A stretch of 64,000 nucleotides of DNA, taken from positions 1 to 64,000 of the forward strand of contig JACNJS010000087.1 in the NCBI GenBank assembly GCA_014382445.1, given 5' to 3'. The DNA comes from Bacteroidota bacterium. GTDB taxonomy: Bacteria > Bacteroidota > Bacteroidia > Bacteroidales > F082. Within the stretch, counting starts at the first letter, position 1, and each line of letters begins with the position of its first letter. A program made the position numbers and the translations under genes. A model generated the notes under the pieces. That model did not search any database and was not told where the DNA came from. It was given only the letters and a program-made list of their open reading frames with translations. Of this stretch, positions 1 through 64,000 are shown in pieces.

Positions 1-3000
1 AACTTACTGTTTCTCCCAAACATATTGAATCACCTGTACTAATTACAAAGTCACGATCAATCTTAGGTCGAACTGTTAAATTGGTAACTATAACACTATC
101 GCATCCAAATGTATTAGTTTGCAATGTATCGTAGAAGATACCTGAAGCGTAGCGCCATGCGCCCTGTGCATATACTGAGTCGTAATAACATACTGTGATA
201 TCGACTGGTATCTCGTAGGTTGGACGGATGGTTAAGACCATATCATCAATGGAGTCGCAGTTGATAATATTTGATGCAACCATTGTGAGAGTCACAGGAC
301 CTATCTCACTTGGACCTGGAATATATATAGGTTGCTCAACATTAGGATTAACGAATGAGCCAGTTCCACTTGTATACCAAACTATCGTTGCATAATTAGT
401 TGCAAATGCAGAATCTGATGAATTTGCAAAATCATAAGGTTCTCCAATACATGAGTTCTCATCGGAGCCAGCTTGAGCATATGCTCCTGGAATTATAACA
501 AGCTCCATTGTTGATGTATCATTCGCACAAGGTGGAATTCCAACACCTACCAAAGTCATATTAATAGTATCATTCTGAACTGAACCTTCTATTGGATCAG
601 GGAAATAAGTAGGATATAGAATAGTAGAGTCATCAATGGTTCCTAATCCATCAGTATACCAAAATATCGATGAAAAATAATCTGCCGTAGGTAGTATTGT
701 TGATGAGGATAGATCAAAATAAACATCTTCACAGGTTGCTTCATCAGATCCTGCATCTACCTGGCAAGGTGCATTGATAATTAGCTGCTGAACATCATGC
801 TCAGAACATACATCAAGGATCACATCAACTGTATCGGGTGATGTGTAGATATGTGAAGTATTATGTCCCAAACCGGGAGCTGAGCCATCTCCATATGTCC
901 AGTTCCAATCAGTGAAAGTAACAAGATCGCCTGTACCGGTGAAGTTGACAGTATAATCCTGACAACTCGGAGTAGGTATCATGGTAAATCCAATATTTAC
1001 ATCCTGTACATTATGCTGATGGATTGTTGTATCTATACATCCGTTAGCATTAGTATATATTGACAATATATTCAGGTTGCCAGCCTGATTATAAATATGA
1101 GTGACATTTTGCCCTGTAGATGTGTTTCCATCCCCAAACTGCCAATCCCAAGAAATGATATCGCTTGTAATATTAGTTGCATCAAAATTTATTAATTCAC
1201 CCATACAACTTGTGTCGTTAGGTGACATTGTGAAATTAGACTGTGGTAAAGAATTAATATGAACTGTATTAACGTGTGTTTCGTTGCAACTGTTATTATT
1301 TAAGGCAGTTAATGTAACTGTGTAATCACCAGGTGCGAATGCATGAGTAACTAACTGACCTGTATCGAGGACGCCATCACCAAAATCCCAGTACCAGCCT
1401 GTAATTGTGGTGCCTGCATTATCAAAACCACTAAAAGTCAGAGGCAATTCGGCACAAACTGTAGCGTTAGGCAAAATTGTAAAATTAGGCTCAGGTAATG
1501 AATGGATTTGTAATGATGAATTAATTGAAGCCTCACAAGCATTACTATCTGTTACAGTTAATTGTACATTATAAATTCCTTGTGCTCCAAAACTATGATT
1601 AGGGTTTTGAAACGTACTTGTTATTCCATCATCAAAATCCCAAATCCATGAAACGATATTTGGATAACTAATATCATTAAATGCCACTGATTCATTAATA
1701 CAAATTGAATCAGCAGGATAATATGTAAAATCAGCGGTGGGCAAATCATGTATTACAATAATTTGATTCACAGTATCTGAACAATTATTACTATTTATTA
1801 CAATTAAAGTAACTATGTAATTTCCCGATGATGAATATAAGTGATTCACATTTTGACCGGTATTTGAAGGTGAACCATCGCCAAAATCCCAACTCCAATT
1901 TGTAATTGAGGTAGTACCGTAACCACTAAAGTTAAGTAATGAACCAACACAAGAAGAAGATGAAGGGGACACATTAATTCCAGCAGCTGGAATAGTATCA
2001 ATAGTTAAGGTCATGGAGGATGTGTCGTTAGGGCAAGGGTATGAACCATAGGCAATTAATGAAAGACTTATATCTCCAAGCTCAGTTCCTAATGGTATAT
2101 ATTCTGGATGCAAAATACTTGAGTCGCTAAATGCACCAAGCCCTCCAAACCATAATAATGAATCATAATTAGTAGCATTAGGAAGAATATTGCAATTTGT
2201 AAAACTAAAGGTTTCTAGCTGACAAACCGATTCGTTAGAACCAGAATATGAGAATGCTCCCTCCTGAACAGTCAGCTCCATTGTATCGTACGATGAACAA
2301 TGTCCAAAGCTGGCTTCAACATCATAGAACCCACTTGCATTTATTGCAATTGATTGAGTTGTTTGGCCTGTGCTCCATAAATAGTTAGAAAATCCCATAC
2401 CTGCATCGAGTGTTACAAAATTGCCTGAACAAATAATAGTATCATTACCTATGTTAACGGTGTTTCTGAAAAAAGAAATGTTAACAGTATCATATCCTGC
2501 ACACCCATTAGTATCAATAACCTCAACCCAATAGGTTCCATTATTATAAACAGTAAATAAAGAGTCAGAACTACCATCCTGCCAAAGATAGGCAGCAAAA
2601 TTATTACCGGCATGAAGTAAAATTGAATCTACAAAACAGTACAAGGAATCGCTACCAAGATTAATATTTACCGACGGAAAATAGCTAACTGTAATGGAAT
2701 CAGTAGTGCTGCAACCATTACTATTAGTAACTGTTACCCAATAAACACCTGTTTGGGTTACTGTAAACAGCTCATTTACTGAGTTATCCTGCCATAAATA
2801 TAAAGAATACCCTGTTCCCGGATCAAGCAATAGTGATGCTCCCTGGCACAAAGTAGTATCGTTTCCTATGTTTATCTGAGGTACATTATGAATGGTAACT
2901 TCGGTAGTGACATCCTGAGAATATCCTCCATTAAAAACAACAGAAGCTGTTACTATGAAATTGCCTGGTGCTGTAAACATATGACCGGGTTGAGGTTCGG

Positions 3001-4240
3001 TTGATGTATTGTTGGAACCGGAAGCCGGATCCCCAAAATTCCATGTTACAGATTGAATAGAATCGGACGTAGTTATATCAAAATAAGTAGTATCTCCATA
3101 GCAATCATTCTGATAAGTTATTGTTGCAGAGAAATAACTTTGGATAAATGAGGGCAAACCTAGCCTGCCTGCCTTTCCATCAAGATACACACCATCATGT
3201 ACAAAATTGCAGGCAATACCTAACACATTTGGATTATTTATAACTCCAAGATAACTATGAAAATCCAGTGAAGTATAGATTTTTTCATCCGGACCAACCT
3301 GAAGTGCGCCCAACTCATAAAGTGCTGAAGTTCCAACAGATGTTGCTGAATTTATTATATCATTTGGTGTACCTGCATTCAGATTAATCTGAAATACCTC
3401 AGCTTGATTTCGGATTACTCCAAGGTAGAGCCTTGACTCATCCGGTGAAAACTCTAATCCATAGGCAAAAGCATAATTATTAAATGTAATTGGATTTGAA
3501 ACCTGACCTGAACTCCTACTAAAATCTAGCATTTCAAATAAAGCCAAGGTTCCATGTATCGCGCATGCTATATAATTTCCCATTGGAGAAATCTTCATAT
3601 AGCCAACATAATTTGATGACGGAGCCCCATGAATTGTACCAATATTACTTATAACAGGTGATGAACTAACTCCAACCGAAGTAACAAGGAATGAACAAAA
3701 AGCGTTTGAATTTCTTTCATGTGTTACTACCCAGACATCATTGCCGTTTGAATGTGATGTGGCTGTAATTTTTTCAACAACTGGTTGATAAAGCAGAACA
3801 TTCTTAGTTATTACACTACCTAAACCACTATTAAGACTAATATCAACTATAGAATAATATAATTCTCCATTTGCATCAATAGCCGAGGGTACTGTAAATA
3901 TGTAATACAATGTGTCTGACCCCGGTTTAGGAACAATAATTGCGGACTGTGTTGAAGAAAAATCACCCAAAAGACCTGTACCATTATCCATTATTTGGTG
4001 ATTACTATTCCAAACCGTAGTTCCTTCAGTGTAAAACAAAATGTTGCCAAGTGAATCTGAAACTGATGCACACCCCTCCCTTGTAGCTAAGGCACCATCA
4101 ATAATGGCAACCGGTGATCCAGAATTAAAATCAACACCTGCATTATCCCCAAAATACCAGATATTTGCTTCATTCTGAGCATAACAATTATTAATTAAAA
4201 AGAAATAAAAAAGGATTAATAATAATTTTGCGCTTTTCAT
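1..4240 (-). CDS. Giant secreted PKD-repeat protein, partial (C-terminus beyond left edge)
   Basis: Reverse-strand ORF from ATG at 4240 (MKSAKLLLILFYFFLINNCYAQNEANIWYFGDNAGVDF...) stays open to base 1. It has a signal peptide, a beta-propeller-like N-terminal part, then repeated PKD-like motifs such as WxWDFGDG...H.Y...G.Y.V.L.V. Absent from the ORF track, probably because it runs off the edge. Confidence 0.9.
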   Translation of the reverse strand, partial: MKSAKLLLILFYFFLINNCYAQNEANIWYFGDNAGVDFNSGSPVAIIDGALATREGCASVSDSLGNILFYTEGTTVWNSNHQIMDNGTGLLGDFSSTQSAIIVPKPGSDTLYYIFTVPSAIDANGELYYSIVDISLNSGLGSVITKNVLLYQPVVEKITATSHSNGNDVWVVTHERNSNAFCSFLVTSVGVSSSPVISNIGTIHGAPSSNYVGYMKISPMGNYIACAIHGTLALFEMLDFSRSSGQVSNPITFNNYAFAYGLEFSPDESRLYLGVIRNQAEVFQINLNAGTPNDIINSATSVGTSALYELGALQVGPDEKIYTSLDFHSYLGVINNPNVLGIACNFVHDGVYLDGKAGRLGLPSFIQSYFSATITYQNDCYGDTTYFDITTSDSIQSVTWNFGDPASGSNNTSTEPQPGHMFTAPGNFIVTASVVFNGGYSQDVTTEVTIHNVPQINIGNDTTLCQGASLLLDPGTGYSLYLWQDNSVNELFTVTQTGVYWVTVTNSNGCSTTDSITVSYFPSVNINLGSDSLYCFVDSILLHAGNNFAAYLWQDGSSDSLFTVYNNGTYWVEVIDTNGCAGYDTVNISFFRNTVNIGNDTIICSGNFVTLDAGMGFSNYLWSTGQTTQSIAINASGFYDVEASFGHCSSYDTMELTVQEGAFSYSGSNESVCQLETFSFTNCNILPNATNYDSLLWFGGLGAFSDSSILHPEYIPLGTELGDISLSLIAYGSYPCPNDTSSMTLTIDTIPAAGINVSPSSSSCVGSLLNFSGYGTTSITNWSWDFGDGSPSNTGQNVNHLYSSSGNYIVTLIVINSNNCSDTVNQIIVIHDLPTADFTYYPADSICINESVAFNDISYPNIVSWIWDFDDGITSTFQNPNHSFGAQGIYNVQLTVTDSNACEASINSSLQIHSLPEPNFTILPNATVCAELPLTFSGFDNAGTTITGWYWDFGDGVLDTGQLVTHAFAPGDYTVTLTALNNNSCNETHVNTVHINSLPQSNFTMSPNDTSCMGELINFDATNITSDIISWDWQFGDGNTSTGQNVTHIYNQAGNLNILSIYTNANGCIDTTIHQHNVQDVNIGFTMIPTPSCQDYTVNFTGTGDLVTFTDWNWTYGDGSAPGLGHNTSHIYTSPDTVDVILDVCSEHDVQQLIINAPCQVDAGSDEATCEDVYFDLSSSTILPTADYFSSIFWYTDGLGTIDDSTILYPTYFPDPIEGSVQNDTINMTLVGVGIPPCANDTSTMELVIIPGAYAQAGSDENSCIGEPYDFANSSDSAFATNYATIVWYTSGTGSFVNPNVEQPIYIPGPSEIGPVTLTMVASNIINCDSIDDMVLTIRPTYEIPVDITVCYYDSVYAQGAWRYASGIFYDTLQTNTFGCDSVIVTNLTVRPKIDRDFVISTGDSICLGETVS

Positions 4241-4620
4241 TTGTGATTAATTACATGGTATGCTTTTACAATAGGTTAAGGTTAAAATTTTATTTAAAAA
4301 GACTTGAAAGAAGTTGTTTTGGTTGTAAAATGTTTTACATAAATTTCTTTAAATTTTTTGCTAATTGGCAGGTGAAGATAATAAAAACTTCGCTACTAAG
4401 TAAGTATTAATGTTATATACTTGGCAGATAGGTTAATAATTAATTAGAAATCAGTAATTTATTTTTAAATAAAATTACTAAGATATTTTATTAAGTAGAG
4501 AATTTTGCTTTGAATTTGAAATTTTCTTTTAAATCAAAACACGACAATTTCCTTATGAAGTTATTACCCAAAAAATGCCCATGAACCTCTTTTTCCTTAA
4601 TTTTGTCAACAAATTTTTCC

Positions 4621-5718
4621 ATGAAGAAAATAATTTCTGTAGTTGGTGCAAGACCCAACTTTATAAAGATAGCTCCGATTCACAGGTCGTTTCAAAAGTA
4701 TAACGAAGATATAAGTCATATGATTTGTCATACCGGTCAGCATTTCGATGCAAAAATGTCGAAGATATTTTTTGATGAGCTTCAAATGCCAAAGCCCCAC
4801 TTTTACTTGGGTATAGGTGGAGGCAGCCATGCAGTTCAAACTGCAAGGATAATGATTGAATTTGAGAAGATATTGCTCAATGAGAAACCTGATTTGGTTA
4901 TGGTTCCCGGCGATGTGAACTCAACACTAGCTGCAAGCTTAGTTGCTGCAAAGCTTCATATTCCGGTGGCCCATGTTGAAGCAGGGCTGCGGAGTTTTGA
5001 CCGAAGAATGCCCGAGGAAGTTAATAGAGTTTTGACCGATGAAATATCTGATTATCTTTTTGTTACTGAGAAAAGCGGTTCTGCCAATCTTAAAAATGAA
5101 GGAATTGATAGTTCAAAAGTGTATTTTACCGGCAACGTTATGATTGACAGTTTGGTGAACTTTTTGCCAATTATTAACAATTCAACAATAACAGATAAAC
5201 TGTTGTTAGATCAAGGGAAATTTGTTCTGGCTACTTTTCATCGGCCATCCAATGTAGATGAGGAAGAAAATCTTTCACAACTAATTGATACAATTAATGA
5301 AATAAGTACCGAAAGAAAAGTTGTTTTCCCAATTCATCCTCGTACCCGAAACAATATTGATAAATTTGGTTTATCAGGCAAACTTGGTAAAAACGTAATT
5401 ATTTTAGACCCCATAGGATATATTGACTTCCTCTCATTAACAAAAAAGGCGGAGTTAGTAGTGACTGACAGCGGAGGTATCCAGGAGGAAACTACATTTC
5501 TTGGCATCCAGTGCATTACCGTTAGAGATAGCACCGAAAGACCAATCACAAGTGAAATAGGTACAAACCATATGATTGGAACAGATTTCCAGAAGGTAGT
5601 TGTTGCTGCAAAGTTAATTTTGGGTGGACGAATTAAAAACGGTCGTATTCCTGAACTATGGGACGGAAAGGCATCGGAACGGATCGTTGAAATAGTTTAT
5701 AAATCGATTTGTAAATAA
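4621..5718 (+). CDS. wecB: UDP-N-acetylglucosamine 2-epimerase (non-hydrolysing)
   Basis: MKKIISVVGARPNFIKIAPIHRSF..., GDVNSTLAA, HVEAGLRSFDRRMPEEVNR, TDSGGIQEE motifs. The ATG at 4621 is preferred over the upstream TTG at 4603. Confidence 0.93.
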   Translation: MKKIISVVGARPNFIKIAPIHRSFQKYNEDISHMICHTGQHFDAKMSKIFFDELQMPKPHFYLGIGGGSHAVQTARIMIEFEKILLNEKPDLVMVPGDVNSTLAASLVAAKLHIPVAHVEAGLRSFDRRMPEEVNRVLTDEISDYLFVTEKSGSANLKNEGIDSSKVYFTGNVMIDSLVNFLPIINNSTITDKLLLDQGKFVLATFHRPSNVDEEENLSQLIDTINEISTERKVVFPIHPRTRNNIDKFGLSGKLGKNVIILDPIGYIDFLSLTKKAELVVTDSGGIQEETTFLGIQCITVRDSTERPITSEIGTNHMIGTDFQKVVVAAKLILGGRIKNGRIPELWDGKASERIVEIVYKSICK

Positions 5719-5726
5719 GATGTGAT

Positions 5727-6890
5727 ATGAATATTTTGATGGTTCTTGAGCATGAATTTCCACCCGATATTAGGGTAGAAAATGAAATTGAAGCACTAAC
5801 CGGAGCCGGACATCAGGTACATATTGCATGTACTACAATGAAAAACAAACCTATTGAAGATACTTATCAAAAGGCAACAATTCATCGTAAACCGATCTCA
5901 AAATTTATTCATAAAACAAGTGTTGGAGCTTTAAGTTTTCCTTTTTATTTTAATTTCTGGCGTTCATTTTTAAGAAAATTATTTAAAAAATATAATTTTA
6001 ATGCAATTCATATACATGATCTACCTTTGGCCAGAGTGGGATATGAATTTGCTAAAAAACATGAGGCAAAAATCACACTTGACTTGCATGAAAATTGGCC
6101 TGCTTTATTAAGCATTTCAACTCATACTCAAACTATACTTGGTAAGTTGCTCTCTAACAATAATCATTGGGTAAAATATGAAAGAAAATATTGCCAACTT
6201 ACTGATAATGTAATTGTTGTAGCAGATGAAGCCAAAAAGAGATTAGTTGATTTATTTATTGATCCAAAAAAAATAATAATAGTCTCAAACACTCTCAACC
6301 TTAAGGGCTTTGAGATTCCGGAATCATCACCAGACCCTGAATTTATTACATTACTGTATGCTGGTGGAATTAATAAACATCGTGGATTACAATATGTGAT
6401 TCAAGGAGTTAAACTCTTGGAAGGATTAAATAAAAAGTTGCGTGTCTGGGTCTTGGGAACTGGATCATATATAAATGAACTTAAGAAAATTGCTGAGATT
6501 GCAGGCGTAGAGGACAAAATATTTTTTGAGGGGTGGAAAAACTACACTGAAATGCAAACTTATAGCGGGAAAAGCAACTATTGTCTAATACCTCATCTAA
6601 AAAACGATCATACTGATTCAACGATTCCGCATAAAATTTTTCAATATATGTATGCTGGAAAACCAATGCTGGTTTCCGATTGTGAGCCATTAAAACGAAT
6701 AGTTGAAGAAACAAAAAGTGGATTAGTCTACAAGTTTGATTGTCCAGAAGATTTTGCATGCAAATTAAAAGAATTAGTTAAAAATGATTGGTATTCCTCT
6801 GTTGAATTTGTTAATAATAATAAAAATATAATTATAGAAAAATATAACTGGGATGAAGAATCAGTAAAATTGTTAAAGATATATTCTTAA
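5727..6890 (+). CDS. Glycosyltransferase family 4-type protein
   Basis: GT-B fold pattern: N-terminal MNILMVLEHEFPPDIRVENE, C-terminal LLYAGGINKHRGLQYVIQG...KIFQYMYAGKPMLVSDCEPLKRIVEE. Confidence 0.88.
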   Translation: MNILMVLEHEFPPDIRVENEIEALTGAGHQVHIACTTMKNKPIEDTYQKATIHRKPISKFIHKTSVGALSFPFYFNFWRSFLRKLFKKYNFNAIHIHDLPLARVGYEFAKKHEAKITLDLHENWPALLSISTHTQTILGKLLSNNNHWVKYERKYCQLTDNVIVVADEAKKRLVDLFIDPKKIIIVSNTLNLKGFEIPESSPDPEFITLLYAGGINKHRGLQYVIQGVKLLEGLNKKLRVWVLGTGSYINELKKIAEIAGVEDKIFFEGWKNYTEMQTYSGKSNYCLIPHLKNDHTDSTIPHKIFQYMYAGKPMLVSDCEPLKRIVEETKSGLVYKFDCPEDFACKLKELVKNDWYSSVEFVNNNKNIIIEKYNWDEESVKLLKIYS

Positions 6891-6891
6891 C

Positions 6892-7806
6892 ATGAAAACG
6901 ATTTTTTATAAAATAATTTATTGGCATCCCGTTAATAAGTTAATTAGGGTGACTTTAATAATTGTACATTATTTAAGAATCACAAAATTAAAAATACCCC
7001 CTTCAGGGAAAATTTCAGTTTCTTTGCCTGAAGGTAAAAGAGTTATTATAGAAACCAACCAAACAAGTTATCTTACAAATGTGATTTGCTGGAAGGGAGT
7101 ATTTGCTTTTGAGTATTCAAGAATATTTTATGATTTAATAAGAGAGATGAGTGTTTTTATTGATATAGGGGCGAATATTGGCTTCTATTCTTTACTTGCA
7201 GTAAAGGCAAGTGAAAATATTAAGGTTTATGCTATTGAGCCTGCTACAGGTCCATTTATTTTCCTTCAAAAGAATATTGAATTAAACAAAGAAAATGCTC
7301 GAGTTAACTCCTATAAAATAGCCCTTTCAGATACTATAAGTTCCATAGACTTTTATGAACATAAAAATCCAAAATACAGATATCTAAATTATAATTTAGG
7401 GGGCATCAGTTCTGAAGTAAATACAACTCAATCAAATAATCTGATAAAAACCAAAGTCGATTCTACAACTTTGGATTACTTTGCAAAAAATAACTTGAAA
7501 GAAGCGGTTGATTTAATAAAAATTGATACTGAAGGGACTGAAAGCCGGATTCTTGAGAATGCATGTGAAATTTTAGAGAAAATAAGACCTATAATAATTT
7601 GTGAAACTTTATACAATAAAATAGAGTTCAAATTAGACTTCTTGATGAAAAATCACGATTATTTATTTTTTAATTATATGGATAACAGATTAGTTAAAGT
7701 GGATACCATAATTAGAGATGAAGATAATGGAGTTCGGGATTGTTTTTTTGTACCAAAAGAAAAAGAATATCTTATTACAAAATATCTTAAACGCGAATGG
7801 GCTTAA
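6892..7806 (+). CDS. FkbM family methyltransferase
   Basis: VFIDIGANIGFYSLLAVKAS...VYAIEPATGPFIFLQKNIELN...DLIKIDTEGTESRIL. Confidence 0.88.
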   Translation: MKTIFYKIIYWHPVNKLIRVTLIIVHYLRITKLKIPPSGKISVSLPEGKRVIIETNQTSYLTNVICWKGVFAFEYSRIFYDLIREMSVFIDIGANIGFYSLLAVKASENIKVYAIEPATGPFIFLQKNIELNKENARVNSYKIALSDTISSIDFYEHKNPKYRYLNYNLGGISSEVNTTQSNNLIKTKVDSTTLDYFAKNNLKEAVDLIKIDTEGTESRILENACEILEKIRPIIICETLYNKIEFKLDFLMKNHDYLFFNYMDNRLVKVDTIIRDEDNGVRDCFFVPKEKEYLITKYLKREWA

Positions 7807-9281
7807 TTCAAAAACAAAGCATATCTGGAACCATATACTCCTATGTAGGTGTAGTTCTTGGTTTTGTTGCCACAGCTATTTTATATCCACGCATATTTTC
7901 AACCGAAGAGGTTGGTTTGTTGAGAATTTTGGTTTCATACTCGGTATTGTTCTCGCAGTTTGCCGGACTTGGCATCAATACAATAACTGTCAGACTTTTT
8001 CCTTATTTCAGAGATTACGAACGTAAGCACCACGGTTATTTAGGGCTTGCATTGCTTGTTTCGATGATAGGCCTTATAATTTCTGTTTCTGCCTTTATCC
8101 TTCTTAAAACTTTAATATTGGGCGGCGACAAAGAAGGGGCAGATTTACTCACAAAATACTACTACTATATAGTTCCGCTGATAGTATTTACCCTTCTATT
8201 CAATGTTTTTGATACTTATTACAGGGTACTGTATAATGCTGTAAAAGGCATTATTTACAAAGAAGTGGTTCAACGTACCCTGATTCTTTTAGTAGTTATC
8301 CTTTTTTACTTTGAAACTATCGATTTTCACAATGCAGTAATACTTTATACAATTGCCCTAATATCTCCTACCATTCTGCTTTTCCTATCATTGATTTATA
8401 ATAAACAGCTTTTTCTTACTCCCAATATAAATTTTATTGACAAAAAGCTTTCGCGCGAAATGATGAGTGTTGGGGTTTTTGGAGTGATTGCAAGTTTTTC
8501 GGGTGTTTTGGTGTTAAATATTGATGTGATAATGGTTGAAAGGATGCTCGGGTTAAGCGATGCCGGTATTTATTCAATTACCTTCTTTTTCGGTACACTT
8601 ATATTAGTGCCAATGCGTACTATGGGTAAGATTAGCTCGGTTGTTATTGCCGATGCCTGGAAAATAAATGACCTTAACCTTATAAACCAGATATATAAAA
8701 AGAGTAGTATAAGTCTTAGCATTGTCGGCTTACTGCTTTTTATTGGCATATGGGGTAATATCGATAATGTTTTTCATATAATCCCTTCGGAGTATCTCCC
8801 TGGGAAGTATGTTATTTTAATTATCGGCATAGCCAACTTAATCGACATTGCACTTGGTGTAAGCCCTCACATTATTGTTAATTCAAAGCATTATCGCTAC
8901 CTTTCTTACTTCCTTATTATTTTTACTGCTCTTATCATAATTTCAAATTTGCTCTTAATTCCAATTTACGGGATTGTTGGAGCAGCCATTGCAACCTTAA
9001 TTTCAAAATTTATTTATAGTCTTATCAATTATATTTTCCTGTATCGTGCCTATCGTCTTCAGCCATTTACTTCTAAAACAATAATACTTTATATCATAGG
9101 TGCTTTTGCCTATGGAGCATCGTTACTGTTACCTGAACAGACTAATTACATCGTTGATATTTTCATCAGAAGCAGTTTTATTTTGGTAATATTCTCGCTC
9201 CCTGTCTATTTTTTAAATGTCTCGGAGGATATTAATCAAAAGGCTGATGCAGTTTTAAAAAGCCTGTTCAAGGTGAGGTAA
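7797..9281 (+). CDS. Oligosaccharide flippase / polysaccharide biosynthesis membrane protein (Wzx-like)
   Basis: Multi-TM 494-aa protein; MGLIQKQSISGTIYSYVGVVLGFVATAILYPRIFSTEEVGLLRIL is typical of MOP-superfamily flippases. Overlaps the upstream gene by 10 bp. Confidence 0.87.
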   Translation: MGLIQKQSISGTIYSYVGVVLGFVATAILYPRIFSTEEVGLLRILVSYSVLFSQFAGLGINTITVRLFPYFRDYERKHHGYLGLALLVSMIGLIISVSAFILLKTLILGGDKEGADLLTKYYYYIVPLIVFTLLFNVFDTYYRVLYNAVKGIIYKEVVQRTLILLVVILFYFETIDFHNAVILYTIALISPTILLFLSLIYNKQLFLTPNINFIDKKLSREMMSVGVFGVIASFSGVLVLNIDVIMVERMLGLSDAGIYSITFFFGTLILVPMRTMGKISSVVIADAWKINDLNLINQIYKKSSISLSIVGLLLFIGIWGNIDNVFHIIPSEYLPGKYVILIIGIANLIDIALGVSPHIIVNSKHYRYLSYFLIIFTALIIISNLLLIPIYGIVGAAIATLISKFIYSLINYIFLYRAYRLQPFTSKTIILYIIGAFAYGASLLLPEQTNYIVDIFIRSSFILVIFSLPVYFLNVSEDINQKADAVLKSLFKVR

Positions 9282-9346
9282 CAGTTAAACCGATTTTGCA
9301 TATATAAATAATTTGTTAATTTTACTTTTTATCAGAAAATTATATT

Positions 9347-10330
9347 ATGAATAACAACCTGAAAATATGCTTTATAGGGAGTGGTGCTATAGCAACCGCT
9401 ATGGGGAATGTGATTGCGCAGAAGGGGAAATATGAAGTTTTTTTGTTATCGGTAGAGCAAGATGTTGTTGATTCAATAAGTAACGATCACATAAACCGAA
9501 AATATTTCCCGAACATCGAACTTGAACCCTCGCTTAAAGCTACTTTTGATAAAAGTATACTTAAAGACTCTGATATTATTTTTATCGGCATCCCATCAAG
9601 CATTGCTGTTTCGTACATGTGTGAAAACGAACAATATATTGGCGAAGACGCTTTAATCGTAAACCTTGCCAAAGGTTTTGGAGATGGACAGAAAACAATT
9701 CCTCAGGCTCTATCAAAATTTATTCCCAATCCTATTTTTAGTATGAAGGGGCCTTCATTTGCCCGCGAAATAATTAGTAATATGCCTACTGCTTTCACTC
9801 TGGCATCAAAAAAGGATAAATATTTTAACCTGTTTGAAACAGTATTTAAGAAAACCACAATCCATCTTGATTTTTCAACCGATGTGGTAGGTGTTGAATT
9901 GGCAAGCATCCTCAAAAATATATATGCAATTATTGTAGGTATTGTGGATGCCCACTTCGATTCGCCCAACCTCAGGTCGCTTATACTTACTAAAGCCATC
10001 AACGAAATGCGTTTTATTATTTCTAAATTTGGAGGCGAGGAAAATACGATGTTCAATTATTGTGGTATTGGCGATTTTACACTAACGGCACTCAACGACC
10101 TTAGCCGAAACCGAACTCTGGGTCTCCTAATCGGTAAAGGTTTTTTCACAGATTATATTTCAGAAAAAGTTGTGCTCGAAGGTAAAATAGCTGTTAATGT
10201 ATTTGTTGAAGAAATTGCAAAAAAGCGGGGGATAAAAACTAAAAACCTAATGCTCAAAGAGCTCTATAAAGTTTTTAACGACGAAAAATACGACATTAAT
10301 AATTTCGTGTCGAATATAACTAAGATTTAG
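9347..10330 (+). CDS. gpsA: NAD(P)H-dependent glycerol-3-phosphate dehydrogenase
   Basis: GSGAIATAMGNVIAQ nucleotide-binding motif, NLAKGF, SMKGPSFAREI, ELASILKNIYAIIVGI, GIGDFTLTALNDLSRNRTLG. Confidence 0.9.
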   Translation: MNNNLKICFIGSGAIATAMGNVIAQKGKYEVFLLSVEQDVVDSISNDHINRKYFPNIELEPSLKATFDKSILKDSDIIFIGIPSSIAVSYMCENEQYIGEDALIVNLAKGFGDGQKTIPQALSKFIPNPIFSMKGPSFAREIISNMPTAFTLASKKDKYFNLFETVFKKTTIHLDFSTDVVGVELASILKNIYAIIVGIVDAHFDSPNLRSLILTKAINEMRFIISKFGGEENTMFNYCGIGDFTLTALNDLSRNRTLGLLIGKGFFTDYISEKVVLEGKIAVNVFVEEIAKKRGIKTKNLMLKELYKVFNDEKYDINNFVSNITKI

Positions 10331-11806
10331 AGCTTGATCAACTTTTTTGTCGTTACACTATTCTTTATTATAACGGATAAGAAATACACTCCCGAAGGTT
10401 GCGAGGTAATATCCACGTAAAATTTACTATTAAGCGTGTTGCTGGCCACAATAACATTTCCAAAGCTATCATATACAGTATATTGCACAGGAAATATATT
10501 TTTAGAAACTTGAATATTAAAATCACCTGCTCCGGGGTTTGGATACACCAACATGTTATTTACCGTATTATCAGGCTCTTTGAGGCTTGTATAATCCTGT
10601 GTATAAATTACAAGTTTGGGACGTAATTCTGGCACCTGATGATCTGAAGAAGCAAATACTACATTTCTATTATAATTTCCAAAAGTTTCATCACTTAATT
10701 GAAGCATAAAGCCAAATGATTCATTCATGTAATTAAACATATCAGTAACTATCTCTGTTACATAAATATCTAAGTAATCCTGATCAGCTAAATTAGAACT
10801 AGGTAATAATACCTGGTTTTCAGGTGAAGTTGCCGGTTGATTATCCCAGTTAATATCGTCTTCACTCCAGCTTTCAATTATTCGACTAATAAGTATCTCA
10901 TTTGAATTTCCATTGTTAATATGACCTTCAACAGGCGAATCCGGATCATGAAACAAACTTAATTCGGCAAGAGTTATCGTGAGTTCCGGATCTATATGAG
11001 ATAAATCGAAATTGATAAAACTTCGTCCTATACCCCATCCCTCTTCAAATTCCCAAACTGTGGAAACTAAACTTTGCTGATTGTTTTTTGAAGTTGAAAC
11101 AATGGAATTAATATAAGCATCTTTTCCTGTTTCTCCATCTGGCTGTAATGTTAAAACCGAATCTACTGGTAAATCAACTATATATGTAATTGATATAGAA
11201 GGATGTAGGCTTTCAACTGGATGGTCAGAGGAGGCAAAAACAAGACTCCTATATAGAGTGTCTTCACTAAAAAGCTTAATCATAAATCCATCATTGGTGG
11301 CAGGATGACGTATCATATCCTTTATTATAGGAGTAATATCAACGTTAAGAAAATCAGCAGTATCATTATCAGGAGCAGAAATTATAACAAAGTTAGTGTT
11401 TGTTGTAGCAGGTTGATTTATCCATGTAACTGAATCTTCTTTCCATTGTTCAGTAATCCTGAAGATTACTCCGGTATTATCACCGCCAAGTGTTGAATGA
11501 CCCTCATGACCAGATGTTGGATTATGATAAAGATTTAACCTTGCATCAATCACAACAATATCTTCCCTTAAATCAGAAAAATCAAAACCGATCAGGCTTC
11601 CGCCCGGTACCAAACTCTCCATAATGCGTCCATACAGATGCAACTAAACTCTGAGAACTACCATTTGAGTAATTGTTAACAATGTTTATATAGGCATCTT
11701 TAATATGATCAGTGCCAAATTCAACACTAATTGTGTCTTGTGCATAACTATTAGCAAATAATAGTATTAAGAATGTTGTTAAGAAGACTTTCATGTTTCT
11801 TTTCAT
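10327..11806 (-). pseudogene. DNRLRE-domain protein with T9SS type A sorting domain, interrupted by a single-nucleotide frameshift
   Basis: Two overlapping reverse ORFs (11582..11857 and 10327..11643). The first carries the signal peptide (MKRNMKVFLTTFLILLFANSYAQ) and ends ...HYGEFGTGRKPDRF*. Removing one A gives ...GTGRSLIGFDFSDL, which continues in the second ORF and matches the internal repeat GWGIGRSFINFDLSHI. C-terminus is MLVYPNPGAGDFNIQ...GVYFLSVIIKNSVTTKKLIKL. Confidence 0.82.
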
Positions 11807-11938
11807 AAGGGATATTTTAGGAATACACAAATATAAGATTTTTTCAAAACCAACCAACCTAAAAAACGAGGTTTCTAAAACAGAATTACAATTAGTTGAA
11901 ATGAAACTAAAATCACAAGTTTAGCATATAGTAATACT

Positions 11939-13231
11939 TTAGGGTATTAATGTAACCAGTTTTGCGGTTAGGTTCTCCCGAGAATAATTTTTGTATAATT
12001 CTCCTTCCAAACTAATTTCAGGTGATTCGACCCACTTTAAGTAGAGATCAACTATATAATCAAATATACTAACCTCATCATTATAGTGAAACATTTTTCC
12101 GGCAGAGCACTCATCAATTATTACAGATGCATCGCCATTAACCGGTCCTACTCCAATTATTGGTTTTCGTGCAGCTAAATATTCGAAAAGCTTGCCCGTT
12201 AGTATTCCTTCATTTTGTGGAACATCAGGAATAGCCAAAAAAAGCACACTTGATTTTTTCAAATAAGCTATCGAGGAATTATGATCAACGTGCCCCACAA
12301 AACTGCAAATAGGACCAAGAGCAGAATTTTCAATTAAATCGCGGTAACCAGTTGACACCTTACCAACAAATTGCAATTTTATCTTTAGCTCATCGTGTTT
12401 TTCTACAATATTTATTAGGGCTCTGAGAAAACCATCAATATTATAATTTTCTGCTAATGTTCCTGTGTAGGTTATTACGAATTGATCATTTATATCACTT
12501 TCGTTAAAATTAAAATCTGCTGTATCAAATCCATTGGAAATAATATTAATTTTTCCCTTTTCATGCCCTGCAATTTTAGAGGCAAACAAGTCCTTTATAG
12601 ATTTGCTTACAACAATTATTTTATCAGCCTTTTGTAATACTTCAGTTTCCTTCTTTTTGTCAAGTTTTTTTGCAAGAAGGCTATGATACATTCGGTTGTA
12701 ATAATAAATATCAGTCCATGGATCACGTAAGTCAGCAATCCAACAGTTGCCAAAGTTTTTTTTCAGTTTTAAACCAATAAGTTGTGTAGAATGTGGTGGG
12801 CTACTGGTAATTACAGTTTCAATATTAAACTTATCAATTAGCTTTGCAGCTTGATCATATGCAAATGAATTCCAGCCTATTCTGGCATCCGGAATAAAAA
12901 AGTTCCCTCTGATATAGCGCGATATCTTTTGAAATAACCCCGGATCTTCTTCATTCGCAAATCCACCATACGGTATTTCCTTTTTTAAGTTAAACTTTTT
13001 GTATAAATTGAAAGGTTCACGCGATTTAGTTGTAAAAACTTTAGTGGCATCACTTAACTCATGAATCAAGCTTTGGTCAATAATCGCATAGGATGCTGAA
13101 TCGGGATCTACTGTTAATACAATTGGTTCAATATTAAATTTGGGGAGGTACTTAACAAACTTCACCCATCGCTGTACGCCACCTCCTCCACTTGGTGGCC
13201 AATAATAAGTTATAATCAGAACTTTTTTCAA
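11939..13231 (-). CDS. Glycosyltransferase (GT4-like)
   Basis: MKKVLIITYYWPPSGGGGVQRWVKFVKYLPKF...ITYTGTLAENYNIDGFLRAL...LFEYLAARKPIIGVGP. Confidence 0.88.
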   Translation of the reverse strand: MKKVLIITYYWPPSGGGGVQRWVKFVKYLPKFNIEPIVLTVDPDSASYAIIDQSLIHELSDATKVFTTKSREPFNLYKKFNLKKEIPYGGFANEEDPGLFQKISRYIRGNFFIPDARIGWNSFAYDQAAKLIDKFNIETVITSSPPHSTQLIGLKLKKNFGNCWIADLRDPWTDIYYYNRMYHSLLAKKLDKKKETEVLQKADKIIVVSKSIKDLFASKIAGHEKGKINIISNGFDTADFNFNESDINDQFVITYTGTLAENYNIDGFLRALINIVEKHDELKIKLQFVGKVSTGYRDLIENSALGPICSFVGHVDHNSSIAYLKKSSVLFLAIPDVPQNEGILTGKLFEYLAARKPIIGVGPVNGDASVIIDECSAGKMFHYNDEVSIFDYIVDLYLKWVESPEISLEGELYKNYSRENLTAKLVTLIP

Positions 13232-13241
13232 TGAGCAATGG

Positions 13242-15773
13242 TTAGTTGTTATTTGCTTCCTTGTTTACCAGTGTTTTCCTTATTTCAAATCCTATTCCGG
13301 CTATTAATAATAATATCAATAATAATGAACCGGCAAAAGATATACGCTCTCCCACAATCCAAATTCGAGGCTCAAATTTAAACTCTATCTCATGCTCACC
13401 GGCAGGAACCACTAACGCACGCAATACATAATTAGCTCTTAAATATGGAACCTCTTGTCCGTCAATATATGCGTTCCATCCTTTATCATAATATATTTCA
13501 GAAAAAACCACAAGCTGTTCAGCAGAAGCATTATAGTTATAAATAAGATTGTTTGGGGCATAAGATACAAGCTCAATAAATGAGGTTGAATCATGAACTA
13601 AACGCTTTCCTTCCAACTGTGAGGCAAACTTATAATCAACAACGGCAGTCGTCTGTAATTCATATTTACCAAGCGCACCAAATTCTTCATCAGCACCTTT
13701 TACCATAACAACATTGTTGGCAAACCAAGCATGTCCAAATGCTGAGCTATTCAACAAAGGCATTGCTTCGGGGTTGTAAATAACATATTTCATATTCAAC
13801 ATATTAAGCACTTGCTGTTCTTTAAACATATTATTAATCTTTTCCGATGTAACTCCCGGCGAAAGAACACCAAATATCGACTGAATCTCTCCTTGCAGAT
13901 ACCCGTCTATTAAATCCTGATATCGCTGTAATTTAGCACCATGGTACCCACCTATACTTTTGTGAAAATAGGAGCAACTCGCATCATTAAAAGTACTTTT
14001 GGTTATGTCAAGAACTCTGAAATCAGGATTATTGTCATTCAAAATATATTTATTGGCAGTGCTCGCATTAAATGGAACATCAAATTGTTTTGCTCTAATA
14101 AAATTGTCGTTATTTAAATATCTGCGATTAACACTTACCATGTCGATAAGTATAAGCAATCCTAATCCAGCAATCAGGTAACCACTTTTAAATTTACCAG
14201 CAGCATAAAAAAACACCAGTAAAGCTGCCAGAATCACAAAAATAAGGCTGCGTAAAGCATCAGCTTTAAATATAGCAATCCTAACATTTTCAAGACTTGT
14301 AAGGTAAATATTTACCTGGGCAGCATCTTTGCCTTGTAATAGCTCAGCAAACTGCATATGTTCATCGGTACTTAAAAAATCAAAAAATACCGAAGGTGCC
14401 AAATAAAATATGAGTATAAAACCACCGGTTAACCCAAATGCATAATACAGAGAATTCTTTTTTGTTTTGAGAACAGCCGCATCAGTAACTATTTTCCCTA
14501 ATGCCATAAAGGCAAGCACAGGTATTGCGAGTTCGGCTATAACCAGTATCATCGATACTGCCCGGAATTTATTGTATCCCGGAATATAATCAATAAAGAA
14601 ATCAGTAAAAGGCATCCAGTTTCTTCCCCATGCAAGTAAAATAGAGAGTAAAGTAACTGTTAATAGCACCCATTTCAACCTGCCACTAACTATAAACATC
14701 CCAAGAATAAACAAAAACATAACAATAACTCCAACATAAACAGGTCCGGATGTGCCTGGTTGATCTCCCCAATATGCATTACTTTGTTGCGCTATTGCAT
14801 TTCTGTATGCAGGATCAGCCTCTATAATAGCATCAGCATTTCCAAGAACCCCTGAAACACCACCCTTTACATTGGGAATTATCAACGACCATGTTTCGCC
14901 AATACCATAACTCCATGCGGTGATGTAATCCTTATCAAGACCACTTGATTTGTTTTCAGCATCTTTAGTCAATTCGGGTTTACCTCGCATTGTATCCTGA
15001 CCATAATCATAGGTTGCCCATAAATTTGTTGTATATGTTGATATTGCCAATAAGGCTGCAATTATTAATATTCCGGTTGCTTTAAAAAAATGAGCGTATT
15101 GCTTTTTAGTTATTGCTTCAATAAGTTTGAAAATGCCATATACAATAACAATGATCAATAAATAATAAGTGATTTGGAGATGTGCCGATTTAATTTCAAG
15201 TGCAAGAGCTATTGCTGTAAGAAGTGCTCCCTGCCAATATTTTCCTCTAAAGGCCAGAATTATACCAGCCAATACAGGTGCCATATATCCAATTGCATGG
15301 GCTTTTGAAGTATGACCGGCACCAAGTATTATGAAAAAGTATGACGACAAAGCGAATGCAATAGCACCAATAAGGCTAACCCATGGGTCGATTTTAAGTA
15401 CCAGCATCAAAATGAAAAAGCCCAGGAAATACAGAAAAACGTAATTAGCCGGGTACGGTAACCATAGAGTTACAGCCTTATCTATGTACGTTGTTAGATT
15501 TCCAGGGTACTGTACCGAAATCTGCCAGGCAGGCATGCCCCCAAACATCGAATTAGTCCATAGCGGTTCTTCACCAGTAGCTTCACGATGGTCGACAATT
15601 TCTTTCGACATACCTTTAAACATGGTAATATCATGTTGTTTAAGCTTTTTGCCTTCCAACAAGGGCGAAAAATAAACCAGAGTAATTATTAAAAATGCTG
15701 CAATGGAGATTAAAAATATAGTGCCATTACTTCGCCAAAGGCTGACAGATTCTTTAAATTGCTTTTTACCCAT
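13242..15773 (-). CDS. YfhO family membrane protein
   Basis: 843-aa multi-TM protein with LFLAPP-like TM segments and C-terminal VVFSEIYYDKGWNAYIDGQEVPYLRANYVLRALVVPAGEHEIEFKFEP, characteristic of YfhO. Confidence 0.85.
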   Translation of the reverse strand: MGKKQFKESVSLWRSNGTIFLISIAAFLIITLVYFSPLLEGKKLKQHDITMFKGMSKEIVDHREATGEEPLWTNSMFGGMPAWQISVQYPGNLTTYIDKAVTLWLPYPANYVFLYFLGFFILMLVLKIDPWVSLIGAIAFALSSYFFIILGAGHTSKAHAIGYMAPVLAGIILAFRGKYWQGALLTAIALALEIKSAHLQITYYLLIIVIVYGIFKLIEAITKKQYAHFFKATGILIIAALLAISTYTTNLWATYDYGQDTMRGKPELTKDAENKSSGLDKDYITAWSYGIGETWSLIIPNVKGGVSGVLGNADAIIEADPAYRNAIAQQSNAYWGDQPGTSGPVYVGVIVMFLFILGMFIVSGRLKWVLLTVTLLSILLAWGRNWMPFTDFFIDYIPGYNKFRAVSMILVIAELAIPVLAFMALGKIVTDAAVLKTKKNSLYYAFGLTGGFILIFYLAPSVFFDFLSTDEHMQFAELLQGKDAAQVNIYLTSLENVRIAIFKADALRSLIFVILAALLVFFYAAGKFKSGYLIAGLGLLILIDMVSVNRRYLNNDNFIRAKQFDVPFNASTANKYILNDNNPDFRVLDITKSTFNDASCSYFHKSIGGYHGAKLQRYQDLIDGYLQGEIQSIFGVLSPGVTSEKINNMFKEQQVLNMLNMKYVIYNPEAMPLLNSSAFGHAWFANNVVMVKGADEEFGALGKYELQTTAVVDYKFASQLEGKRLVHDSTSFIELVSYAPNNLIYNYNASAEQLVVFSEIYYDKGWNAYIDGQEVPYLRANYVLRALVVPAGEHEIEFKFEPRIWIVGERISFAGSLLLILLLIAGIGFEIRKTLVNKEANNN

Positions 15774-15806
15774 TATTAGATTTTTTACTTAAATAACGTT
15801 TTTTAA

Positions 15807-16073
15807 TTATTTGTCATCAACATCTTCAAAATCAATATACTCGCCAAAATCATTGCCTTCCTTATCTTCTTTTGATGGTTTTGTTTTAATGTGTATTTCA
15901 CCTTCTTTTTTTTTGGAGTAATCCGAATTAGCAAATCCATTCATCTGATTAAACTTATCCTGCTGCTTTTTCATAAACTGTGATAACAACCAAGGTGCTA
16001 CATATCTTATAACTAGTTTAAAACCATAATATATTAAAACAACTATAAATAAAAACCTGAGTAAAGCTTCCAT
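15807..16073 (-). CDS. DUF4834-like small membrane protein
   Basis: 88 aa; N-terminal TM, FKLVIRYVAPWLLSQFMKKQQDKFNQ and a charged tail, as in small DUF4834-type Bacteroidota proteins upstream of YfhO. Confidence 0.6.
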   Translation of the reverse strand: MEALLRFLFIVVLIYYGFKLVIRYVAPWLLSQFMKKQQDKFNQMNGFANSDYSKKKEGEIHIKTKPSKEDKEGNDFGEYIDFEDVDDK

Positions 16074-16202
16074 CAGATTGATTTTTTAATGCTTTGCGAA
16101 TTTATTATTTTTTATTTACTTAACTTTAGAAAAGCTCTAAACTTTTCGAACGACTGTTTATAAGGTTTAGAACTCAACTTTTCAAAGTTTATAAACTAAA
16201 AA

Positions 16203-16226
16203 GGGAGGTATGCATGCATACCTCCC
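16203..16226 (-). terminator. Rho-independent terminator downstream of rpmH
   Basis: Perfect 24-bp palindrome GGGAGGTATGCATGCATACCTCCC followed on the minus strand by TTTTT. Confidence 0.8.
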
Positions 16227-16256
16227 ATTATAGGATTTTATAATTACACTAAAAAA

Positions 16257-16409
16257 TTAGTGCATTTCGTCAGAAACAGATAGTCTTTTTCTTCCTTTTG
16301 ACCTTCTTCTTTTAAGCACTTTACGACCATTAACGGTTGACATCCTTTCACGGAAACCATGCTTATTCTTTCTCTTTCTATTCGACGGTTGAAACGTTCT
16401 TTTTGGCAT
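16257..16409 (-). CDS. rpmH: 50S ribosomal protein L34
   Basis: Reverse-strand translation [50 protein letters not shown]. Below the ORF-track length cut-off; the 64-aa ORF at 16244..16438 is the wrong frame. Confidence 0.98.
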
Positions 16410-16499
16410 CGCCTTATAATTTTCTTTAGGGAGTGCAAAAGTAGAAATTTATTTAATAACTCAAAACTATTTTTAATAAAAGTTTTTTGTTTAAGTCAA

Positions 16500-17960
16500 T
16501 TATTTTTTTGGTGCGTTCTTTAAAGTTTCCACAAGGAAATCCCAAAACAACTGCACAGATTCTATATTCACCATTTCGTCAGGTGAGTGTGGATTGCGGA
16601 TAGTTGGCCCAAATGAAATCATATCCCAGTGGGGATATGTAGCACCAAGTATACCACATTCAAGTCCGGCATGTATTACTTTAACCTCAGGAACTTTTCC
16701 AAACTTATTGTTATATACTTCTTTCATCTCTTTCAAGATTGGAGAATCAGGGTTTGGTTTCCACCCGGGGTATGAACCAGAACTCTCGGCTTTTGCTCCA
16801 GCAGATTCAAATACTTTTCTTATTTCTGCACCAAGGTTATCCTTATCCTCATCAATTAAACTGCGTTGTAATGCTGCAAGCTCAATTTTACCATTGCCAG
16901 ATTTTACAATTGCAAGATTTGTTGAAGTTTCGGTTATACCTTTAACGCTTTCACTCATTTTTATAACACCATTGGGACATTTGGCAACAGCAATATAAAG
17001 GTTGGCTTGAGTTTTCTCATCAATAACTTTATCAGGCATATCTGTTGCCTCTGCAATAACAACCGCGCCGGGGTCAGCATCTTTAAATTCATCCTGCACG
17101 ATTGCTTCAAACTCTGTTACAAATTGCTCAAAATCTGCTTTATTATCATCGGGAACAACTACAGTGGCGAATGATTCTCTCGGGATTGCATTGCGCAAGC
17201 TTCCACCATCTATCTCAGCAAGTCGCAAACCATATTTTTCGCTAGCTTTAAGGAGTAGTATATTCATGATTTTATTAGCATTTCCTCTGCCAAGGTTAAT
17301 ATCAAGACCTGAGTGACCACCTTTTAATCCTTTAACAGAAAGTTTATAGGCAGCCATACCTTCAGATACATCTTCGGGAGTGCAAGTAAACTCACCTGTT
17401 GTATCAATACCTCCTGCACACCCAATATAAAGTTCACCTTCATCTTCTGAATCAAGGTTAATAAGTATATCACCATCCAACAAGCCTGGTTTAAGGTTAT
17501 TTGCTCCGGTCATACCAGTTTCTTCATCTGTTGTTATGAGAACTTCAACAAGACCGTGAACCAGTTCTTTATCTTCCAAAACTGCCATTGCAGCAGCAAC
17601 ACCCGTTCCGTTGTCAGCGCCAAGTGTTGTTCCTTTTGCCGTTACCCAGTCACCATCTATATATGCATCAATAGGATCTGTGTCAAAATCATGATCTGTA
17701 TCGGAATTTTTTTGAGGAACCATATCCATATGTCCTTGTAGGATAATGCCTTTACGGTCTTCCATACCTTCGGTTGCAGGTTTTTTGATAATCACATTGC
17801 CTACTTCATCAACTATGGTTTCCAGACCAAGGTCTTCGCCAAATTTTTTCAAAAATGCCCTTATGCTATCTTCTTTTTTCGAAGGGCGAGGAATTTGTGT
17901 TAGTTCATAGAAGCTTTTCCAAACAGCTTCCGGTTTAAGTTTTAATATGTCTTTACTCAT
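16500..17960 (-). CDS. pepD: Aminoacyl-histidine dipeptidase (PepD-like, M20)
   Basis: MSKDILKLKPEAVWKSFYELTQIPRPSKKEDSIRAFL...GHMDMVPQK...LGADNGTGVAAAMAVLED...TTDEETGMTGA...HAGLECGILG. Confidence 0.93.
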   Translation of the reverse strand: MSKDILKLKPEAVWKSFYELTQIPRPSKKEDSIRAFLKKFGEDLGLETIVDEVGNVIIKKPATEGMEDRKGIILQGHMDMVPQKNSDTDHDFDTDPIDAYIDGDWVTAKGTTLGADNGTGVAAAMAVLEDKELVHGLVEVLITTDEETGMTGANNLKPGLLDGDILINLDSEDEGELYIGCAGGIDTTGEFTCTPEDVSEGMAAYKLSVKGLKGGHSGLDINLGRGNANKIMNILLLKASEKYGLRLAEIDGGSLRNAIPRESFATVVVPDDNKADFEQFVTEFEAIVQDEFKDADPGAVVIAEATDMPDKVIDEKTQANLYIAVAKCPNGVIKMSESVKGITETSTNLAIVKSGNGKIELAALQRSLIDEDKDNLGAEIRKVFESAGAKAESSGSYPGWKPNPDSPILKEMKEVYNNKFGKVPEVKVIHAGLECGILGATYPHWDMISFGPTIRNPHSPDEMVNIESVQLFWDFLVETLKNAPKK

Positions 17961-17972
17961 TTTAATTAAATT

Positions 17973-18194
17973 TTATGTGATTCCTTCAATTTTTGCAATA
18001 TATACGTTAGTGAGTTTATGCTCTTTTGATGTCTCAGAATCTTTTGAAATAATAGTTAAACTACTAATTTTGGCGTATTCCCAAATTACCTCATCTGACA
18101 AACTATCATCCAAATCGGCTACATGGATGAAATTATCATTATTCCACAAACTAAAATGGTATGGTAGGTTTGCATCAATTAAAAACTTACCCAT
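17973..18194 (-). CDS. DUF5615-like PIN-fold toxin candidate, short/possibly truncated
   Basis: MGKFLIDANLPYHFSLW...HVADLDDSLSDEVIWEYAKISSLTIISKDSE. Shares N-terminal DxNLP, SDxxIWEYA and TxDxD-like motifs with DUF5615 but is only 73 aa. Confidence 0.65.
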   Translation of the reverse strand: MGKFLIDANLPYHFSLWNNDNFIHVADLDDSLSDEVIWEYAKISSLTIISKDSETSKEHKLTNVYIAKIEGIT

Positions 18195-18445
18195 TATGAT
18201 ACCGGAAATAATGTATAATTATTGTTAAGTAAGGTAGCAGCAAATGTCAAACAAGCATCAATATCTTCATTTTCGAGTGTTGGATACTGTTGAAGAATTT
18301 CTTCACGAGTGTCTCCCAAGCTAAGGAACTCAAGAATAGTTTGCACAGTTATCCTCTTACCTCTTATTGTGGGTTTGCCATTACAAACACCCTCATCTAT
18401 AGTAATCCTGTCTGCAACAAAGTTCATTTTGTAATTTTTAAACAA
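18194..18445 (-). CDS. DUF433 domain antitoxin-like protein
   Basis: RITIDEGVCNGKPTIRGKRITVQTILEFLSLGDTREEILQQYPTLENEDIDACLTFAA, classic DUF433. Adjacent to and overlapping the DUF5615-like gene. Confidence 0.88.
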   Translation of the reverse strand: MFKNYKMNFVADRITIDEGVCNGKPTIRGKRITVQTILEFLSLGDTREEILQQYPTLENEDIDACLTFAATLLNNNYTLFPVS

Positions 18446-18457
18446 AAATAATAAAAA

Positions 18458-19903
18458 CTACAATTCCTTTTCAATATTTGGAAGTTGTAGTCCATAACCT
18501 TTTTTCTTGTCTTCTGCTTTAAGTAAAAAACCAAATACTACCGCAAGAATAGTAAGCCCTACAAATATTAACCAAGTATTGGAATAATCAAACATAGGAA
18601 TTTCACCAATTACTCTTAATTCTTGTACTTTGCTTGCTATCTCATTGGCAGGAACTCCAGAATCTCTAAATGCTTGAATAGCTGTTTCAGTTTTTTCATT
18701 TACCCCAGGATTTGTTTTATCAAGAACAACACCTAGTAGAATCGGAACAAGCATCAAACCAATGTTTTGTATGTAGAAAATTAATGCATATGCTGAACCC
18801 AATTGTTTGTCTGGGATAATTTTAGGAACCGAAGGCCACATAGCTGATGGAACTAAAGAAAATGCTATTCCTAATAAAACAACAGCAAAGATAGCAGTCC
18901 AGGTTTCTGTAAGGGAAGGAATATAAAAGATTGTATGTACAACAACCAAAAGGGAAGCTCCAATTATCATTATAGATGCACCTTTTCCAATTTTATCATA
19001 AAAATAACCAAACAAAGGTGTCAATAACATCGTGCCAAAAGGCAGAATTGAAGGAATATCTCCAGCCGTAGCTGGGTCAACTCCGAATTTATTTACCATT
19101 AAACCGGATGAAAATTTATAGAATGGGAAAACAGCAGAGTAAAAAAGTAAGCATAATATAGATAGATACCAAAAACCTTTACTTGTGATAATAAGTTTAA
19201 GGTCGGATAAATGGAAGGGATCTTCTTCAACAGCATCTCCCTGTAATTGCTTATCCAATCTAGTATCCATTATCGTGTAAACAATGAATAATATTAATGC
19301 GATAGAAAGTGCAATTGTACCTACAAGAACAGAAGTTGGAATATCAAATGCATTTGCTATACGAGGTGCGCCAAAGAGAGCAATAAAAGACCCAAAACGA
19401 GCTAATGCCATTTCTGTACCCATAGCAAGAGCCATTTCTTTACCTTTAAACCACTTTACAATAATTCTGGAAACCGTTATCCCGGCACCTTCAGCACCAA
19501 CGCAGAAAATCGCAAAACCTGCAGCAGAAATAAAAACTCTGGAATCAATACCGATTATCTCCGAATCAAGTCCAAAATTACCAGCAAATGCCCAATATTT
19601 AACAATGGCACCAAGAATCATTACAATTCCGGAACTTACTGCTGTGAATCTAATTCCCATTTTATCCAGTACAATTCCGGCAAAAATTAACATAAATGCA
19701 AAAACATTTAGGTATCCCTGGGCACCTGTTACTATTCCCCATTCTGAACCACTCCAACCATATGTACTTTGTACCAAAGTTTGAAGAGGTGATAAAACTT
19801 CCATAAATGTGTAGGCTATTAACATACACAGGGAAACCAATATCAGAACAAACCATCTTACTCCAACATTATCCCTTAAAGATTTCTTGATCACTTCTGT
19901 CAT
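18458..19903 (-). CDS. MFS transporter
   Basis: 481-aa 12-TM protein; MTEVIKKSLRDNVGVRWFVLILVSLCMLIAYTFMEVLSPLQ..., YFYDKIGKGASIMIIGASLL loop. Confidence 0.85.
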   Translation of the reverse strand: MTEVIKKSLRDNVGVRWFVLILVSLCMLIAYTFMEVLSPLQTLVQSTYGWSGSEWGIVTGAQGYLNVFAFMLIFAGIVLDKMGIRFTAVSSGIVMILGAIVKYWAFAGNFGLDSEIIGIDSRVFISAAGFAIFCVGAEGAGITVSRIIVKWFKGKEMALAMGTEMALARFGSFIALFGAPRIANAFDIPTSVLVGTIALSIALILFIVYTIMDTRLDKQLQGDAVEEDPFHLSDLKLIITSKGFWYLSILCLLFYSAVFPFYKFSSGLMVNKFGVDPATAGDIPSILPFGTMLLTPLFGYFYDKIGKGASIMIIGASLLVVVHTIFYIPSLTETWTAIFAVVLLGIAFSLVPSAMWPSVPKIIPDKQLGSAYALIFYIQNIGLMLVPILLGVVLDKTNPGVNEKTETAIQAFRDSGVPANEIASKVQELRVIGEIPMFDYSNTWLIFVGLTILAVVFGFLLKAEDKKKGYGLQLPNIEKEL

Positions 19904-19971
19904 ATCAAATAATTTTTAATGAAAAGGCGAATTTAAAACAATTTATCCTTGATGGCTACTAAATATAAAAC

Positions 19972-21522
19972 TTATTTAACATAACCCTCATGCATCCTCT
20001 TCATTCTTTGATTCCTGCGCATCTGGATTCTAATAAAACCGTAAATTATTACTAACAGCACAGGAAGCAGAAAATTCAACCACTTAATAAACACTTTTTT
20101 CGAATCACTAATTTGATCAATCGGTCGCGAAGTAATTGTTTTAGTGCGAAGGTCGATCAAGCCGGTATCATCCGAAAGCCAGTCGATTGAGTTTACCATA
20201 AGGCTTACGTTATCGGGTTGTAATTGTCGAGGGCGTTGACCGGTTCCATTTACAGCAAAGTCTCCACTGCTTACTACAATTATTTTTGCCTCGTTGTTAT
20301 CATAATTGCATTCTAACATTGCGGCAACAACCTGCTCTCCAGATTGAAAATCAACAACTGTCCAGTTCTTTTGCACATTAAATACAACAGGTAACGAAAG
20401 CAAACCCGAATTCTTAGAAGACATAGCCAGCGGAGTATATTTTGTTGTAGTATCACCAACATACCTTATAGGACTTGGAAATCCCAGCATTATTTGCTCC
20501 AGCCCTTTTGTGACGGGAAAATCAGCAAAATTTGTGATAGCCGGTAAGAATGGGAACTTAACAGGAGTTGTCATGTTAAACCTTCCGGTTTGTTGACTTA
20601 CATTTACACTTCCACAGTTGGCATCTACCAAAAATAAACTATCAACCAACAACCCTTTATTTGCAAGCCATATTTCAAAGCCTGTTTCATTCGATTCTCC
20701 TTGGAGGGTTTGTAAATTTCCGCTCATTCTGTTAAAAGCAACAAATAAGTTTCCTCCATTACTAATGTAGGAATCAAGAACTTCTATAGCTTCATAATTA
20801 AATAACTGTGTTGGTGCCGAAATAACTAATGTTTGGAACTTGTTAATGTTACGTACAGTATCCGATAAATAAACCTCTTTAACATTATAAAGCACATCGA
20901 GATCGGCCTTCACTTGTTGATAGGCAGTTAAAGGTGGTTCTCCTTGTCCCTGAACAAAGCCTATTAAAGCCTTATTAGTAACGGTTAATTTTTTAATAGC
21001 AGTAGTTAATGCATATTCTATGCTGCCCTCAGGATTAATAAATGGAATAATCTCTTTTTTATTATCAAATAATAACACAGCTCCCATAAATACTTTCTGC
21101 TGCTTTACCTCATCTTTATCACGTGCTTTAAATAACACAGGCTGAACACCAGCAGAAAGTGCATCAGTTTCAACTTCTTTATTTTCATTTGGGTTTTCAA
21201 ACTTAAATACCACATTCCCATCCGAAAGGCTATTGTATTCAATCAACATATCTTTAAAATTTCGTTTAACCTTATCTAAATCAGGAGGTAAATCTTTTGT
21301 AAAATACGCTGTAACCGTAACTGGTGTATCTAAGTTTTTTAATATCTTTTTTGTTGCATCACTTAATGAATATTGCCCTCCTTCGGATAAATCGAGGCGA
21401 ACAAAATATTTTTCTGAAATAATTACTATAACTATGAAAGAAACGATCAATAATAATGCACTCGTAGTATATGATTTCTTATTCATTTGCTGTAATTTAA
21501 AAATGGAAAACAAACTATACAT
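19972..21522 (-). CDS. gldG: GldG-family ABC transporter auxiliary/substrate-binding protein
   Basis: MNKKSYTTSALLLIVSFIVIVIISEKYFVRLDLSEGGQYSLSDATKKILKNLDTPVTVTAYFTKDLPPDL. Downstream of a GldF-like permease and GldA-like ATPase. Confidence 0.85.
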   Translation of the reverse strand: MYSLFSIFKLQQMNKKSYTTSALLLIVSFIVIVIISEKYFVRLDLSEGGQYSLSDATKKILKNLDTPVTVTAYFTKDLPPDLDKVKRNFKDMLIEYNSLSDGNVVFKFENPNENKEVETDALSAGVQPVLFKARDKDEVKQQKVFMGAVLLFDNKKEIIPFINPEGSIEYALTTAIKKLTVTNKALIGFVQGQGEPPLTAYQQVKADLDVLYNVKEVYLSDTVRNINKFQTLVISAPTQLFNYEAIEVLDSYISNGGNLFVAFNRMSGNLQTLQGESNETGFEIWLANKGLLVDSLFLVDANCGSVNVSQQTGRFNMTTPVKFPFLPAITNFADFPVTKGLEQIMLGFPSPIRYVGDTTTKYTPLAMSSKNSGLLSLPVVFNVQKNWTVVDFQSGEQVVAAMLECNYDNNEAKIIVVSSGDFAVNGTGQRPRQLQPDNVSLMVNSIDWLSDDTGLIDLRTKTITSRPIDQISDSKKVFIKWLNFLLPVLLVIIYGFIRIQMRRNQRMKRMHEGYVK

Positions 21523-22312
21523 AACGTTTTTTTATAAGCATTATCTCGGTAAATACGAGAGATAAAAATGTAATTCCGATAAAAAATAACACATCCCGTG
21601 AATCGATAACGCCTCTTGTCATGGATTCGAAATGAGAGGATGTGCTTAAGTAATTCAACAAATATCCGGCAAATCCAAAAAGGTTTTGGCCTAACATCTG
21701 AAAAATTATTTGAAAGAATATTCCAATAAACAATGCAAGCAGATAGCTAACAATTTGATTATTGCCGATGCTGCTAGTAAAAAGGCCAATTCCAATCATC
21801 ATGCTGCTGAATAAAATAAGAGCAACATATCCTGAAAATACCTGTCCGCCATCAACATTTCCAATTGTAGTTAAACTGATTACGTAAGGCAGTGTAAGTA
21901 TTAAAGCAACAATAATCAGCAATAGTGAGGCAGTAAATTTACCCATAATCACCTGCCAGTTTGAAATGGGTTTCGTAAGTAGCAATTCAATGGTGCCCAA
22001 ACTGTTTTCCTCCGAAAGCAGCCTCATTGTTAGTGCAGGGATGAAGAAAAACAATGTCCAATACGCAATACTAAAAAAAGGCATTAGTGTTGCCTGTTTT
22101 ATAAAAAATATATCGCTGCCATAAATCCATGTGAAAAAGCCACTAAAGCCTAGAAACAGGATGAGCAGGATATATGCCATTAACGAATCGAAATAGGCTT
22201 GTAATTCCCTTTTTGTAATTATCAATATTTTTTTCATATCATTTCTATTGTTCAAGCAGTTATAATTATTCGGTTGTAAGTTCTTTAAAAATATCCTCAA
22301 GCTTTGTTTCAA
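21515..22312 (-). CDS. gldF: ABC transporter permease (GldF-like)
   Basis: MKKILIITKRELQAYFDSLMAYILLILFLGFSGFFTW...ALTMRLLSEENSLGTIELLLTKPISNWQVIMGKF. Confidence 0.85.
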   Translation of the reverse strand: MKQSLRIFLKNLQPNNYNCLNNRNDMKKILIITKRELQAYFDSLMAYILLILFLGFSGFFTWIYGSDIFFIKQATLMPFFSIAYWTLFFFIPALTMRLLSEENSLGTIELLLTKPISNWQVIMGKFTASLLLIIVALILTLPYVISLTTIGNVDGGQVFSGYVALILFSSMMIGIGLFTSSIGNNQIVSYLLALFIGIFFQIIFQMLGQNLFGFAGYLLNYLSTSSHFESMTRGVIDSRDVLFFIGITFLSLVFTEIMLIKKRYV

Positions 22313-23195
22313 CCGGTATTAGCTCAGTTAACACCCAGTTATTTTTAACACAAAAGTTGAAAACAAATGCGGCAAGTTTCTTTTTAGGATTACCATCCAA
22401 CAATAATCGCATATTATCGGCATCATAAATATCTACCATATCAACCCCGTCAATTTCCTTTAAAGCATTATAAATCGTATTTATATCTGCGCCCTCTATT
22501 CTTAAACGAAGTACATCTTTTCCCTGGGCTTGTTTGCGTAAATCAGCGGTAGTGCCATCAGCAACAATCTTACCTTTATTGATAATTAGAATTCTGTCGC
22601 AAGTAGCTTCAACTTCAGCAAGGATATGAGAGCTAAGTATAACTGTTTTTTCACGACCAATTCTTCTTATCAAATCTCTAATTTCGATAATCTGATTAGG
22701 GTCCAGTCCACTTGTTGGTTCATCCAATACCAGAACATCAGGTTTGTGAATTAATGCCTGAGCAAGTCCAACGCGTTGCTTATATCCTTTTGACAGCTCG
22801 TTAATCTTTTTATGCTTCTCGGCGTCTAAACCGCATATTTCAATCACCGACAGTAAACTATCGTCAATATTTTCTTTTGAAATACCGTGAAGATCACCCA
22901 CAAAGCGTAAGTAGTCGATTACGGGCATGTCTTCGTACAAAGGATTGTTTTCCGGAAGATAACCAATGTTCTTTTTTACTTCTTCAGGATTTCGGTTTAC
23001 CGAGTATTCTCCAACATAAATATTTCCGCTGTTGGGTATCAGAAATGTGGTTATCGCTTTCATGGTCGTGGTTTTGCCGGCTCCATTCGGACCTAAAAAC
23101 CCCAACACTTCACCTGTTTTTACTGTAAAAGAAATATTGTCGACCGCTTTTTGTGACCCGTATTTCTTTACAAGATTTTCAACAATAATGTCCAT
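22266..23195 (-). CDS. gldA: ABC transporter ATP-binding protein (GldA-like)
   Basis: Walker A GPNGAGKTT, signature LSKGYKQRVGLAQAL, Walker B VLVLDEPTSGLDP. Confidence 0.88.
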   Translation of the reverse strand: MDIIVENLVKKYGSQKAVDNISFTVKTGEVLGFLGPNGAGKTTTMKAITTFLIPNSGNIYVGEYSVNRNPEEVKKNIGYLPENNPLYEDMPVIDYLRFVGDLHGISKENIDDSLLSVIEICGLDAEKHKKINELSKGYKQRVGLAQALIHKPDVLVLDEPTSGLDPNQIIEIRDLIRRIGREKTVILSSHILAEVEATCDRILIINKGKIVADGTTADLRKQAQGKDVLRLRIEGADINTIYNALKEIDGVDMVDIYDADNMRLLLDGNPKKKLAAFVFNFCVKNNWVLTELIPVETKLEDIFKELTTE

Positions 23196-23377
23196 AAATA
23201 AGAATTAGTTAGTACACAATTACTCTAAAATGACATGCAAAATAATGGATTTAGTAGGAAATATAGTATATACTGAAAAGTTTTTTAACAATTCTTAACA
23301 ATCTGCAAATTCCAATCGATTGATTTACAGCATTAAAATACGGCTGGATTATTTTAACCGTGATTGTCACTTGTTAG

Positions 23378-24010
23378 CTATTTTCTGAAAATATGTATAA
23401 CCTTTTTAGTTTCAAAAAAATCATCATTAAAATAGTCGAATATGTTGTATATATTCTTCTTAAACTTTTTTATTTCGGTTAATTCCTTTTTTACATCTCC
23501 TCCTTTTATATATAGTATACCATTCGGGATACTATTAAACGATTTGTTATGAAACTTATATGACGTCCACCTTAAAAAATCAGACAAAGAGGTTACAGCT
23601 CTGCTAATAATAAAATCAAAAGTTTTATCAACCTGTTCCATTCTTATTTGCTCAGCTTCAACATTTTTAAGCCCCAGGCTTTGTGCTACTTCATTAACAA
23701 CTTTAATTTTTTTTCCAACCGAATCCACCAGATAAAATTTAACCTCAGGAAACATAATTGCAAGAGGAATACCAGGGAAACCACCGCCAGTACCGGCATC
23801 CATTATTTCGGTAAAGTTTTTAAATTCAACAACTTTAGCAATTGAGAGAGATTGTAGTACGTGGTGCAAATAAAAATTATCCATATCCTTGCGGGAAATA
23901 ACATTTATTTGCTGATTCCAGTAATTATAAAGTTCACCCAAATGTTTAATTTGATCATTTTGTATTTCTGATAATCCCGGGAAATATTTGAAGATTAGCT
24001 CCTGATTCAT
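23378..24010 (-). CDS. rsmG: 16S rRNA (guanine527-N7)-methyltransferase
   Basis: LYNYWNQQINVISRKDMDNFYLHHVLQSLSI...IMDAGTGGGFPGIPLAIMFPEVKFYLVDSVGKKIKVV...FDFIISRAVTSL. Confidence 0.94.
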   Translation of the reverse strand: MNQELIFKYFPGLSEIQNDQIKHLGELYNYWNQQINVISRKDMDNFYLHHVLQSLSIAKVVEFKNFTEIMDAGTGGGFPGIPLAIMFPEVKFYLVDSVGKKIKVVNEVAQSLGLKNVEAEQIRMEQVDKTFDFIISRAVTSLSDFLRWTSYKFHNKSFNSIPNGILYIKGGDVKKELTEIKKFKKNIYNIFDYFNDDFFETKKVIHIFRK

Positions 24011-24147
24011 AAGTTAAATGAAAGTTTCAGGTAGTAAAAGTAGAAAAATAGCCAAATTACAAATTGAGTTGGAAATAAATATTTAAGGATATATTTCTCA
24101 TAATCATTACAAATGACTCTGGAAGGACTGCTTATGCAGACTCTTCC

Positions 24148-25218
24148 ATGTCAAATACCGGATTGTTAATAACAATGATTTGTGTAAAATTACGTTTAGT
24201 CAACTTAGTTACCTATTATTATTCAGTTAAATTTGGTTCCTACAACAAACTTACATTTTTGGACAGCCTGACTATTAAAAATACAATACTATTTCTGATA
24301 GCCGTCATAATATTGTCGGGTACAGAATTAATGGCTCAAAAAAGAATTTCACAAACTGAATACATTGTGAAATATAAAGATATTGCAATAAAAAAGCAAA
24401 AGAAGTATAATATACCTGCTTCGATAACACTTGCACAGGGTATATTGGAATCGGGTAGTGGAAATAGCAATTTGGCACGAAAAGCTAACAACCACTTCGG
24501 AATAAAATGCCATAAAGAATGGACTGGAAAAAAGTATTATATGGATGCTGAATTAAAAAATGAATGTTTCCGAAAGTACAAAAAGGTGGAAGATTCGTAC
24601 AGTGACCATTCAAAATTTCTCACACAAAGAGGCAGGTATTCTTTTTTGTTCGAATATAAAACCAATGATTACAAAAGTTGGGCACATGGTTTAAAAAAAG
24701 CTGGTTATGCTACTAATCCTAAATATCCTCAACTATTAATTAATATAATTGAACGATACAATCTTGACCAATATGATAAACAAAGTAAAAGTAGATCAAG
24801 CAAAACTAAAGTAGTAATATCTGAGACATTCGACCCCATTTCTAAATCTGATTTCAAGCAAATTGACAGCTGGACATCAGGAAGAAATATCTTTAAGAAC
24901 AACGGGAGAAAACTTATTATAATCGAAAAAGGAGATACATTCTATAGCCTTGCTGATGAATTTGAAATTTCCAGCCGGCAATTCATAAATAATAATGACC
25001 TGAAGAAAGACCACCTATTACAAATTGATGAAGTCATATATCTTGAAAAGAAAAAACGCAAAGCCGAAAGAAAATACAAATACCATATTGTACAAAGCGG
25101 CGAAACAATGCATCAAATTTCACAGTTATATGGCATCAGGTTAAAACGAATATATAAAATGAATAACTTAGGCAAAGGTGTTCAGGTAGAAGTTGGGACG
25201 AAATTAAAGTTGAGGTGA
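24148..25218 (+). CDS. Secreted glucosaminidase with C-terminal LysM domains
   Basis: YIVKYKDIAIKKQKKYNIPASITLAQGILESGSGNSNLARKANNHFGIKCHKEWTGKKYYMDAELKNECFRKY (GH73-like), then LysM-type IIEKGDTFYSLADEFEIS and HIVQSGETMHQISQLYGI. Start uncertain; the true start may be downstream. Confidence 0.88.
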   Translation: MSNTGLLITMICVKLRLVNLVTYYYSVKFGSYNKLTFLDSLTIKNTILFLIAVIILSGTELMAQKRISQTEYIVKYKDIAIKKQKKYNIPASITLAQGILESGSGNSNLARKANNHFGIKCHKEWTGKKYYMDAELKNECFRKYKKVEDSYSDHSKFLTQRGRYSFLFEYKTNDYKSWAHGLKKAGYATNPKYPQLLINIIERYNLDQYDKQSKSRSSKTKVVISETFDPISKSDFKQIDSWTSGRNIFKNNGRKLIIIEKGDTFYSLADEFEISSRQFINNNDLKKDHLLQIDEVIYLEKKKRKAERKYKYHIVQSGETMHQISQLYGIRLKRIYKMNNLGKGVQVEVGTKLKLR

Positions 25219-25289
25219 CAACCCTAAAAAGCATAAGCATCCGCTTGATGTGATATTGAATATTGTTTTAGGCACAAACGATGCTTGGG

Positions 25290-27920
25290 CTATTTGGGTA
25301 CTAATGATGCCAACTGGCGTTCAATAACCTTTTTACGAGCCTCAGCATCAGCTTGTTTTTTTTGCTCTTTTTCAACAACGGCGCCAGGAGCATTATTTAC
25401 AAACCCAGGATTTGAAAGCTTTTTTCTAACCGCATTTAAAAAGCCGTTAGTATACTTTAGTTCATCTTTAAGCTTTGTTATCTCGGCTTCAATATCGATA
25501 CTTGAGTCTACAGGAATATAAAATTCTTGAGCGCCAACAGTAAATATCAGCGAACCTTCGGGTTTTTTATCTACAATTTCAATTTTTTGGGCATTAACCA
25601 TCTTAGCTATAACAGGATAGAAAATGCATGGTGACATATCGCCATTTTTAACAAAGATTTCGATACTATCTTTCTGAGGGATATTATTGTCTATACGTAC
25701 ATTCCTTATTCCAACAATTATGCTTTCAGCACGATCAAATGCCTCAATTATACTATTATCAAAATTAGTATCAACAGGAATATTTGAGATTATAATGTCG
25801 TCACCTTCATTTCTTTCAGTTAACAAATGCCATATTTCTTCGGTGATAAACGGCATAAAAGGATGAAGAATTTTCATTAGGTTCTCAAAGAAACCAACTG
25901 TATTATTTATTGTTTCAACATCAATTGGTTGTTGATACCCAGGTTTAATGATTTCAAGATACCAGCTGCAGAAATCATTCCATATAAGTTTATATACAGC
26001 CATTAAAGCGTCTGACATCCTGTATTTTAAAAAATGATCTTCAATTTCAGCCAACGTACTGTTAAGCTTTGCATCAAACCATTGTATTCCCAGCTTGTTA
26101 TTTTCAGATTGTTTGAGGTCATTATCTACTTTCCATCCTTTTACCAATCTAAGTGCATTCCAAATCTTATTACTAAAATTTCTTCCCTGCTCACAGAGGG
26201 CGGGATCGAATGGCAAATCGTTTCCGGCCGGAGCGGTAAGTAACATCCCTATGCGCACTCCATCGGCTCCAAATTGTTTTATGAGATCGAGTGGGTCGGG
26301 AGAGTTTCCTAACATTTTCGACATTTTACGGCCGAGCTTGTCTCGCACAATGCCAGTAAAATATACATTCTTAAAAGGAATGTCGTTTTTATATTCGAGC
26401 CCTGCCATTATCATACGGGCAACCCAAAAGAAAATTATATCAGGACCGGTAACCAAATCATTTGTAGGATAATAATACTCGATATCTTTATTATCCGGTT
26501 TTCTAATTCCGTCAAAAACAGAAATAGGCCATAACCATGAAGAAAACCAGGTATCAAAAACATCCTCATCTTGCTTTAAATCAGCAACGGTTAAATTGGA
26601 GATTTTAGATAGCTCATTTGCTTTATCAAGAGCCTCATCAATAGTTTTTGCCACTACAAATTGTCCGTCGGGCAAATAATATACAGGGATCCGCTGTCCC
26701 CACCATAGTTGTCGAGAAATATTCCAATCGCGTAGATTTTCCATCCAATGACGATAAATATTTTTGAACATTGGCGGATGGAACTTAATATCACCATTCT
26801 CAACAACGTCAAGTGCTGCTTTTCCAAATTCCCCCATCTTTAAAAACCATTGTAGCGACAGTTTTGGCTCGATAACAGCATCTGTTCGTTCCGAGTAACC
26901 TACTTTGTTAATATAGTCTTCTGTTTTAACGAGATTCCCAGCCTTTTCAAGATCAATTAATATTTCACTACGAACAATAGTACGGTCTTTACCTATGTAA
27001 AGTTCAGCACTTTCGCTCATTGTGCCGTCATCATTAAAAATATCTATCGATTGGAGCTTATGCTTTATACCAAGCTCGTAATCATTTACATCGTGGGCAG
27101 GGGTTATCTTTAACGCACCAGTTCCGAATTCCCTGTCAACATAATCATCTGTTATAATTGGTACTGCTCTGTTAATAAGAGGAACTATTACTTTTTTGCC
27201 ATGAAAGTTAACAAATCTATGGTCATCGGGATGAACGCAAACCGCCGTATCTCCAAGAATAGTTTCAGGACGTGTTGTAGCGATTGTAATATAGTTATCC
27301 TCACCTTCAACCTTATATTTAAGGTAATAAAGTTTTGATTGCAGTTCTTTGTGAATTACCTCCTCATCACTTACTGCTGTTTTGGCAGTGGGATCCCAGT
27401 TTACCATACGTACACCCCTATATACTAAGCCCTTGTTATAAAGATCGATAAAAACGTCAATTACCGATTCATACATCGATTCGCTCATAGTAAATGCAGT
27501 ACGTTCCCAATCGCATGAGGCGCCAAGTTTTTTTAGCTGTTCAAGAATTATACCGCCGTGTTTATGTGTCCATTCCCAGGCATGTTCTATAAATCTATCC
27601 CGTCCGAGAGCTTCTTTACTAAGGCCTTCTTCTCTAAGTTTATTCACAACTCTGGCTTCAGTTGCTATCGAAGCATGATCGGTACCAGGAACCCAGCAGG
27701 TATTTTTTCCCTGCATTCGTGCTCTCCTGATAAGAACATCCTGTAATGTATTATTAAGCATATGACCCATATGCAGCACGCCTGTAACATTGGGAGGTGG
27801 TATTACAATTGTAAAAGGTTCCCTATCGTCAGGTACCGAATGAAAGTAGTTTTTATCCATCCAATAGCTATACCACTTATCCTCTGTTAAAGCAGGATTA
27901 TACTTGCTGGGCAATTCCAT
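25290..27920 (-). CDS. valS: Valyl-tRNA synthetase
   Basis: [63 protein letters not shown] (KMSKS-type motif). Confidence 0.97.
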
Positions 27921-28060
27921 AGTAATTCAAAATTAATTTGAGTGGTAAAAATATAAAAGTTAGGGTTAAGTTTGAGGATTGAAAATCTTGTTTGTTTTCA
28001 AGTAGTTTACATAAGAGTTTGAGCATGAAATCAGAGTTTGACCTTAAGTCAAGCCCTGAC

Positions 28061-29893
28061 TTACAAACTCTGGTTAATAAGACTTCCAGATTTCGTTAAT
28101 TTTTTTCTTTTTCTTTGCCTGGTTTTTTTACCGGCTGTCTCCTTATCTATACCTAATTTAGTATTGATATCCTTTAGCACTTTTTTATCCATACCTGGAA
28201 TAATTGTAGCTGAAATGCCGCTTTGCAACGTTTTCCATACAAAATTGCCTAACCCTTTATACATCACTCTATCAAAAAACATGTGAACAGTGCGCTTGTC
28301 TTTATCTTTTGAGGGGTTATTTGCTATTATCAACTTGTCGGCAAGCCATGTTAGCAATTTATTAGTTTCTTCGATATCACTTTTTACAAGATTTCCTTCC
28401 AAATTATGGTAGAGCATCATCAAATCACCTATAGCATACTCAGGGTTTGCTTGTGCATTAAATTTTATTCCATCAAGAATACCATTTTCAAACTTTAAAC
28501 CGATAGCAGGAAGAACTATTGGGTTAAACAATTTCATATCGCCATTACCCAACCAACCGTTAAAAGAAAAAGTATCAGCAACACTTTTCATAGGGAAAAA
28601 TAAATTTATGCCCAATGGTATTTTGTTCTGAAGTTTAGCTTGGAGTTTTATTGCCATTACTATTCCTTTTGCTATGCTGTCAGTTATTGAAGTAATATTG
28701 CTAACCTTTACATTGAAGTCACCCAAAGTGACAGTCATAGGTTCTTCCATCTTAATGTGCTGCTCGGAATAAACAAGCTCACTTTCGTTAATAATTAAAC
28801 TACCTATGTATAAATCTTGTTTAAGCGATTTTAGGAGTTGTTGGGGTAGTTTTGGTCGTTTTTCAGTATTGAATGGAAGATGCTTATCCTTGAATATATT
28901 GAGTTTCATTCGGTTAATTGCAACATGCGACAAAATAATTATTGAATTGCGGATTATATCTGCAGGATATAATGAGTGAATCTCCACCTTTTCCAATTCA
29001 CAATCAAATATTTCATCCTGATACTTGCTCATACTAACCATCTTACTCCGACCATACAAAGGTTTGATCTTTAATTTTTTAATAGCCAGGAGAGCATGGT
29101 CTGAATTAAAACTCATATCGTTAAACGAAAGTAAATATTTACCTCCAGGTAAACGAAACTGCTCATCTGACATATGCAAATCAATGTCCTTTAGTACCAA
29201 ATTAAAGCCTGCAGTGTCAGATTCATTTTTAATTAAAGCAATATTTTTAAAAAGGAGATTAAAGCTACTAATAAAAAAAACTGTGTCGTTATTGTTAATA
29301 TCTATTACATTAAGTGCGAGATTAATAATCGAAAATTTGTTAAGATTAACTCCTTCTAATCCCGGTAATACAATACTGTCGATGTTAAATTTGTCGGATT
29401 TTTCATCAGTTTTTTCTGATTTGGGAGTGCTTTTTCCTGCATTAAATAGTACTATTTCTGCATCTTTAAGAATAAAGCTACCAACATCCACCTGTCTGTA
29501 AAAAATAAAGTCAAACAGCCCTATATTTCTAACTCTAAGCGTAGGTATATTAAGTCTGATCGCAATATTTTGTTTTGCCTGCTTTTGTTTTAGTTGGTCG
29601 ATTAATGTAGTGTCGGGAATTACATGTACATCTTTTAATATCAATGTCATGGTAAATAAATTTAATTTTACATTACCAATATCAATATTATATTTCCCTT
29701 CTTCTCTATTTGCAAGTGAATTCTCTAACTTGCTTTGCAGAATATTTCCAATTATAAATTGCGCTATTAAAATTAATAACACAATTGATGCAATAACAAT
29801 TGAACTAATTACAATTAATTTCTTGTGCTTTTTTAAAATTATCATGTTTCTTAGTATTTTATGATTCGGAAAAATACTAAAAAAATTATTCAA
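28061..29893 (-). CDS. AsmA-like / DUF748-like membrane-anchored protein
   Basis: Single N-terminal TM then a long beta-rich region (GNILQSKLENSLANREEGKYNIDIGNVKLNLFTMTLILKDVHVIPDTTL). Family assignment is approximate. Confidence 0.6.
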   Translation of the reverse strand: MNNFFSIFPNHKILRNMIILKKHKKLIVISSIVIASIVLLILIAQFIIGNILQSKLENSLANREEGKYNIDIGNVKLNLFTMTLILKDVHVIPDTTLIDQLKQKQAKQNIAIRLNIPTLRVRNIGLFDFIFYRQVDVGSFILKDAEIVLFNAGKSTPKSEKTDEKSDKFNIDSIVLPGLEGVNLNKFSIINLALNVIDINNNDTVFFISSFNLLFKNIALIKNESDTAGFNLVLKDIDLHMSDEQFRLPGGKYLLSFNDMSFNSDHALLAIKKLKIKPLYGRSKMVSMSKYQDEIFDCELEKVEIHSLYPADIIRNSIIILSHVAINRMKLNIFKDKHLPFNTEKRPKLPQQLLKSLKQDLYIGSLIINESELVYSEQHIKMEEPMTVTLGDFNVKVSNITSITDSIAKGIVMAIKLQAKLQNKIPLGINLFFPMKSVADTFSFNGWLGNGDMKLFNPIVLPAIGLKFENGILDGIKFNAQANPEYAIGDLMMLYHNLEGNLVKSDIEETNKLLTWLADKLIIANNPSKDKDKRTVHMFFDRVMYKGLGNFVWKTLQSGISATIIPGMDKKVLKDINTKLGIDKETAGKKTRQRKRKKLTKSGSLINQSL

Positions 29894-29973
29894 AAAGAAA
29901 TTGATACTTTTGTTTTAGTTGCGCAGATTAAATAGCAGGTTACATTAAACTTAACTGCCCGATTAATTACACG

Positions 29974-31308
29974 CTATATGTTTATTTTTAACCACCGGTT
30001 TGATTTTAAGTACATCCACGAGACTATGCTCAACAAAAAACCATAGACTATTTCGGATGTCCATGCTCCAATAATATCCGTATTAAATTCAATTATTAAA
30101 ACATATGTATAAATAACATAAACAGCCAGAACTGCCAATTCAATTGTTAGCGAAATATTTGTTTTACCGGTACCCGATACTCCGTTTAACAGTACAAAAC
30201 CAACTGAAAGAAACAACGCGCCTAAGCTTACAACATATAAAATAGGTGCCCCTACTTCAATTAAGTCTTTTTGATTTGTATAAATTTCCATTATCATTCT
30301 GGGGGAAAACAGCCCCATACTCACAATAAATAGTACACCAAAAAAACTTAATACAGCAATTTTATATATAAGCGAAGGTACTTCGTCATGCCTTTTCATT
30401 CCAATTAAGTAACTCGTTAATGTATTAGTAGCAGTTGCAAAACCCCAAATCGGCACCATTGCGATAACATAAACGCTCCTGATTATATTTGATACCGCTA
30501 AGGCCATCTCCCCTATCTTTTCCACGAAAAGAAAAAATACAAACCAAACCGCAAGGGATACAAACTGCTGTACCATCATTGGAATTGAGATATTGAAAAT
30601 TTTCATTAGTTTTTTGAGTCTGAACCTGCTAAAACAAAACAAATCATATTTTCGGTAATCGACTTTCGCAATAGTGTAAATTATAAAATATAACATTGCC
30701 GAAATTTCAGCAATAACCGATGCTAATGCTGCACCACGAATACCCATTTCGGGCATTCCCATTTTGCCGAATATAAGAACATAATCTAAAAATATATTTA
30801 CCGCGGCAAGTACAATGGTTGTATATGTTATCACTTTCGTTTTAGCTATTCCCACATAAAACGATCTGAAAGCAATATTTATAAATGCGAAGAAAATTCC
30901 AAATGCCCTGATTTTAAGAAAATCAATGGATCCATTATAAATGGCGGTTGAATCAATTGTGTATTTGAGAATAATCACCGAGCCATACTTCAGTAAAAGA
31001 AAGACAATAACAGCCAGAAATGTCAGGAAAATGATGGTATGAATTACAACCTCTCCAATTTCCTTTAACCTTCCCTGCCCTAATCTTCTGGCAATTATAA
31101 TTTGTGCCCCAATTCCAAATCCAAGCCCTAACATAATAACAGCCAGATAAAACAATCCTCCAATTGCGCCTGCTCCAAGAGCTATTTCACCAACTCTTCC
31201 TAAAAAAGCAGTATCAGTGAAGTTTATAAGGTTCTGGGCGATACTGCCCAAAATAATGGGATAAGCTACAAGCCAAATACGGTTGTATGTAATATTGGTT
31301 TTGGTCAT
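29974..31308 (-). CDS. MATE family efflux transporter
   Basis: MTKTNITYNRIWLVAYPIILGSIAQNLINFTDTAFLGRVGEIALGAGAIGGLFYLAVIMLGLGFGIGAQIIIARRLGQG. Confidence 0.92.
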   Translation of the reverse strand: MTKTNITYNRIWLVAYPIILGSIAQNLINFTDTAFLGRVGEIALGAGAIGGLFYLAVIMLGLGFGIGAQIIIARRLGQGRLKEIGEVVIHTIIFLTFLAVIVFLLLKYGSVIILKYTIDSTAIYNGSIDFLKIRAFGIFFAFINIAFRSFYVGIAKTKVITYTTIVLAAVNIFLDYVLIFGKMGMPEMGIRGAALASVIAEISAMLYFIIYTIAKVDYRKYDLFCFSRFRLKKLMKIFNISIPMMVQQFVSLAVWFVFFLFVEKIGEMALAVSNIIRSVYVIAMVPIWGFATATNTLTSYLIGMKRHDEVPSLIYKIAVLSFFGVLFIVSMGLFSPRMIMEIYTNQKDLIEVGAPILYVVSLGALFLSVGFVLLNGVSGTGKTNISLTIELAVLAVYVIYTYVLIIEFNTDIIGAWTSEIVYGFLLSIVSWMYLKSNRWLKINI

Positions 31309-31454
31309 AAAGTGGGCAAAGATATAAAATGGTGAGTTCTATTGTTCAAAAATCCGCTGAGTGGATTTTCCTTGAAGTATGAAAGGAAAACTCTCAGCGG
31401 ATTGAAAAAATATTCTTTAACGCAATCCACTAAGACCATGCAAACTTAGCGGGT

Positions 31455-31484
31455 TTTGTTTATCAACAATTATCCTTACTTTTG
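31455..31484 (+). promoter_or_regulatory. Bacteroidota-type promoter upstream of MFS gene
   Basis: TTTG (31455..31458), 18 bp, TACTTTTG (31477..31484), matching the TTTG/TAnnTTTG consensus, just upstream of the 31498 start. Confidence 0.55.
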
Positions 31485-31497
31485 AAAAAAATGCAAC

Positions 31498-32745
31498 ATG
31501 CAAACCCAGTTTAAAAAAGACCTTCAATATTACAAATTCTGTTTTTATGGCTTTTTTAAAAACCTGCGCTTTTTTGATGCCTTCCTAATGCTATTTTTCC
31601 TAGGAAAGGGAATTAATTTCCTTGAAATAGGAATTCTTTACTCAGCACGTGAAATCACAATATTAATTATGGAAATTCCAAGTGGTGTTATATCTGATGC
31701 GCTCGGCAGACGAAAAACACTCATCATTTCTTTCTTTGCCTATATATTGTCATTTATTGTTTTCTATTTTTCCCAAAACTACATTACACTACTGGCAGCA
31801 ATGATATTGTTCGCTTTGGCAGATGCTTTTAGAACCGGTGTTCATAAGGCCATGATTTTCCAATATTTAAAAATAAACAACTGGAGTATATATAAAATTG
31901 ATTATTACGGTCATACACGATCCTGGTCCCAAACGGGTTCAGCTATATCATCACTTCTTGCTGCGATTTTTGTATTTTATACAGAAAGATATGACATTAT
32001 TTTTATAGCGTCAATAGTACCATACATGGCTGATATGTTACTTATTTATTCTTATCCTAAATATCTTGACGGCGAAATAGTACGTATCTCAGGAGAAAAG
32101 GTAGTACAAAGATTCAGATTAGTGATAATGGCATTTTCACAAACAATAAAAAACATGAACTTTTTCAGAGTGATGACAAATTTATCGTTATATACAGGGT
32201 ATTACAAAGCAGTGAAAGATTATATTCAACCTCTGCTGGTATTAGTGGCATTAAGTATGCCCTTCTTTGCTTATCTTAATAATGAAAAAAGAATTGCTAT
32301 TACAATTGGAGTTATCTACTTTATTATTTATTTACTTACGGCAGTATTTTCACGATACTCAGGTAAGTTCACAAACCTTTTTAAGCACCTGAGCAAACCA
32401 ATGAATCTTACATTAACTATTGGATTATCAGTGGGAGTACTTACCGGGCTGAGCTTTCATTTAGGCTACTACGTTTGGCCAATAGTAGGATTTATTGTTA
32501 TTATGATGATTGAAAATTTAAGAAAGCCCGTAGGAATAGGACTTGTAGCTAATATATCAAAAGATGAGTCAATGGCCACAACACTGTCGGTTACTTCACA
32601 GGCAACGTCAGTATTGGCAGCTATAATTGCACCAATAATCGGCTGGATTGCTGACATATACAATCCGGGTATTGGAATTGCAATAATCAGTATAATACTT
32701 ATAATAGGATTGCCGATTTACTGGTTGAAACAAAAAAATATTTAA
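31498..32745 (+). CDS. MFS transporter
   Basis: 415-aa multi-TM; FFLGKGINFLEIGILYSAREITILIMEIPSGVISDALGRRKTLIISFFAYI. Confidence 0.87.
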   Translation: MQTQFKKDLQYYKFCFYGFFKNLRFFDAFLMLFFLGKGINFLEIGILYSAREITILIMEIPSGVISDALGRRKTLIISFFAYILSFIVFYFSQNYITLLAAMILFALADAFRTGVHKAMIFQYLKINNWSIYKIDYYGHTRSWSQTGSAISSLLAAIFVFYTERYDIIFIASIVPYMADMLLIYSYPKYLDGEIVRISGEKVVQRFRLVIMAFSQTIKNMNFFRVMTNLSLYTGYYKAVKDYIQPLLVLVALSMPFFAYLNNEKRIAITIGVIYFIIYLLTAVFSRYSGKFTNLFKHLSKPMNLTLTIGLSVGVLTGLSFHLGYYVWPIVGFIVIMMIENLRKPVGIGLVANISKDESMATTLSVTSQATSVLAAIIAPIIGWIADIYNPGIGIAIISIILIIGLPIYWLKQKNI

Positions 32746-32940
32746 AATATTTGTACATTTACCAATCAACTTGTTGTTCAAGTCTTATTTAATAGTGATA
32801 ATGACGGAGTACTGATCCTAAATGTGCCTGACAGTAAAACTGTTGATCAGATAATTAGCAAGCACCCATCCGTTACTAGTGGCCAGCTTAAATATGAAAT
32901 ACTGCCATTGTGGATCGCAGAAGGGACGTTTTGCGAGTAG
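32746..32940 (+). pseudogene. Possible remnant of a YCII-like small protein gene
   Basis: In-frame open stretch after the MFS stop with no ATG: ...TNQLVVQVLFNSDNDGVLILNVPDSKTVDQIISKHPSVTSGQLKYEILPLWIAEGTFCE*. C-terminal pattern resembles YCII-related proteins. Confidence 0.35.
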
Positions 32941-33020
32941 AGTATGATAAAAAACCAACAACAAATTACCTCCACCGCAAATTTTGTATTAACACTCTGC
33001 AGTAGTTCATGCCTATGGTA

Positions 33021-33113
33021 GACAAGTGTGAAACTTGTGTCGATTAAAATTAAACAGCCTTAGTCTGAAACGCCCAAAATCGACTTATGTTTCACGATAC
33101 GGTAAAGCCGTAT
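33021..33113. repeat. Nested inverted-repeat element (potential REP/MITE-like or structured RNA/terminator region)
   Basis: GTGAAAC(33028)..GTCGATT(33039) pair with AATCGAC(33078)..GTTTCAC(33089), followed by a second hairpin ATACGG(33097) TAAAG CCGTAT(33108). Confidence 0.5.
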
Positions 33114-33127
33114 TACAAAACATTAGG

Positions 33128-34273
33128 CTAACAAAAAGGTTTCAACCAGTCAACCATCATTTTAACAAGATCATTATAATCATACAGCCTTTCAGCCCTG
33201 TTGCGGCCCGAAACAGACATTTGTTTTCGTAATCCCCAATTTTGCAATAAATATTTAACCTTTTTTCCAAGAGCTTCAGGTCTTCTTTCGGTTAATATTC
33301 CTTCAGTAGGAGTTACTATCGAACCAACACCACCACCACTATAAGCAACACATGGTGTACCCCCTGCAAGAGCCTCAGCATAAATAATTCCAAAATGTTC
33401 TTTTTTCTCAGGTGCAGCAACCAGTAAAGTTGCAGCAACTATTAGTTTTGCCTTATCCTCCGATGAAACAAAGCCTAGAAATTTTCCACGGTCGCTCAAT
33501 TTTTCCACAAGTTCTTCCAGCATTTCACCTTCCCCAATAAAGACGGTGTATGCCAAATCGGAGTATTCTTCAGAGGCTGCAACAACATTTTGCGGTCCTT
33601 TTGAATATGTTAACACACCCGGACAAATAACATAGGTTTCAGGCAAATCAAATTTCTGCCTAATGCCAACTGTATTTCCTGGCTTAAATTTATCAAGATC
33701 AACACCACATGGCAGAATCAGGAATCGTTCATCAGGTAAATCAATCAATGGTTTGACCAAACTATCTCTAACATATTCAGTAGTAACAATTATACCTCTG
33801 GCTTTAAGAATTGCATTGACAATTAGTTGCCAGTTATTATCATTCCATAAACCTACCAGCCTCGGTTCAATACCTGTGCCATGAACAAGTAGTACATATG
33901 GTTTGTTAAATTCATTAGCTACATTATGTACCGCAACTGCACTCAGGTTTGCATGATGTCCGATAAAGATATCAACATCTGCAGCAATTGATCTAAGCGC
34001 CTTTTCATAATCAGAAAGATACATCAGCATCTCTTTTTGACTCATTAGTGCTACCTGCTTTTGTTTGTTGCCAACAGACGGCAAATACTCATGTACCGGC
34101 ATTATTTGACTATGCAATTTAATGTCAACATTTTCTGCACCAGCTATTTCGCCTTCATTCCCGGGGTATAAAAAATACACTTTATGACCCAACTTAAGCA
34201 AGTGACGAACATGCTCCCGTGCTACTTCTCCGCTACCCCTGCCCTTGTTCAATAATAAAATTGCAATGTTCAT
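33128..34273 (-). CDS. Glycosyltransferase family 4 protein
   Basis: MNIAILLLNKGRGSGEVAREHVRHLLKLGHKVYFLYP...VCPGVLTYSKGPQNVVAASEEY...HFGIIYAEALAGGTPCVAYSGGGVGSIV. Confidence 0.9.
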   Translation of the reverse strand: MNIAILLLNKGRGSGEVAREHVRHLLKLGHKVYFLYPGNEGEIAGAENVDIKLHSQIMPVHEYLPSVGNKQKQVALMSQKEMLMYLSDYEKALRSIAADVDIFIGHHANLSAVAVHNVANEFNKPYVLLVHGTGIEPRLVGLWNDNNWQLIVNAILKARGIIVTTEYVRDSLVKPLIDLPDERFLILPCGVDLDKFKPGNTVGIRQKFDLPETYVICPGVLTYSKGPQNVVAASEEYSDLAYTVFIGEGEMLEELVEKLSDRGKFLGFVSSEDKAKLIVAATLLVAAPEKKEHFGIIYAEALAGGTPCVAYSGGGVGSIVTPTEGILTERRPEALGKKVKYLLQNWGLRKQMSVSGRNRAERLYDYNDLVKMMVDWLKPFC

Positions 34274-34414
34274 ATATAATCCGATTTTTTATATTATTTC
34301 AAATCGTAAAAATAGATATTTAATAAATTATAGAATTTACTATGAGTAAAAAACGTCATTTTTCTTATACTTGCAATAATTTCTGAGAATCATCAAAAAG
34401 GATAAACAAATATC

Positions 34415-36088
34415 ATGACAAAAAAACTAATCTTAATTGTTTTATTAATTGTTACAGCATCTTATTCTACATCCGCATCTAATAATAACAACCAGGGTGA
34501 TACATTATTTGTATTAAGTGAAGGTGTAGCAGTAAGAACAGAATTGCCTGATACCGAACTTACTGTAAGTCAGAAAATAGATCGGGCATTCACACCTATC
34601 GTCAACGGTTTAGGTGTTGTACTATTTTGGGATCCGTTTGAGACAACAGATTTACACGACCCCGTTATTTATAATGAACAAGGTGAACCATTACTAAACC
34701 ACGACGGTTCTGAAAAAAAGTCAAATATTCCACTGGTAGTAATATGGCTTATTTTTGGAGCTATCACTTTTACGGTAATGTTGCGATTTATTAATTTCAG
34801 AGGGTTTAAACATGCTATTCAGCTTATAAGAGGAGTTTATGACAACCCTAACCATAAAGGAGAAGTTTCACATTTTCAGGCTCTTACTACTGCATTGTCA
34901 GCAACTGTAGGTCTTGGCAACATTGCTGGTGTAGCAATTGCCATTACTATCGGAGGCCCTGGAGCTACTTTTTGGATGATAGTTGCAGGTTTGCTGGGCA
35001 TGTCGTCGAAGTTTGTGGAGTGTACATTGGGGGTAAAATACAGACAAATCGACAAACATGGTGTTGTATCGGGTGGCCCAATGTATTATTTACGTGATGG
35101 GTTAAAGAAGAAAAACCTAAAATGGCTGGGTATTATACTTTCAATAGTTTTTGCAATTCTGGTTATTGGGGGATCGTTTGGCGGAGGAAATATGTTCCAG
35201 GCTAATCAGGCATTTTCTCAATTGGCCTATCTGGTACCAGGAATTGAAAACTATGGAGTGTGGTTTGGGGTTATACTGGCTATATTGGTTGGAGCCGTTA
35301 TTATTGGAGGAATAAAAAGTATAGCAAGGGTAACCGACAAAGTAGTGCCCTTCATGGCAGCCATTTATGTAATCACTGCTTTGATAATTATTTTTATGAA
35401 CATTGAGAACACCGGAGCAGCTTTTAAACTAATAATTGACGGAGCTTTTGGTGCAGATGCGCTAAAAGGTGGTATAATTGGTGTGCTTATAGTTGGGTTT
35501 CAGCGAGCTGCTTTTTCAAATGAAGCAGGTGTGGGCTCCGCTGCCATTGCTCACTCTGCTGTTAAAACCGATACACCAATTACCGAAGGGTTTGTTTCGT
35601 TGCTTGAACCTTTTATTGATACTGTTGTAATATGTACCATGACAGCATTGGTCCTTATTTACACCGGAACCTATGAAAACCCAATGGGCTACGAAGGAGC
35701 CCAGCTTACATCAGAAGCATTCTCAAAAGTATTTTCCTGGTTTCCTTACATACTAGTGTTAGCAATTTTTCTGTTTGCGTTTTCAACTATGATTTCCTGG
35801 TCGTACTATGGACTTAAAGGGTTCGACTATTTAGTAGGTGGATTTTCGGAAAAAATATTCGGAACCAGAGATGTAGCCAAATATACGTACTTTGTAACTT
35901 TTCTGTTTTTCATTATCGTTGGTGCTTCATCCAACCTGGGATCAGTTATTGCATTTTCTGATATGATGATTCTTTCAATGGCATTTCCTAATATTATTGG
36001 GTTATTGATTTTACTGCCTGAAATTAAACACGATTTATCCGACTATTGGGGCAAGCTCAAATCAGGTGAAATTAAGAGATACAAATAA
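34415..36088 (+). CDS. Alanine/glycine:cation symporter (AGCS) family protein
   Basis: [52 protein letters not shown]...[25 protein letters not shown]. Confidence 0.94.
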
Positions 36089-37038
36089 TGTTGAACAAGC
36101 TAAATAACTGGATTAAAGTTTTCTTCAGTTTAAGTAAAAATGAGCAGCGAGGAATTATTGTTCTTGTTTTTATAATATTATTTGTTGTAATTGTTAATTT
36201 ATCACTGCCACATTTTTTCAAATCAAAGTCCGAATCGAATCTTCACAAATACAAAGCTGATATTGAATTGTTTCATAAAGAACAACAACCGTTAATCGAT
36301 TCAGCTAACATTGAATTTTTGCAAAATTCGGGTGAAATGGATTTTGCAATTGCAAGTCAGAAAATAAAACCAACTAAATTCAATCCAAATAAACTTCCGG
36401 TTGAAGCCTGGAAAAAAATGGGCTTTACGGATATGCAGATACGTACTATTAAAAATTATGAAGCAAAAGGCGGAAAATTTAATAGGAAGGAAGACTTGAA
36501 AAAGATATATTCGATTTCGGAGGTTGAGTACGAAATTTTAGAGCCCTACATTAGTATTCCATCGATTTACAAATCAAAAACGGGTAGGATTATTAAAAAA
36601 AATCCGCCTTTTAAAAAAGCAAACTATCAAAATGTTGACATTAACTCTGCTGATTCCAGCGAATTAATAAACTCATTGAATCTATCGCCATGGCTCGCTA
36701 AAAGAACAATTAGTTATAGAAACCTGCTCGGTGGATATGTAAATAAAAATCAGCTTAAGGAAGTTTATGGATTTACCGATAGCATCTACAATGCCATCGA
36801 AAGCTATATTACCACCGACTCCAGCTTAATTACTAAAATTGACATTAACCGTATTGATTTCAAAAATTTGCTTAAACACCCTTATTTTGATTATAATATT
36901 ACAAACTCATTTTTTAATACACGTAATAAGATTGGTTCATTTTCATCAGTCGACCAACTGAAACTAATTGATGGAATTAACGATTCAATATTTAATAAGG
37001 TTCGGTATTATTTGTATTTTCGGCCATCTGAAAAATAA
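36088..37038 (+). CDS. Helix-hairpin-helix (ComEA-like) domain protein, membrane anchored
   Basis: N-terminal TM; HHH-like repeats FNPNKLPVEAWKKMGFTDMQIRTIKNYEAKGGKF, VDINSADSSELINSLNLSPWLAKRTISYRNLLGGY, IDINRIDFKNLLKHPYFDYNITNSFFNTRNKIGSF. TAATG overlap with upstream gene. Confidence 0.85.
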   Translation: MLNKLNNWIKVFFSLSKNEQRGIIVLVFIILFVVIVNLSLPHFFKSKSESNLHKYKADIELFHKEQQPLIDSANIEFLQNSGEMDFAIASQKIKPTKFNPNKLPVEAWKKMGFTDMQIRTIKNYEAKGGKFNRKEDLKKIYSISEVEYEILEPYISIPSIYKSKTGRIIKKNPPFKKANYQNVDINSADSSELINSLNLSPWLAKRTISYRNLLGGYVNKNQLKEVYGFTDSIYNAIESYITTDSSLITKIDINRIDFKNLLKHPYFDYNITNSFFNTRNKIGSFSSVDQLKLIDGINDSIFNKVRYYLYFRPSEK

Positions 37039-37113
37039 GCCACTATTAATTGATTACAATTAGGTTTGAGTACGAACAAAATTCGTTTAGTTGATTAAAA
37101 TATATTTTGACAG

Positions 37114-37257
37114 AAGAAGCCTGAAGCAGGGAGTCAGGGTCATGAGGATATTGCTTCGGTCTTCTGATTCTGACCTCAAGTCCATCACGAATGTTTCTAA
37201 AAATGTATATAATTGATATATTGTGAAAATCACATCATTTGTTGCCTCAACCACTCA
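37114..37257. repeat. Left copy of ~144-bp perfect direct repeat flanking the IS (long target-site duplication)
   Basis: Identical by eye to 38912..39055 over the whole length (the adjoining G at 37113/38911 also matches). Confidence 0.95.
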
Positions 37258-38911
37258 CCTGACTTCCGCACTGGGACACCCTAATTAGAATTCAAATAGT
37301 TTAGCAAGATTTTTTTGTTCATCATTGAGTATAAGCATACTTTCAATTATCTCCTTATTAAGAGGCGTAGTAAGTTTTATTGAATAAATTGTTTTTGCAA
37401 TTTCAATTACTTTTTCTGGACTCAAACTTGATTGCTTTTCTTTTAATTGCCTTTCAATTTCCTTATATATCTTGTAAGCAACGAAGGAAATACAAATGTG
37501 TGCTTCTATTCTTGACTGCTTGCTATGGTATATAGGCCGTATTTTGAGATCATTTTTAGATATTCTAAATGCTTTTTCAATCTTCCATAAGTGACTATAG
37601 TTTTCAATAATATCATTTTTTGATAAATTGGTATTTGTTAAGTATCCTTTTAAACCATCCCATTTTTGATCTAACAAATATTTTTCTTTGTCAATGGTAA
37701 TTTTAATTTCTCCATCCATTTTTAAATACTTGTTGTAACCTCTGTTGTTGATATTTGCTTTGGTTAACCTTCCGGTTCTAATTTGTTTCTCAAGCCTCCT
37801 TAATCCCTTTTCCCTGTTTACTTTATCTTTTTTAGCTCTGCTCTCAGAGTAACTAACAATTAGTTTGATGTTATCATCCTTCTCAATGACTTTATTCTCT
37901 CCATTTTTCAGGGCTAAATTCAGTATCTTGTCTTTTATTATTTGCTTCTCATTTTTAATCCTTGCTCCTAAAATAAACTCGTAGTCCTTTCTTTGTAGTT
38001 CTACTATGTTAGCAGATGATAAAAGACCCGAATCGGCTATAATTACTAATTTATCAAGCTTATACATAGACTTAAAGTGGTCTACCACTGGAAGCATTGT
38101 ATGACCTTCGAACTTATTACCTTCAAAAATCTCATATGCTAATGGATAGCCGTCAATGCTCACGAGTAAACCTAAAACTATTTGTGGGTTTTGATGTTTT
38201 CCTTCTTTCGAAAATCCTGTTTTGCGTAAATCATCTTCTTTGTCTATTTCAAAATACAAAGTGGTAACATCATAAAATACAATACTAATTTCGTTGTTCA
38301 ATATCCTGAGAGTGTGCCGAAAACTAATTTGCTGAACCAGTTCTTTTTGAGTATTATATAGTTTATCAAGATAGCGATAAACAGCGTCATCATCTATCTC
38401 TATGGAGTGGTGCTTTTTTAGGTAATCAACTGTTTTTAATTTGCTTGTTGGATAGCTTATCCGTGCTAATACAAGGTATCTAAATATGTCGTCTTTAACT
38501 TGGTTAAATCCAATTCTGTCAAATATTTTTGTTATTAGTAGCTCAATTCCGGAATTGTTAACTTGCTGAATACTCGATATAAACTTAGAAAGTGCCTGTT
38601 TCTCATTTGAAAAATCAAGTTCTTGCTGCCCTAATTGCCTCTTTATCCATTGCTCTCCCTGCTGTATTAATTGTATAAGCACTTGTTTATCCTGTGACCT
38701 GCCAAGTGATTTTAGAACCTTGTACTTTCCTGAACTTTTATCTATAACCTGGACACTTACTGTTCCACTCTTGTTAGGTTTCTTTCTTACAAACATCCAA
38801 CAAATCTAACAACAAAAAACATTTGGGACACCGTAATAATGCATATTTATATCATAACAGACTGATTATCACATTGTGATTGTTGAAGGAAAAATAAGTG
38901 CGGAAGTCAGG
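37258..38911. mobile_element. Insertion sequence, IS1634/IS1549-like, 15-bp terminal inverted repeats
   Basis: TIRs CCTGACTTCCGCACT (37258..37272) and AGTGCGGAAGTCAGG (38897..38911) bracket one transposase ORF; flanked by a 144-bp perfect direct repeat. Confidence 0.9.
37285..38796 (-). CDS. IS1634-family (IS4-like superfamily) DDE transposase
   Basis: VFYDVTTLYFE, VIIADSGLLSSANIVELQRKDYEFILGARIKN, YSHLWKIEKAFRISKNDLKIRPIYHSKQSRIEAHICISFVAYKIYKEIE. Confidence 0.9.
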   Translation of the reverse strand: MFVRKKPNKSGTVSVQVIDKSSGKYKVLKSLGRSQDKQVLIQLIQQGEQWIKRQLGQQELDFSNEKQALSKFISSIQQVNNSGIELLITKIFDRIGFNQVKDDIFRYLVLARISYPTSKLKTVDYLKKHHSIEIDDDAVYRYLDKLYNTQKELVQQISFRHTLRILNNEISIVFYDVTTLYFEIDKEDDLRKTGFSKEGKHQNPQIVLGLLVSIDGYPLAYEIFEGNKFEGHTMLPVVDHFKSMYKLDKLVIIADSGLLSSANIVELQRKDYEFILGARIKNEKQIIKDKILNLALKNGENKVIEKDDNIKLIVSYSESRAKKDKVNREKGLRRLEKQIRTGRLTKANINNRGYNKYLKMDGEIKITIDKEKYLLDQKWDGLKGYLTNTNLSKNDIIENYSHLWKIEKAFRISKNDLKIRPIYHSKQSRIEAHICISFVAYKIYKEIERQLKEKQSSLSPEKVIEIAKTIYSIKLTTPLNKEIIESMLILNDEQKNLAKLFEF

Positions 38912-39055
38912 AAGAAGCCTGAAGCAGGGAGTCAGGGTCATGAGGATATTGCTTCGGTCTTCTGATTCTGACCTCAAGTCCATCACGAATGTTTCTAAAA
39001 ATGTATATAATTGATATATTGTGAAAATCACATCATTTGTTGCCTCAACCACTCA
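38912..39055. repeat. Right copy of ~144-bp perfect direct repeat, containing the 3' end of the RNA methyltransferase gene
   Basis: Identical to 37114..37257; includes the last 28 nt of the 39028..39579 CDS. Confidence 0.95.
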
Positions 39056-39579
39056 AACAATGCAATAGCCAGAGCATGTGTAACATTTAATGAACTAATG
39101 GGGCCAGGAATGGGGATATACACCTTGTGACCTGCAAACTTTATTACTTCGTCACGAATACCCGCTATTTCATTACCTATAAGGAAAGACGTTTTTGCAG
39201 GGAACTTAAACTGATAAATGTTTTGTGCATTGGTTGTGGTTTCTATGGCTACTAATGTGTAGTCGGCAGGCATACTAGTCATTAGTTCATTTGCCTTAAT
39301 GATTTCCCAGTTTGTTTTCTCGCTGCCTCCCGATGCTGTACGATTTACTTTATGTTTTTTAAATGTGCTTGCTTTATCAGAAATAAACAAGGTTTGAAGA
39401 ACACCTATGTTTCCGGCAAGCCGCAATATAGCACCCATATTCTCAGGGCTACGAATGTTATCTGAAACAATAATAGGGCGGCTCAACGTATCATAAATTG
39501 AATAAAGTTTCAATTGGTCGTGGAATATTTGATATGAATTTTGGAATCTCATAGAAAGCAAAAGTAAAATTAATAACAA
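39028..39579 (-). CDS. TrmH/SpoU-family RNA methyltransferase
   Basis: PIIVSDNIRSPENMGAILRLAGNIGV..., FLIGNEIAGIRDEVI, VYIPIPGPISSLNVTHALAIALFEWLRQ (SpoU motifs 1-3). Confidence 0.92.
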   Translation of the reverse strand: MLLILLLLSMRFQNSYQIFHDQLKLYSIYDTLSRPIIVSDNIRSPENMGAILRLAGNIGVLQTLFISDKASTFKKHKVNRTASGGSEKTNWEIIKANELMTSMPADYTLVAIETTTNAQNIYQFKFPAKTSFLIGNEIAGIRDEVIKFAGHKVYIPIPGPISSLNVTHALAIALFEWLRQQMM

Positions 39580-39581
39580 AT

Positions 39582-39617
39582 AAAAACCCCGTTCTGTTTA
39601 CATTGAACGGGGTTTTT
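39582..39617 (-). terminator. Rho-independent terminator
   Basis: AAAAACCCCGTTC-N10-GAACGGGGTTTTT, 13-bp stem, immediately downstream of the 39640..41211 CDS; potentially bidirectional. Confidence 0.85.
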
Positions 39618-39639
39618 AATGATTGGTTGTAAGAATATT

Positions 39640-41211
39640 TTATTTTATAATAATCTTTTTTGTAGAAATGCCATTAACGGTTTCCACTTGAACAAAGTAT
39701 ATACCGGCTTGTAGGTTATTTACATCTATCTGTGTTTTTAGCAAGTTTATATTTTTGCTATAAACTTGCTGTCCCGCTGTATTCACTACCTTCAGGCTAA
39801 GTATTTCATTTTTGCTATCAATATAAAGTACATCGGTTGCAGGATTAGGGAACATAATTGCTGATTCAAGCTCGGTAGTATTATTATCATCAATACCTAC
39901 ACCGCCGCCGGTTGTAATCATTCTGAAATGAAAATCGTAGGCAGCCGGTCCCCATGAACCACCAGACAAAGCAAATGAGCGATTTGCAATAAGATTGGCC
40001 ATTGTAATTTTAACTGTGTCTTCCGGAATGGTGATACCAATAAACACATCTCCTGGCGACATGCTCAATTCAGCTGAATAAGCACGAAGGTCAACTACTG
40101 TCATTGGATTTGGATCTGCCGGTGATGCTGCTGGGGTTACTTCGAAAGGAGTGATAAGGTCATCTCCAGGTCCATTTGCCCCCTCTCCCCATACATGGAA
40201 CATGAAGTTCTTATTTGGTGGCAGGCTTTGATCCTGATAATTTCTTATCAAGCCAGTTACTATTTGAGTGTGGTATTCCAAAGTAAATACTACTGCTGAT
40301 CCATCACCTGCAAGCAAGTTTGTATAAAAAGCTACTTCTGGGTCATCATAGTACATATATTCACCTGTAATGTATTTGTAATCATCGGTTATAGCAGTAT
40401 TGTTATTGGCAGAAGCATCTGTAGCTTCTACATTAAATACAACCATACTGCCCGGTGTTTGATAAGGAATAGTGAATTCATAATCATCACCACTTATATT
40501 AACACCATCACCAATTTGCCAATCACCACCTTCAACCTGATAATTTACTTTAGAAGATTGAATACCTGAAGCATCAATCAATTGAGCCATAAATACATAA
40601 TCAAAAAGGCTTCCTTCGTAAAATGTTGGTGGATTGTCATAACCTATATAAGGTGGTGCATTATCTACATCACTCGAGGTAATTACAAAATCATCGAAAT
40701 AGATACCATCCACTTCATAACCCCCATCACTGTGAAAGTAAAAACGAACTTTAACATTGCTGCTACCAACATAAGCTCCCAATGAATATGAATACTCAAT
40801 CCATGGGTCAAGATTTCCTTCTCCGTTAAAGATGCCAAGGTTGGCAGACGTAGCAAAATCATCATCAGATGCTTGTACTTTTACCCAGTCAAAGTCGATA
40901 CTGGTCTCAATATCGTAAATTGACCAGAAGCTAACGCTAGCCGAAAGAATTGACGGATCGGACAAATCCACACCTGTAGTCATTGTACAATAGGTATTCT
41001 GATTTGCTGAATAGTTTCCTCCGGGGCTGTCAGTCATTGAATGTGTTGGTGAATAAGATTGTGCATCGGTAAGACCCCAAGCACCAGTAAGATCCCAATT
41101 TGCACTTCCGTTTTCAAAATCATCTTCAAACTCAACGGTTTGACCAATCAATTGTAATGACATTGTGGTTAATAACGCAATAAATAAGCGTAAAATCGTA
41201 ATTTTTTTCAT
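39640..41211 (-). CDS. Secreted T9SS type A sorting domain protein
   Basis: Signal peptide MKKITILRLFIALLTTMSLQLIGQ; choice-of-anchor-like N-terminus; C-terminal IMFPNPATDVLYIDSKNEILSLKVVNTAGQQVYSKNI...AGIYFVQVETVNGISTKKIIIK. Confidence 0.9.
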   Translation of the reverse strand: MKKITILRLFIALLTTMSLQLIGQTVEFEDDFENGSANWDLTGAWGLTDAQSYSPTHSMTDSPGGNYSANQNTYCTMTTGVDLSDPSILSASVSFWSIYDIETSIDFDWVKVQASDDDFATSANLGIFNGEGNLDPWIEYSYSLGAYVGSSNVKVRFYFHSDGGYEVDGIYFDDFVITSSDVDNAPPYIGYDNPPTFYEGSLFDYVFMAQLIDASGIQSSKVNYQVEGGDWQIGDGVNISGDDYEFTIPYQTPGSMVVFNVEATDASANNNTAITDDYKYITGEYMYYDDPEVAFYTNLLAGDGSAVVFTLEYHTQIVTGLIRNYQDQSLPPNKNFMFHVWGEGANGPGDDLITPFEVTPAASPADPNPMTVVDLRAYSAELSMSPGDVFIGITIPEDTVKITMANLIANRSFALSGGSWGPAAYDFHFRMITTGGGVGIDDNNTTELESAIMFPNPATDVLYIDSKNEILSLKVVNTAGQQVYSKNINLLKTQIDVNNLQAGIYFVQVETVNGISTKKIIIK

Positions 41212-41250
41212 AAGCTAAATATTTAGTGAACATTTAATATTATTACTCCC

Positions 41251-41280
41251 CAAAAGTACTTAAAATAATTAGTAATCAAA
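41251..41280 (-). promoter_or_regulatory. Bacteroidota-type promoter for 39640..41211
   Basis: On the minus strand TTTG (41280..41277), 18 bp, TACTTTTG (41258..41251). Confidence 0.55.
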
Positions 41281-41323
41281 TTGGAAAAATAAAAAAATGA
41301 GCAATCAAATCCTTCATTAAAAC

Positions 41324-41361
41324 AAAAAGCCCTACATGAAAAGATCATATAGGGCTTTTTT
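41324..41361 (-). terminator. Rho-independent terminator
   Basis: AAAAAGCCCTA-loop-TAGGGCTTTTTT, downstream of the 41379..43499 stop. Confidence 0.82.
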
Positions 41362-41378
41362 GTAATAGGTCGAAATAC

Positions 41379-43499
41379 TTATTCAACTATAATTTTTCTA
41401 TATGCCGAGCCACTTTGAGTTTCAATATTTACAAAATATACTCCTGGCTTAAGTTCGTTTACATCAACAGCAGCTTGATTTCCGATTACATTCTTGTCTA
41501 TCACAAGTTGTCCTGTAACATTAATAATTTGAATATTTGTGATATTTTCAGCTTTAATAATAAGTACGTTATGAGCTGGATTTGGATAAACTTGAATACT
41601 ACTTTTTTCAATTTCTTCCATATCAGTTATAATAACAGTTACTATATTAGATGGGTCGGATACACCACCTCCATCATAAACAGCAGTAACAAAATATTCG
41701 TGTGAACCAATTGGAGGTTCTAAATCATTGTATTCGGTTACTTCAACAATTGCTGTATTAATTATTGCATCATCACGATATACATTATAACCAAGAAGGC
41801 TTCTGGTACTCACAGCTTGATTATTAATTGGATCAACAATCTCAACATGACTGTAATCAGTTGAATGTACTTTATTAACATTTACTGATCTCGGTTTACT
41901 AGTTTGTGAGTGAGTAATACCTATCTCAGCAATCTTACCACTTGGATACTGAACAATAGCACGAATCAAATATGCTTCACTCCATTGTTCCCAAGTAGAA
42001 ACATTGTCGAAATCCCAACTTCTGCCATTATTTAGATTAGCATCATAACCTACGAAAGTTGTTCCGTTTATAGATCCAAAACCAACAACAAAATCACCGG
42101 TAAAGGTTATGTCTTGAGATGAAACATCAACTTCCATCCAATTATCGTCAACGGCTGTTGCAGTTTCCATATATATAACCTCAGTTCCTGGCTGAGCGCC
42201 ATCCCATCCAAATACTGTAGCATTAAATGTATTATCACCAGTTTGTATTGAAGTATAAAACTTTAAGGTTAACACCTTGCAATCAGTATCAGGTGACATA
42301 TGAGTTGCCATCGTATAACCTTCGTAACTGTATGAGCCTGAAGCCACATCATTATCATATATTAATTCCTCAATGGTTCCGCCGCCACCAGGAGCCTCCC
42401 AAGTGAGTTGAACATCATCATAAGGTCCAACAACTGCTTGCAAGTTTGTAGGTGCTGGAGGATTACCATAAATGTACATACCACCAGTACCTGAAGAAGA
42501 AACATTAGTTCCTGCCCATCCGGTTTCTAAATCCAACCATACGGAAGCCTGGAAAGGATATTCTATAGTCATTTCTGTCCAGGTATGTCCACCATCTTCA
42601 CTTCGGGAAATTCCCATTTCAGCACCACTGGCAGAACCTATAAGTGTATTTGCAGTACCCGGAACGTGGGAAAAATAACGGGCAAAAGCCGGTCCAGAAG
42701 TAGAGAACTCCGTCCAGGTTATACCGCCATCATCTGTTTCATTAAGTACACCTTCAATACCCAAGTTAAGATATGATCTAAAGGCAATACCGTTCATATC
42801 ATCAAACATAAGCGAACTTACTGTTTCGGAAGAACCAAATACTGTCATAGAAACATCCCAGGTATAACCCATGTCGTTTGACCTGAAGATTCTACCCTGG
42901 TTCGTCCCCCACCAAATGTTGTCACCAAAAGCACAATAATTGCCAGTAATTCCATACTCCCCAGAAGTTGGTGCAGGAATATTAGCTTCAGGAACACGTG
43001 TCCAAACTTCTCCACCATCAGTTGTAGTGTAAAGCTCATAGTAACCACCAATTGGATCACCTTGGGCAAATCCATCCATATCATTAAAGAAATGAATCAC
43101 ATTTGCAAATGAACTGCTGCCATAAACACCACCTTTTTTCTCCCATGTCGCTCCTCCATCAATTGTTTTGTAAAGTCCCTGTGATGCACCAGTATTAAAT
43201 ACAGCCCAACAAATATCTGCATCAATAGCAAATAACTGCGAAAGTCCATCACCTAGATTAAAAGTCCCTGCTTGCCATGTATTTCCACCATCAATTGATC
43301 TGGTAAATCCATCATATATAGATCCATCATTGTTTATCGCCAATCCCCATATGGCAGTATTATCATTCATACCAAGCGACATTTGTCCAACTCCTTTATC
43401 TGTTGGCAAACCAGAATCCACCTGATTCCATCCAGGTTGGCTCATCGCTGCAAAGCCCAAGGCAATTAATATTGCCATTAAAAAAGTAATTTTTTTCAT
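41379..43499 (-). CDS. Secreted beta-propeller/BNR-like protein with T9SS type A sorting domain
   Basis: Repeated SxDGGxTW motifs (RSIDGGNTWQAG, KTIDGGATWEKK, TTDGGEVWTRV, SEDGGHTWTEM); Fn3-like segment; C-terminal IQVYPNPAHNVLIIKAE...GVYFVNIETQSGSAYRKIIVE. Confidence 0.9.
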   Translation of the reverse strand: MKKITFLMAILIALGFAAMSQPGWNQVDSGLPTDKGVGQMSLGMNDNTAIWGLAINNDGSIYDGFTRSIDGGNTWQAGTFNLGDGLSQLFAIDADICWAVFNTGASQGLYKTIDGGATWEKKGGVYGSSSFANVIHFFNDMDGFAQGDPIGGYYELYTTTDGGEVWTRVPEANIPAPTSGEYGITGNYCAFGDNIWWGTNQGRIFRSNDMGYTWDVSMTVFGSSETVSSLMFDDMNGIAFRSYLNLGIEGVLNETDDGGITWTEFSTSGPAFARYFSHVPGTANTLIGSASGAEMGISRSEDGGHTWTEMTIEYPFQASVWLDLETGWAGTNVSSSGTGGMYIYGNPPAPTNLQAVVGPYDDVQLTWEAPGGGGTIEELIYDNDVASGSYSYEGYTMATHMSPDTDCKVLTLKFYTSIQTGDNTFNATVFGWDGAQPGTEVIYMETATAVDDNWMEVDVSSQDITFTGDFVVGFGSINGTTFVGYDANLNNGRSWDFDNVSTWEQWSEAYLIRAIVQYPSGKIAEIGITHSQTSKPRSVNVNKVHSTDYSHVEIVDPINNQAVSTRSLLGYNVYRDDAIINTAIVEVTEYNDLEPPIGSHEYFVTAVYDGGGVSDPSNIVTVIITDMEEIEKSSIQVYPNPAHNVLIIKAENITNIQIINVTGQLVIDKNVIGNQAAVDVNELKPGVYFVNIETQSGSAYRKIIVE

Positions 43500-43646
43500 A
43501 AGTAAAATATTTTGTGTTATTAATATGATTGGTTATTATTTTTCAAATCTATAAAAAATTTTAACACCAATAGTTTATATGTGTTTACTTTGTAGATAAT
43601 TTGTAATAATTGATTTGACAGTTTGTTGAAGAAAATCAATTCATAA

Positions 43647-44315
43647 TTATAATTTCCATGCCCTCAAAAATTCCCTTTTTCCCGGTGGACCAGGAAGCTT
43701 TTCAATTCTAAAACCTGCTTCTTTTAAGGCTCTTTTAACAATCCCTTTGCACGAATATGTTGTTAATACACTATCAGCTACCATAGATTTATAAATATTG
43801 ATAAAGATATCTGGTGTCCAAACCTCAGGTTGCGCATCAGGTGAAAATGCATCAAAAAAAACTACATTGTAGTAACTGTCAGGAAGATTTGCATCTTCTA
43901 TTAAATCACTATTCACTTGAAATAAAAATTTGCCCGACAGCTTTTTACTATTACCAATATCGTTGTGAATATCTAAAAATAGGTTTTTATCGATCCCCAA
44001 TTGGTTTGGATAATTAAGAAGCAATGCTTCATTTTTGCATATAGGAAATGGCTCCAATCCATAATAAGTAACAGATATATTATTTTCTTCCGACCACAAG
44101 TATGCCAGTAACATATTCAATCCGGTACCGCTTCCTACTTCAAGTATTCTAAGGTCTGTTAAGTTCTTATCAATAACTGTATTTAATCCCGCATCTATAA
44201 ATATATGTTTCGATTCCTGAATTGCGCCAAAACCTGAATGGTAATTTTCGCCAAATTTTTCACTGAATATGGTATGCGATCCGTCATCGGTAAGGAGCAA
44301 TCTGTTTTTAATCAT
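43647..44315 (-). CDS. mnmD: MnmD-like tRNA (5-methylaminomethyl-2-thiouridylate)-methyltransferase
   Basis: LLLTDDGSHTIFSEKFGENYHSGFGAIQESKHIFIDAGL...ILEVGSGTGLNMLLAYLW...YYNVVFFDAFSPDAQPEVWTPDIF...YSCKGIVKRALKEAGFRIEKLPGPPGKREFLRA. Confidence 0.9.
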   Translation of the reverse strand: MIKNRLLLTDDGSHTIFSEKFGENYHSGFGAIQESKHIFIDAGLNTVIDKNLTDLRILEVGSGTGLNMLLAYLWSEENNISVTYYGLEPFPICKNEALLLNYPNQLGIDKNLFLDIHNDIGNSKKLSGKFLFQVNSDLIEDANLPDSYYNVVFFDAFSPDAQPEVWTPDIFINIYKSMVADSVLTTYSCKGIVKRALKEAGFRIEKLPGPPGKREFLRAWKL

Positions 44316-44402
44316 AGTATGATATTTACTCTTGACAAATATATCTTAAACCTGATACACCGGAAATAACTAACATCAATCAACAAAAAACCAATATCAG
44401 AG

Positions 44403-46229
44403 TTAAGACCCTAACAATTTCTTTATAAGGTCTGCTCTGCCAAGCTTCAGCAAACTGCTTTTAATCCTGTTTCTGTATTCGGGTTTATACCAAAAAAAAT
44501 ACATGTGCTGACGCTCTCTTTCTTCTTTTGTGCGGGCAACATATACAGGTTTTAAATTATGTGGGTCAATTCCTGTATAATACATTACCGTGGCAACGGT
44601 CATTGGTGTTGGCGTAAAACCCTGTACCTGTTCGAGATGCAATCCTGCAGCTTTTGTATCGGCAGCCAGTTGGGCCATATCTTCCTCAGTACTTCCTGGA
44701 TGGCTTGAGATAAAGTATGGTATTATTTGTTGCTTTAAACCTGCTTTCGCAGAAATTGATAAAAACTTATTTTTAAACAAGTCATAGAGTTTGAAAGAAG
44801 GCTTTCGCATAATTTTCAACACATCATCAGAAGTATGCTCAGGTGCTATCTTTAACCGGCCGGAAACATTTTTTGAAACAACACGGTTCAGGTAGGTTTC
44901 CATGTCATCACCACCTTTAGCATTATACTCTTTAATAAGAAGATCATACCTTATGCCACTCCCAATTGTCACTTTTTTTATTTCGGGTAATGATTCAACC
45001 TTTTCATATAAGTTGAGTAATGGCTTATGCGATGTGTTAAGATTAGTACATATTTTTGGAAATATACATGACGGTCGTTTGCAGCTTTCACAGATGCTTA
45101 GATCAACGCCTTTCATTTGATACATATTTGCAGAGGGTCCTCCTAAATCAGTAAGGTACCCCTTAAAATCTGATAATTTGGATACCTTCTTTACTTCGTC
45201 AATAATTGATTTCTCCGTTCGTGATGATACAAACTTACCCTGATGTGCCGAAATAGTGCAAAAGCTACATCCGCCAAAGCATCCACGGTGAATATTAACC
45301 GAAAACTTAATCATCTCATAAGCTGGAATTGGGCCCTTACTATTATATTTAGGATGAGGCATCCTGCTATATGGGAGATCATAAATTTTGTCGATTTTCT
45401 TTTCACTCAAATATGGAATTGCAGGATTTACAACCAGATATGTATTATCAATTTGCTGAACCAATCGCTTTGCATGTATACTATTCGACTCAACTTCTAT
45501 AACTTTAAAGTTACCGGCAAAAATAAATTTGTCGTGTAAACACTCCTCATGCGAAGCAATGAAATTTGTTTCCCACTTTTTATTTACAGGAATTTCTGAT
45601 TTTGAATTTGTAAAAAAAGCTGTTTGAGGTATCGTGTTTAATTTAGTAAAAGGAACACCCTTTTTAAGCAATTTTACAATTTGTATGATCGGTTCTTCGC
45701 CCATACCATAAACCATCAAATCGGCACCCGATTGCCACAACATACTCGGTTTAAGTTCATCCTTCCAGTAATCATAATGAGTAAACCTTCGCATCGAAGC
45801 CTCCACTCCGCCAATAATAACAGGAATATCCGGAAAAATATCCTTTAATATTTTTGTATAAACAATTGTGGGGTAATCGGGTCTGAAGCCAGATTTATTG
45901 CCTGGAGTATAAGCATCATTTGACCTTAGTCGGCGGTTAGCAGTATAATGATTAACCATTGAATCCATTACACCGGCCGAAACTCCAAAAAATAAACGAG
46001 GTTTTCCAAGTTTCTTAAAATCTCTAAAGTCATCACGCCAGTTAGGTTGCGGAACAATGGCAACTTTGAGTCCCATATCTTCAAGCACCCTTCCTATTAC
46101 AGCAATCCCAAATGATGGATGATCGATATAAGCATCACCGGTAAAAAGGATTACATCAAGTTGATCCCATCCTCTTTCCTTCACTTCCTTGATTGTTGTA
46201 GGAAGCCATACTTGTTTATCAATCATCAT
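44403..46229 (-). CDS. YgiQ family radical SAM protein
   Basis: N-terminal DVILFTGDAYIDHPSFGIAVIGRVLEDMG; radical SAM CFGGCSFCTISAHQGKFVSSRT; C-terminal LEQVQGFTPTPMTVATVMYYTG. Confidence 0.95.
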   Translation of the reverse strand: MMIDKQVWLPTTIKEVKERGWDQLDVILFTGDAYIDHPSFGIAVIGRVLEDMGLKVAIVPQPNWRDDFRDFKKLGKPRLFFGVSAGVMDSMVNHYTANRRLRSNDAYTPGNKSGFRPDYPTIVYTKILKDIFPDIPVIIGGVEASMRRFTHYDYWKDELKPSMLWQSGADLMVYGMGEEPIIQIVKLLKKGVPFTKLNTIPQTAFFTNSKSEIPVNKKWETNFIASHEECLHDKFIFAGNFKVIEVESNSIHAKRLVQQIDNTYLVVNPAIPYLSEKKIDKIYDLPYSRMPHPKYNSKGPIPAYEMIKFSVNIHRGCFGGCSFCTISAHQGKFVSSRTEKSIIDEVKKVSKLSDFKGYLTDLGGPSANMYQMKGVDLSICESCKRPSCIFPKICTNLNTSHKPLLNLYEKVESLPEIKKVTIGSGIRYDLLIKEYNAKGGDDMETYLNRVVSKNVSGRLKIAPEHTSDDVLKIMRKPSFKLYDLFKNKFLSISAKAGLKQQIIPYFISSHPGSTEEDMAQLAADTKAAGLHLEQVQGFTPTPMTVATVMYYTGIDPHNLKPVYVARTKEERERQHMYFFWYKPEYRNRIKSSLLKLGRADLIKKLLGS

Positions 46230-46246
46230 TTACCAATTGTCAATCA

Positions 46247-47053
46247 TCATTCAGCAATCACTGCATCCCCTTCAAATACAAACTCCGCAGGTCCTCTTAG
46301 CCAAATATTTGTAAATCTTTTGCTATTATCACCTTTACTTTGTGTAAAACTCACTTTAAAATCACCACCTGCAGTATGAATTGAAACTACCTCTTTTCCT
46401 GTTTCCAGAAAAGCAGCAATGGCAGCTGCAGCTACACCGGTACCACACGAAAGGGTTTCTTCTTCAACTCCTCTTTCATAAGTTCTTACAAATAATCTCT
46501 CTTTGCTTAGTTCAACGAAATTAACGTTAGTGCCGTCGGGAGCAAATCGCTCGCTTTGGCGTGTTTTTCTACCTTCATGCGCAACATCAATTTCAGCTGC
46601 TTTGTCAACAAACTCCACGTAATGCGGCGAACCCGTATCAAGAAAATAATATCCCTCATTTTCTTCAACTTCATTTACATCAGTCAACTGCAAGCTAACA
46701 TCCCATTCTTTTCCGGCAACTATTTCTTTCTCGATTATGGCTTTATGCGGCCCGTCGTATGCTTCAAACACCATCTCATTATCAGATAATCCTATCAAAT
46801 TAGTGAAAGCAGCAATGCACCTTCCTCCATTTCCACACATACTGCTTATGTTGCCATCGGAGTTATAATAAACCATCTCAAAATCATACTTTTGAGATAT
46901 ATTCACCAACATCAAACCATCAGCGCCTATTCCAAATTTTCTATTACAAATCCTCTGAATCTGTAATTTGCTTAACAATAACTTATTACTGCGATTATCA
47001 AGTATTACAAAGTCGTTGCCATTTCCCTGAAACTTATGAAAATGTATCTTCAT
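46247..47053 (-). CDS. dapF: Diaminopimelate epimerase
   Basis: FHKFQGNGNDFVILDNR, YYNSDGNISSMCGNGGRC, TYERGVEEETLSCGTGVAAAAIAA. Confidence 0.96.
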   Translation of the reverse strand: MKIHFHKFQGNGNDFVILDNRSNKLLLSKLQIQRICNRKFGIGADGLMLVNISQKYDFEMVYYNSDGNISSMCGNGGRCIAAFTNLIGLSDNEMVFEAYDGPHKAIIEKEIVAGKEWDVSLQLTDVNEVEENEGYYFLDTGSPHYVEFVDKAAEIDVAHEGRKTRQSERFAPDGTNVNFVELSKERLFVRTYERGVEEETLSCGTGVAAAAIAAFLETGKEVVSIHTAGGDFKVSFTQSKGDNSKRFTNIWLRGPAEFVFEGDAVIAE

Positions 47054-47180
47054 GAAAAATTAATTTAATGCAACATTTAGCATAATTAATCCGTTGAATT
47101 TAATGATCGCAGGATTTAACATTAATTAACCATTATAAAAAAATTAATGTTTTAAATTGCCGTTATAAAAACAAAAATAC

Positions 47181-48665
47181 ATGAGAAAAATGAGACCTAT
47201 ATCAATTTCAAAAAGTTTTTTAGGTGTTGCTGCTGGCGCACTGTTAATTTTTTTTGCATTATTTATTGTAAACGGGTTCAATAAAAGTAATTCTACGCAA
47301 GTAGATGTCAGCCAAAAACAAAATGTAGATAATCAAGTACTACCAGCTATTTATAATGTAAGCAGCATGCCACAGCAAGCTGTTGACTTTACTTATGCAG
47401 CTGAGAAATCGGTGGATGCTGTCGTTCATATCAAAACCAGAATTATTTCACGGTCAAAACCATCATACGATTTTTTTGACCAATTCAGAGAATATTTACA
47501 CCAATATCCTCCAGGTCAAAACAGTTTTGTAGCATTTGGATCAGGAGTAATTATATCTTCCGATGGATACATAGTTACCAATAATCATGTGATTGATGGT
47601 GCAGATAAAATATCTGTTACTTTCAACGATGAGCGCGAAATTGAAGGTGAGGTTATTGGAGTTGATCCCAGCACTGATTTAGCGGTAATAAAAGTTAAAG
47701 AAAATGGTTTGCCTTTTTTAACGTTTGGTAATTCCGATAATGTAAAAATTGGTGAGTGGGTGCTTGCCGTAGGAAATCCATTTAATCTGAACTCCACAGT
47801 AACAGCAGGTATTGTAAGTGCCAAAGCACGTAACATTAATATATTAGGCGGACAGTCATCAATTGAGTCATTTATACAAACCGATGCCGTTGTAAACAAA
47901 GGCAATAGTGGTGGGGCTCTGGTAAACACAAAGGCTGAACTTATTGGTATAAATGCGGCAATAGCTTCTCATACTGGTGTTTACGAAGGTTACTCATTTG
48001 CTATTCCTGTAAATATTGTGCGAAAAGTAGTTAACGACATTATGGAATATGGTGAAACCCAAAGGGGTTATCTGGGTATTCAAATTCAGGATATAAATGC
48101 TGAATTTGCAGAAGCAAACGGCCTTGAAAGTGTTGATGGTATTTATGTTGCAGGTGTTGCTGAAAATAGTGGAGCCTATGATGCAGGAATTTTAGAAGGT
48201 GATGTTATTCTTTCAATAAATGGGACTTCAACAAATAGTTTATCCTCACTACTAGGGTTAATAGCACAATACAATCCAGGAACAATAGTAAAGGTTGAGA
48301 TTATCCGTGACAACCGAAAAATTACTTATGATGTAACCTTAAAAAATAAAAATGGAACAACATTAATAGTAAAATCGGGTGATTCATTTTATAACGAATT
48401 TCTTGGAGCTAAATTACAACGTGTAACTGTTGAGGAACTTCGAGAGCTTGAAATAACTAACGGGTTAAAAATAATAAAAATTGACAATGGTATACTTAGT
48501 AAAAGTGGTATTAATGAGGGTTTTATCATAACTGAAATAAATGGCGACATGGTAAATTCGCAGGATAACTTATTAACCGCATTAAATAAATCACAAAGAA
48601 ACATAATCCGCCTTAAAGGAATATATCCCAACGGCGTGAGAGTTTCATACGAATTTATGCTTTAA
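47181..48665 (+). CDS. Do/DegQ-family serine endoprotease with PDZ domains
   Basis: Catalytic H (IVTNNHVIDGAD), D (STDLAVIKV), S (VNKGNSGGALVNTKAELIGINAAI); PDZ YLGIQIQDINAEFAE. Confidence 0.95.
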   Translation: MRKMRPISISKSFLGVAAGALLIFFALFIVNGFNKSNSTQVDVSQKQNVDNQVLPAIYNVSSMPQQAVDFTYAAEKSVDAVVHIKTRIISRSKPSYDFFDQFREYLHQYPPGQNSFVAFGSGVIISSDGYIVTNNHVIDGADKISVTFNDEREIEGEVIGVDPSTDLAVIKVKENGLPFLTFGNSDNVKIGEWVLAVGNPFNLNSTVTAGIVSAKARNINILGGQSSIESFIQTDAVVNKGNSGGALVNTKAELIGINAAIASHTGVYEGYSFAIPVNIVRKVVNDIMEYGETQRGYLGIQIQDINAEFAEANGLESVDGIYVAGVAENSGAYDAGILEGDVILSINGTSTNSLSSLLGLIAQYNPGTIVKVEIIRDNRKITYDVTLKNKNGTTLIVKSGDSFYNEFLGAKLQRVTVEELRELEITNGLKIIKIDNGILSKSGINEGFIITEINGDMVNSQDNLLTALNKSQRNIIRLKGIYPNGVRVSYEFML

Positions 48666-48742
48666 TTATTTGTTTCTTTTAATATTTTTTATATCTTGCA
48701 TTGCTGTTTCCTAAAATTCAGATTACATCGCATTCCTGTAGC

Positions 48743-49609
48743 ATGAGACAATTAAAAATAACAAAATCAATAACCAATCGAAACACAGCATCGCTTGACA
48801 AGTATTTGCAGGATATTGGCAAGGAAGGACTCATAACTGCCGAAGAAGAAGTAGCACTGGCCCGTAGAATTAAAAATGGAGACGCTGTAGCCCTTGAAAG
48901 ACTTACCAAAGCAAATTTAAGGTTTGTGGTTTCGGTGTCAAAACAATATCAAAATCAGGGGCTTAGTTTGCCCGATATGATTAATGAAGGAAACCTTGGA
49001 TTAATAAAGGCAGCACAGAGATTTGACGAAACAAGGGGATTTAAGTTTATTTCATATGCAGTATGGTGGATCCGGCAATCTATACTTCAAGCCATAGCCG
49101 AGCAGTCGCGAATTGTTCGCTTGCCACTTAATCAGGTTGGCTCTCTTAATAAAATAAAGAAGGTTTCATCTTTGCTTGAACAACAATTTGAACGAGCTCC
49201 TTCCGAATCAGAAATTGCCATTGAACTGGAAGTTTCAAATCATAAAGTTAATTCAACATTGCGAATTGCCAATCGGTATGTTTCTATGGATGAACCCATG
49301 GGACATGATGAAGATACTAAGTTTCTTGATTTTTTTGTACCGCCCGACACTAAAGAAGCTGATGAGTCGCTTATGATTGAATCTCTTGGTGGTGAAATTC
49401 AACGATCGCTGAGTACATTGAGTGAAAAAGAAAGAGACATATTGAATATGTATTATGGTATTGGCAGAAACTACAGCCTAACGCTTGAAGAAATTGGTGC
49501 AGAATTTGATTTAACTCGTGAAAGAGTGCGCCAGATTAAGGAGAGAGCAATTCAAAAGTTAAGGCATACTGCAAGAAGCCGTTTGCTCAAAGCCTATTTA
49601 GGGCAATAA
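48743..49609 (+). CDS. rpoD: RpoD-like primary sigma factor
   Basis: [43 protein letters not shown]...[35 protein letters not shown]...[32 protein letters not shown] at 48743 preferred over 48701. Confidence 0.94.
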
Positions 49610-49730
49610 AAAATAGTTAAGCGGCCAATGAAACCTCACCTCATATCCGTTGGTTTTAACCCCTACTAAACAAACAAAATTAATGCTAGTAAATGATTAT
49701 TAAGAATGTGTATAAAATAGCTAATTTTCA

Positions 49731-49759
49731 TTGATAATTATCTTCTTTTCTTAATTTTG
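49731..49759 (+). promoter_or_regulatory. Bacteroidota-type promoter for gap
   Basis: TTG (49731..49733), 18 bp, TAATTTTG (49752..49759). Confidence 0.5.
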
Positions 49760-49814
49760 CATCTACAGCTTAAGTTACTACTTTCCTAAATAGTAATTCA
49801 AAAAATATTGAACA

Positions 49815-51278
49815 ATGGTAGAGAAAAAAAACATTAACGGAAATTACGAGAACTCCTTAAATGTGTGGGCAAACCAGGAGATGATCGCCAATGAGTTCAT
49901 CAGTGTGTTGTCTAAGTTATTTTACAACAAATCAATTGAGCTGGTGTTGTTCAGAAGTCAGTTAATCGACCGAAGCGCAAGCCTTATATTGTACCGGCAT
50001 TCATATGCTGAAAACATTATTAATCGGCAACTTAAGATTGAGGATTCTCTTGAGTTAGCAAAAGCAATTCTGCATTGCAATATCATACCGTCAAAACTCG
50101 ACATTGGTAAACTCAGCGGAGAATGGATTGCAGAAAAAGATAACTATGTTGATGCTGAAGATTTTATCAAAATAAAATTAAAAAATTACATTGAGGATAA
50201 ACCAAAATTCAAACCTCCGGTTGATGTTGTACTTTACGGGTTTGGACGTATTGGAAGGTTATTGGCACGCGAGCTGATTATACAGGGTAACGGCCATCAA
50301 CTGAGAGTTCGGGCAATAGTAACAAGGAGTAATAGTGAAGAACAGATAGTTAAACGGGCTTCACTTCTTCGTCATGACTCGGTTCATGGTCCTTTTAGAG
50401 GTATTGCTATTGAGAACCTAAAAAATAAAACCATATATATTAACGGGCATGAAGTACTTATGCTTGCAGCAAATAATCCTGAAGATATTGATTATACTGA
50501 ATATGGAATTAATAATGCAGTATTAATTGATAACACAGGTATTTACCGTGATCGTGAGGGGTTAGGCAGGCATCTTAAGGCAAAAGGAATATCTAAAGTA
50601 GTTCTTACGGCTCCCGGCAAAGGCGACATCCCTAATATTGTTTTTGGTGTAAACGATAAAACCGTTGATTATAAAAAGGAAACTATCTTCTCGGCTGCCT
50701 CCTGTACTACTAATGCTGCTGCTCCGGTTCTTGCAGTTATTGAAAAAGAGTTTGGAATTAAACAGGGGCATCTCGAAACTGTTCATTCATATACCAACGA
50801 CCAGAACCTGCTGGACAATATGCATAAAAAAACCCGTCGTGGGCGTTCAGCTCCCCTGAACCTGGTTATTACCGAAACAGGAGCAGCTAAAGCTGTTACC
50901 AAAATAATCCCAAGCCTTGTGGGCAAAATAACTGGTAATGCAATCCGGGTTCCCACTCCTAACGTTTCATTGGTAATACTTAAATTAACTCTAAATAGAG
51001 AAACAAGTATTGAGGAAATAAATGAACTCATGAGACAAACTTCCTTATCGGGAGAATTAGTTGCTCAGGTGAAATATTCAACATCTGCCGATGCCGTTTC
51101 TTCTGATTTTATCAGCGAACCTGCAACATTAGTTTACGACAGTAATGCAACAATAGTATCTTCAGATAAAAAGAACATTGTAGTATATGTGTGGTACGAC
51201 AACGAATTTGGATATGCCCTTCAGGTTATACGAGTAGCTAAAAATATGGCAGGTGTAAAACGCCCTACATATTATTAA
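49815..51278 (+). CDS. gap: Glyceraldehyde-3-phosphate dehydrogenase, long form with N-terminal extension
   Basis: YGFGRIGRLLARELI, SAASCTTNAAAPVL catalytic Cys, HSYTNDQNLLDN, RGRSAPLNLVITETGAAKAV; about 130 aa precede the Rossmann motif. Confidence 0.93.
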   Translation: MVEKKNINGNYENSLNVWANQEMIANEFISVLSKLFYNKSIELVLFRSQLIDRSASLILYRHSYAENIINRQLKIEDSLELAKAILHCNIIPSKLDIGKLSGEWIAEKDNYVDAEDFIKIKLKNYIEDKPKFKPPVDVVLYGFGRIGRLLARELIIQGNGHQLRVRAIVTRSNSEEQIVKRASLLRHDSVHGPFRGIAIENLKNKTIYINGHEVLMLAANNPEDIDYTEYGINNAVLIDNTGIYRDREGLGRHLKAKGISKVVLTAPGKGDIPNIVFGVNDKTVDYKKETIFSAASCTTNAAAPVLAVIEKEFGIKQGHLETVHSYTNDQNLLDNMHKKTRRGRSAPLNLVITETGAAKAVTKIIPSLVGKITGNAIRVPTPNVSLVILKLTLNRETSIEEINELMRQTSLSGELVAQVKYSTSADAVSSDFISEPATLVYDSNATIVSSDKKNIVVYVWYDNEFGYALQVIRVAKNMAGVKRPTYY

Positions 51279-51398
51279 TGATTCATGATTGGAAATTATA
51301 AATGGCTTAAATGTGTAAAACTTTAGGGCTACTAACTAATCGGTTCAGGTACGATTATTATCTTTGTGCTTCGTTAAAAAAAAATTCCCATCGAGAAT

Positions 51399-53021
51399 AT
51401 GAAAAAGAATGTTAAGTACATTTTTGTAACCGGCGGTGTTTCATCATCCCTTGGCAAAGGCATTATCTCTGCATCATTGGCAAAGCTGCTTCAGGGTCGT
51501 GGGTTTTCAGTAACAATACAAAAACTCGACCCGTATATCAATATCGACCCGGGAACCCTTAACCCATATGAACATGGAGAATGCTACGTAACTGATGACG
51601 GTGCTGAAACTGACCTCGACCTTGGCCATTACGAACGTTTCTCAAACACACCTACTTCACAGGCAAATAACGTAACTACCGGACGAATTTATCAAAACGT
51701 AATCAGCAAGGAAAGAAAAGGAGAGTATCTGGGTACAACAGTACAAGTGGTTCCACATATTACCGATGAAATTAAAAGAAGTATTCAAATATTAGGACAA
51801 ACAAACAATTACGATTTTGTTATTACTGAAATTGGAGGAACCGTTGGCGACATTGAGTCATTCCCTTTTATTGAAAGCGTAAGACAAATGAAATGGGAGC
51901 TTGGCAGCAATTGCGCAGTAGTACACCTTACTCTTGTTCCCTTCTTAAAAGCAGCAGGAGAACTAAAAACGAAACCTACACAACATTCGGTAAAAACAAT
52001 GTTGGAACAGGGAGTTCAGCCCGATATTATTGTTTGCAGAACCGAACATCACCTTAACGAGGGTATTAAACGTAAAATCGCCCAATTCTGCAATGTTTCG
52101 CCAACATCAGTTATTGAATCCATTGATGCAGAAACGATTTATGATGTACCGCTACTAATGCGTGAAGAAAAGCTTGATATTGAAGTACTTTCAGTTACTA
52201 ACACTCCTATACCCGAAAAACTTGATCTGAGAAATTGGGAGCGGTTTGTGCACAGATTAAAAAATCCGGTAGGCAATGTAAACATTGGTTTAATAGGAAA
52301 ATATGTTGAACTTAAAGATGCTTACAAATCAATAAACGAAGCTCTTGTTCATGGCGGTACCGAAAACGAATACAAGGTAAATATTGTTAGTATTCAATCG
52401 GAAAAAATCAGCGCTAAAAATGTTGCTAAAAAATTATCGGGACTTCATGGCATACTTGTTGCCCCCGGGTTTGGGGGGAGAGGTATTGATGGTAAAATTG
52501 AAGCTATTAAATATGCACGTGAAAACAGAATCCCATTTTTAGGTATATGTTTAGGAATGCAATGTGCTGCAATTGAATTTTCCAGAAACGTTCTCGGACT
52601 AATAGGGGCACATACTACCGAAATCGACATAGATTCTCCATATCCGGTAATCGACCTAATGGAAAATCAGAAAAGTGTTACAAACCTTGGTGGCAGCATG
52701 AGGTTAGGGCTGTATGACTGTCATATCGAAAAAGATACATTAACCTATAAAGAATATCAAAAGCAGGACGTCAAAGAAAGGCATCGACATCGTTTCGAGT
52801 TTAATAATGATTACAAATCACGTTTCGCTGAAAATGGAATGCGATTGTCAGGGATAAATCCGCGAGAGAATCTTGTTGAAATCATTGAGCTTGAAAACCA
52901 CCCCTGGTTTATTGGCGTACAATTTCATCCTGAATATAAGAGTACGGTTAAAGAACCTCATCCTTTATTTATTGGTTTTGTACGGGCAGCCATTAATTAT
53001 AAAAAGACATTTGTGAAGTAA
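51399..53021 (+). CDS. pyrG: CTP synthase
   Basis: KYIFVTGGVSSSLGKGIISASLAKLLQGRGFSVTIQKLDPYINIDPGTLNPYEHGE; GATase GICLGMQ; C-terminal QFHPEYKS. Confidence 0.98.
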   Translation: MKKNVKYIFVTGGVSSSLGKGIISASLAKLLQGRGFSVTIQKLDPYINIDPGTLNPYEHGECYVTDDGAETDLDLGHYERFSNTPTSQANNVTTGRIYQNVISKERKGEYLGTTVQVVPHITDEIKRSIQILGQTNNYDFVITEIGGTVGDIESFPFIESVRQMKWELGSNCAVVHLTLVPFLKAAGELKTKPTQHSVKTMLEQGVQPDIIVCRTEHHLNEGIKRKIAQFCNVSPTSVIESIDAETIYDVPLLMREEKLDIEVLSVTNTPIPEKLDLRNWERFVHRLKNPVGNVNIGLIGKYVELKDAYKSINEALVHGGTENEYKVNIVSIQSEKISAKNVAKKLSGLHGILVAPGFGGRGIDGKIEAIKYARENRIPFLGICLGMQCAAIEFSRNVLGLIGAHTTEIDIDSPYPVIDLMENQKSVTNLGGSMRLGLYDCHIEKDTLTYKEYQKQDVKERHRHRFEFNNDYKSRFAENGMRLSGINPRENLVEIIELENHPWFIGVQFHPEYKSTVKEPHPLFIGFVRAAINYKKTFVK

Positions 53022-53065
53022 GTATTTTGGAAGTAAGAAATGATAAAATTTTTAGACTTCAACCT

Positions 53066-53218
53066 TTACTTTTTCTTCCTTCCTGCTTTCAACAGAGCAT
53101 TGTTCAGTATCCACTCAATATGTCCATTAGCGCTACGAAATTCGTCCTGCGCCCATTTCTCAAGAGCATCCATTACTTCAGGCTGAATGCGTAGCACAAA
53201 TGACTTCTTTTTTGCCAT
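53066..53218 (-). CDS. Arc-like / ribbon-helix-helix DNA-binding small protein
   Basis: Reverse translation MAKKKSFVLRIQPEVMDALEKWAQDEFRSANGHIEWILNNALLKAGRKKK*. 50 aa, below the ORF-track cut-off; starts in a TAATG overlap with the upstream gene. Confidence 0.88.
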   Translation of the reverse strand: MAKKKSFVLRIQPEVMDALEKWAQDEFRSANGHIEWILNNALLKAGRKKK

Positions 53219-53751
53219 TACTTATTAACCTCCATCATTTTCTTCATACTTCGCAATAGTGCATCTCCTCTCTGTGTGCCAATCAGCACCTTCTTTCTAT
53301 TTTTCAGATATAGTTGCAAGCCAATTTTGCCTCTAACATTGTATGCTTTTCCTATTCCTTTTTTTCCTTGTTTTACACCCCAGCCACCATACTCACTGAT
53401 AGGTTTATATTCACGAATTTCAAATTTTTCAATATTAGATTTATTGTAAATTCTTGGTTTGCTGAAATAAGGTTTGAAAGTAATATTAAGACTTTCGTTG
53501 GTAACCTCCACCTCTAATTTTGAACTAAACAATAAAAAGCCCATAACAACCAGCACTATAGTAACAAGAAAAGCTGTTAACAAAAAACCCGTATCCGAGA
53601 TCGGTTTATCACCCCATGGTTGCTTTAAAACAAATTGATGATAGGATGCTATTAAAAAAAATATAACAGGAACAGCATAAATTCCTCCCATAAAAAAATA
53701 AAGAGGCATTGAACCAAACTTTTGCTCTTCTTTAAAAAGAATTTTTTTCAT
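53218..53751 (-). CDS. Hypothetical membrane protein with PH-like C-terminal region
   Basis: Two predicted TM segments (MPLYFFMGGIYAVPVIFFLIASY; LLTAFLVTIVLVVMGFLLF), then beta-rich SKLEVEVTNESLNITFKPYFSKPRIYNKSNIEKFEIREYKPISEYGGWGVK. Confidence 0.75.
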   Translation of the reverse strand: MKKILFKEEQKFGSMPLYFFMGGIYAVPVIFFLIASYHQFVLKQPWGDKPISDTGFLLTAFLVTIVLVVMGFLLFSSKLEVEVTNESLNITFKPYFSKPRIYNKSNIEKFEIREYKPISEYGGWGVKQGKKGIGKAYNVRGKIGLQLYLKNRKKVLIGTQRGDALLRSMKKMMEVNK

Positions 53752-53846
53752 TTGATTATTTTATCTCATTTTAAATTTACCTGATTTTTATAGTGAAAAT
53801 CTTTTTAATCTAAAATGAATTTTATTAATTAAACCATTCTATCATT

Positions 53847-54698
53847 CTAATATATCGATCCCGTATTAATAATCGGCGAAACATCCTTATCAGATGTTAG
53901 TACAACCATAAGGTTACTTACCATAGTAGCTTTTTTATCTTCATCAAACTCAATAATGTTTTTTGCCGACAATGATTCTAATGCCATTTCAACCATACTA
54001 ACTGCTCCTTCTACAATTTTGAATCTTGCAGCTACTATAGCCGTTGCCTGCTGACGCTTAAGCATTGCTCCGGCAATTTCCTGTGCATAGGCGATATAAT
54101 TTATTCGAGCTTCAATTACCTCAATACCTGCAATAGAAAGGCGTTCAGTTATTTCATCTTCAAGCATTTTGTTTACATCTTCACCTCCGCCACGCAAAGT
54201 TATATTGGCATCCTCATCTTCAAAATTATCATAAGGATAATGTCCGGCAAGTTTACGTATTGCTGCTTCACTTTGAATATCAACAAAGTGTACATAATCG
54301 TCAACATCAAATGCTGCATTATACGTATTGTTAACCCTCCAAACCATAACTACACCAATCATAACGGGGTTTCCGATCTTATCATTAACTTTAATAGGCT
54401 CGCTATCGAGATTTCTTGCTCTGAGCGATATTTTCTTTCTGGTGAAAAACGGATTAACCCACCAAAACCCATTTTTCTTAACCGTGCCCTTGTAAGCACC
54501 AAATAAAACTAACACACTCGACTCATTTGGATTTACAATCATCAACCCGATAATCGCAAACACTCCAAGAAGAATAAATATAACCGCCCAAATTAGTTTA
54601 ATTAAAATGATAAGGAAAATAGGCGGCACAATAAGCATAAAGATTACAAACAGGGCTAAGTAGCCCGATATTGGTGAAAATTCAATTTCTTTTTTCAT
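53847..54698 (-). CDS. SPFH/Band 7 domain protein
   Basis: IGLMIVNPNESSVLVLFGAYKGTVKKNGFWWVNPFFTRKKISLRARNLDSEPIKVNDKIGNPVMIGVVMVWRVNNTYNAAFDVDDYVHFVDIQSEAAIRKLAG...YAQEIAGAMLKRQQA. Confidence 0.93.
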   Translation of the reverse strand: MKKEIEFSPISGYLALFVIFMLIVPPIFLIILIKLIWAVIFILLGVFAIIGLMIVNPNESSVLVLFGAYKGTVKKNGFWWVNPFFTRKKISLRARNLDSEPIKVNDKIGNPVMIGVVMVWRVNNTYNAAFDVDDYVHFVDIQSEAAIRKLAGHYPYDNFEDEDANITLRGGGEDVNKMLEDEITERLSIAGIEVIEARINYIAYAQEIAGAMLKRQQATAIVAARFKIVEGAVSMVEMALESLSAKNIIEFDEDKKATMVSNLMVVLTSDKDVSPIINTGSIY

Positions 54699-54738
54699 AG
54701 TACTATATTTATATTATTATGATATTATTTTAATATCA

Positions 54739-54769
54739 CAAAAGTAATTCATTTTGTATCACTTGTCAA
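54739..54769 (-). promoter_or_regulatory. Bacteroidota-type promoter for SPFH operon
   Basis: On the minus strand TTG (54769..54767), 20 bp, TACTTTTG (54746..54739). Confidence 0.55.
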
Positions 54770-55013
54770 GGGTTTTTTGTACTTTTTTATGAAAAATAGT
54801 TTCTGACATACTAACTTTTGCAAACTGTTATCAGGATAGATTCACCTATCTCATTAGCTCTCTGTATCTTACTATATAATTGGGGCAATCCTGTATTTTT
54901 CAACTATTCAATAATTCTCAATATATTTGCAAACTTATTTTCTGATATCGGGAATTATACAAAACGATAAAAAATTCACATGAAACTCTCATGTAAAAAA
55001 TAAATTATTTAAG

Positions 55014-56924
55014 ATGAATAAAAACTCAATAATAGGCTTCATCCTCATAGCTGGAATAATGATTGGTTATACATACTGGATGGCACCGTCGGAGGAGGAG
55101 ATTTCTAAACAACACTATGCAGATTCTATAGCGCAGGTTCAAAGGCAGAAAAATGAAGCACTTGCCAAGTCGGCAGAGGTACTTAAGCTGGAATCACAAA
55201 CTGATTCACCACCAAGTGAAGTTATCCAACAAACCTCAGAAACATACTCTGATTTAAAAAACAAATACGATCTATTTGCAAACGCAGCTGTTGGCGTTGA
55301 ACAAATATATATTATTGAAAACGATCTGGTTAAGATTGAAATAAGTAATAAAGGGGGCTATGTTAAAACCGTTGAATTAAAGAAATATGAAACGTATGAT
55401 TCACTTCCGGTTATACTTTTTAATCCTCGTACTTCTAAATTTGGGTTGTCTTTCTTTTCTAATAACAGAATTATTAATACTGAGAATTTCTATTTCACAC
55501 CGTCTGAATTTGTCTCTCCAAACATGTTTGTTTCAGGCACCAATTCTTTATCTTTCAGCTTTAGATTATATACCGGTACAGATAAAGGGATTATAAATAG
55601 TAACAGCTACATTGAGTACCTTTATAAAATAACTGGCAACAACTACCTGTTTGATTTTACTATAAACATAGTTGGTATGGAGGGTGTTATATCTTCTAAT
55701 TCCAGTTATGTTGATTTAAACTGGTTTGCCGATCTGCGACAGCAGGAAAAAACTATCGACCAATTTAACGGATCAACGATCTATTACAAATACTATCAGG
55801 ATGAAGTTGATTATATGTCGGAAACAGATGACGATGAGGAACAAATAACCACAAAGTTGAAGTGGGTTTCTTTTAAGCAACGATTCTTTTCATCAACAAT
55901 AATAGCTAAAAATCCTTTTAGTAACGGTAAACTTAAAGTGTTTGAAAAAGAAAATCCCCCATCCGACAGATACCTCAAATCGATGGAGGCTGATTTTGAA
56001 CTTCCCATTAATCTGAAAGGTGAAACCAGCATACCGTTTTCATTTTATTTTGGACCAAATAAGTTTTATACATTAAAATCTTATGACCTAGACCTCGAAC
56101 GCCAAATACCAATTGGTTGGGGATTATTCATTCTTGCCTGGATAAATGAATATATTGTAATCCCTACTTTCGATTGGCTTGGTGGTTATGGCTGGAATTA
56201 CGGCATAGTTATTCTCGTGTTAACAATAATGCTGAAAATTCTTTTGTTTCCAATAGCTTACAAAACCTATTATTCATCAGCTAAGATGCGGGTATTAAAA
56301 CCTGAAGTAGACGAATTATCGAAAAAATATCCCAAAAAGGAAGATGCAATGAAGAAACAGCAAGCGGTTATGGGTTTATATAAAAAAGCAGGCGCTAACC
56401 CTGCGGCCGGTTGTGTACCAATGCTTCTTCAAATGCCTATTCTTTTTGCCATGTTCAGGTTTTTCCCTGCCTCAATTGAGCTCAGGCAACAGCCATTTTT
56501 ATGGGCTCACGACTTATCGAGCTACGATTCAATAGCAAGCCTGCCATTTAATATACCTTTTTATGGTGATCATGTAAGTCTCTTTACATTATTAATGACA
56601 GTTTCAACTATAATGTACACATACCTGAATAACCAAATGATGGCTTCACAAACGCAAATGCCAGGTATGAAGACTATGATGTACTTAATGCCAATTATGT
56701 TCCTGGGTATTTTTAACAGCTATGCCTCTGGTTTGAGCTACTATTATTTTCTTGCCAATGTGATTACATTTGCCCAGATGTTTGTTTTCAGGTATGCAAT
56801 AAATGAGGACAAATTACGTGCTAAGATTGAACTAAATAAAAAGAAACCACCAAAGAAAAAATCAGCTTTCCAAAAAAGACTTGAAGAAGCTGCTCGGCAA
56901 AAAAGCTCAGGTAAAAAGCATTAA
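55014..56924 (+). CDS. yidC: Membrane protein insertase YidC
   Basis: MNKNSIIGFILIAGIMIGYTYWMAPSEEE; C-terminal YGIVILVLTIMLKILLFPIAYKTYYSSAKMRVLKPEVDELSKKYP...GCVPMLLQMPILFAMFRFFPASIELR. Confidence 0.96.
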   Translation: MNKNSIIGFILIAGIMIGYTYWMAPSEEEISKQHYADSIAQVQRQKNEALAKSAEVLKLESQTDSPPSEVIQQTSETYSDLKNKYDLFANAAVGVEQIYIIENDLVKIEISNKGGYVKTVELKKYETYDSLPVILFNPRTSKFGLSFFSNNRIINTENFYFTPSEFVSPNMFVSGTNSLSFSFRLYTGTDKGIINSNSYIEYLYKITGNNYLFDFTINIVGMEGVISSNSSYVDLNWFADLRQQEKTIDQFNGSTIYYKYYQDEVDYMSETDDDEEQITTKLKWVSFKQRFFSSTIIAKNPFSNGKLKVFEKENPPSDRYLKSMEADFELPINLKGETSIPFSFYFGPNKFYTLKSYDLDLERQIPIGWGLFILAWINEYIVIPTFDWLGGYGWNYGIVILVLTIMLKILLFPIAYKTYYSSAKMRVLKPEVDELSKKYPKKEDAMKKQQAVMGLYKKAGANPAAGCVPMLLQMPILFAMFRFFPASIELRQQPFLWAHDLSSYDSIASLPFNIPFYGDHVSLFTLLMTVSTIMYTYLNNQMMASQTQMPGMKTMMYLMPIMFLGIFNSYASGLSYYYFLANVITFAQMFVFRYAINEDKLRAKIELNKKKPPKKKSAFQKRLEEAARQKSSGKKH

Positions 56925-56984
56925 GTTTTTACAGATTACGGCATATATTATCACAATAACTCAATATACATCATAGTAATATTA

Positions 56985-59411
56985 ATGAAATTAAAGAAAT
57001 TTACGATTTTAACTTTTTTGATAATGACCGTCACTTCTATGGCAATGTCACAAAATATTTTTGTTTATGATCAGCAGGCAGGAAATCCAATTCCAAATGT
57101 TGTTGTTTTTAATGATAACAAGACCAAAACCGGGCTTACAAGCAATTTAGGGATTGCTGACATTAGTGGTTTTTCAGAAAACGAAGACATTAATTTTCAG
57201 CACCCGTCTTACGTTTCAATTTCATTGACTAAGAACACTATTACAGGATTGCAATTTAAAGTTCCGTTAAACGGGAAGTTGATAAATCTTGATGAAGTAA
57301 TTGTTTCGGCCAGCAGATGGGAAATCAAATCGAGTGAAATTCCAAATAAAATTGAACAGATAAAACGCAAGGAAATTATCTTCAATAATCCTGCTACATC
57401 GGCTGATATGCTAGCAATAGGAAATCAGGTTTATGTGCAGAAAAGTCAACTGGGTGGTGGCAGCCCAATGATCAGAGGGTTTGCTACCAACAAAATACTT
57501 ATGGTTGTTGATGGCGTTAGAATGAATAATGCAATCTACCGTAGTGGTAATTTACATAACGTTCTTCAGGCTGATGTGAATAGCATTGAAAGTGCCGAAA
57601 TTATTTTCGGTCCCGGTACTAACATCTACGGAAGTGATGCACTTGGGGGCGTTATTGATTTTCACACTCTTACACCTAAATTCAACACTTGTGATAAAAT
57701 GATTGGCACCGGTAATGCACTTGCACGATTGTCATCTGCTGATTTCGAAAGGACTATCAATGCTAATTTTAATTTATCCAATAATAGTTGGGCTTTAATG
57801 ACAAATATATCGTACAGTAAATTCGAAGATTTACGCATGGGCAACATGCACAACGATTATAATCAACGTCATGAATATATTGATTTTGTTAACGGGAGAG
57901 ATACAATTATACAAAATACTGATCCTAATATTCAACGTTACTCGGGTTACGACCAGTTAAGCATAATAACAAAAATACGGCATAAGTTTAGCGAAAATGT
58001 TGACTGGGATTATAGTTTATATCTTACAACAACATCAGCTGTACCTCGATACGACAGATTGCTACAACCCAACAATCCAAATGATCAAGATTCAGAGCTC
58101 AAATATGCCGAATGGAATTACGAACCTCAACAATGGCTGATGAACAGGCTATCAATCAACATGCATAATAACGCATCATTTTATGATAAAGCGATAATTA
58201 CATTAGCCTACCAAAATGTTAAAGAGGGTAGAACAGACAGAAAATATAGAGATGACTGGTTGCAAAAACGCGAAGAACAGGTAAATATTTTTTCGATAAA
58301 TACTGATTTCGATAAATTAATAGCAGCAGGTAACTTTATATACTACGGCTTGGAACTTGTTTACAATGATGTTCAATCGGATGGTGTTAAAGAAAATATA
58401 CAAACACATGAGTCAGCGCTTATATCAAGTCGTTATCCCGATGGCGGAACAAAATTTTTCCAGTCGGGAGTTTACATAAGCTACAAAAGAAATTTCAGTA
58501 GTATACCTTTAACATTTTTAACCGGGTTGAGATATTCTTATGTAAGTTTGGATTCGAAGTTTAAAGACACTACCTACTATCAACTTCCCTATGCAGCAAT
58601 AAATATCAGTAATGGCTCTTTAACAGGAAGCGCAGGATTAGTTTATCATCCGGGCGATTGGCAGTTTAATATCAACTTATCATCCGGTTTTCGGGCCCCT
58701 AACTTAGACGATGTTGCAAAAATATTTGATTCGGAGCCTGGTAATGTTGTAGTTCCAAATGAAAATCTGGAACCCGAATACTTGTATAACCTTGATGTTG
58801 GTATTATTAAAAAATTCAGCGAAAATGCTAAACTTGAGATCACTGCATTTTATTCCTACCTCGTTAATGCAATGGTACGAAAGAATTTTACCCTAAACGG
58901 ACTAGATTCAATTATGTACGACGGCGAATTAAGCCGTGTGCAGGCTGTTGTTAATGCCGGTGGTGCAACAATTTATGGAGCAAGCATGATTTTCAATATT
59001 AAACTATTCAATAATTTAGCCTTAAGTACTGTACTAACTACCATTAAAGGAAAGGAAGATACCGGTGAACCACTTCGCCATGCACCGCCATTATATGGTG
59101 GGACAAAGCTTACATTTGAGAAAAACAAATTGAAAATGGCAGTTGGAGTCGACTATAACACAGAAATTAGCTATAAAAATCTCGCTCCAAGCGAGCGCGA
59201 CAAAGCATACCTGTATGCTACTGATGCCGATGGAAACCCATACTCACCCGGTTGGTGGACATTAAACTATAACGGAAGTTATGCTTTTAATGAAAAATTC
59301 ATTACCTTTTTCGAAATAGATAATATTATGGATTACAGGTATCGTACTTATTCATCCGGTATAACAGCCCCGGGAAGGAACTTCAAAATATCATTCAGAT
59401 ATAGTTTCTAA
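56985..59411 (+). CDS. TonB-dependent receptor
   Basis: Carboxypeptidase-D-like N-terminus, plug domain SPMIRGFATNKILMVVDGVRMNNAIYRSGNLHNVLQADVNSIESAEIIFGPGTNIYGSDALGGVIDFHT, C-terminal barrel ending in F. Confidence 0.93.
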   Translation: MKLKKFTILTFLIMTVTSMAMSQNIFVYDQQAGNPIPNVVVFNDNKTKTGLTSNLGIADISGFSENEDINFQHPSYVSISLTKNTITGLQFKVPLNGKLINLDEVIVSASRWEIKSSEIPNKIEQIKRKEIIFNNPATSADMLAIGNQVYVQKSQLGGGSPMIRGFATNKILMVVDGVRMNNAIYRSGNLHNVLQADVNSIESAEIIFGPGTNIYGSDALGGVIDFHTLTPKFNTCDKMIGTGNALARLSSADFERTINANFNLSNNSWALMTNISYSKFEDLRMGNMHNDYNQRHEYIDFVNGRDTIIQNTDPNIQRYSGYDQLSIITKIRHKFSENVDWDYSLYLTTTSAVPRYDRLLQPNNPNDQDSELKYAEWNYEPQQWLMNRLSINMHNNASFYDKAIITLAYQNVKEGRTDRKYRDDWLQKREEQVNIFSINTDFDKLIAAGNFIYYGLELVYNDVQSDGVKENIQTHESALISSRYPDGGTKFFQSGVYISYKRNFSSIPLTFLTGLRYSYVSLDSKFKDTTYYQLPYAAINISNGSLTGSAGLVYHPGDWQFNINLSSGFRAPNLDDVAKIFDSEPGNVVVPNENLEPEYLYNLDVGIIKKFSENAKLEITAFYSYLVNAMVRKNFTLNGLDSIMYDGELSRVQAVVNAGGATIYGASMIFNIKLFNNLALSTVLTTIKGKEDTGEPLRHAPPLYGGTKLTFEKNKLKMAVGVDYNTEISYKNLAPSERDKAYLYATDADGNPYSPGWWTLNYNGSYAFNEKFITFFEIDNIMDYRYRTYSSGITAPGRNFKISFRYSF

Positions 59412-59587
59412 GTTTTACGTCTCCTTTACATTTACTAACTTTCGTGATCAGGATAATTACTGAAATTTCATCATTATAGTTTTTGTTTTCAACAATTACA
59501 TGGATGTTTCATATTAGTTTTTCGTAAATAAAACCCAAATAATTTATCTTATCTCAAAAAAAAATTGTGAATATATAAATTTTGTTC

Positions 59588-59595
59588 TAAATTTG
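59588..59595 (+). promoter_or_regulatory. Bacteroidota -7 element upstream of lipoprotein GATase gene
   Basis: TAAATTTG (59588..59595), 20 bp after a TTG (59565..59567). Confidence 0.45.
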
Positions 59596-59618
59596 ATTTC
59601 CAATTTCAATATTACATA

Positions 59619-61154
59619 ATGAATGCTTCATTAATTAAAGTTTCTTGCGCTATTTTCCTTATTTTAACCCTACCTCATTTTTCAAGTTGTGATTATCAAA
59701 ATAACAAGAATTCTGTTCAGATTGACGCACCAAAGCTAACCAACAACCCATCGTTTGATGTTATTTGTACTAATAATCAACCGCTACTATCTTTTTATAA
59801 TTCTAAAGGCGGAATCGGGCAGTTGAGTTACACCATACATATATCTTCTGATAAAGATTTTACGGATATTATTGCTGAATACGATAATGTTGTTGCCAAA
59901 AACAAATTTATAACTACAAAACTTATTGAAGAAAACGACAGTTTGCCAATCGATAAACAATATTATTACTGGAGGGTAAAAGCCATCGACACCCAAAGTA
60001 ATGAAAGCAATTGGGCAACATCAAGATTTTTTCTGGATACAAAATCCAATGACAGTTTTATGAACCTTGTCCGAGTTAAAACTGAAACGGTTGTAGTATC
60101 AGGCGGTGCAAATGCTAAAAACATTATTGATATTACCGATATTGGCAATACAACTCATTGGGAACCACCTCCTCCTGGCGACTCAATTCATTGGGTAGAG
60201 TTTAAATTAATTGCACCTGCAGAGATCAGCAGAATATGGATGCTTTCGAACCCTGATTCGAAAGAAGGATGGTTAACAAACTTTTATTGGATGTATAGTC
60301 TGGATGGTAAAAACTGGACTAAAATTGAAGGTGCTGAAATTACAGATAATGATACTTACAGAAATATAATAGACTTCGCTCCTGTAACTACTGCATATCT
60401 AAAATTAATAATTAATAATTACCTTGGATATGCCCCGCAAGTATACACTACAATATTTTATTCACCCGGTATACCTGAACCACCACATATTCCTGATAAA
60501 GATTATGTACTTATTGTAGGTGACCAGCTAAACGGTTTTACTTTTACCGAACTTGCAAAATTTGTTGAAGGACTTGATCTTAATTTGGAGACAGTAACCG
60601 TACCGCATTACGAGGTTTCATTAAGCATGGTTGAGGGGTTAAACCCACAGCCTGTTGCGATAATATTTAGCGGTAACAATGCAAATTACCCAAACCTTCC
60701 GATGTATGAATTTAATGGAGGATTTGAAATAGTAAGAAATAGTGACATACCAATTCTCGGAATTTGTGCCGGTCACCAGTTGCAAGTAATAGCATTTGGC
60801 TATACATATGCTCATAGCACCGGTTGGTTCGACAACACAATTATGGATATTGAAACTGATATTAAACCCGATTCTATTGAGATTGTTAAAGAATCGCCAA
60901 TATTTAAAAATATTCCAAATCCGTTTTTTGGGGTTGAAATACACAGTTGGGCTACCGCAGAAGAGGTTTTTCCGCTCATCAGGTTTGAGCTGCTGGCAAA
61001 ATCATCATATGTACAAGCACAAAAAATATCAGGAAGAATGGTTTTTGGCGAGCAATTTCATGCAGAAGTTGATATAAGCTCTAATCAGGGGAAACCGATG
61101 ATTTACAACTTTTTATCAATGGCATTAATAGAGAGAAAAAAACGGTCAAACTAA
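59619..61154 (+). CDS. Predicted surface lipoprotein with discoidin-like region and C-terminal class I glutamine amidotransferase-like domain
   Basis: Lipobox-like signal (ALILTLPHFSSCDYQ-type), central SRIWMLSNPDSKEGWLTNFYWMYSLDGKNWTKIEGAE (F5/8-type), C-terminal DYVLIVGDQLNGFTFTELAKFV...ILGICAGHQLQVIAFGYTYA...MVFGEQFHAEVD. Confidence 0.85.
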   Translation: MNASLIKVSCAIFLILTLPHFSSCDYQNNKNSVQIDAPKLTNNPSFDVICTNNQPLLSFYNSKGGIGQLSYTIHISSDKDFTDIIAEYDNVVAKNKFITTKLIEENDSLPIDKQYYYWRVKAIDTQSNESNWATSRFFLDTKSNDSFMNLVRVKTETVVVSGGANAKNIIDITDIGNTTHWEPPPPGDSIHWVEFKLIAPAEISRIWMLSNPDSKEGWLTNFYWMYSLDGKNWTKIEGAEITDNDTYRNIIDFAPVTTAYLKLIINNYLGYAPQVYTTIFYSPGIPEPPHIPDKDYVLIVGDQLNGFTFTELAKFVEGLDLNLETVTVPHYEVSLSMVEGLNPQPVAIIFSGNNANYPNLPMYEFNGGFEIVRNSDIPILGICAGHQLQVIAFGYTYAHSTGWFDNTIMDIETDIKPDSIEIVKESPIFKNIPNPFFGVEIHSWATAEEVFPLIRFELLAKSSYVQAQKISGRMVFGEQFHAEVDISSNQGKPMIYNFLSMALIERKKRSN

Positions 61155-61266
61155 ATATTTAATTTAAGAAATAAACTATAAAGTATTCATGCTTATTAAT
61201 TGAAGAACTTTTTATCGCAATGTTTATAATTCTCAAAAAAAAATTTAAACCAAAAAAAATACGTTT

Positions 61267-62673
61267 ATGGAACAAAAAACATCCGTTAAAAAAATGATTG
61301 GTATTGGCGGTTTTATTGCTCTTACCGGATCAATGGTTGCAACGGTATACGGTTACCCTGCATTTGCAACCTCAGGTTTTGCTTTGGTATTTTATTTACT
61401 ACTGGCAGGTATCTTTTTCTTCTTGCCCACTGCATTAATTTCAGCCGAAATGGCCACCGGAGAAGGGTGGCAGCTTGGTGGTGTATACAAATGGGTTGGC
61501 ACAGCTTTCGGTTCGCGCTGGGGCTTTGTTGCAATATTCTTTCAATGGTTTCAAATTACAATCGGTTTTGTTACAATGCTATATTTCATTGTTGGAGCCT
61601 TATCTTACTTGTTTGATTCTCCCATTATTAATTCCAATCAGTTGTATAAATTTTTAGTTGTTATGGCGCTTTTTTGGCTTGTAACCTATTTAAACCTCAA
61701 GGGCACAAACTTTATCACTAAACTTACAAGCATTTCGTTTAGTGCCGGAGTAATACTTCCTGCTGCCTTGCTTATAATAATGGCTATTATATTTGTTGTA
61801 CAGGGTAATACAATTGCAGTAACTATGAACTGGAATACTTTTTTTCCTGACTTTTCGCACATTAACACTCTGGTAGTTCTAGTTGCTTTTATGCTTTCCT
61901 ATCTTGGCATTGAAGCGTCGGCAGTACATGTAAACGAGCTTAATAACGCTAAAAGGAATTATCCTATAGCCGTTATTATACTGGCTTTCGGAGCAATCGT
62001 ACTTAATATTTTTGGATCGCTTAGCGTTGGGTTTGTAGTACCTGTTGATAAAATAGAATTAAATGCCGGAATTATGCAGGCTTTTGAACACTACCTTACA
62101 CTTTATCACTTAAAATGGTTATTGCCTGTTTCGGCTTTTCTTTTGGCTCTTGGTGCATTTGGCGAGGTGGCTGCGTGGGTTTCAGGCCCAATTAAAGGTT
62201 TACAAACAACTGCTATGGATGGTATTCTGCCTGCCCGATTTAAAAAAGTTAATGAAAACGGAGTTTCTGTAAGTTTAGTTATCGTACAAGGTATTGTAGT
62301 TTCAATTTGGGCAGCTATACTCACTTTCGGAGGTACAGGAGGAAATTTATCCTTTTTATTAGCAATGGCTCTTACTGTAGTTGCTTATTTAAGTATGTAC
62401 ATACTGCTGTTTCTCACTTATTTTGTTCTGCGTCGTAAATATGGTAACGTTCACAGAGAATATATTGTTCCTGGAGGTAAATTTGGCCGGACTATAATAC
62501 CATTGCTCGGCTTGATAATGACCATCGGAGCTTTCATTATTTCTTTTTTCCCTCCTTCTTCGCTTACATCTGCCCAGGTTGGTTCATACGAAACAATACT
62601 AATTATTAGTTTTGTTGTGATATTAATTTTACCACACCTAATCTATTATTTCCGGCCAAATAAAAAGAAATAG
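61267..62673 (+). CDS. APC-family amino acid permease, glutamate:GABA antiporter-like
   Basis: MIGIGGFIALTGSMVATVYGYPAFATSGFALVFYLLLAGIFFFLPTALISAEMATGEGWQLGGVYKWVGTAFGSRWGFVAIFFQW; directly upstream of gadB. Confidence 0.85.
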   Translation: MEQKTSVKKMIGIGGFIALTGSMVATVYGYPAFATSGFALVFYLLLAGIFFFLPTALISAEMATGEGWQLGGVYKWVGTAFGSRWGFVAIFFQWFQITIGFVTMLYFIVGALSYLFDSPIINSNQLYKFLVVMALFWLVTYLNLKGTNFITKLTSISFSAGVILPAALLIIMAIIFVVQGNTIAVTMNWNTFFPDFSHINTLVVLVAFMLSYLGIEASAVHVNELNNAKRNYPIAVIILAFGAIVLNIFGSLSVGFVVPVDKIELNAGIMQAFEHYLTLYHLKWLLPVSAFLLALGAFGEVAAWVSGPIKGLQTTAMDGILPARFKKVNENGVSVSLVIVQGIVVSIWAAILTFGGTGGNLSFLLAMALTVVAYLSMYILLFLTYFVLRRKYGNVHREYIVPGGKFGRTIIPLLGLIMTIGAFIISFFPPSSLTSAQVGSYETILIISFVVILILPHLIYYFRPNKKK

Positions 62674-62743
62674 AAAATTCATATTATCAATGATTTAGTT
62701 AAAAACAATTATTAGGTTATAAAAGTAATTAAATATTAAAATT

Positions 62744-64000
62744 ATGGCACTTCATGAAAAAAATACAATTAGAGAGGATTTGCTTGATGATGTATATGCG
62801 TCAGAAGATCTTTCTATAAAGCTACCTAAATTTAAATTTCCTCAAAAAGAGCAAAAATCAAACCATGCGTATCAGGTAGTACATGATGAGTTGATGATGG
62901 ACGGGAATTCACGTCAAAACCTTGCCACATTTTGTTCAACATGGTTAGAGCCCGAGATTTATAAATTAATGGATGAGTCGGCGGATAAAAATATGATCGA
63001 CAAGGATGAATATCCCCAAACAGCAGAAATTGAAAGTAGATGTGTGCATATGCTCGCCGATTTATGGAATTCACCTGATGCAAAAAACACAACTGGATGC
63101 TCCACCACCGGCTCAAGCGAAGCAGCTATGCTAGGCGGAATGGCTATGAAATGGCGTTGGCGCGAAAAAATGAAGAACGCCGGAAAACCTACGGATAAAC
63201 CAAACATGATTTGCGGTCCTGTTCAAATATGCTGGCATAAATTTGCACGTTACTGGGATGTTGAGCTTCGTGAAGTTCCAATGGATAAAGGCAGATTAAT
63301 TTTAAATGCCGAAGAAGTAATAAAACGCTGTGATGAAAACACTATCGGTGTTGTCCCCACACTAGGCGTTACCTACTCAGGGCAATATGAACCTGTAAAA
63401 GAAATTTCTGATGCATTAGATAAACTGCAACAAACCAAAGGTTTTGATATTCCTATTCATGTTGATGGTGCCAGTGGTGGGTTTTTAGCTCCATTTATTG
63501 AACCCGAGCTCCTTTGGGATTTCAGACTCCCAAGGGTTAAATCAATAAATGCTTCTGGGCATAAATTCGGGTTATCGCCACTTGGTGTAGGTTGGTGTAT
63601 ATGGCGCGACAAAGAAGATTTGCCTGATGACCTTATTTTCAAAGTAAATTACCTCGGTGGCGAAATGGATACTTTTGCACTTAACTTTTCACGTCCTGCC
63701 GGCCAAATAATTGCCCAATACTATAATTTTATACGACTCGGAAGAGAAGGTTACAGAAGAATACAGCAGGCTTGTTACGACACAGCCATTTATATAGGAA
63801 AGGAAATTGATAAACTTGGACCGTTTAAAGTAGTTTATGATGGAAAAGGTGGAATTCCTGCTTTACTTTGGCAGCTAAAAGATGGTGTTGACCCAAGATT
63901 TACTCTGTTCGACCTCTCCGACAGACTGAGAACCAGAGGCTGGCAGGCACCAGCATATTCACTTCCCGTAAATCTAACGGATGTTGTTGTTATGCGTGTA
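62744..64000 (+). CDS. gadB: Glutamate decarboxylase, partial (3' end beyond right edge)
   Basis: ATG at 62744, open to the window end (419 codons): [33 protein letters not shown]...[23 protein letters not shown]...[14 protein letters not shown]...[17 protein letters not shown] (PLP lysine). Confidence 0.96.

What the first reader, a model, noticed from the sequence alone, without database searches (positions are those of the whole stretch)
37114..39055. IS1634/IS1549-like element flanked by a perfect ~144-bp direct repeat
The IS (37258..38911) has clean 15-bp TIRs, CCTGACTTCCGCACT/AGTGCGGAAGTCAGG. On either side lies a direct repeat of 144 bp (145 if the ambiguous G is counted) that I read as identical. 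Most IS make duplications of about 2-14 bp. From memory, IS1634 (Mycoplasma) and IS1549 (Mycobacterium) are the documented exceptions with very long, variable duplications, and this transposase looks like that family. It would be a Bacteroidota example. The perfect identity suggests a recent insertion.
Basis: partly seen in the sequence, partly recalled or inferred. Interest (0 to 1): 0.72.

Follow-up and report, generated by a model that had tools for sequence, protein, structure and literature searches.

The report
Jumping gene with long target duplication
A bacterial jumping gene here copied 144 bases of host DNA on insertion instead of the usual handful, and a survey of its relatives shows that such long, variable duplications are the rule in its lineage, with both ends of the element joining the same kind of short target sequence.

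Summary
Confirmed. A 1,654-bp IS1634-family element (37258-38911; 15-bp perfect TIRs; 503-aa DDE transposase) is flanked by an exact 144-bp direct repeat (37114-37257 / 38912-39055). The repeat occurs nowhere else in the genome and contains the last 28 bp of a SpoU methyltransferase gene, so it is duplicated host DNA; that gene stays intact. The long-repeat behaviour is known for IS1634 and IS1549, so the element is a new member of a known kind. Literature (PMC2266710) treats these two as exceptions in a family with 5-6 bp repeats and notes that no mechanism had been proposed. My survey found 40 exact, abutting repeats of 16-680 bp (median 94) in Bacteroidota, Actinomycetota and Campylobacterota, including a second, 183-bp case in this genome; one complete genome holds six near-identical copies with repeats of 88-241 bp. 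Five Rhodococcus plasmids show an empty site with a single copy. All long-repeat elements fall in one supported clade; six of the eight 5-bp elements lie outside it and two form a nested subclade. In Bacteroidota both junctions carry the same half-site, 5'-|ARA, without 10.5-bp phasing. I infer that each end chooses its own half-site on opposite strands.

The parts
37114..37257 (.). left copy of the 144-bp target-site duplication (37113 G is ambiguous)
   Evidence: the repeat finder, 100% identity; only two places in the genome
37230..37257 (-). orphan duplicate of the last 28 bp (with stop codon) of the SpoU methyltransferase gene, inside the left copy
   Evidence: in register with 39028-39055
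37258..38911 (-). complete IS1634-family insertion sequence, 1,654 bp; single copy in the assembly
37258..37272 (+). terminal inverted repeat CCTGACTTCCGCACT
   Evidence: I3, 100% complementary
38897..38911 (-). terminal inverted repeat AGTGCGGAAGTCAGG
   Evidence: I3
37285..38796 (-). transposase, 503 aa, DDE type (D176, D255, E407; Y400, L403, K414)
   Evidence: residues by alignment; fold similar to Tn5 and piggyBac-type transposases
38912..39055 (.). right copy of the 144-bp target-site duplication; starts with the half-site 5'-AAGAAG next to the element
39028..39579 (-). SpoU/TrmH-type RNA methyltransferase gene hit by the insertion but kept intact, because its 3' end is inside the duplication
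   Evidence: Pfam SpoU_methylase E=4e-28; homologues match to within 1-2 residues of its end
36088..37038 (+). upstream neighbour, ComEA-like helix-hairpin-helix protein, not disturbed

Best explanation
This is an intact IS1634-family insertion sequence that inserted once near the 3' end of a SpoU methyltransferase gene and duplicated 144 bp of target DNA. SHOWN HERE: the exact abutting repeat; its host origin (it carries the gene's 3' end); the same behaviour with variable length in relatives, including several copies of one element in one genome; a single-copy empty site for a relative; and, in Bacteroidota, the same half-site 5'-|A-R-A at both points of joining. INFERRED: the 3'-OH of each element end attacks its own half-site, one per target strand, at a distance not fixed by the transposase. 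The duplex between the two nicks is then copied from both sides by host strand-displacement repair synthesis, giving the long repeat. The stored confidence is for 'IS1634-family element with a true 144-bp target-site duplication'; for the uncoupled half-site mechanism I would say about 0.5.
For: Exact 144-bp repeat abutting perfect TIRs. The repeat is unique in the genome and contains 28 bp of a coding gene. IS1634 model hit. Forty clean abutting repeats of 16-680 bp, quartiles 64/94/162. Six near-identical copies of one element in one complete genome have 88, 90, 111, 142, 209 and 241 bp; three copies in an actinobacterium have 64, 128 and 365. Empty sites: in five Rhodococcus plasmids the left-flank+repeat and repeat+right-flank matches overlap by exactly 104 bp, the length of the repeat. 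Half-sites: +1 = A in 60 of 72 (background 30%, p=2e-20), +2 = purine in 63 of 72, +3 = A in 48 of 72. 'AR' is present at both ends in 19 of 36 elements against 1.0 expected, with similar strength at the left and right ends. No 10, 10.5 or 11-bp phasing of lengths.
Against: No empty site for this very locus: the nearest relatives are too distant. 25 of 65 copies with both flanks of at least 700 bp have no long repeat (at least two of the 25 have mis-called ends). One pair of these is explained by swapped flanks, the rest are unexplained. The left-end half-site of this element is TGAG, not ARA. The ARA rule is not evident in the Actinomycetota elements (read by eye). No biochemistry.
Confidence: 0.95

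Rival explanations
1. Mechanistic rival: the two element ends join two different sister duplexes at a replication fork. One product carries a duplication and the reciprocal product a deletion, and we see the duplications where they abut.
For: Would explain free spacing, absence of helical phasing, and the 25 of 65 well-flanked copies without any repeat, since repeat-less copies still mostly carry A next to both ends.
Against: Some repeat-less copies have another cause: one pair has swapped flanks, with 524- and 320-bp repeats across copies. No deletion has been demonstrated.
Confidence: 0.25
2. Mechanistic rival: one-ended or copy-out transposition. One end is joined by the transposase, and the second junction arises by replication and template switching back on the target.
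For: Would give variable duplications.
Against: Both junctions carry the same half-site motif with similar strength, and repeats abut element ends that are precise at CCTG on both sides in the surveyed set, which a template switch would not give.
Confidence: 0.08
3. Pre-existing tandem duplication: the 144 bp was already present twice and the IS landed exactly at the junction.
For: No empty site of this locus is available.
Against: Needs a precise hit at the junction here and in about 40 other loci; the relative's empty sites have one copy.
Confidence: 0.01
4. The 144 bp belongs to the element as a longer terminal direct repeat.
For: None beyond adjacency.
Against: It contains the end of a host gene. 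Repeats differ in sequence and length among copies of one element. It is not found elsewhere in the genome.
Confidence: 0.01
5. Assembly artefact of a draft genome (97 contigs).
For: 97 contigs; repeats around IS copies are a common place for misjoins, and several relatives' contigs end at such repeats.
Against: The same pattern in genomes or long contigs of chromosome size (G249, G338, G431, G502) and in complete plasmids.
Confidence: 0.02

Closest known systems
IS1634 (Mycoplasma mycoides) and IS1549 (Mycobacterium smegmatis)
   Same: Same transposase family model; long, variable direct repeats (8-514 bp for the two elements together, as reviewed in PMC2266710)
   Different: Other host phyla; 503 aa and 1,654 bp. 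The original papers (PMC93511, PMC106989) and the two element sequences were not in reach, so close kinship was not measured; a Mycobacterium plasmid element of the clade has a ~608-bp repeat
5-bp members of the IS1634 family (plasmid elements of Geobacillus, Alicyclobacillus, Streptomyces, Pseudonocardia, Dietzia; in the literature ISGka5 and ISPfe2, 6 bp)
   Same: Same family, same catalytic residues
   Different: Repeats of 5 bp (CTTCC, ATTTT, TTGTA, ATACT, GGTCA, CGGGA) or 6 bp (PMC8024623, PMC3281130); transposases longer (median 563 against 507 aa); separate branch of the tree
IS4 family, Tn5/IS50
   Same: DDE transposase; the model resembles Tn5 transposase (best E about 2e-6, TM 0.37-0.42); Y...E...K motif
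   Different: IS4-family repeats are 7-13 bp and the YREK arginine is present (PMC2266710); here leucine 403

Membership tests
IS1634 family | Transposase scores above the NCBIfam NF033559 cut-off | tested here: met
   376 bits against 100
IS1634 family | DDE with a modified YREK motif (arginine not conserved) | tested here: met
   D176, D255, E407, K414 invariant in 68 sequences, Y400 in 66 of 68; position 403 is Leu in 60 of 68; criterion from PMC2266710
IS1634 family | Length 1500-2000 bp; ends C-----YT | tested here: met
   1,654 bp; CCTGACTT; criterion from PMC2266710 Table 1
IS1634 family | Direct repeats of 5-6 bp (typical, not defining: the name-giving element itself deviates) | tested here: not met
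   144 bp; PMC2266710 lists IS1634 and IS1549 as the exceptions
IS1634/IS1549 long-repeat kind | Long direct repeat abutting both ends | tested here: met
IS1634/IS1549 long-repeat kind | Length varies between copies of one element | tested here: inconclusive
   This element has one copy; met for relatives in five multi-copy genomes
IS1634/IS1549 long-repeat kind | Repeat is a target duplication (single copy in the empty site) | tested here: inconclusive
   No empty site for this locus; shown for a Rhodococcus relative
IS1634/IS1549 long-repeat kind | Sequence kinship with IS1634 and IS1549 themselves | not testable with these tools
   Their sequences were not fetched from any collection searched; papers not held

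The most novel reading that the evidence does not exclude
A large, cross-phylum clade of IS1634-family transposases has given up the fixed stagger of other DDE transposases. Each end picks its own half-site (5'-|ARA in Bacteroidota) on opposite strands, tens to hundreds of bp apart, and a nested actinobacterial subclade uses a fixed 5-bp stagger. The spacing rule of strand transfer would then be an evolvable, genetically mappable property.
Probability: 0.4. Interest if true: 0.75.

Novelty: new member of a known kind. Interest (0 to 1): 0.52.

Why it matters
The element itself is one more member of a known but poorly understood kind. The survey turns two 1990s oddities into a clade-wide rule and supplies a concrete handle, the same half-site at both junctions with free spacing, on a question for which a 2008 review stated that no mechanistic model had been proposed. 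A nested subclade with 5-bp repeats makes the trait testable by chimaeras. Practical points: such repeats exceed many assembly k-mers and may break short-read assemblies, they can in principle let homologous recombination excise the element cleanly, and they allow insertion near a gene end without breaking the gene, as here.

Tried and rejected
The own-locus empty site was sought in 40 related genomes: only coding similarity at 66-67% in the best cases. The Aliarcobacter (~680 bp) and R. ruber (224 bp) empty sites were not resolved, and no empty site was found for L274 or L261. Helical phasing of lengths was tested and not found (n=40, weak power). A first tree with long-branch outgroups was replaced by a careful tree without them. 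Some automatic end calls were wrong (L047, L083, L105, L119, L122, L132, L210, L222 and similar, with poor TIRs or misplaced frames); L122 was left out of the repeat statistics. The Vilei 1999 and Plikaytis 1998 papers are not held.

Full report
Observation. The window holds a 1,654-bp element, 37258-38911, bounded by 15-bp perfect terminal inverted repeats. It encodes a 503-aa transposase on the minus strand (37285-38796), which NCBIfam names IS1634 family (2.9e-112; DDE_Tnp_1 in Pfam). An exact direct repeat abuts both ends: 145 bp as read, 144 bp once the G shared with the right terminal repeat is counted to the element. Both copies are identical and occur nowhere else in the 3.47-Mb assembly. 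The IS is present once.

The repeat is host DNA. Its right copy contains the last 28 bp, stop codon included, of a SpoU-type RNA methyltransferase gene (39028-39579, minus), to which homologues in relatives match to within one or two residues of the end. The left copy carries an orphan duplicate of that gene end (37230-37257). The insertion therefore hit the coding sequence, yet the gene stays complete because the long duplication restores its 3' end. The upstream neighbour ends at 37038 and is untouched.

Survey. With element ends fixed at CCTG, 40 clean cases have direct repeats of 16 to 680 bp, quartiles 64, 94 and 162. Variable length within one element is direct: a single-contig genome (G249) has six near-identical copies with 88, 90, 111, 142, 209 and 241 bp; Litoribacter populi has 39, 97 and 250; Prevotella bivia 45 and 65; Candidatus Parvibacillus calidus 49 and 185; an actinobacterial genome has 64, 128 and 365. 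The window's own genome carries a second, 34%-identical IS1634 element with a 183-bp repeat. Other phyla: Rhodococcus 102, 156 and 224, Actinomyces 56, Mycobacterium riyadhense about 608, Aliarcobacter about 680.

Empty site. For the Rhodococcus sp. RDE2 plasmid element (L137), five other Rhodococcus plasmids match left-flank-plus-repeat and repeat-plus-right-flank in places that overlap by exactly 104 bp, the length of the repeat as read (102 bp once the ends are fixed at CCTG). For example, in CP142145 the matches are 57109-57657 and 57554-58357. The empty target thus holds one copy and the insertion made the second. No such comparison was possible for the window's own locus.

Copies without a repeat. 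Of 65 copies with at least 700 bp on both sides, 40 have a repeat and 25 do not (at least two of the 25, L047 and L083, have mis-called ends). In Litoribacter two of these copies have exchanged flanks: the left flank of one pairs with the right flank of the other by 524 bp, and the reverse by 320 bp, by recombination or a scaffold join. One copy in G249 sits inside a CRISPR array, with a 4-bp AAGA overlap inside a CRISPR repeat. The rest are unexplained; loss by recombination, deletion-type insertions and short repeats are all possible.

Target rule. Reading the 5' end of each joined target strand inward, the 72 half-sites of the 36 Bacteroidota elements have A at +1 in 60 (background 30%, p=2e-20), a purine at +2 in 63 and A at +3 in 48. 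'AR' occurs at both ends in 19 of 36 elements against 1.0 expected. With one copy per element the +1 preference remains (45 of 52, p=6e-17). The left-end and right-end tables are alike, and lengths show no 10, 10.5 or 11-bp phase. Repeat-less copies also mostly have A next to both ends (88% at +1). Actinobacterial elements do not show the A-rich rule by eye. The window element has AAGAAG at one junction and TGAG at the other.

Tree. In a maximum-likelihood tree of 61 transposases, all 35 long-repeat elements lie in one clade of 46 (100/100). Six 5-bp elements (Geobacillus, Alicyclobacillus, two Streptomyces, Pseudonocardia, Dietzia) lie in the other clade of 15 (100/100). Two further 5-bp elements (L146 TCCGA; L286, with L289 from the same genome: TCGGA, CCGGA) form a 100/100 subclade nested within the long-repeat clade. 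The long/short label needs two changes. The root is a midpoint, so the direction of change is not settled. The original IS1634 and IS1549 are not in the tree.

Mechanism. Shown: precise element ends, host-derived repeats, free spacing and the same half-site at both joints in Bacteroidota. Inferred: each 3'-OH end attacks its own half-site on opposite strands, and host synthesis through the intervening duplex makes the repeat. The AlphaFold model (mean pLDDT 80.9) resembles Tn5 and piggyBac-type transposases only loosely (TM 0.29-0.42), which fits a DDE cut-and-paste enzyme but does not test the spacing. A two-duplex event at a replication fork remains the main rival; template switching is disfavoured by the symmetric junctions.

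Known or new. PMC2266710 gives 5-6 bp repeats for the IS1634 family, with IS1634 and IS1549 (8-514 bp) as atypical, and says that no mechanistic model had been proposed. PMC8024623 and PMC3281130 report 6 bp for ISGka5 and ISPfe2. The window element is therefore a new member of the long-repeat kind. What I did not find described in the open-access papers searched is that long repeats are the norm of a cross-phylum clade, the shared half-site, and the nested 5-bp subclade. Most subscription papers and ISfinder were out of reach, so this absence is weak evidence.

Noticed in passing
L003 (own genome, G000:C45:17345-18682): Second IS1634-family element in the same genome, 34% identical transposase, ends CCTGACTTGTCCG, flanked by an exact 183-bp direct repeat.
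   Followed up: yes
G000:C97:234504-234859 (L004, L005): Short fragments of a third IS1634-type transposase, a probable relic.
   Followed up: no
L125 (G249:C1:1118500-1126500): A copy of a related IS lies inside a CRISPR array (about 36-nt repeat, some 24 units at 65-66 bp spacing) and is the only full-length copy in that genome without a long repeat; a 4-bp AAGA overlap lies within a CRISPR repeat.
   Followed up: partly
L069:1253-1396 and 3782-3925: The target of one G249 copy appears a third time with 6 mismatches next to a different IS-like end (TACTGTTTTATGCACTGGGG), as if the same site had been hit twice by related elements.
   Followed up: no
L228 and L251 (Litoribacter populi): Two IS copies have swapped flanks (cross repeats of 524 and 320 bp): recombination between copies, or a scaffolding join.
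   Followed up: yes
L049 (1,919-bp contig) and L065 (1,943-bp contig): Contigs whose two ends are identical over 109 and 118 bp and hold one IS: probably assembly-graph loops through a collapsed long repeat, or excised circles.
   Followed up: no
L146, L286, L289: Actinobacterial relatives inside the long-repeat clade have 5-bp repeats (TCCGA, TCGGA, CCGGA).
   Followed up: partly
window:39581-39618: Perfect 14-bp inverted repeat with a 10-nt spacer between two minus-strand genes; it has the look of a terminator of the upstream gene but was not called by the terminator scan.
   Followed up: no
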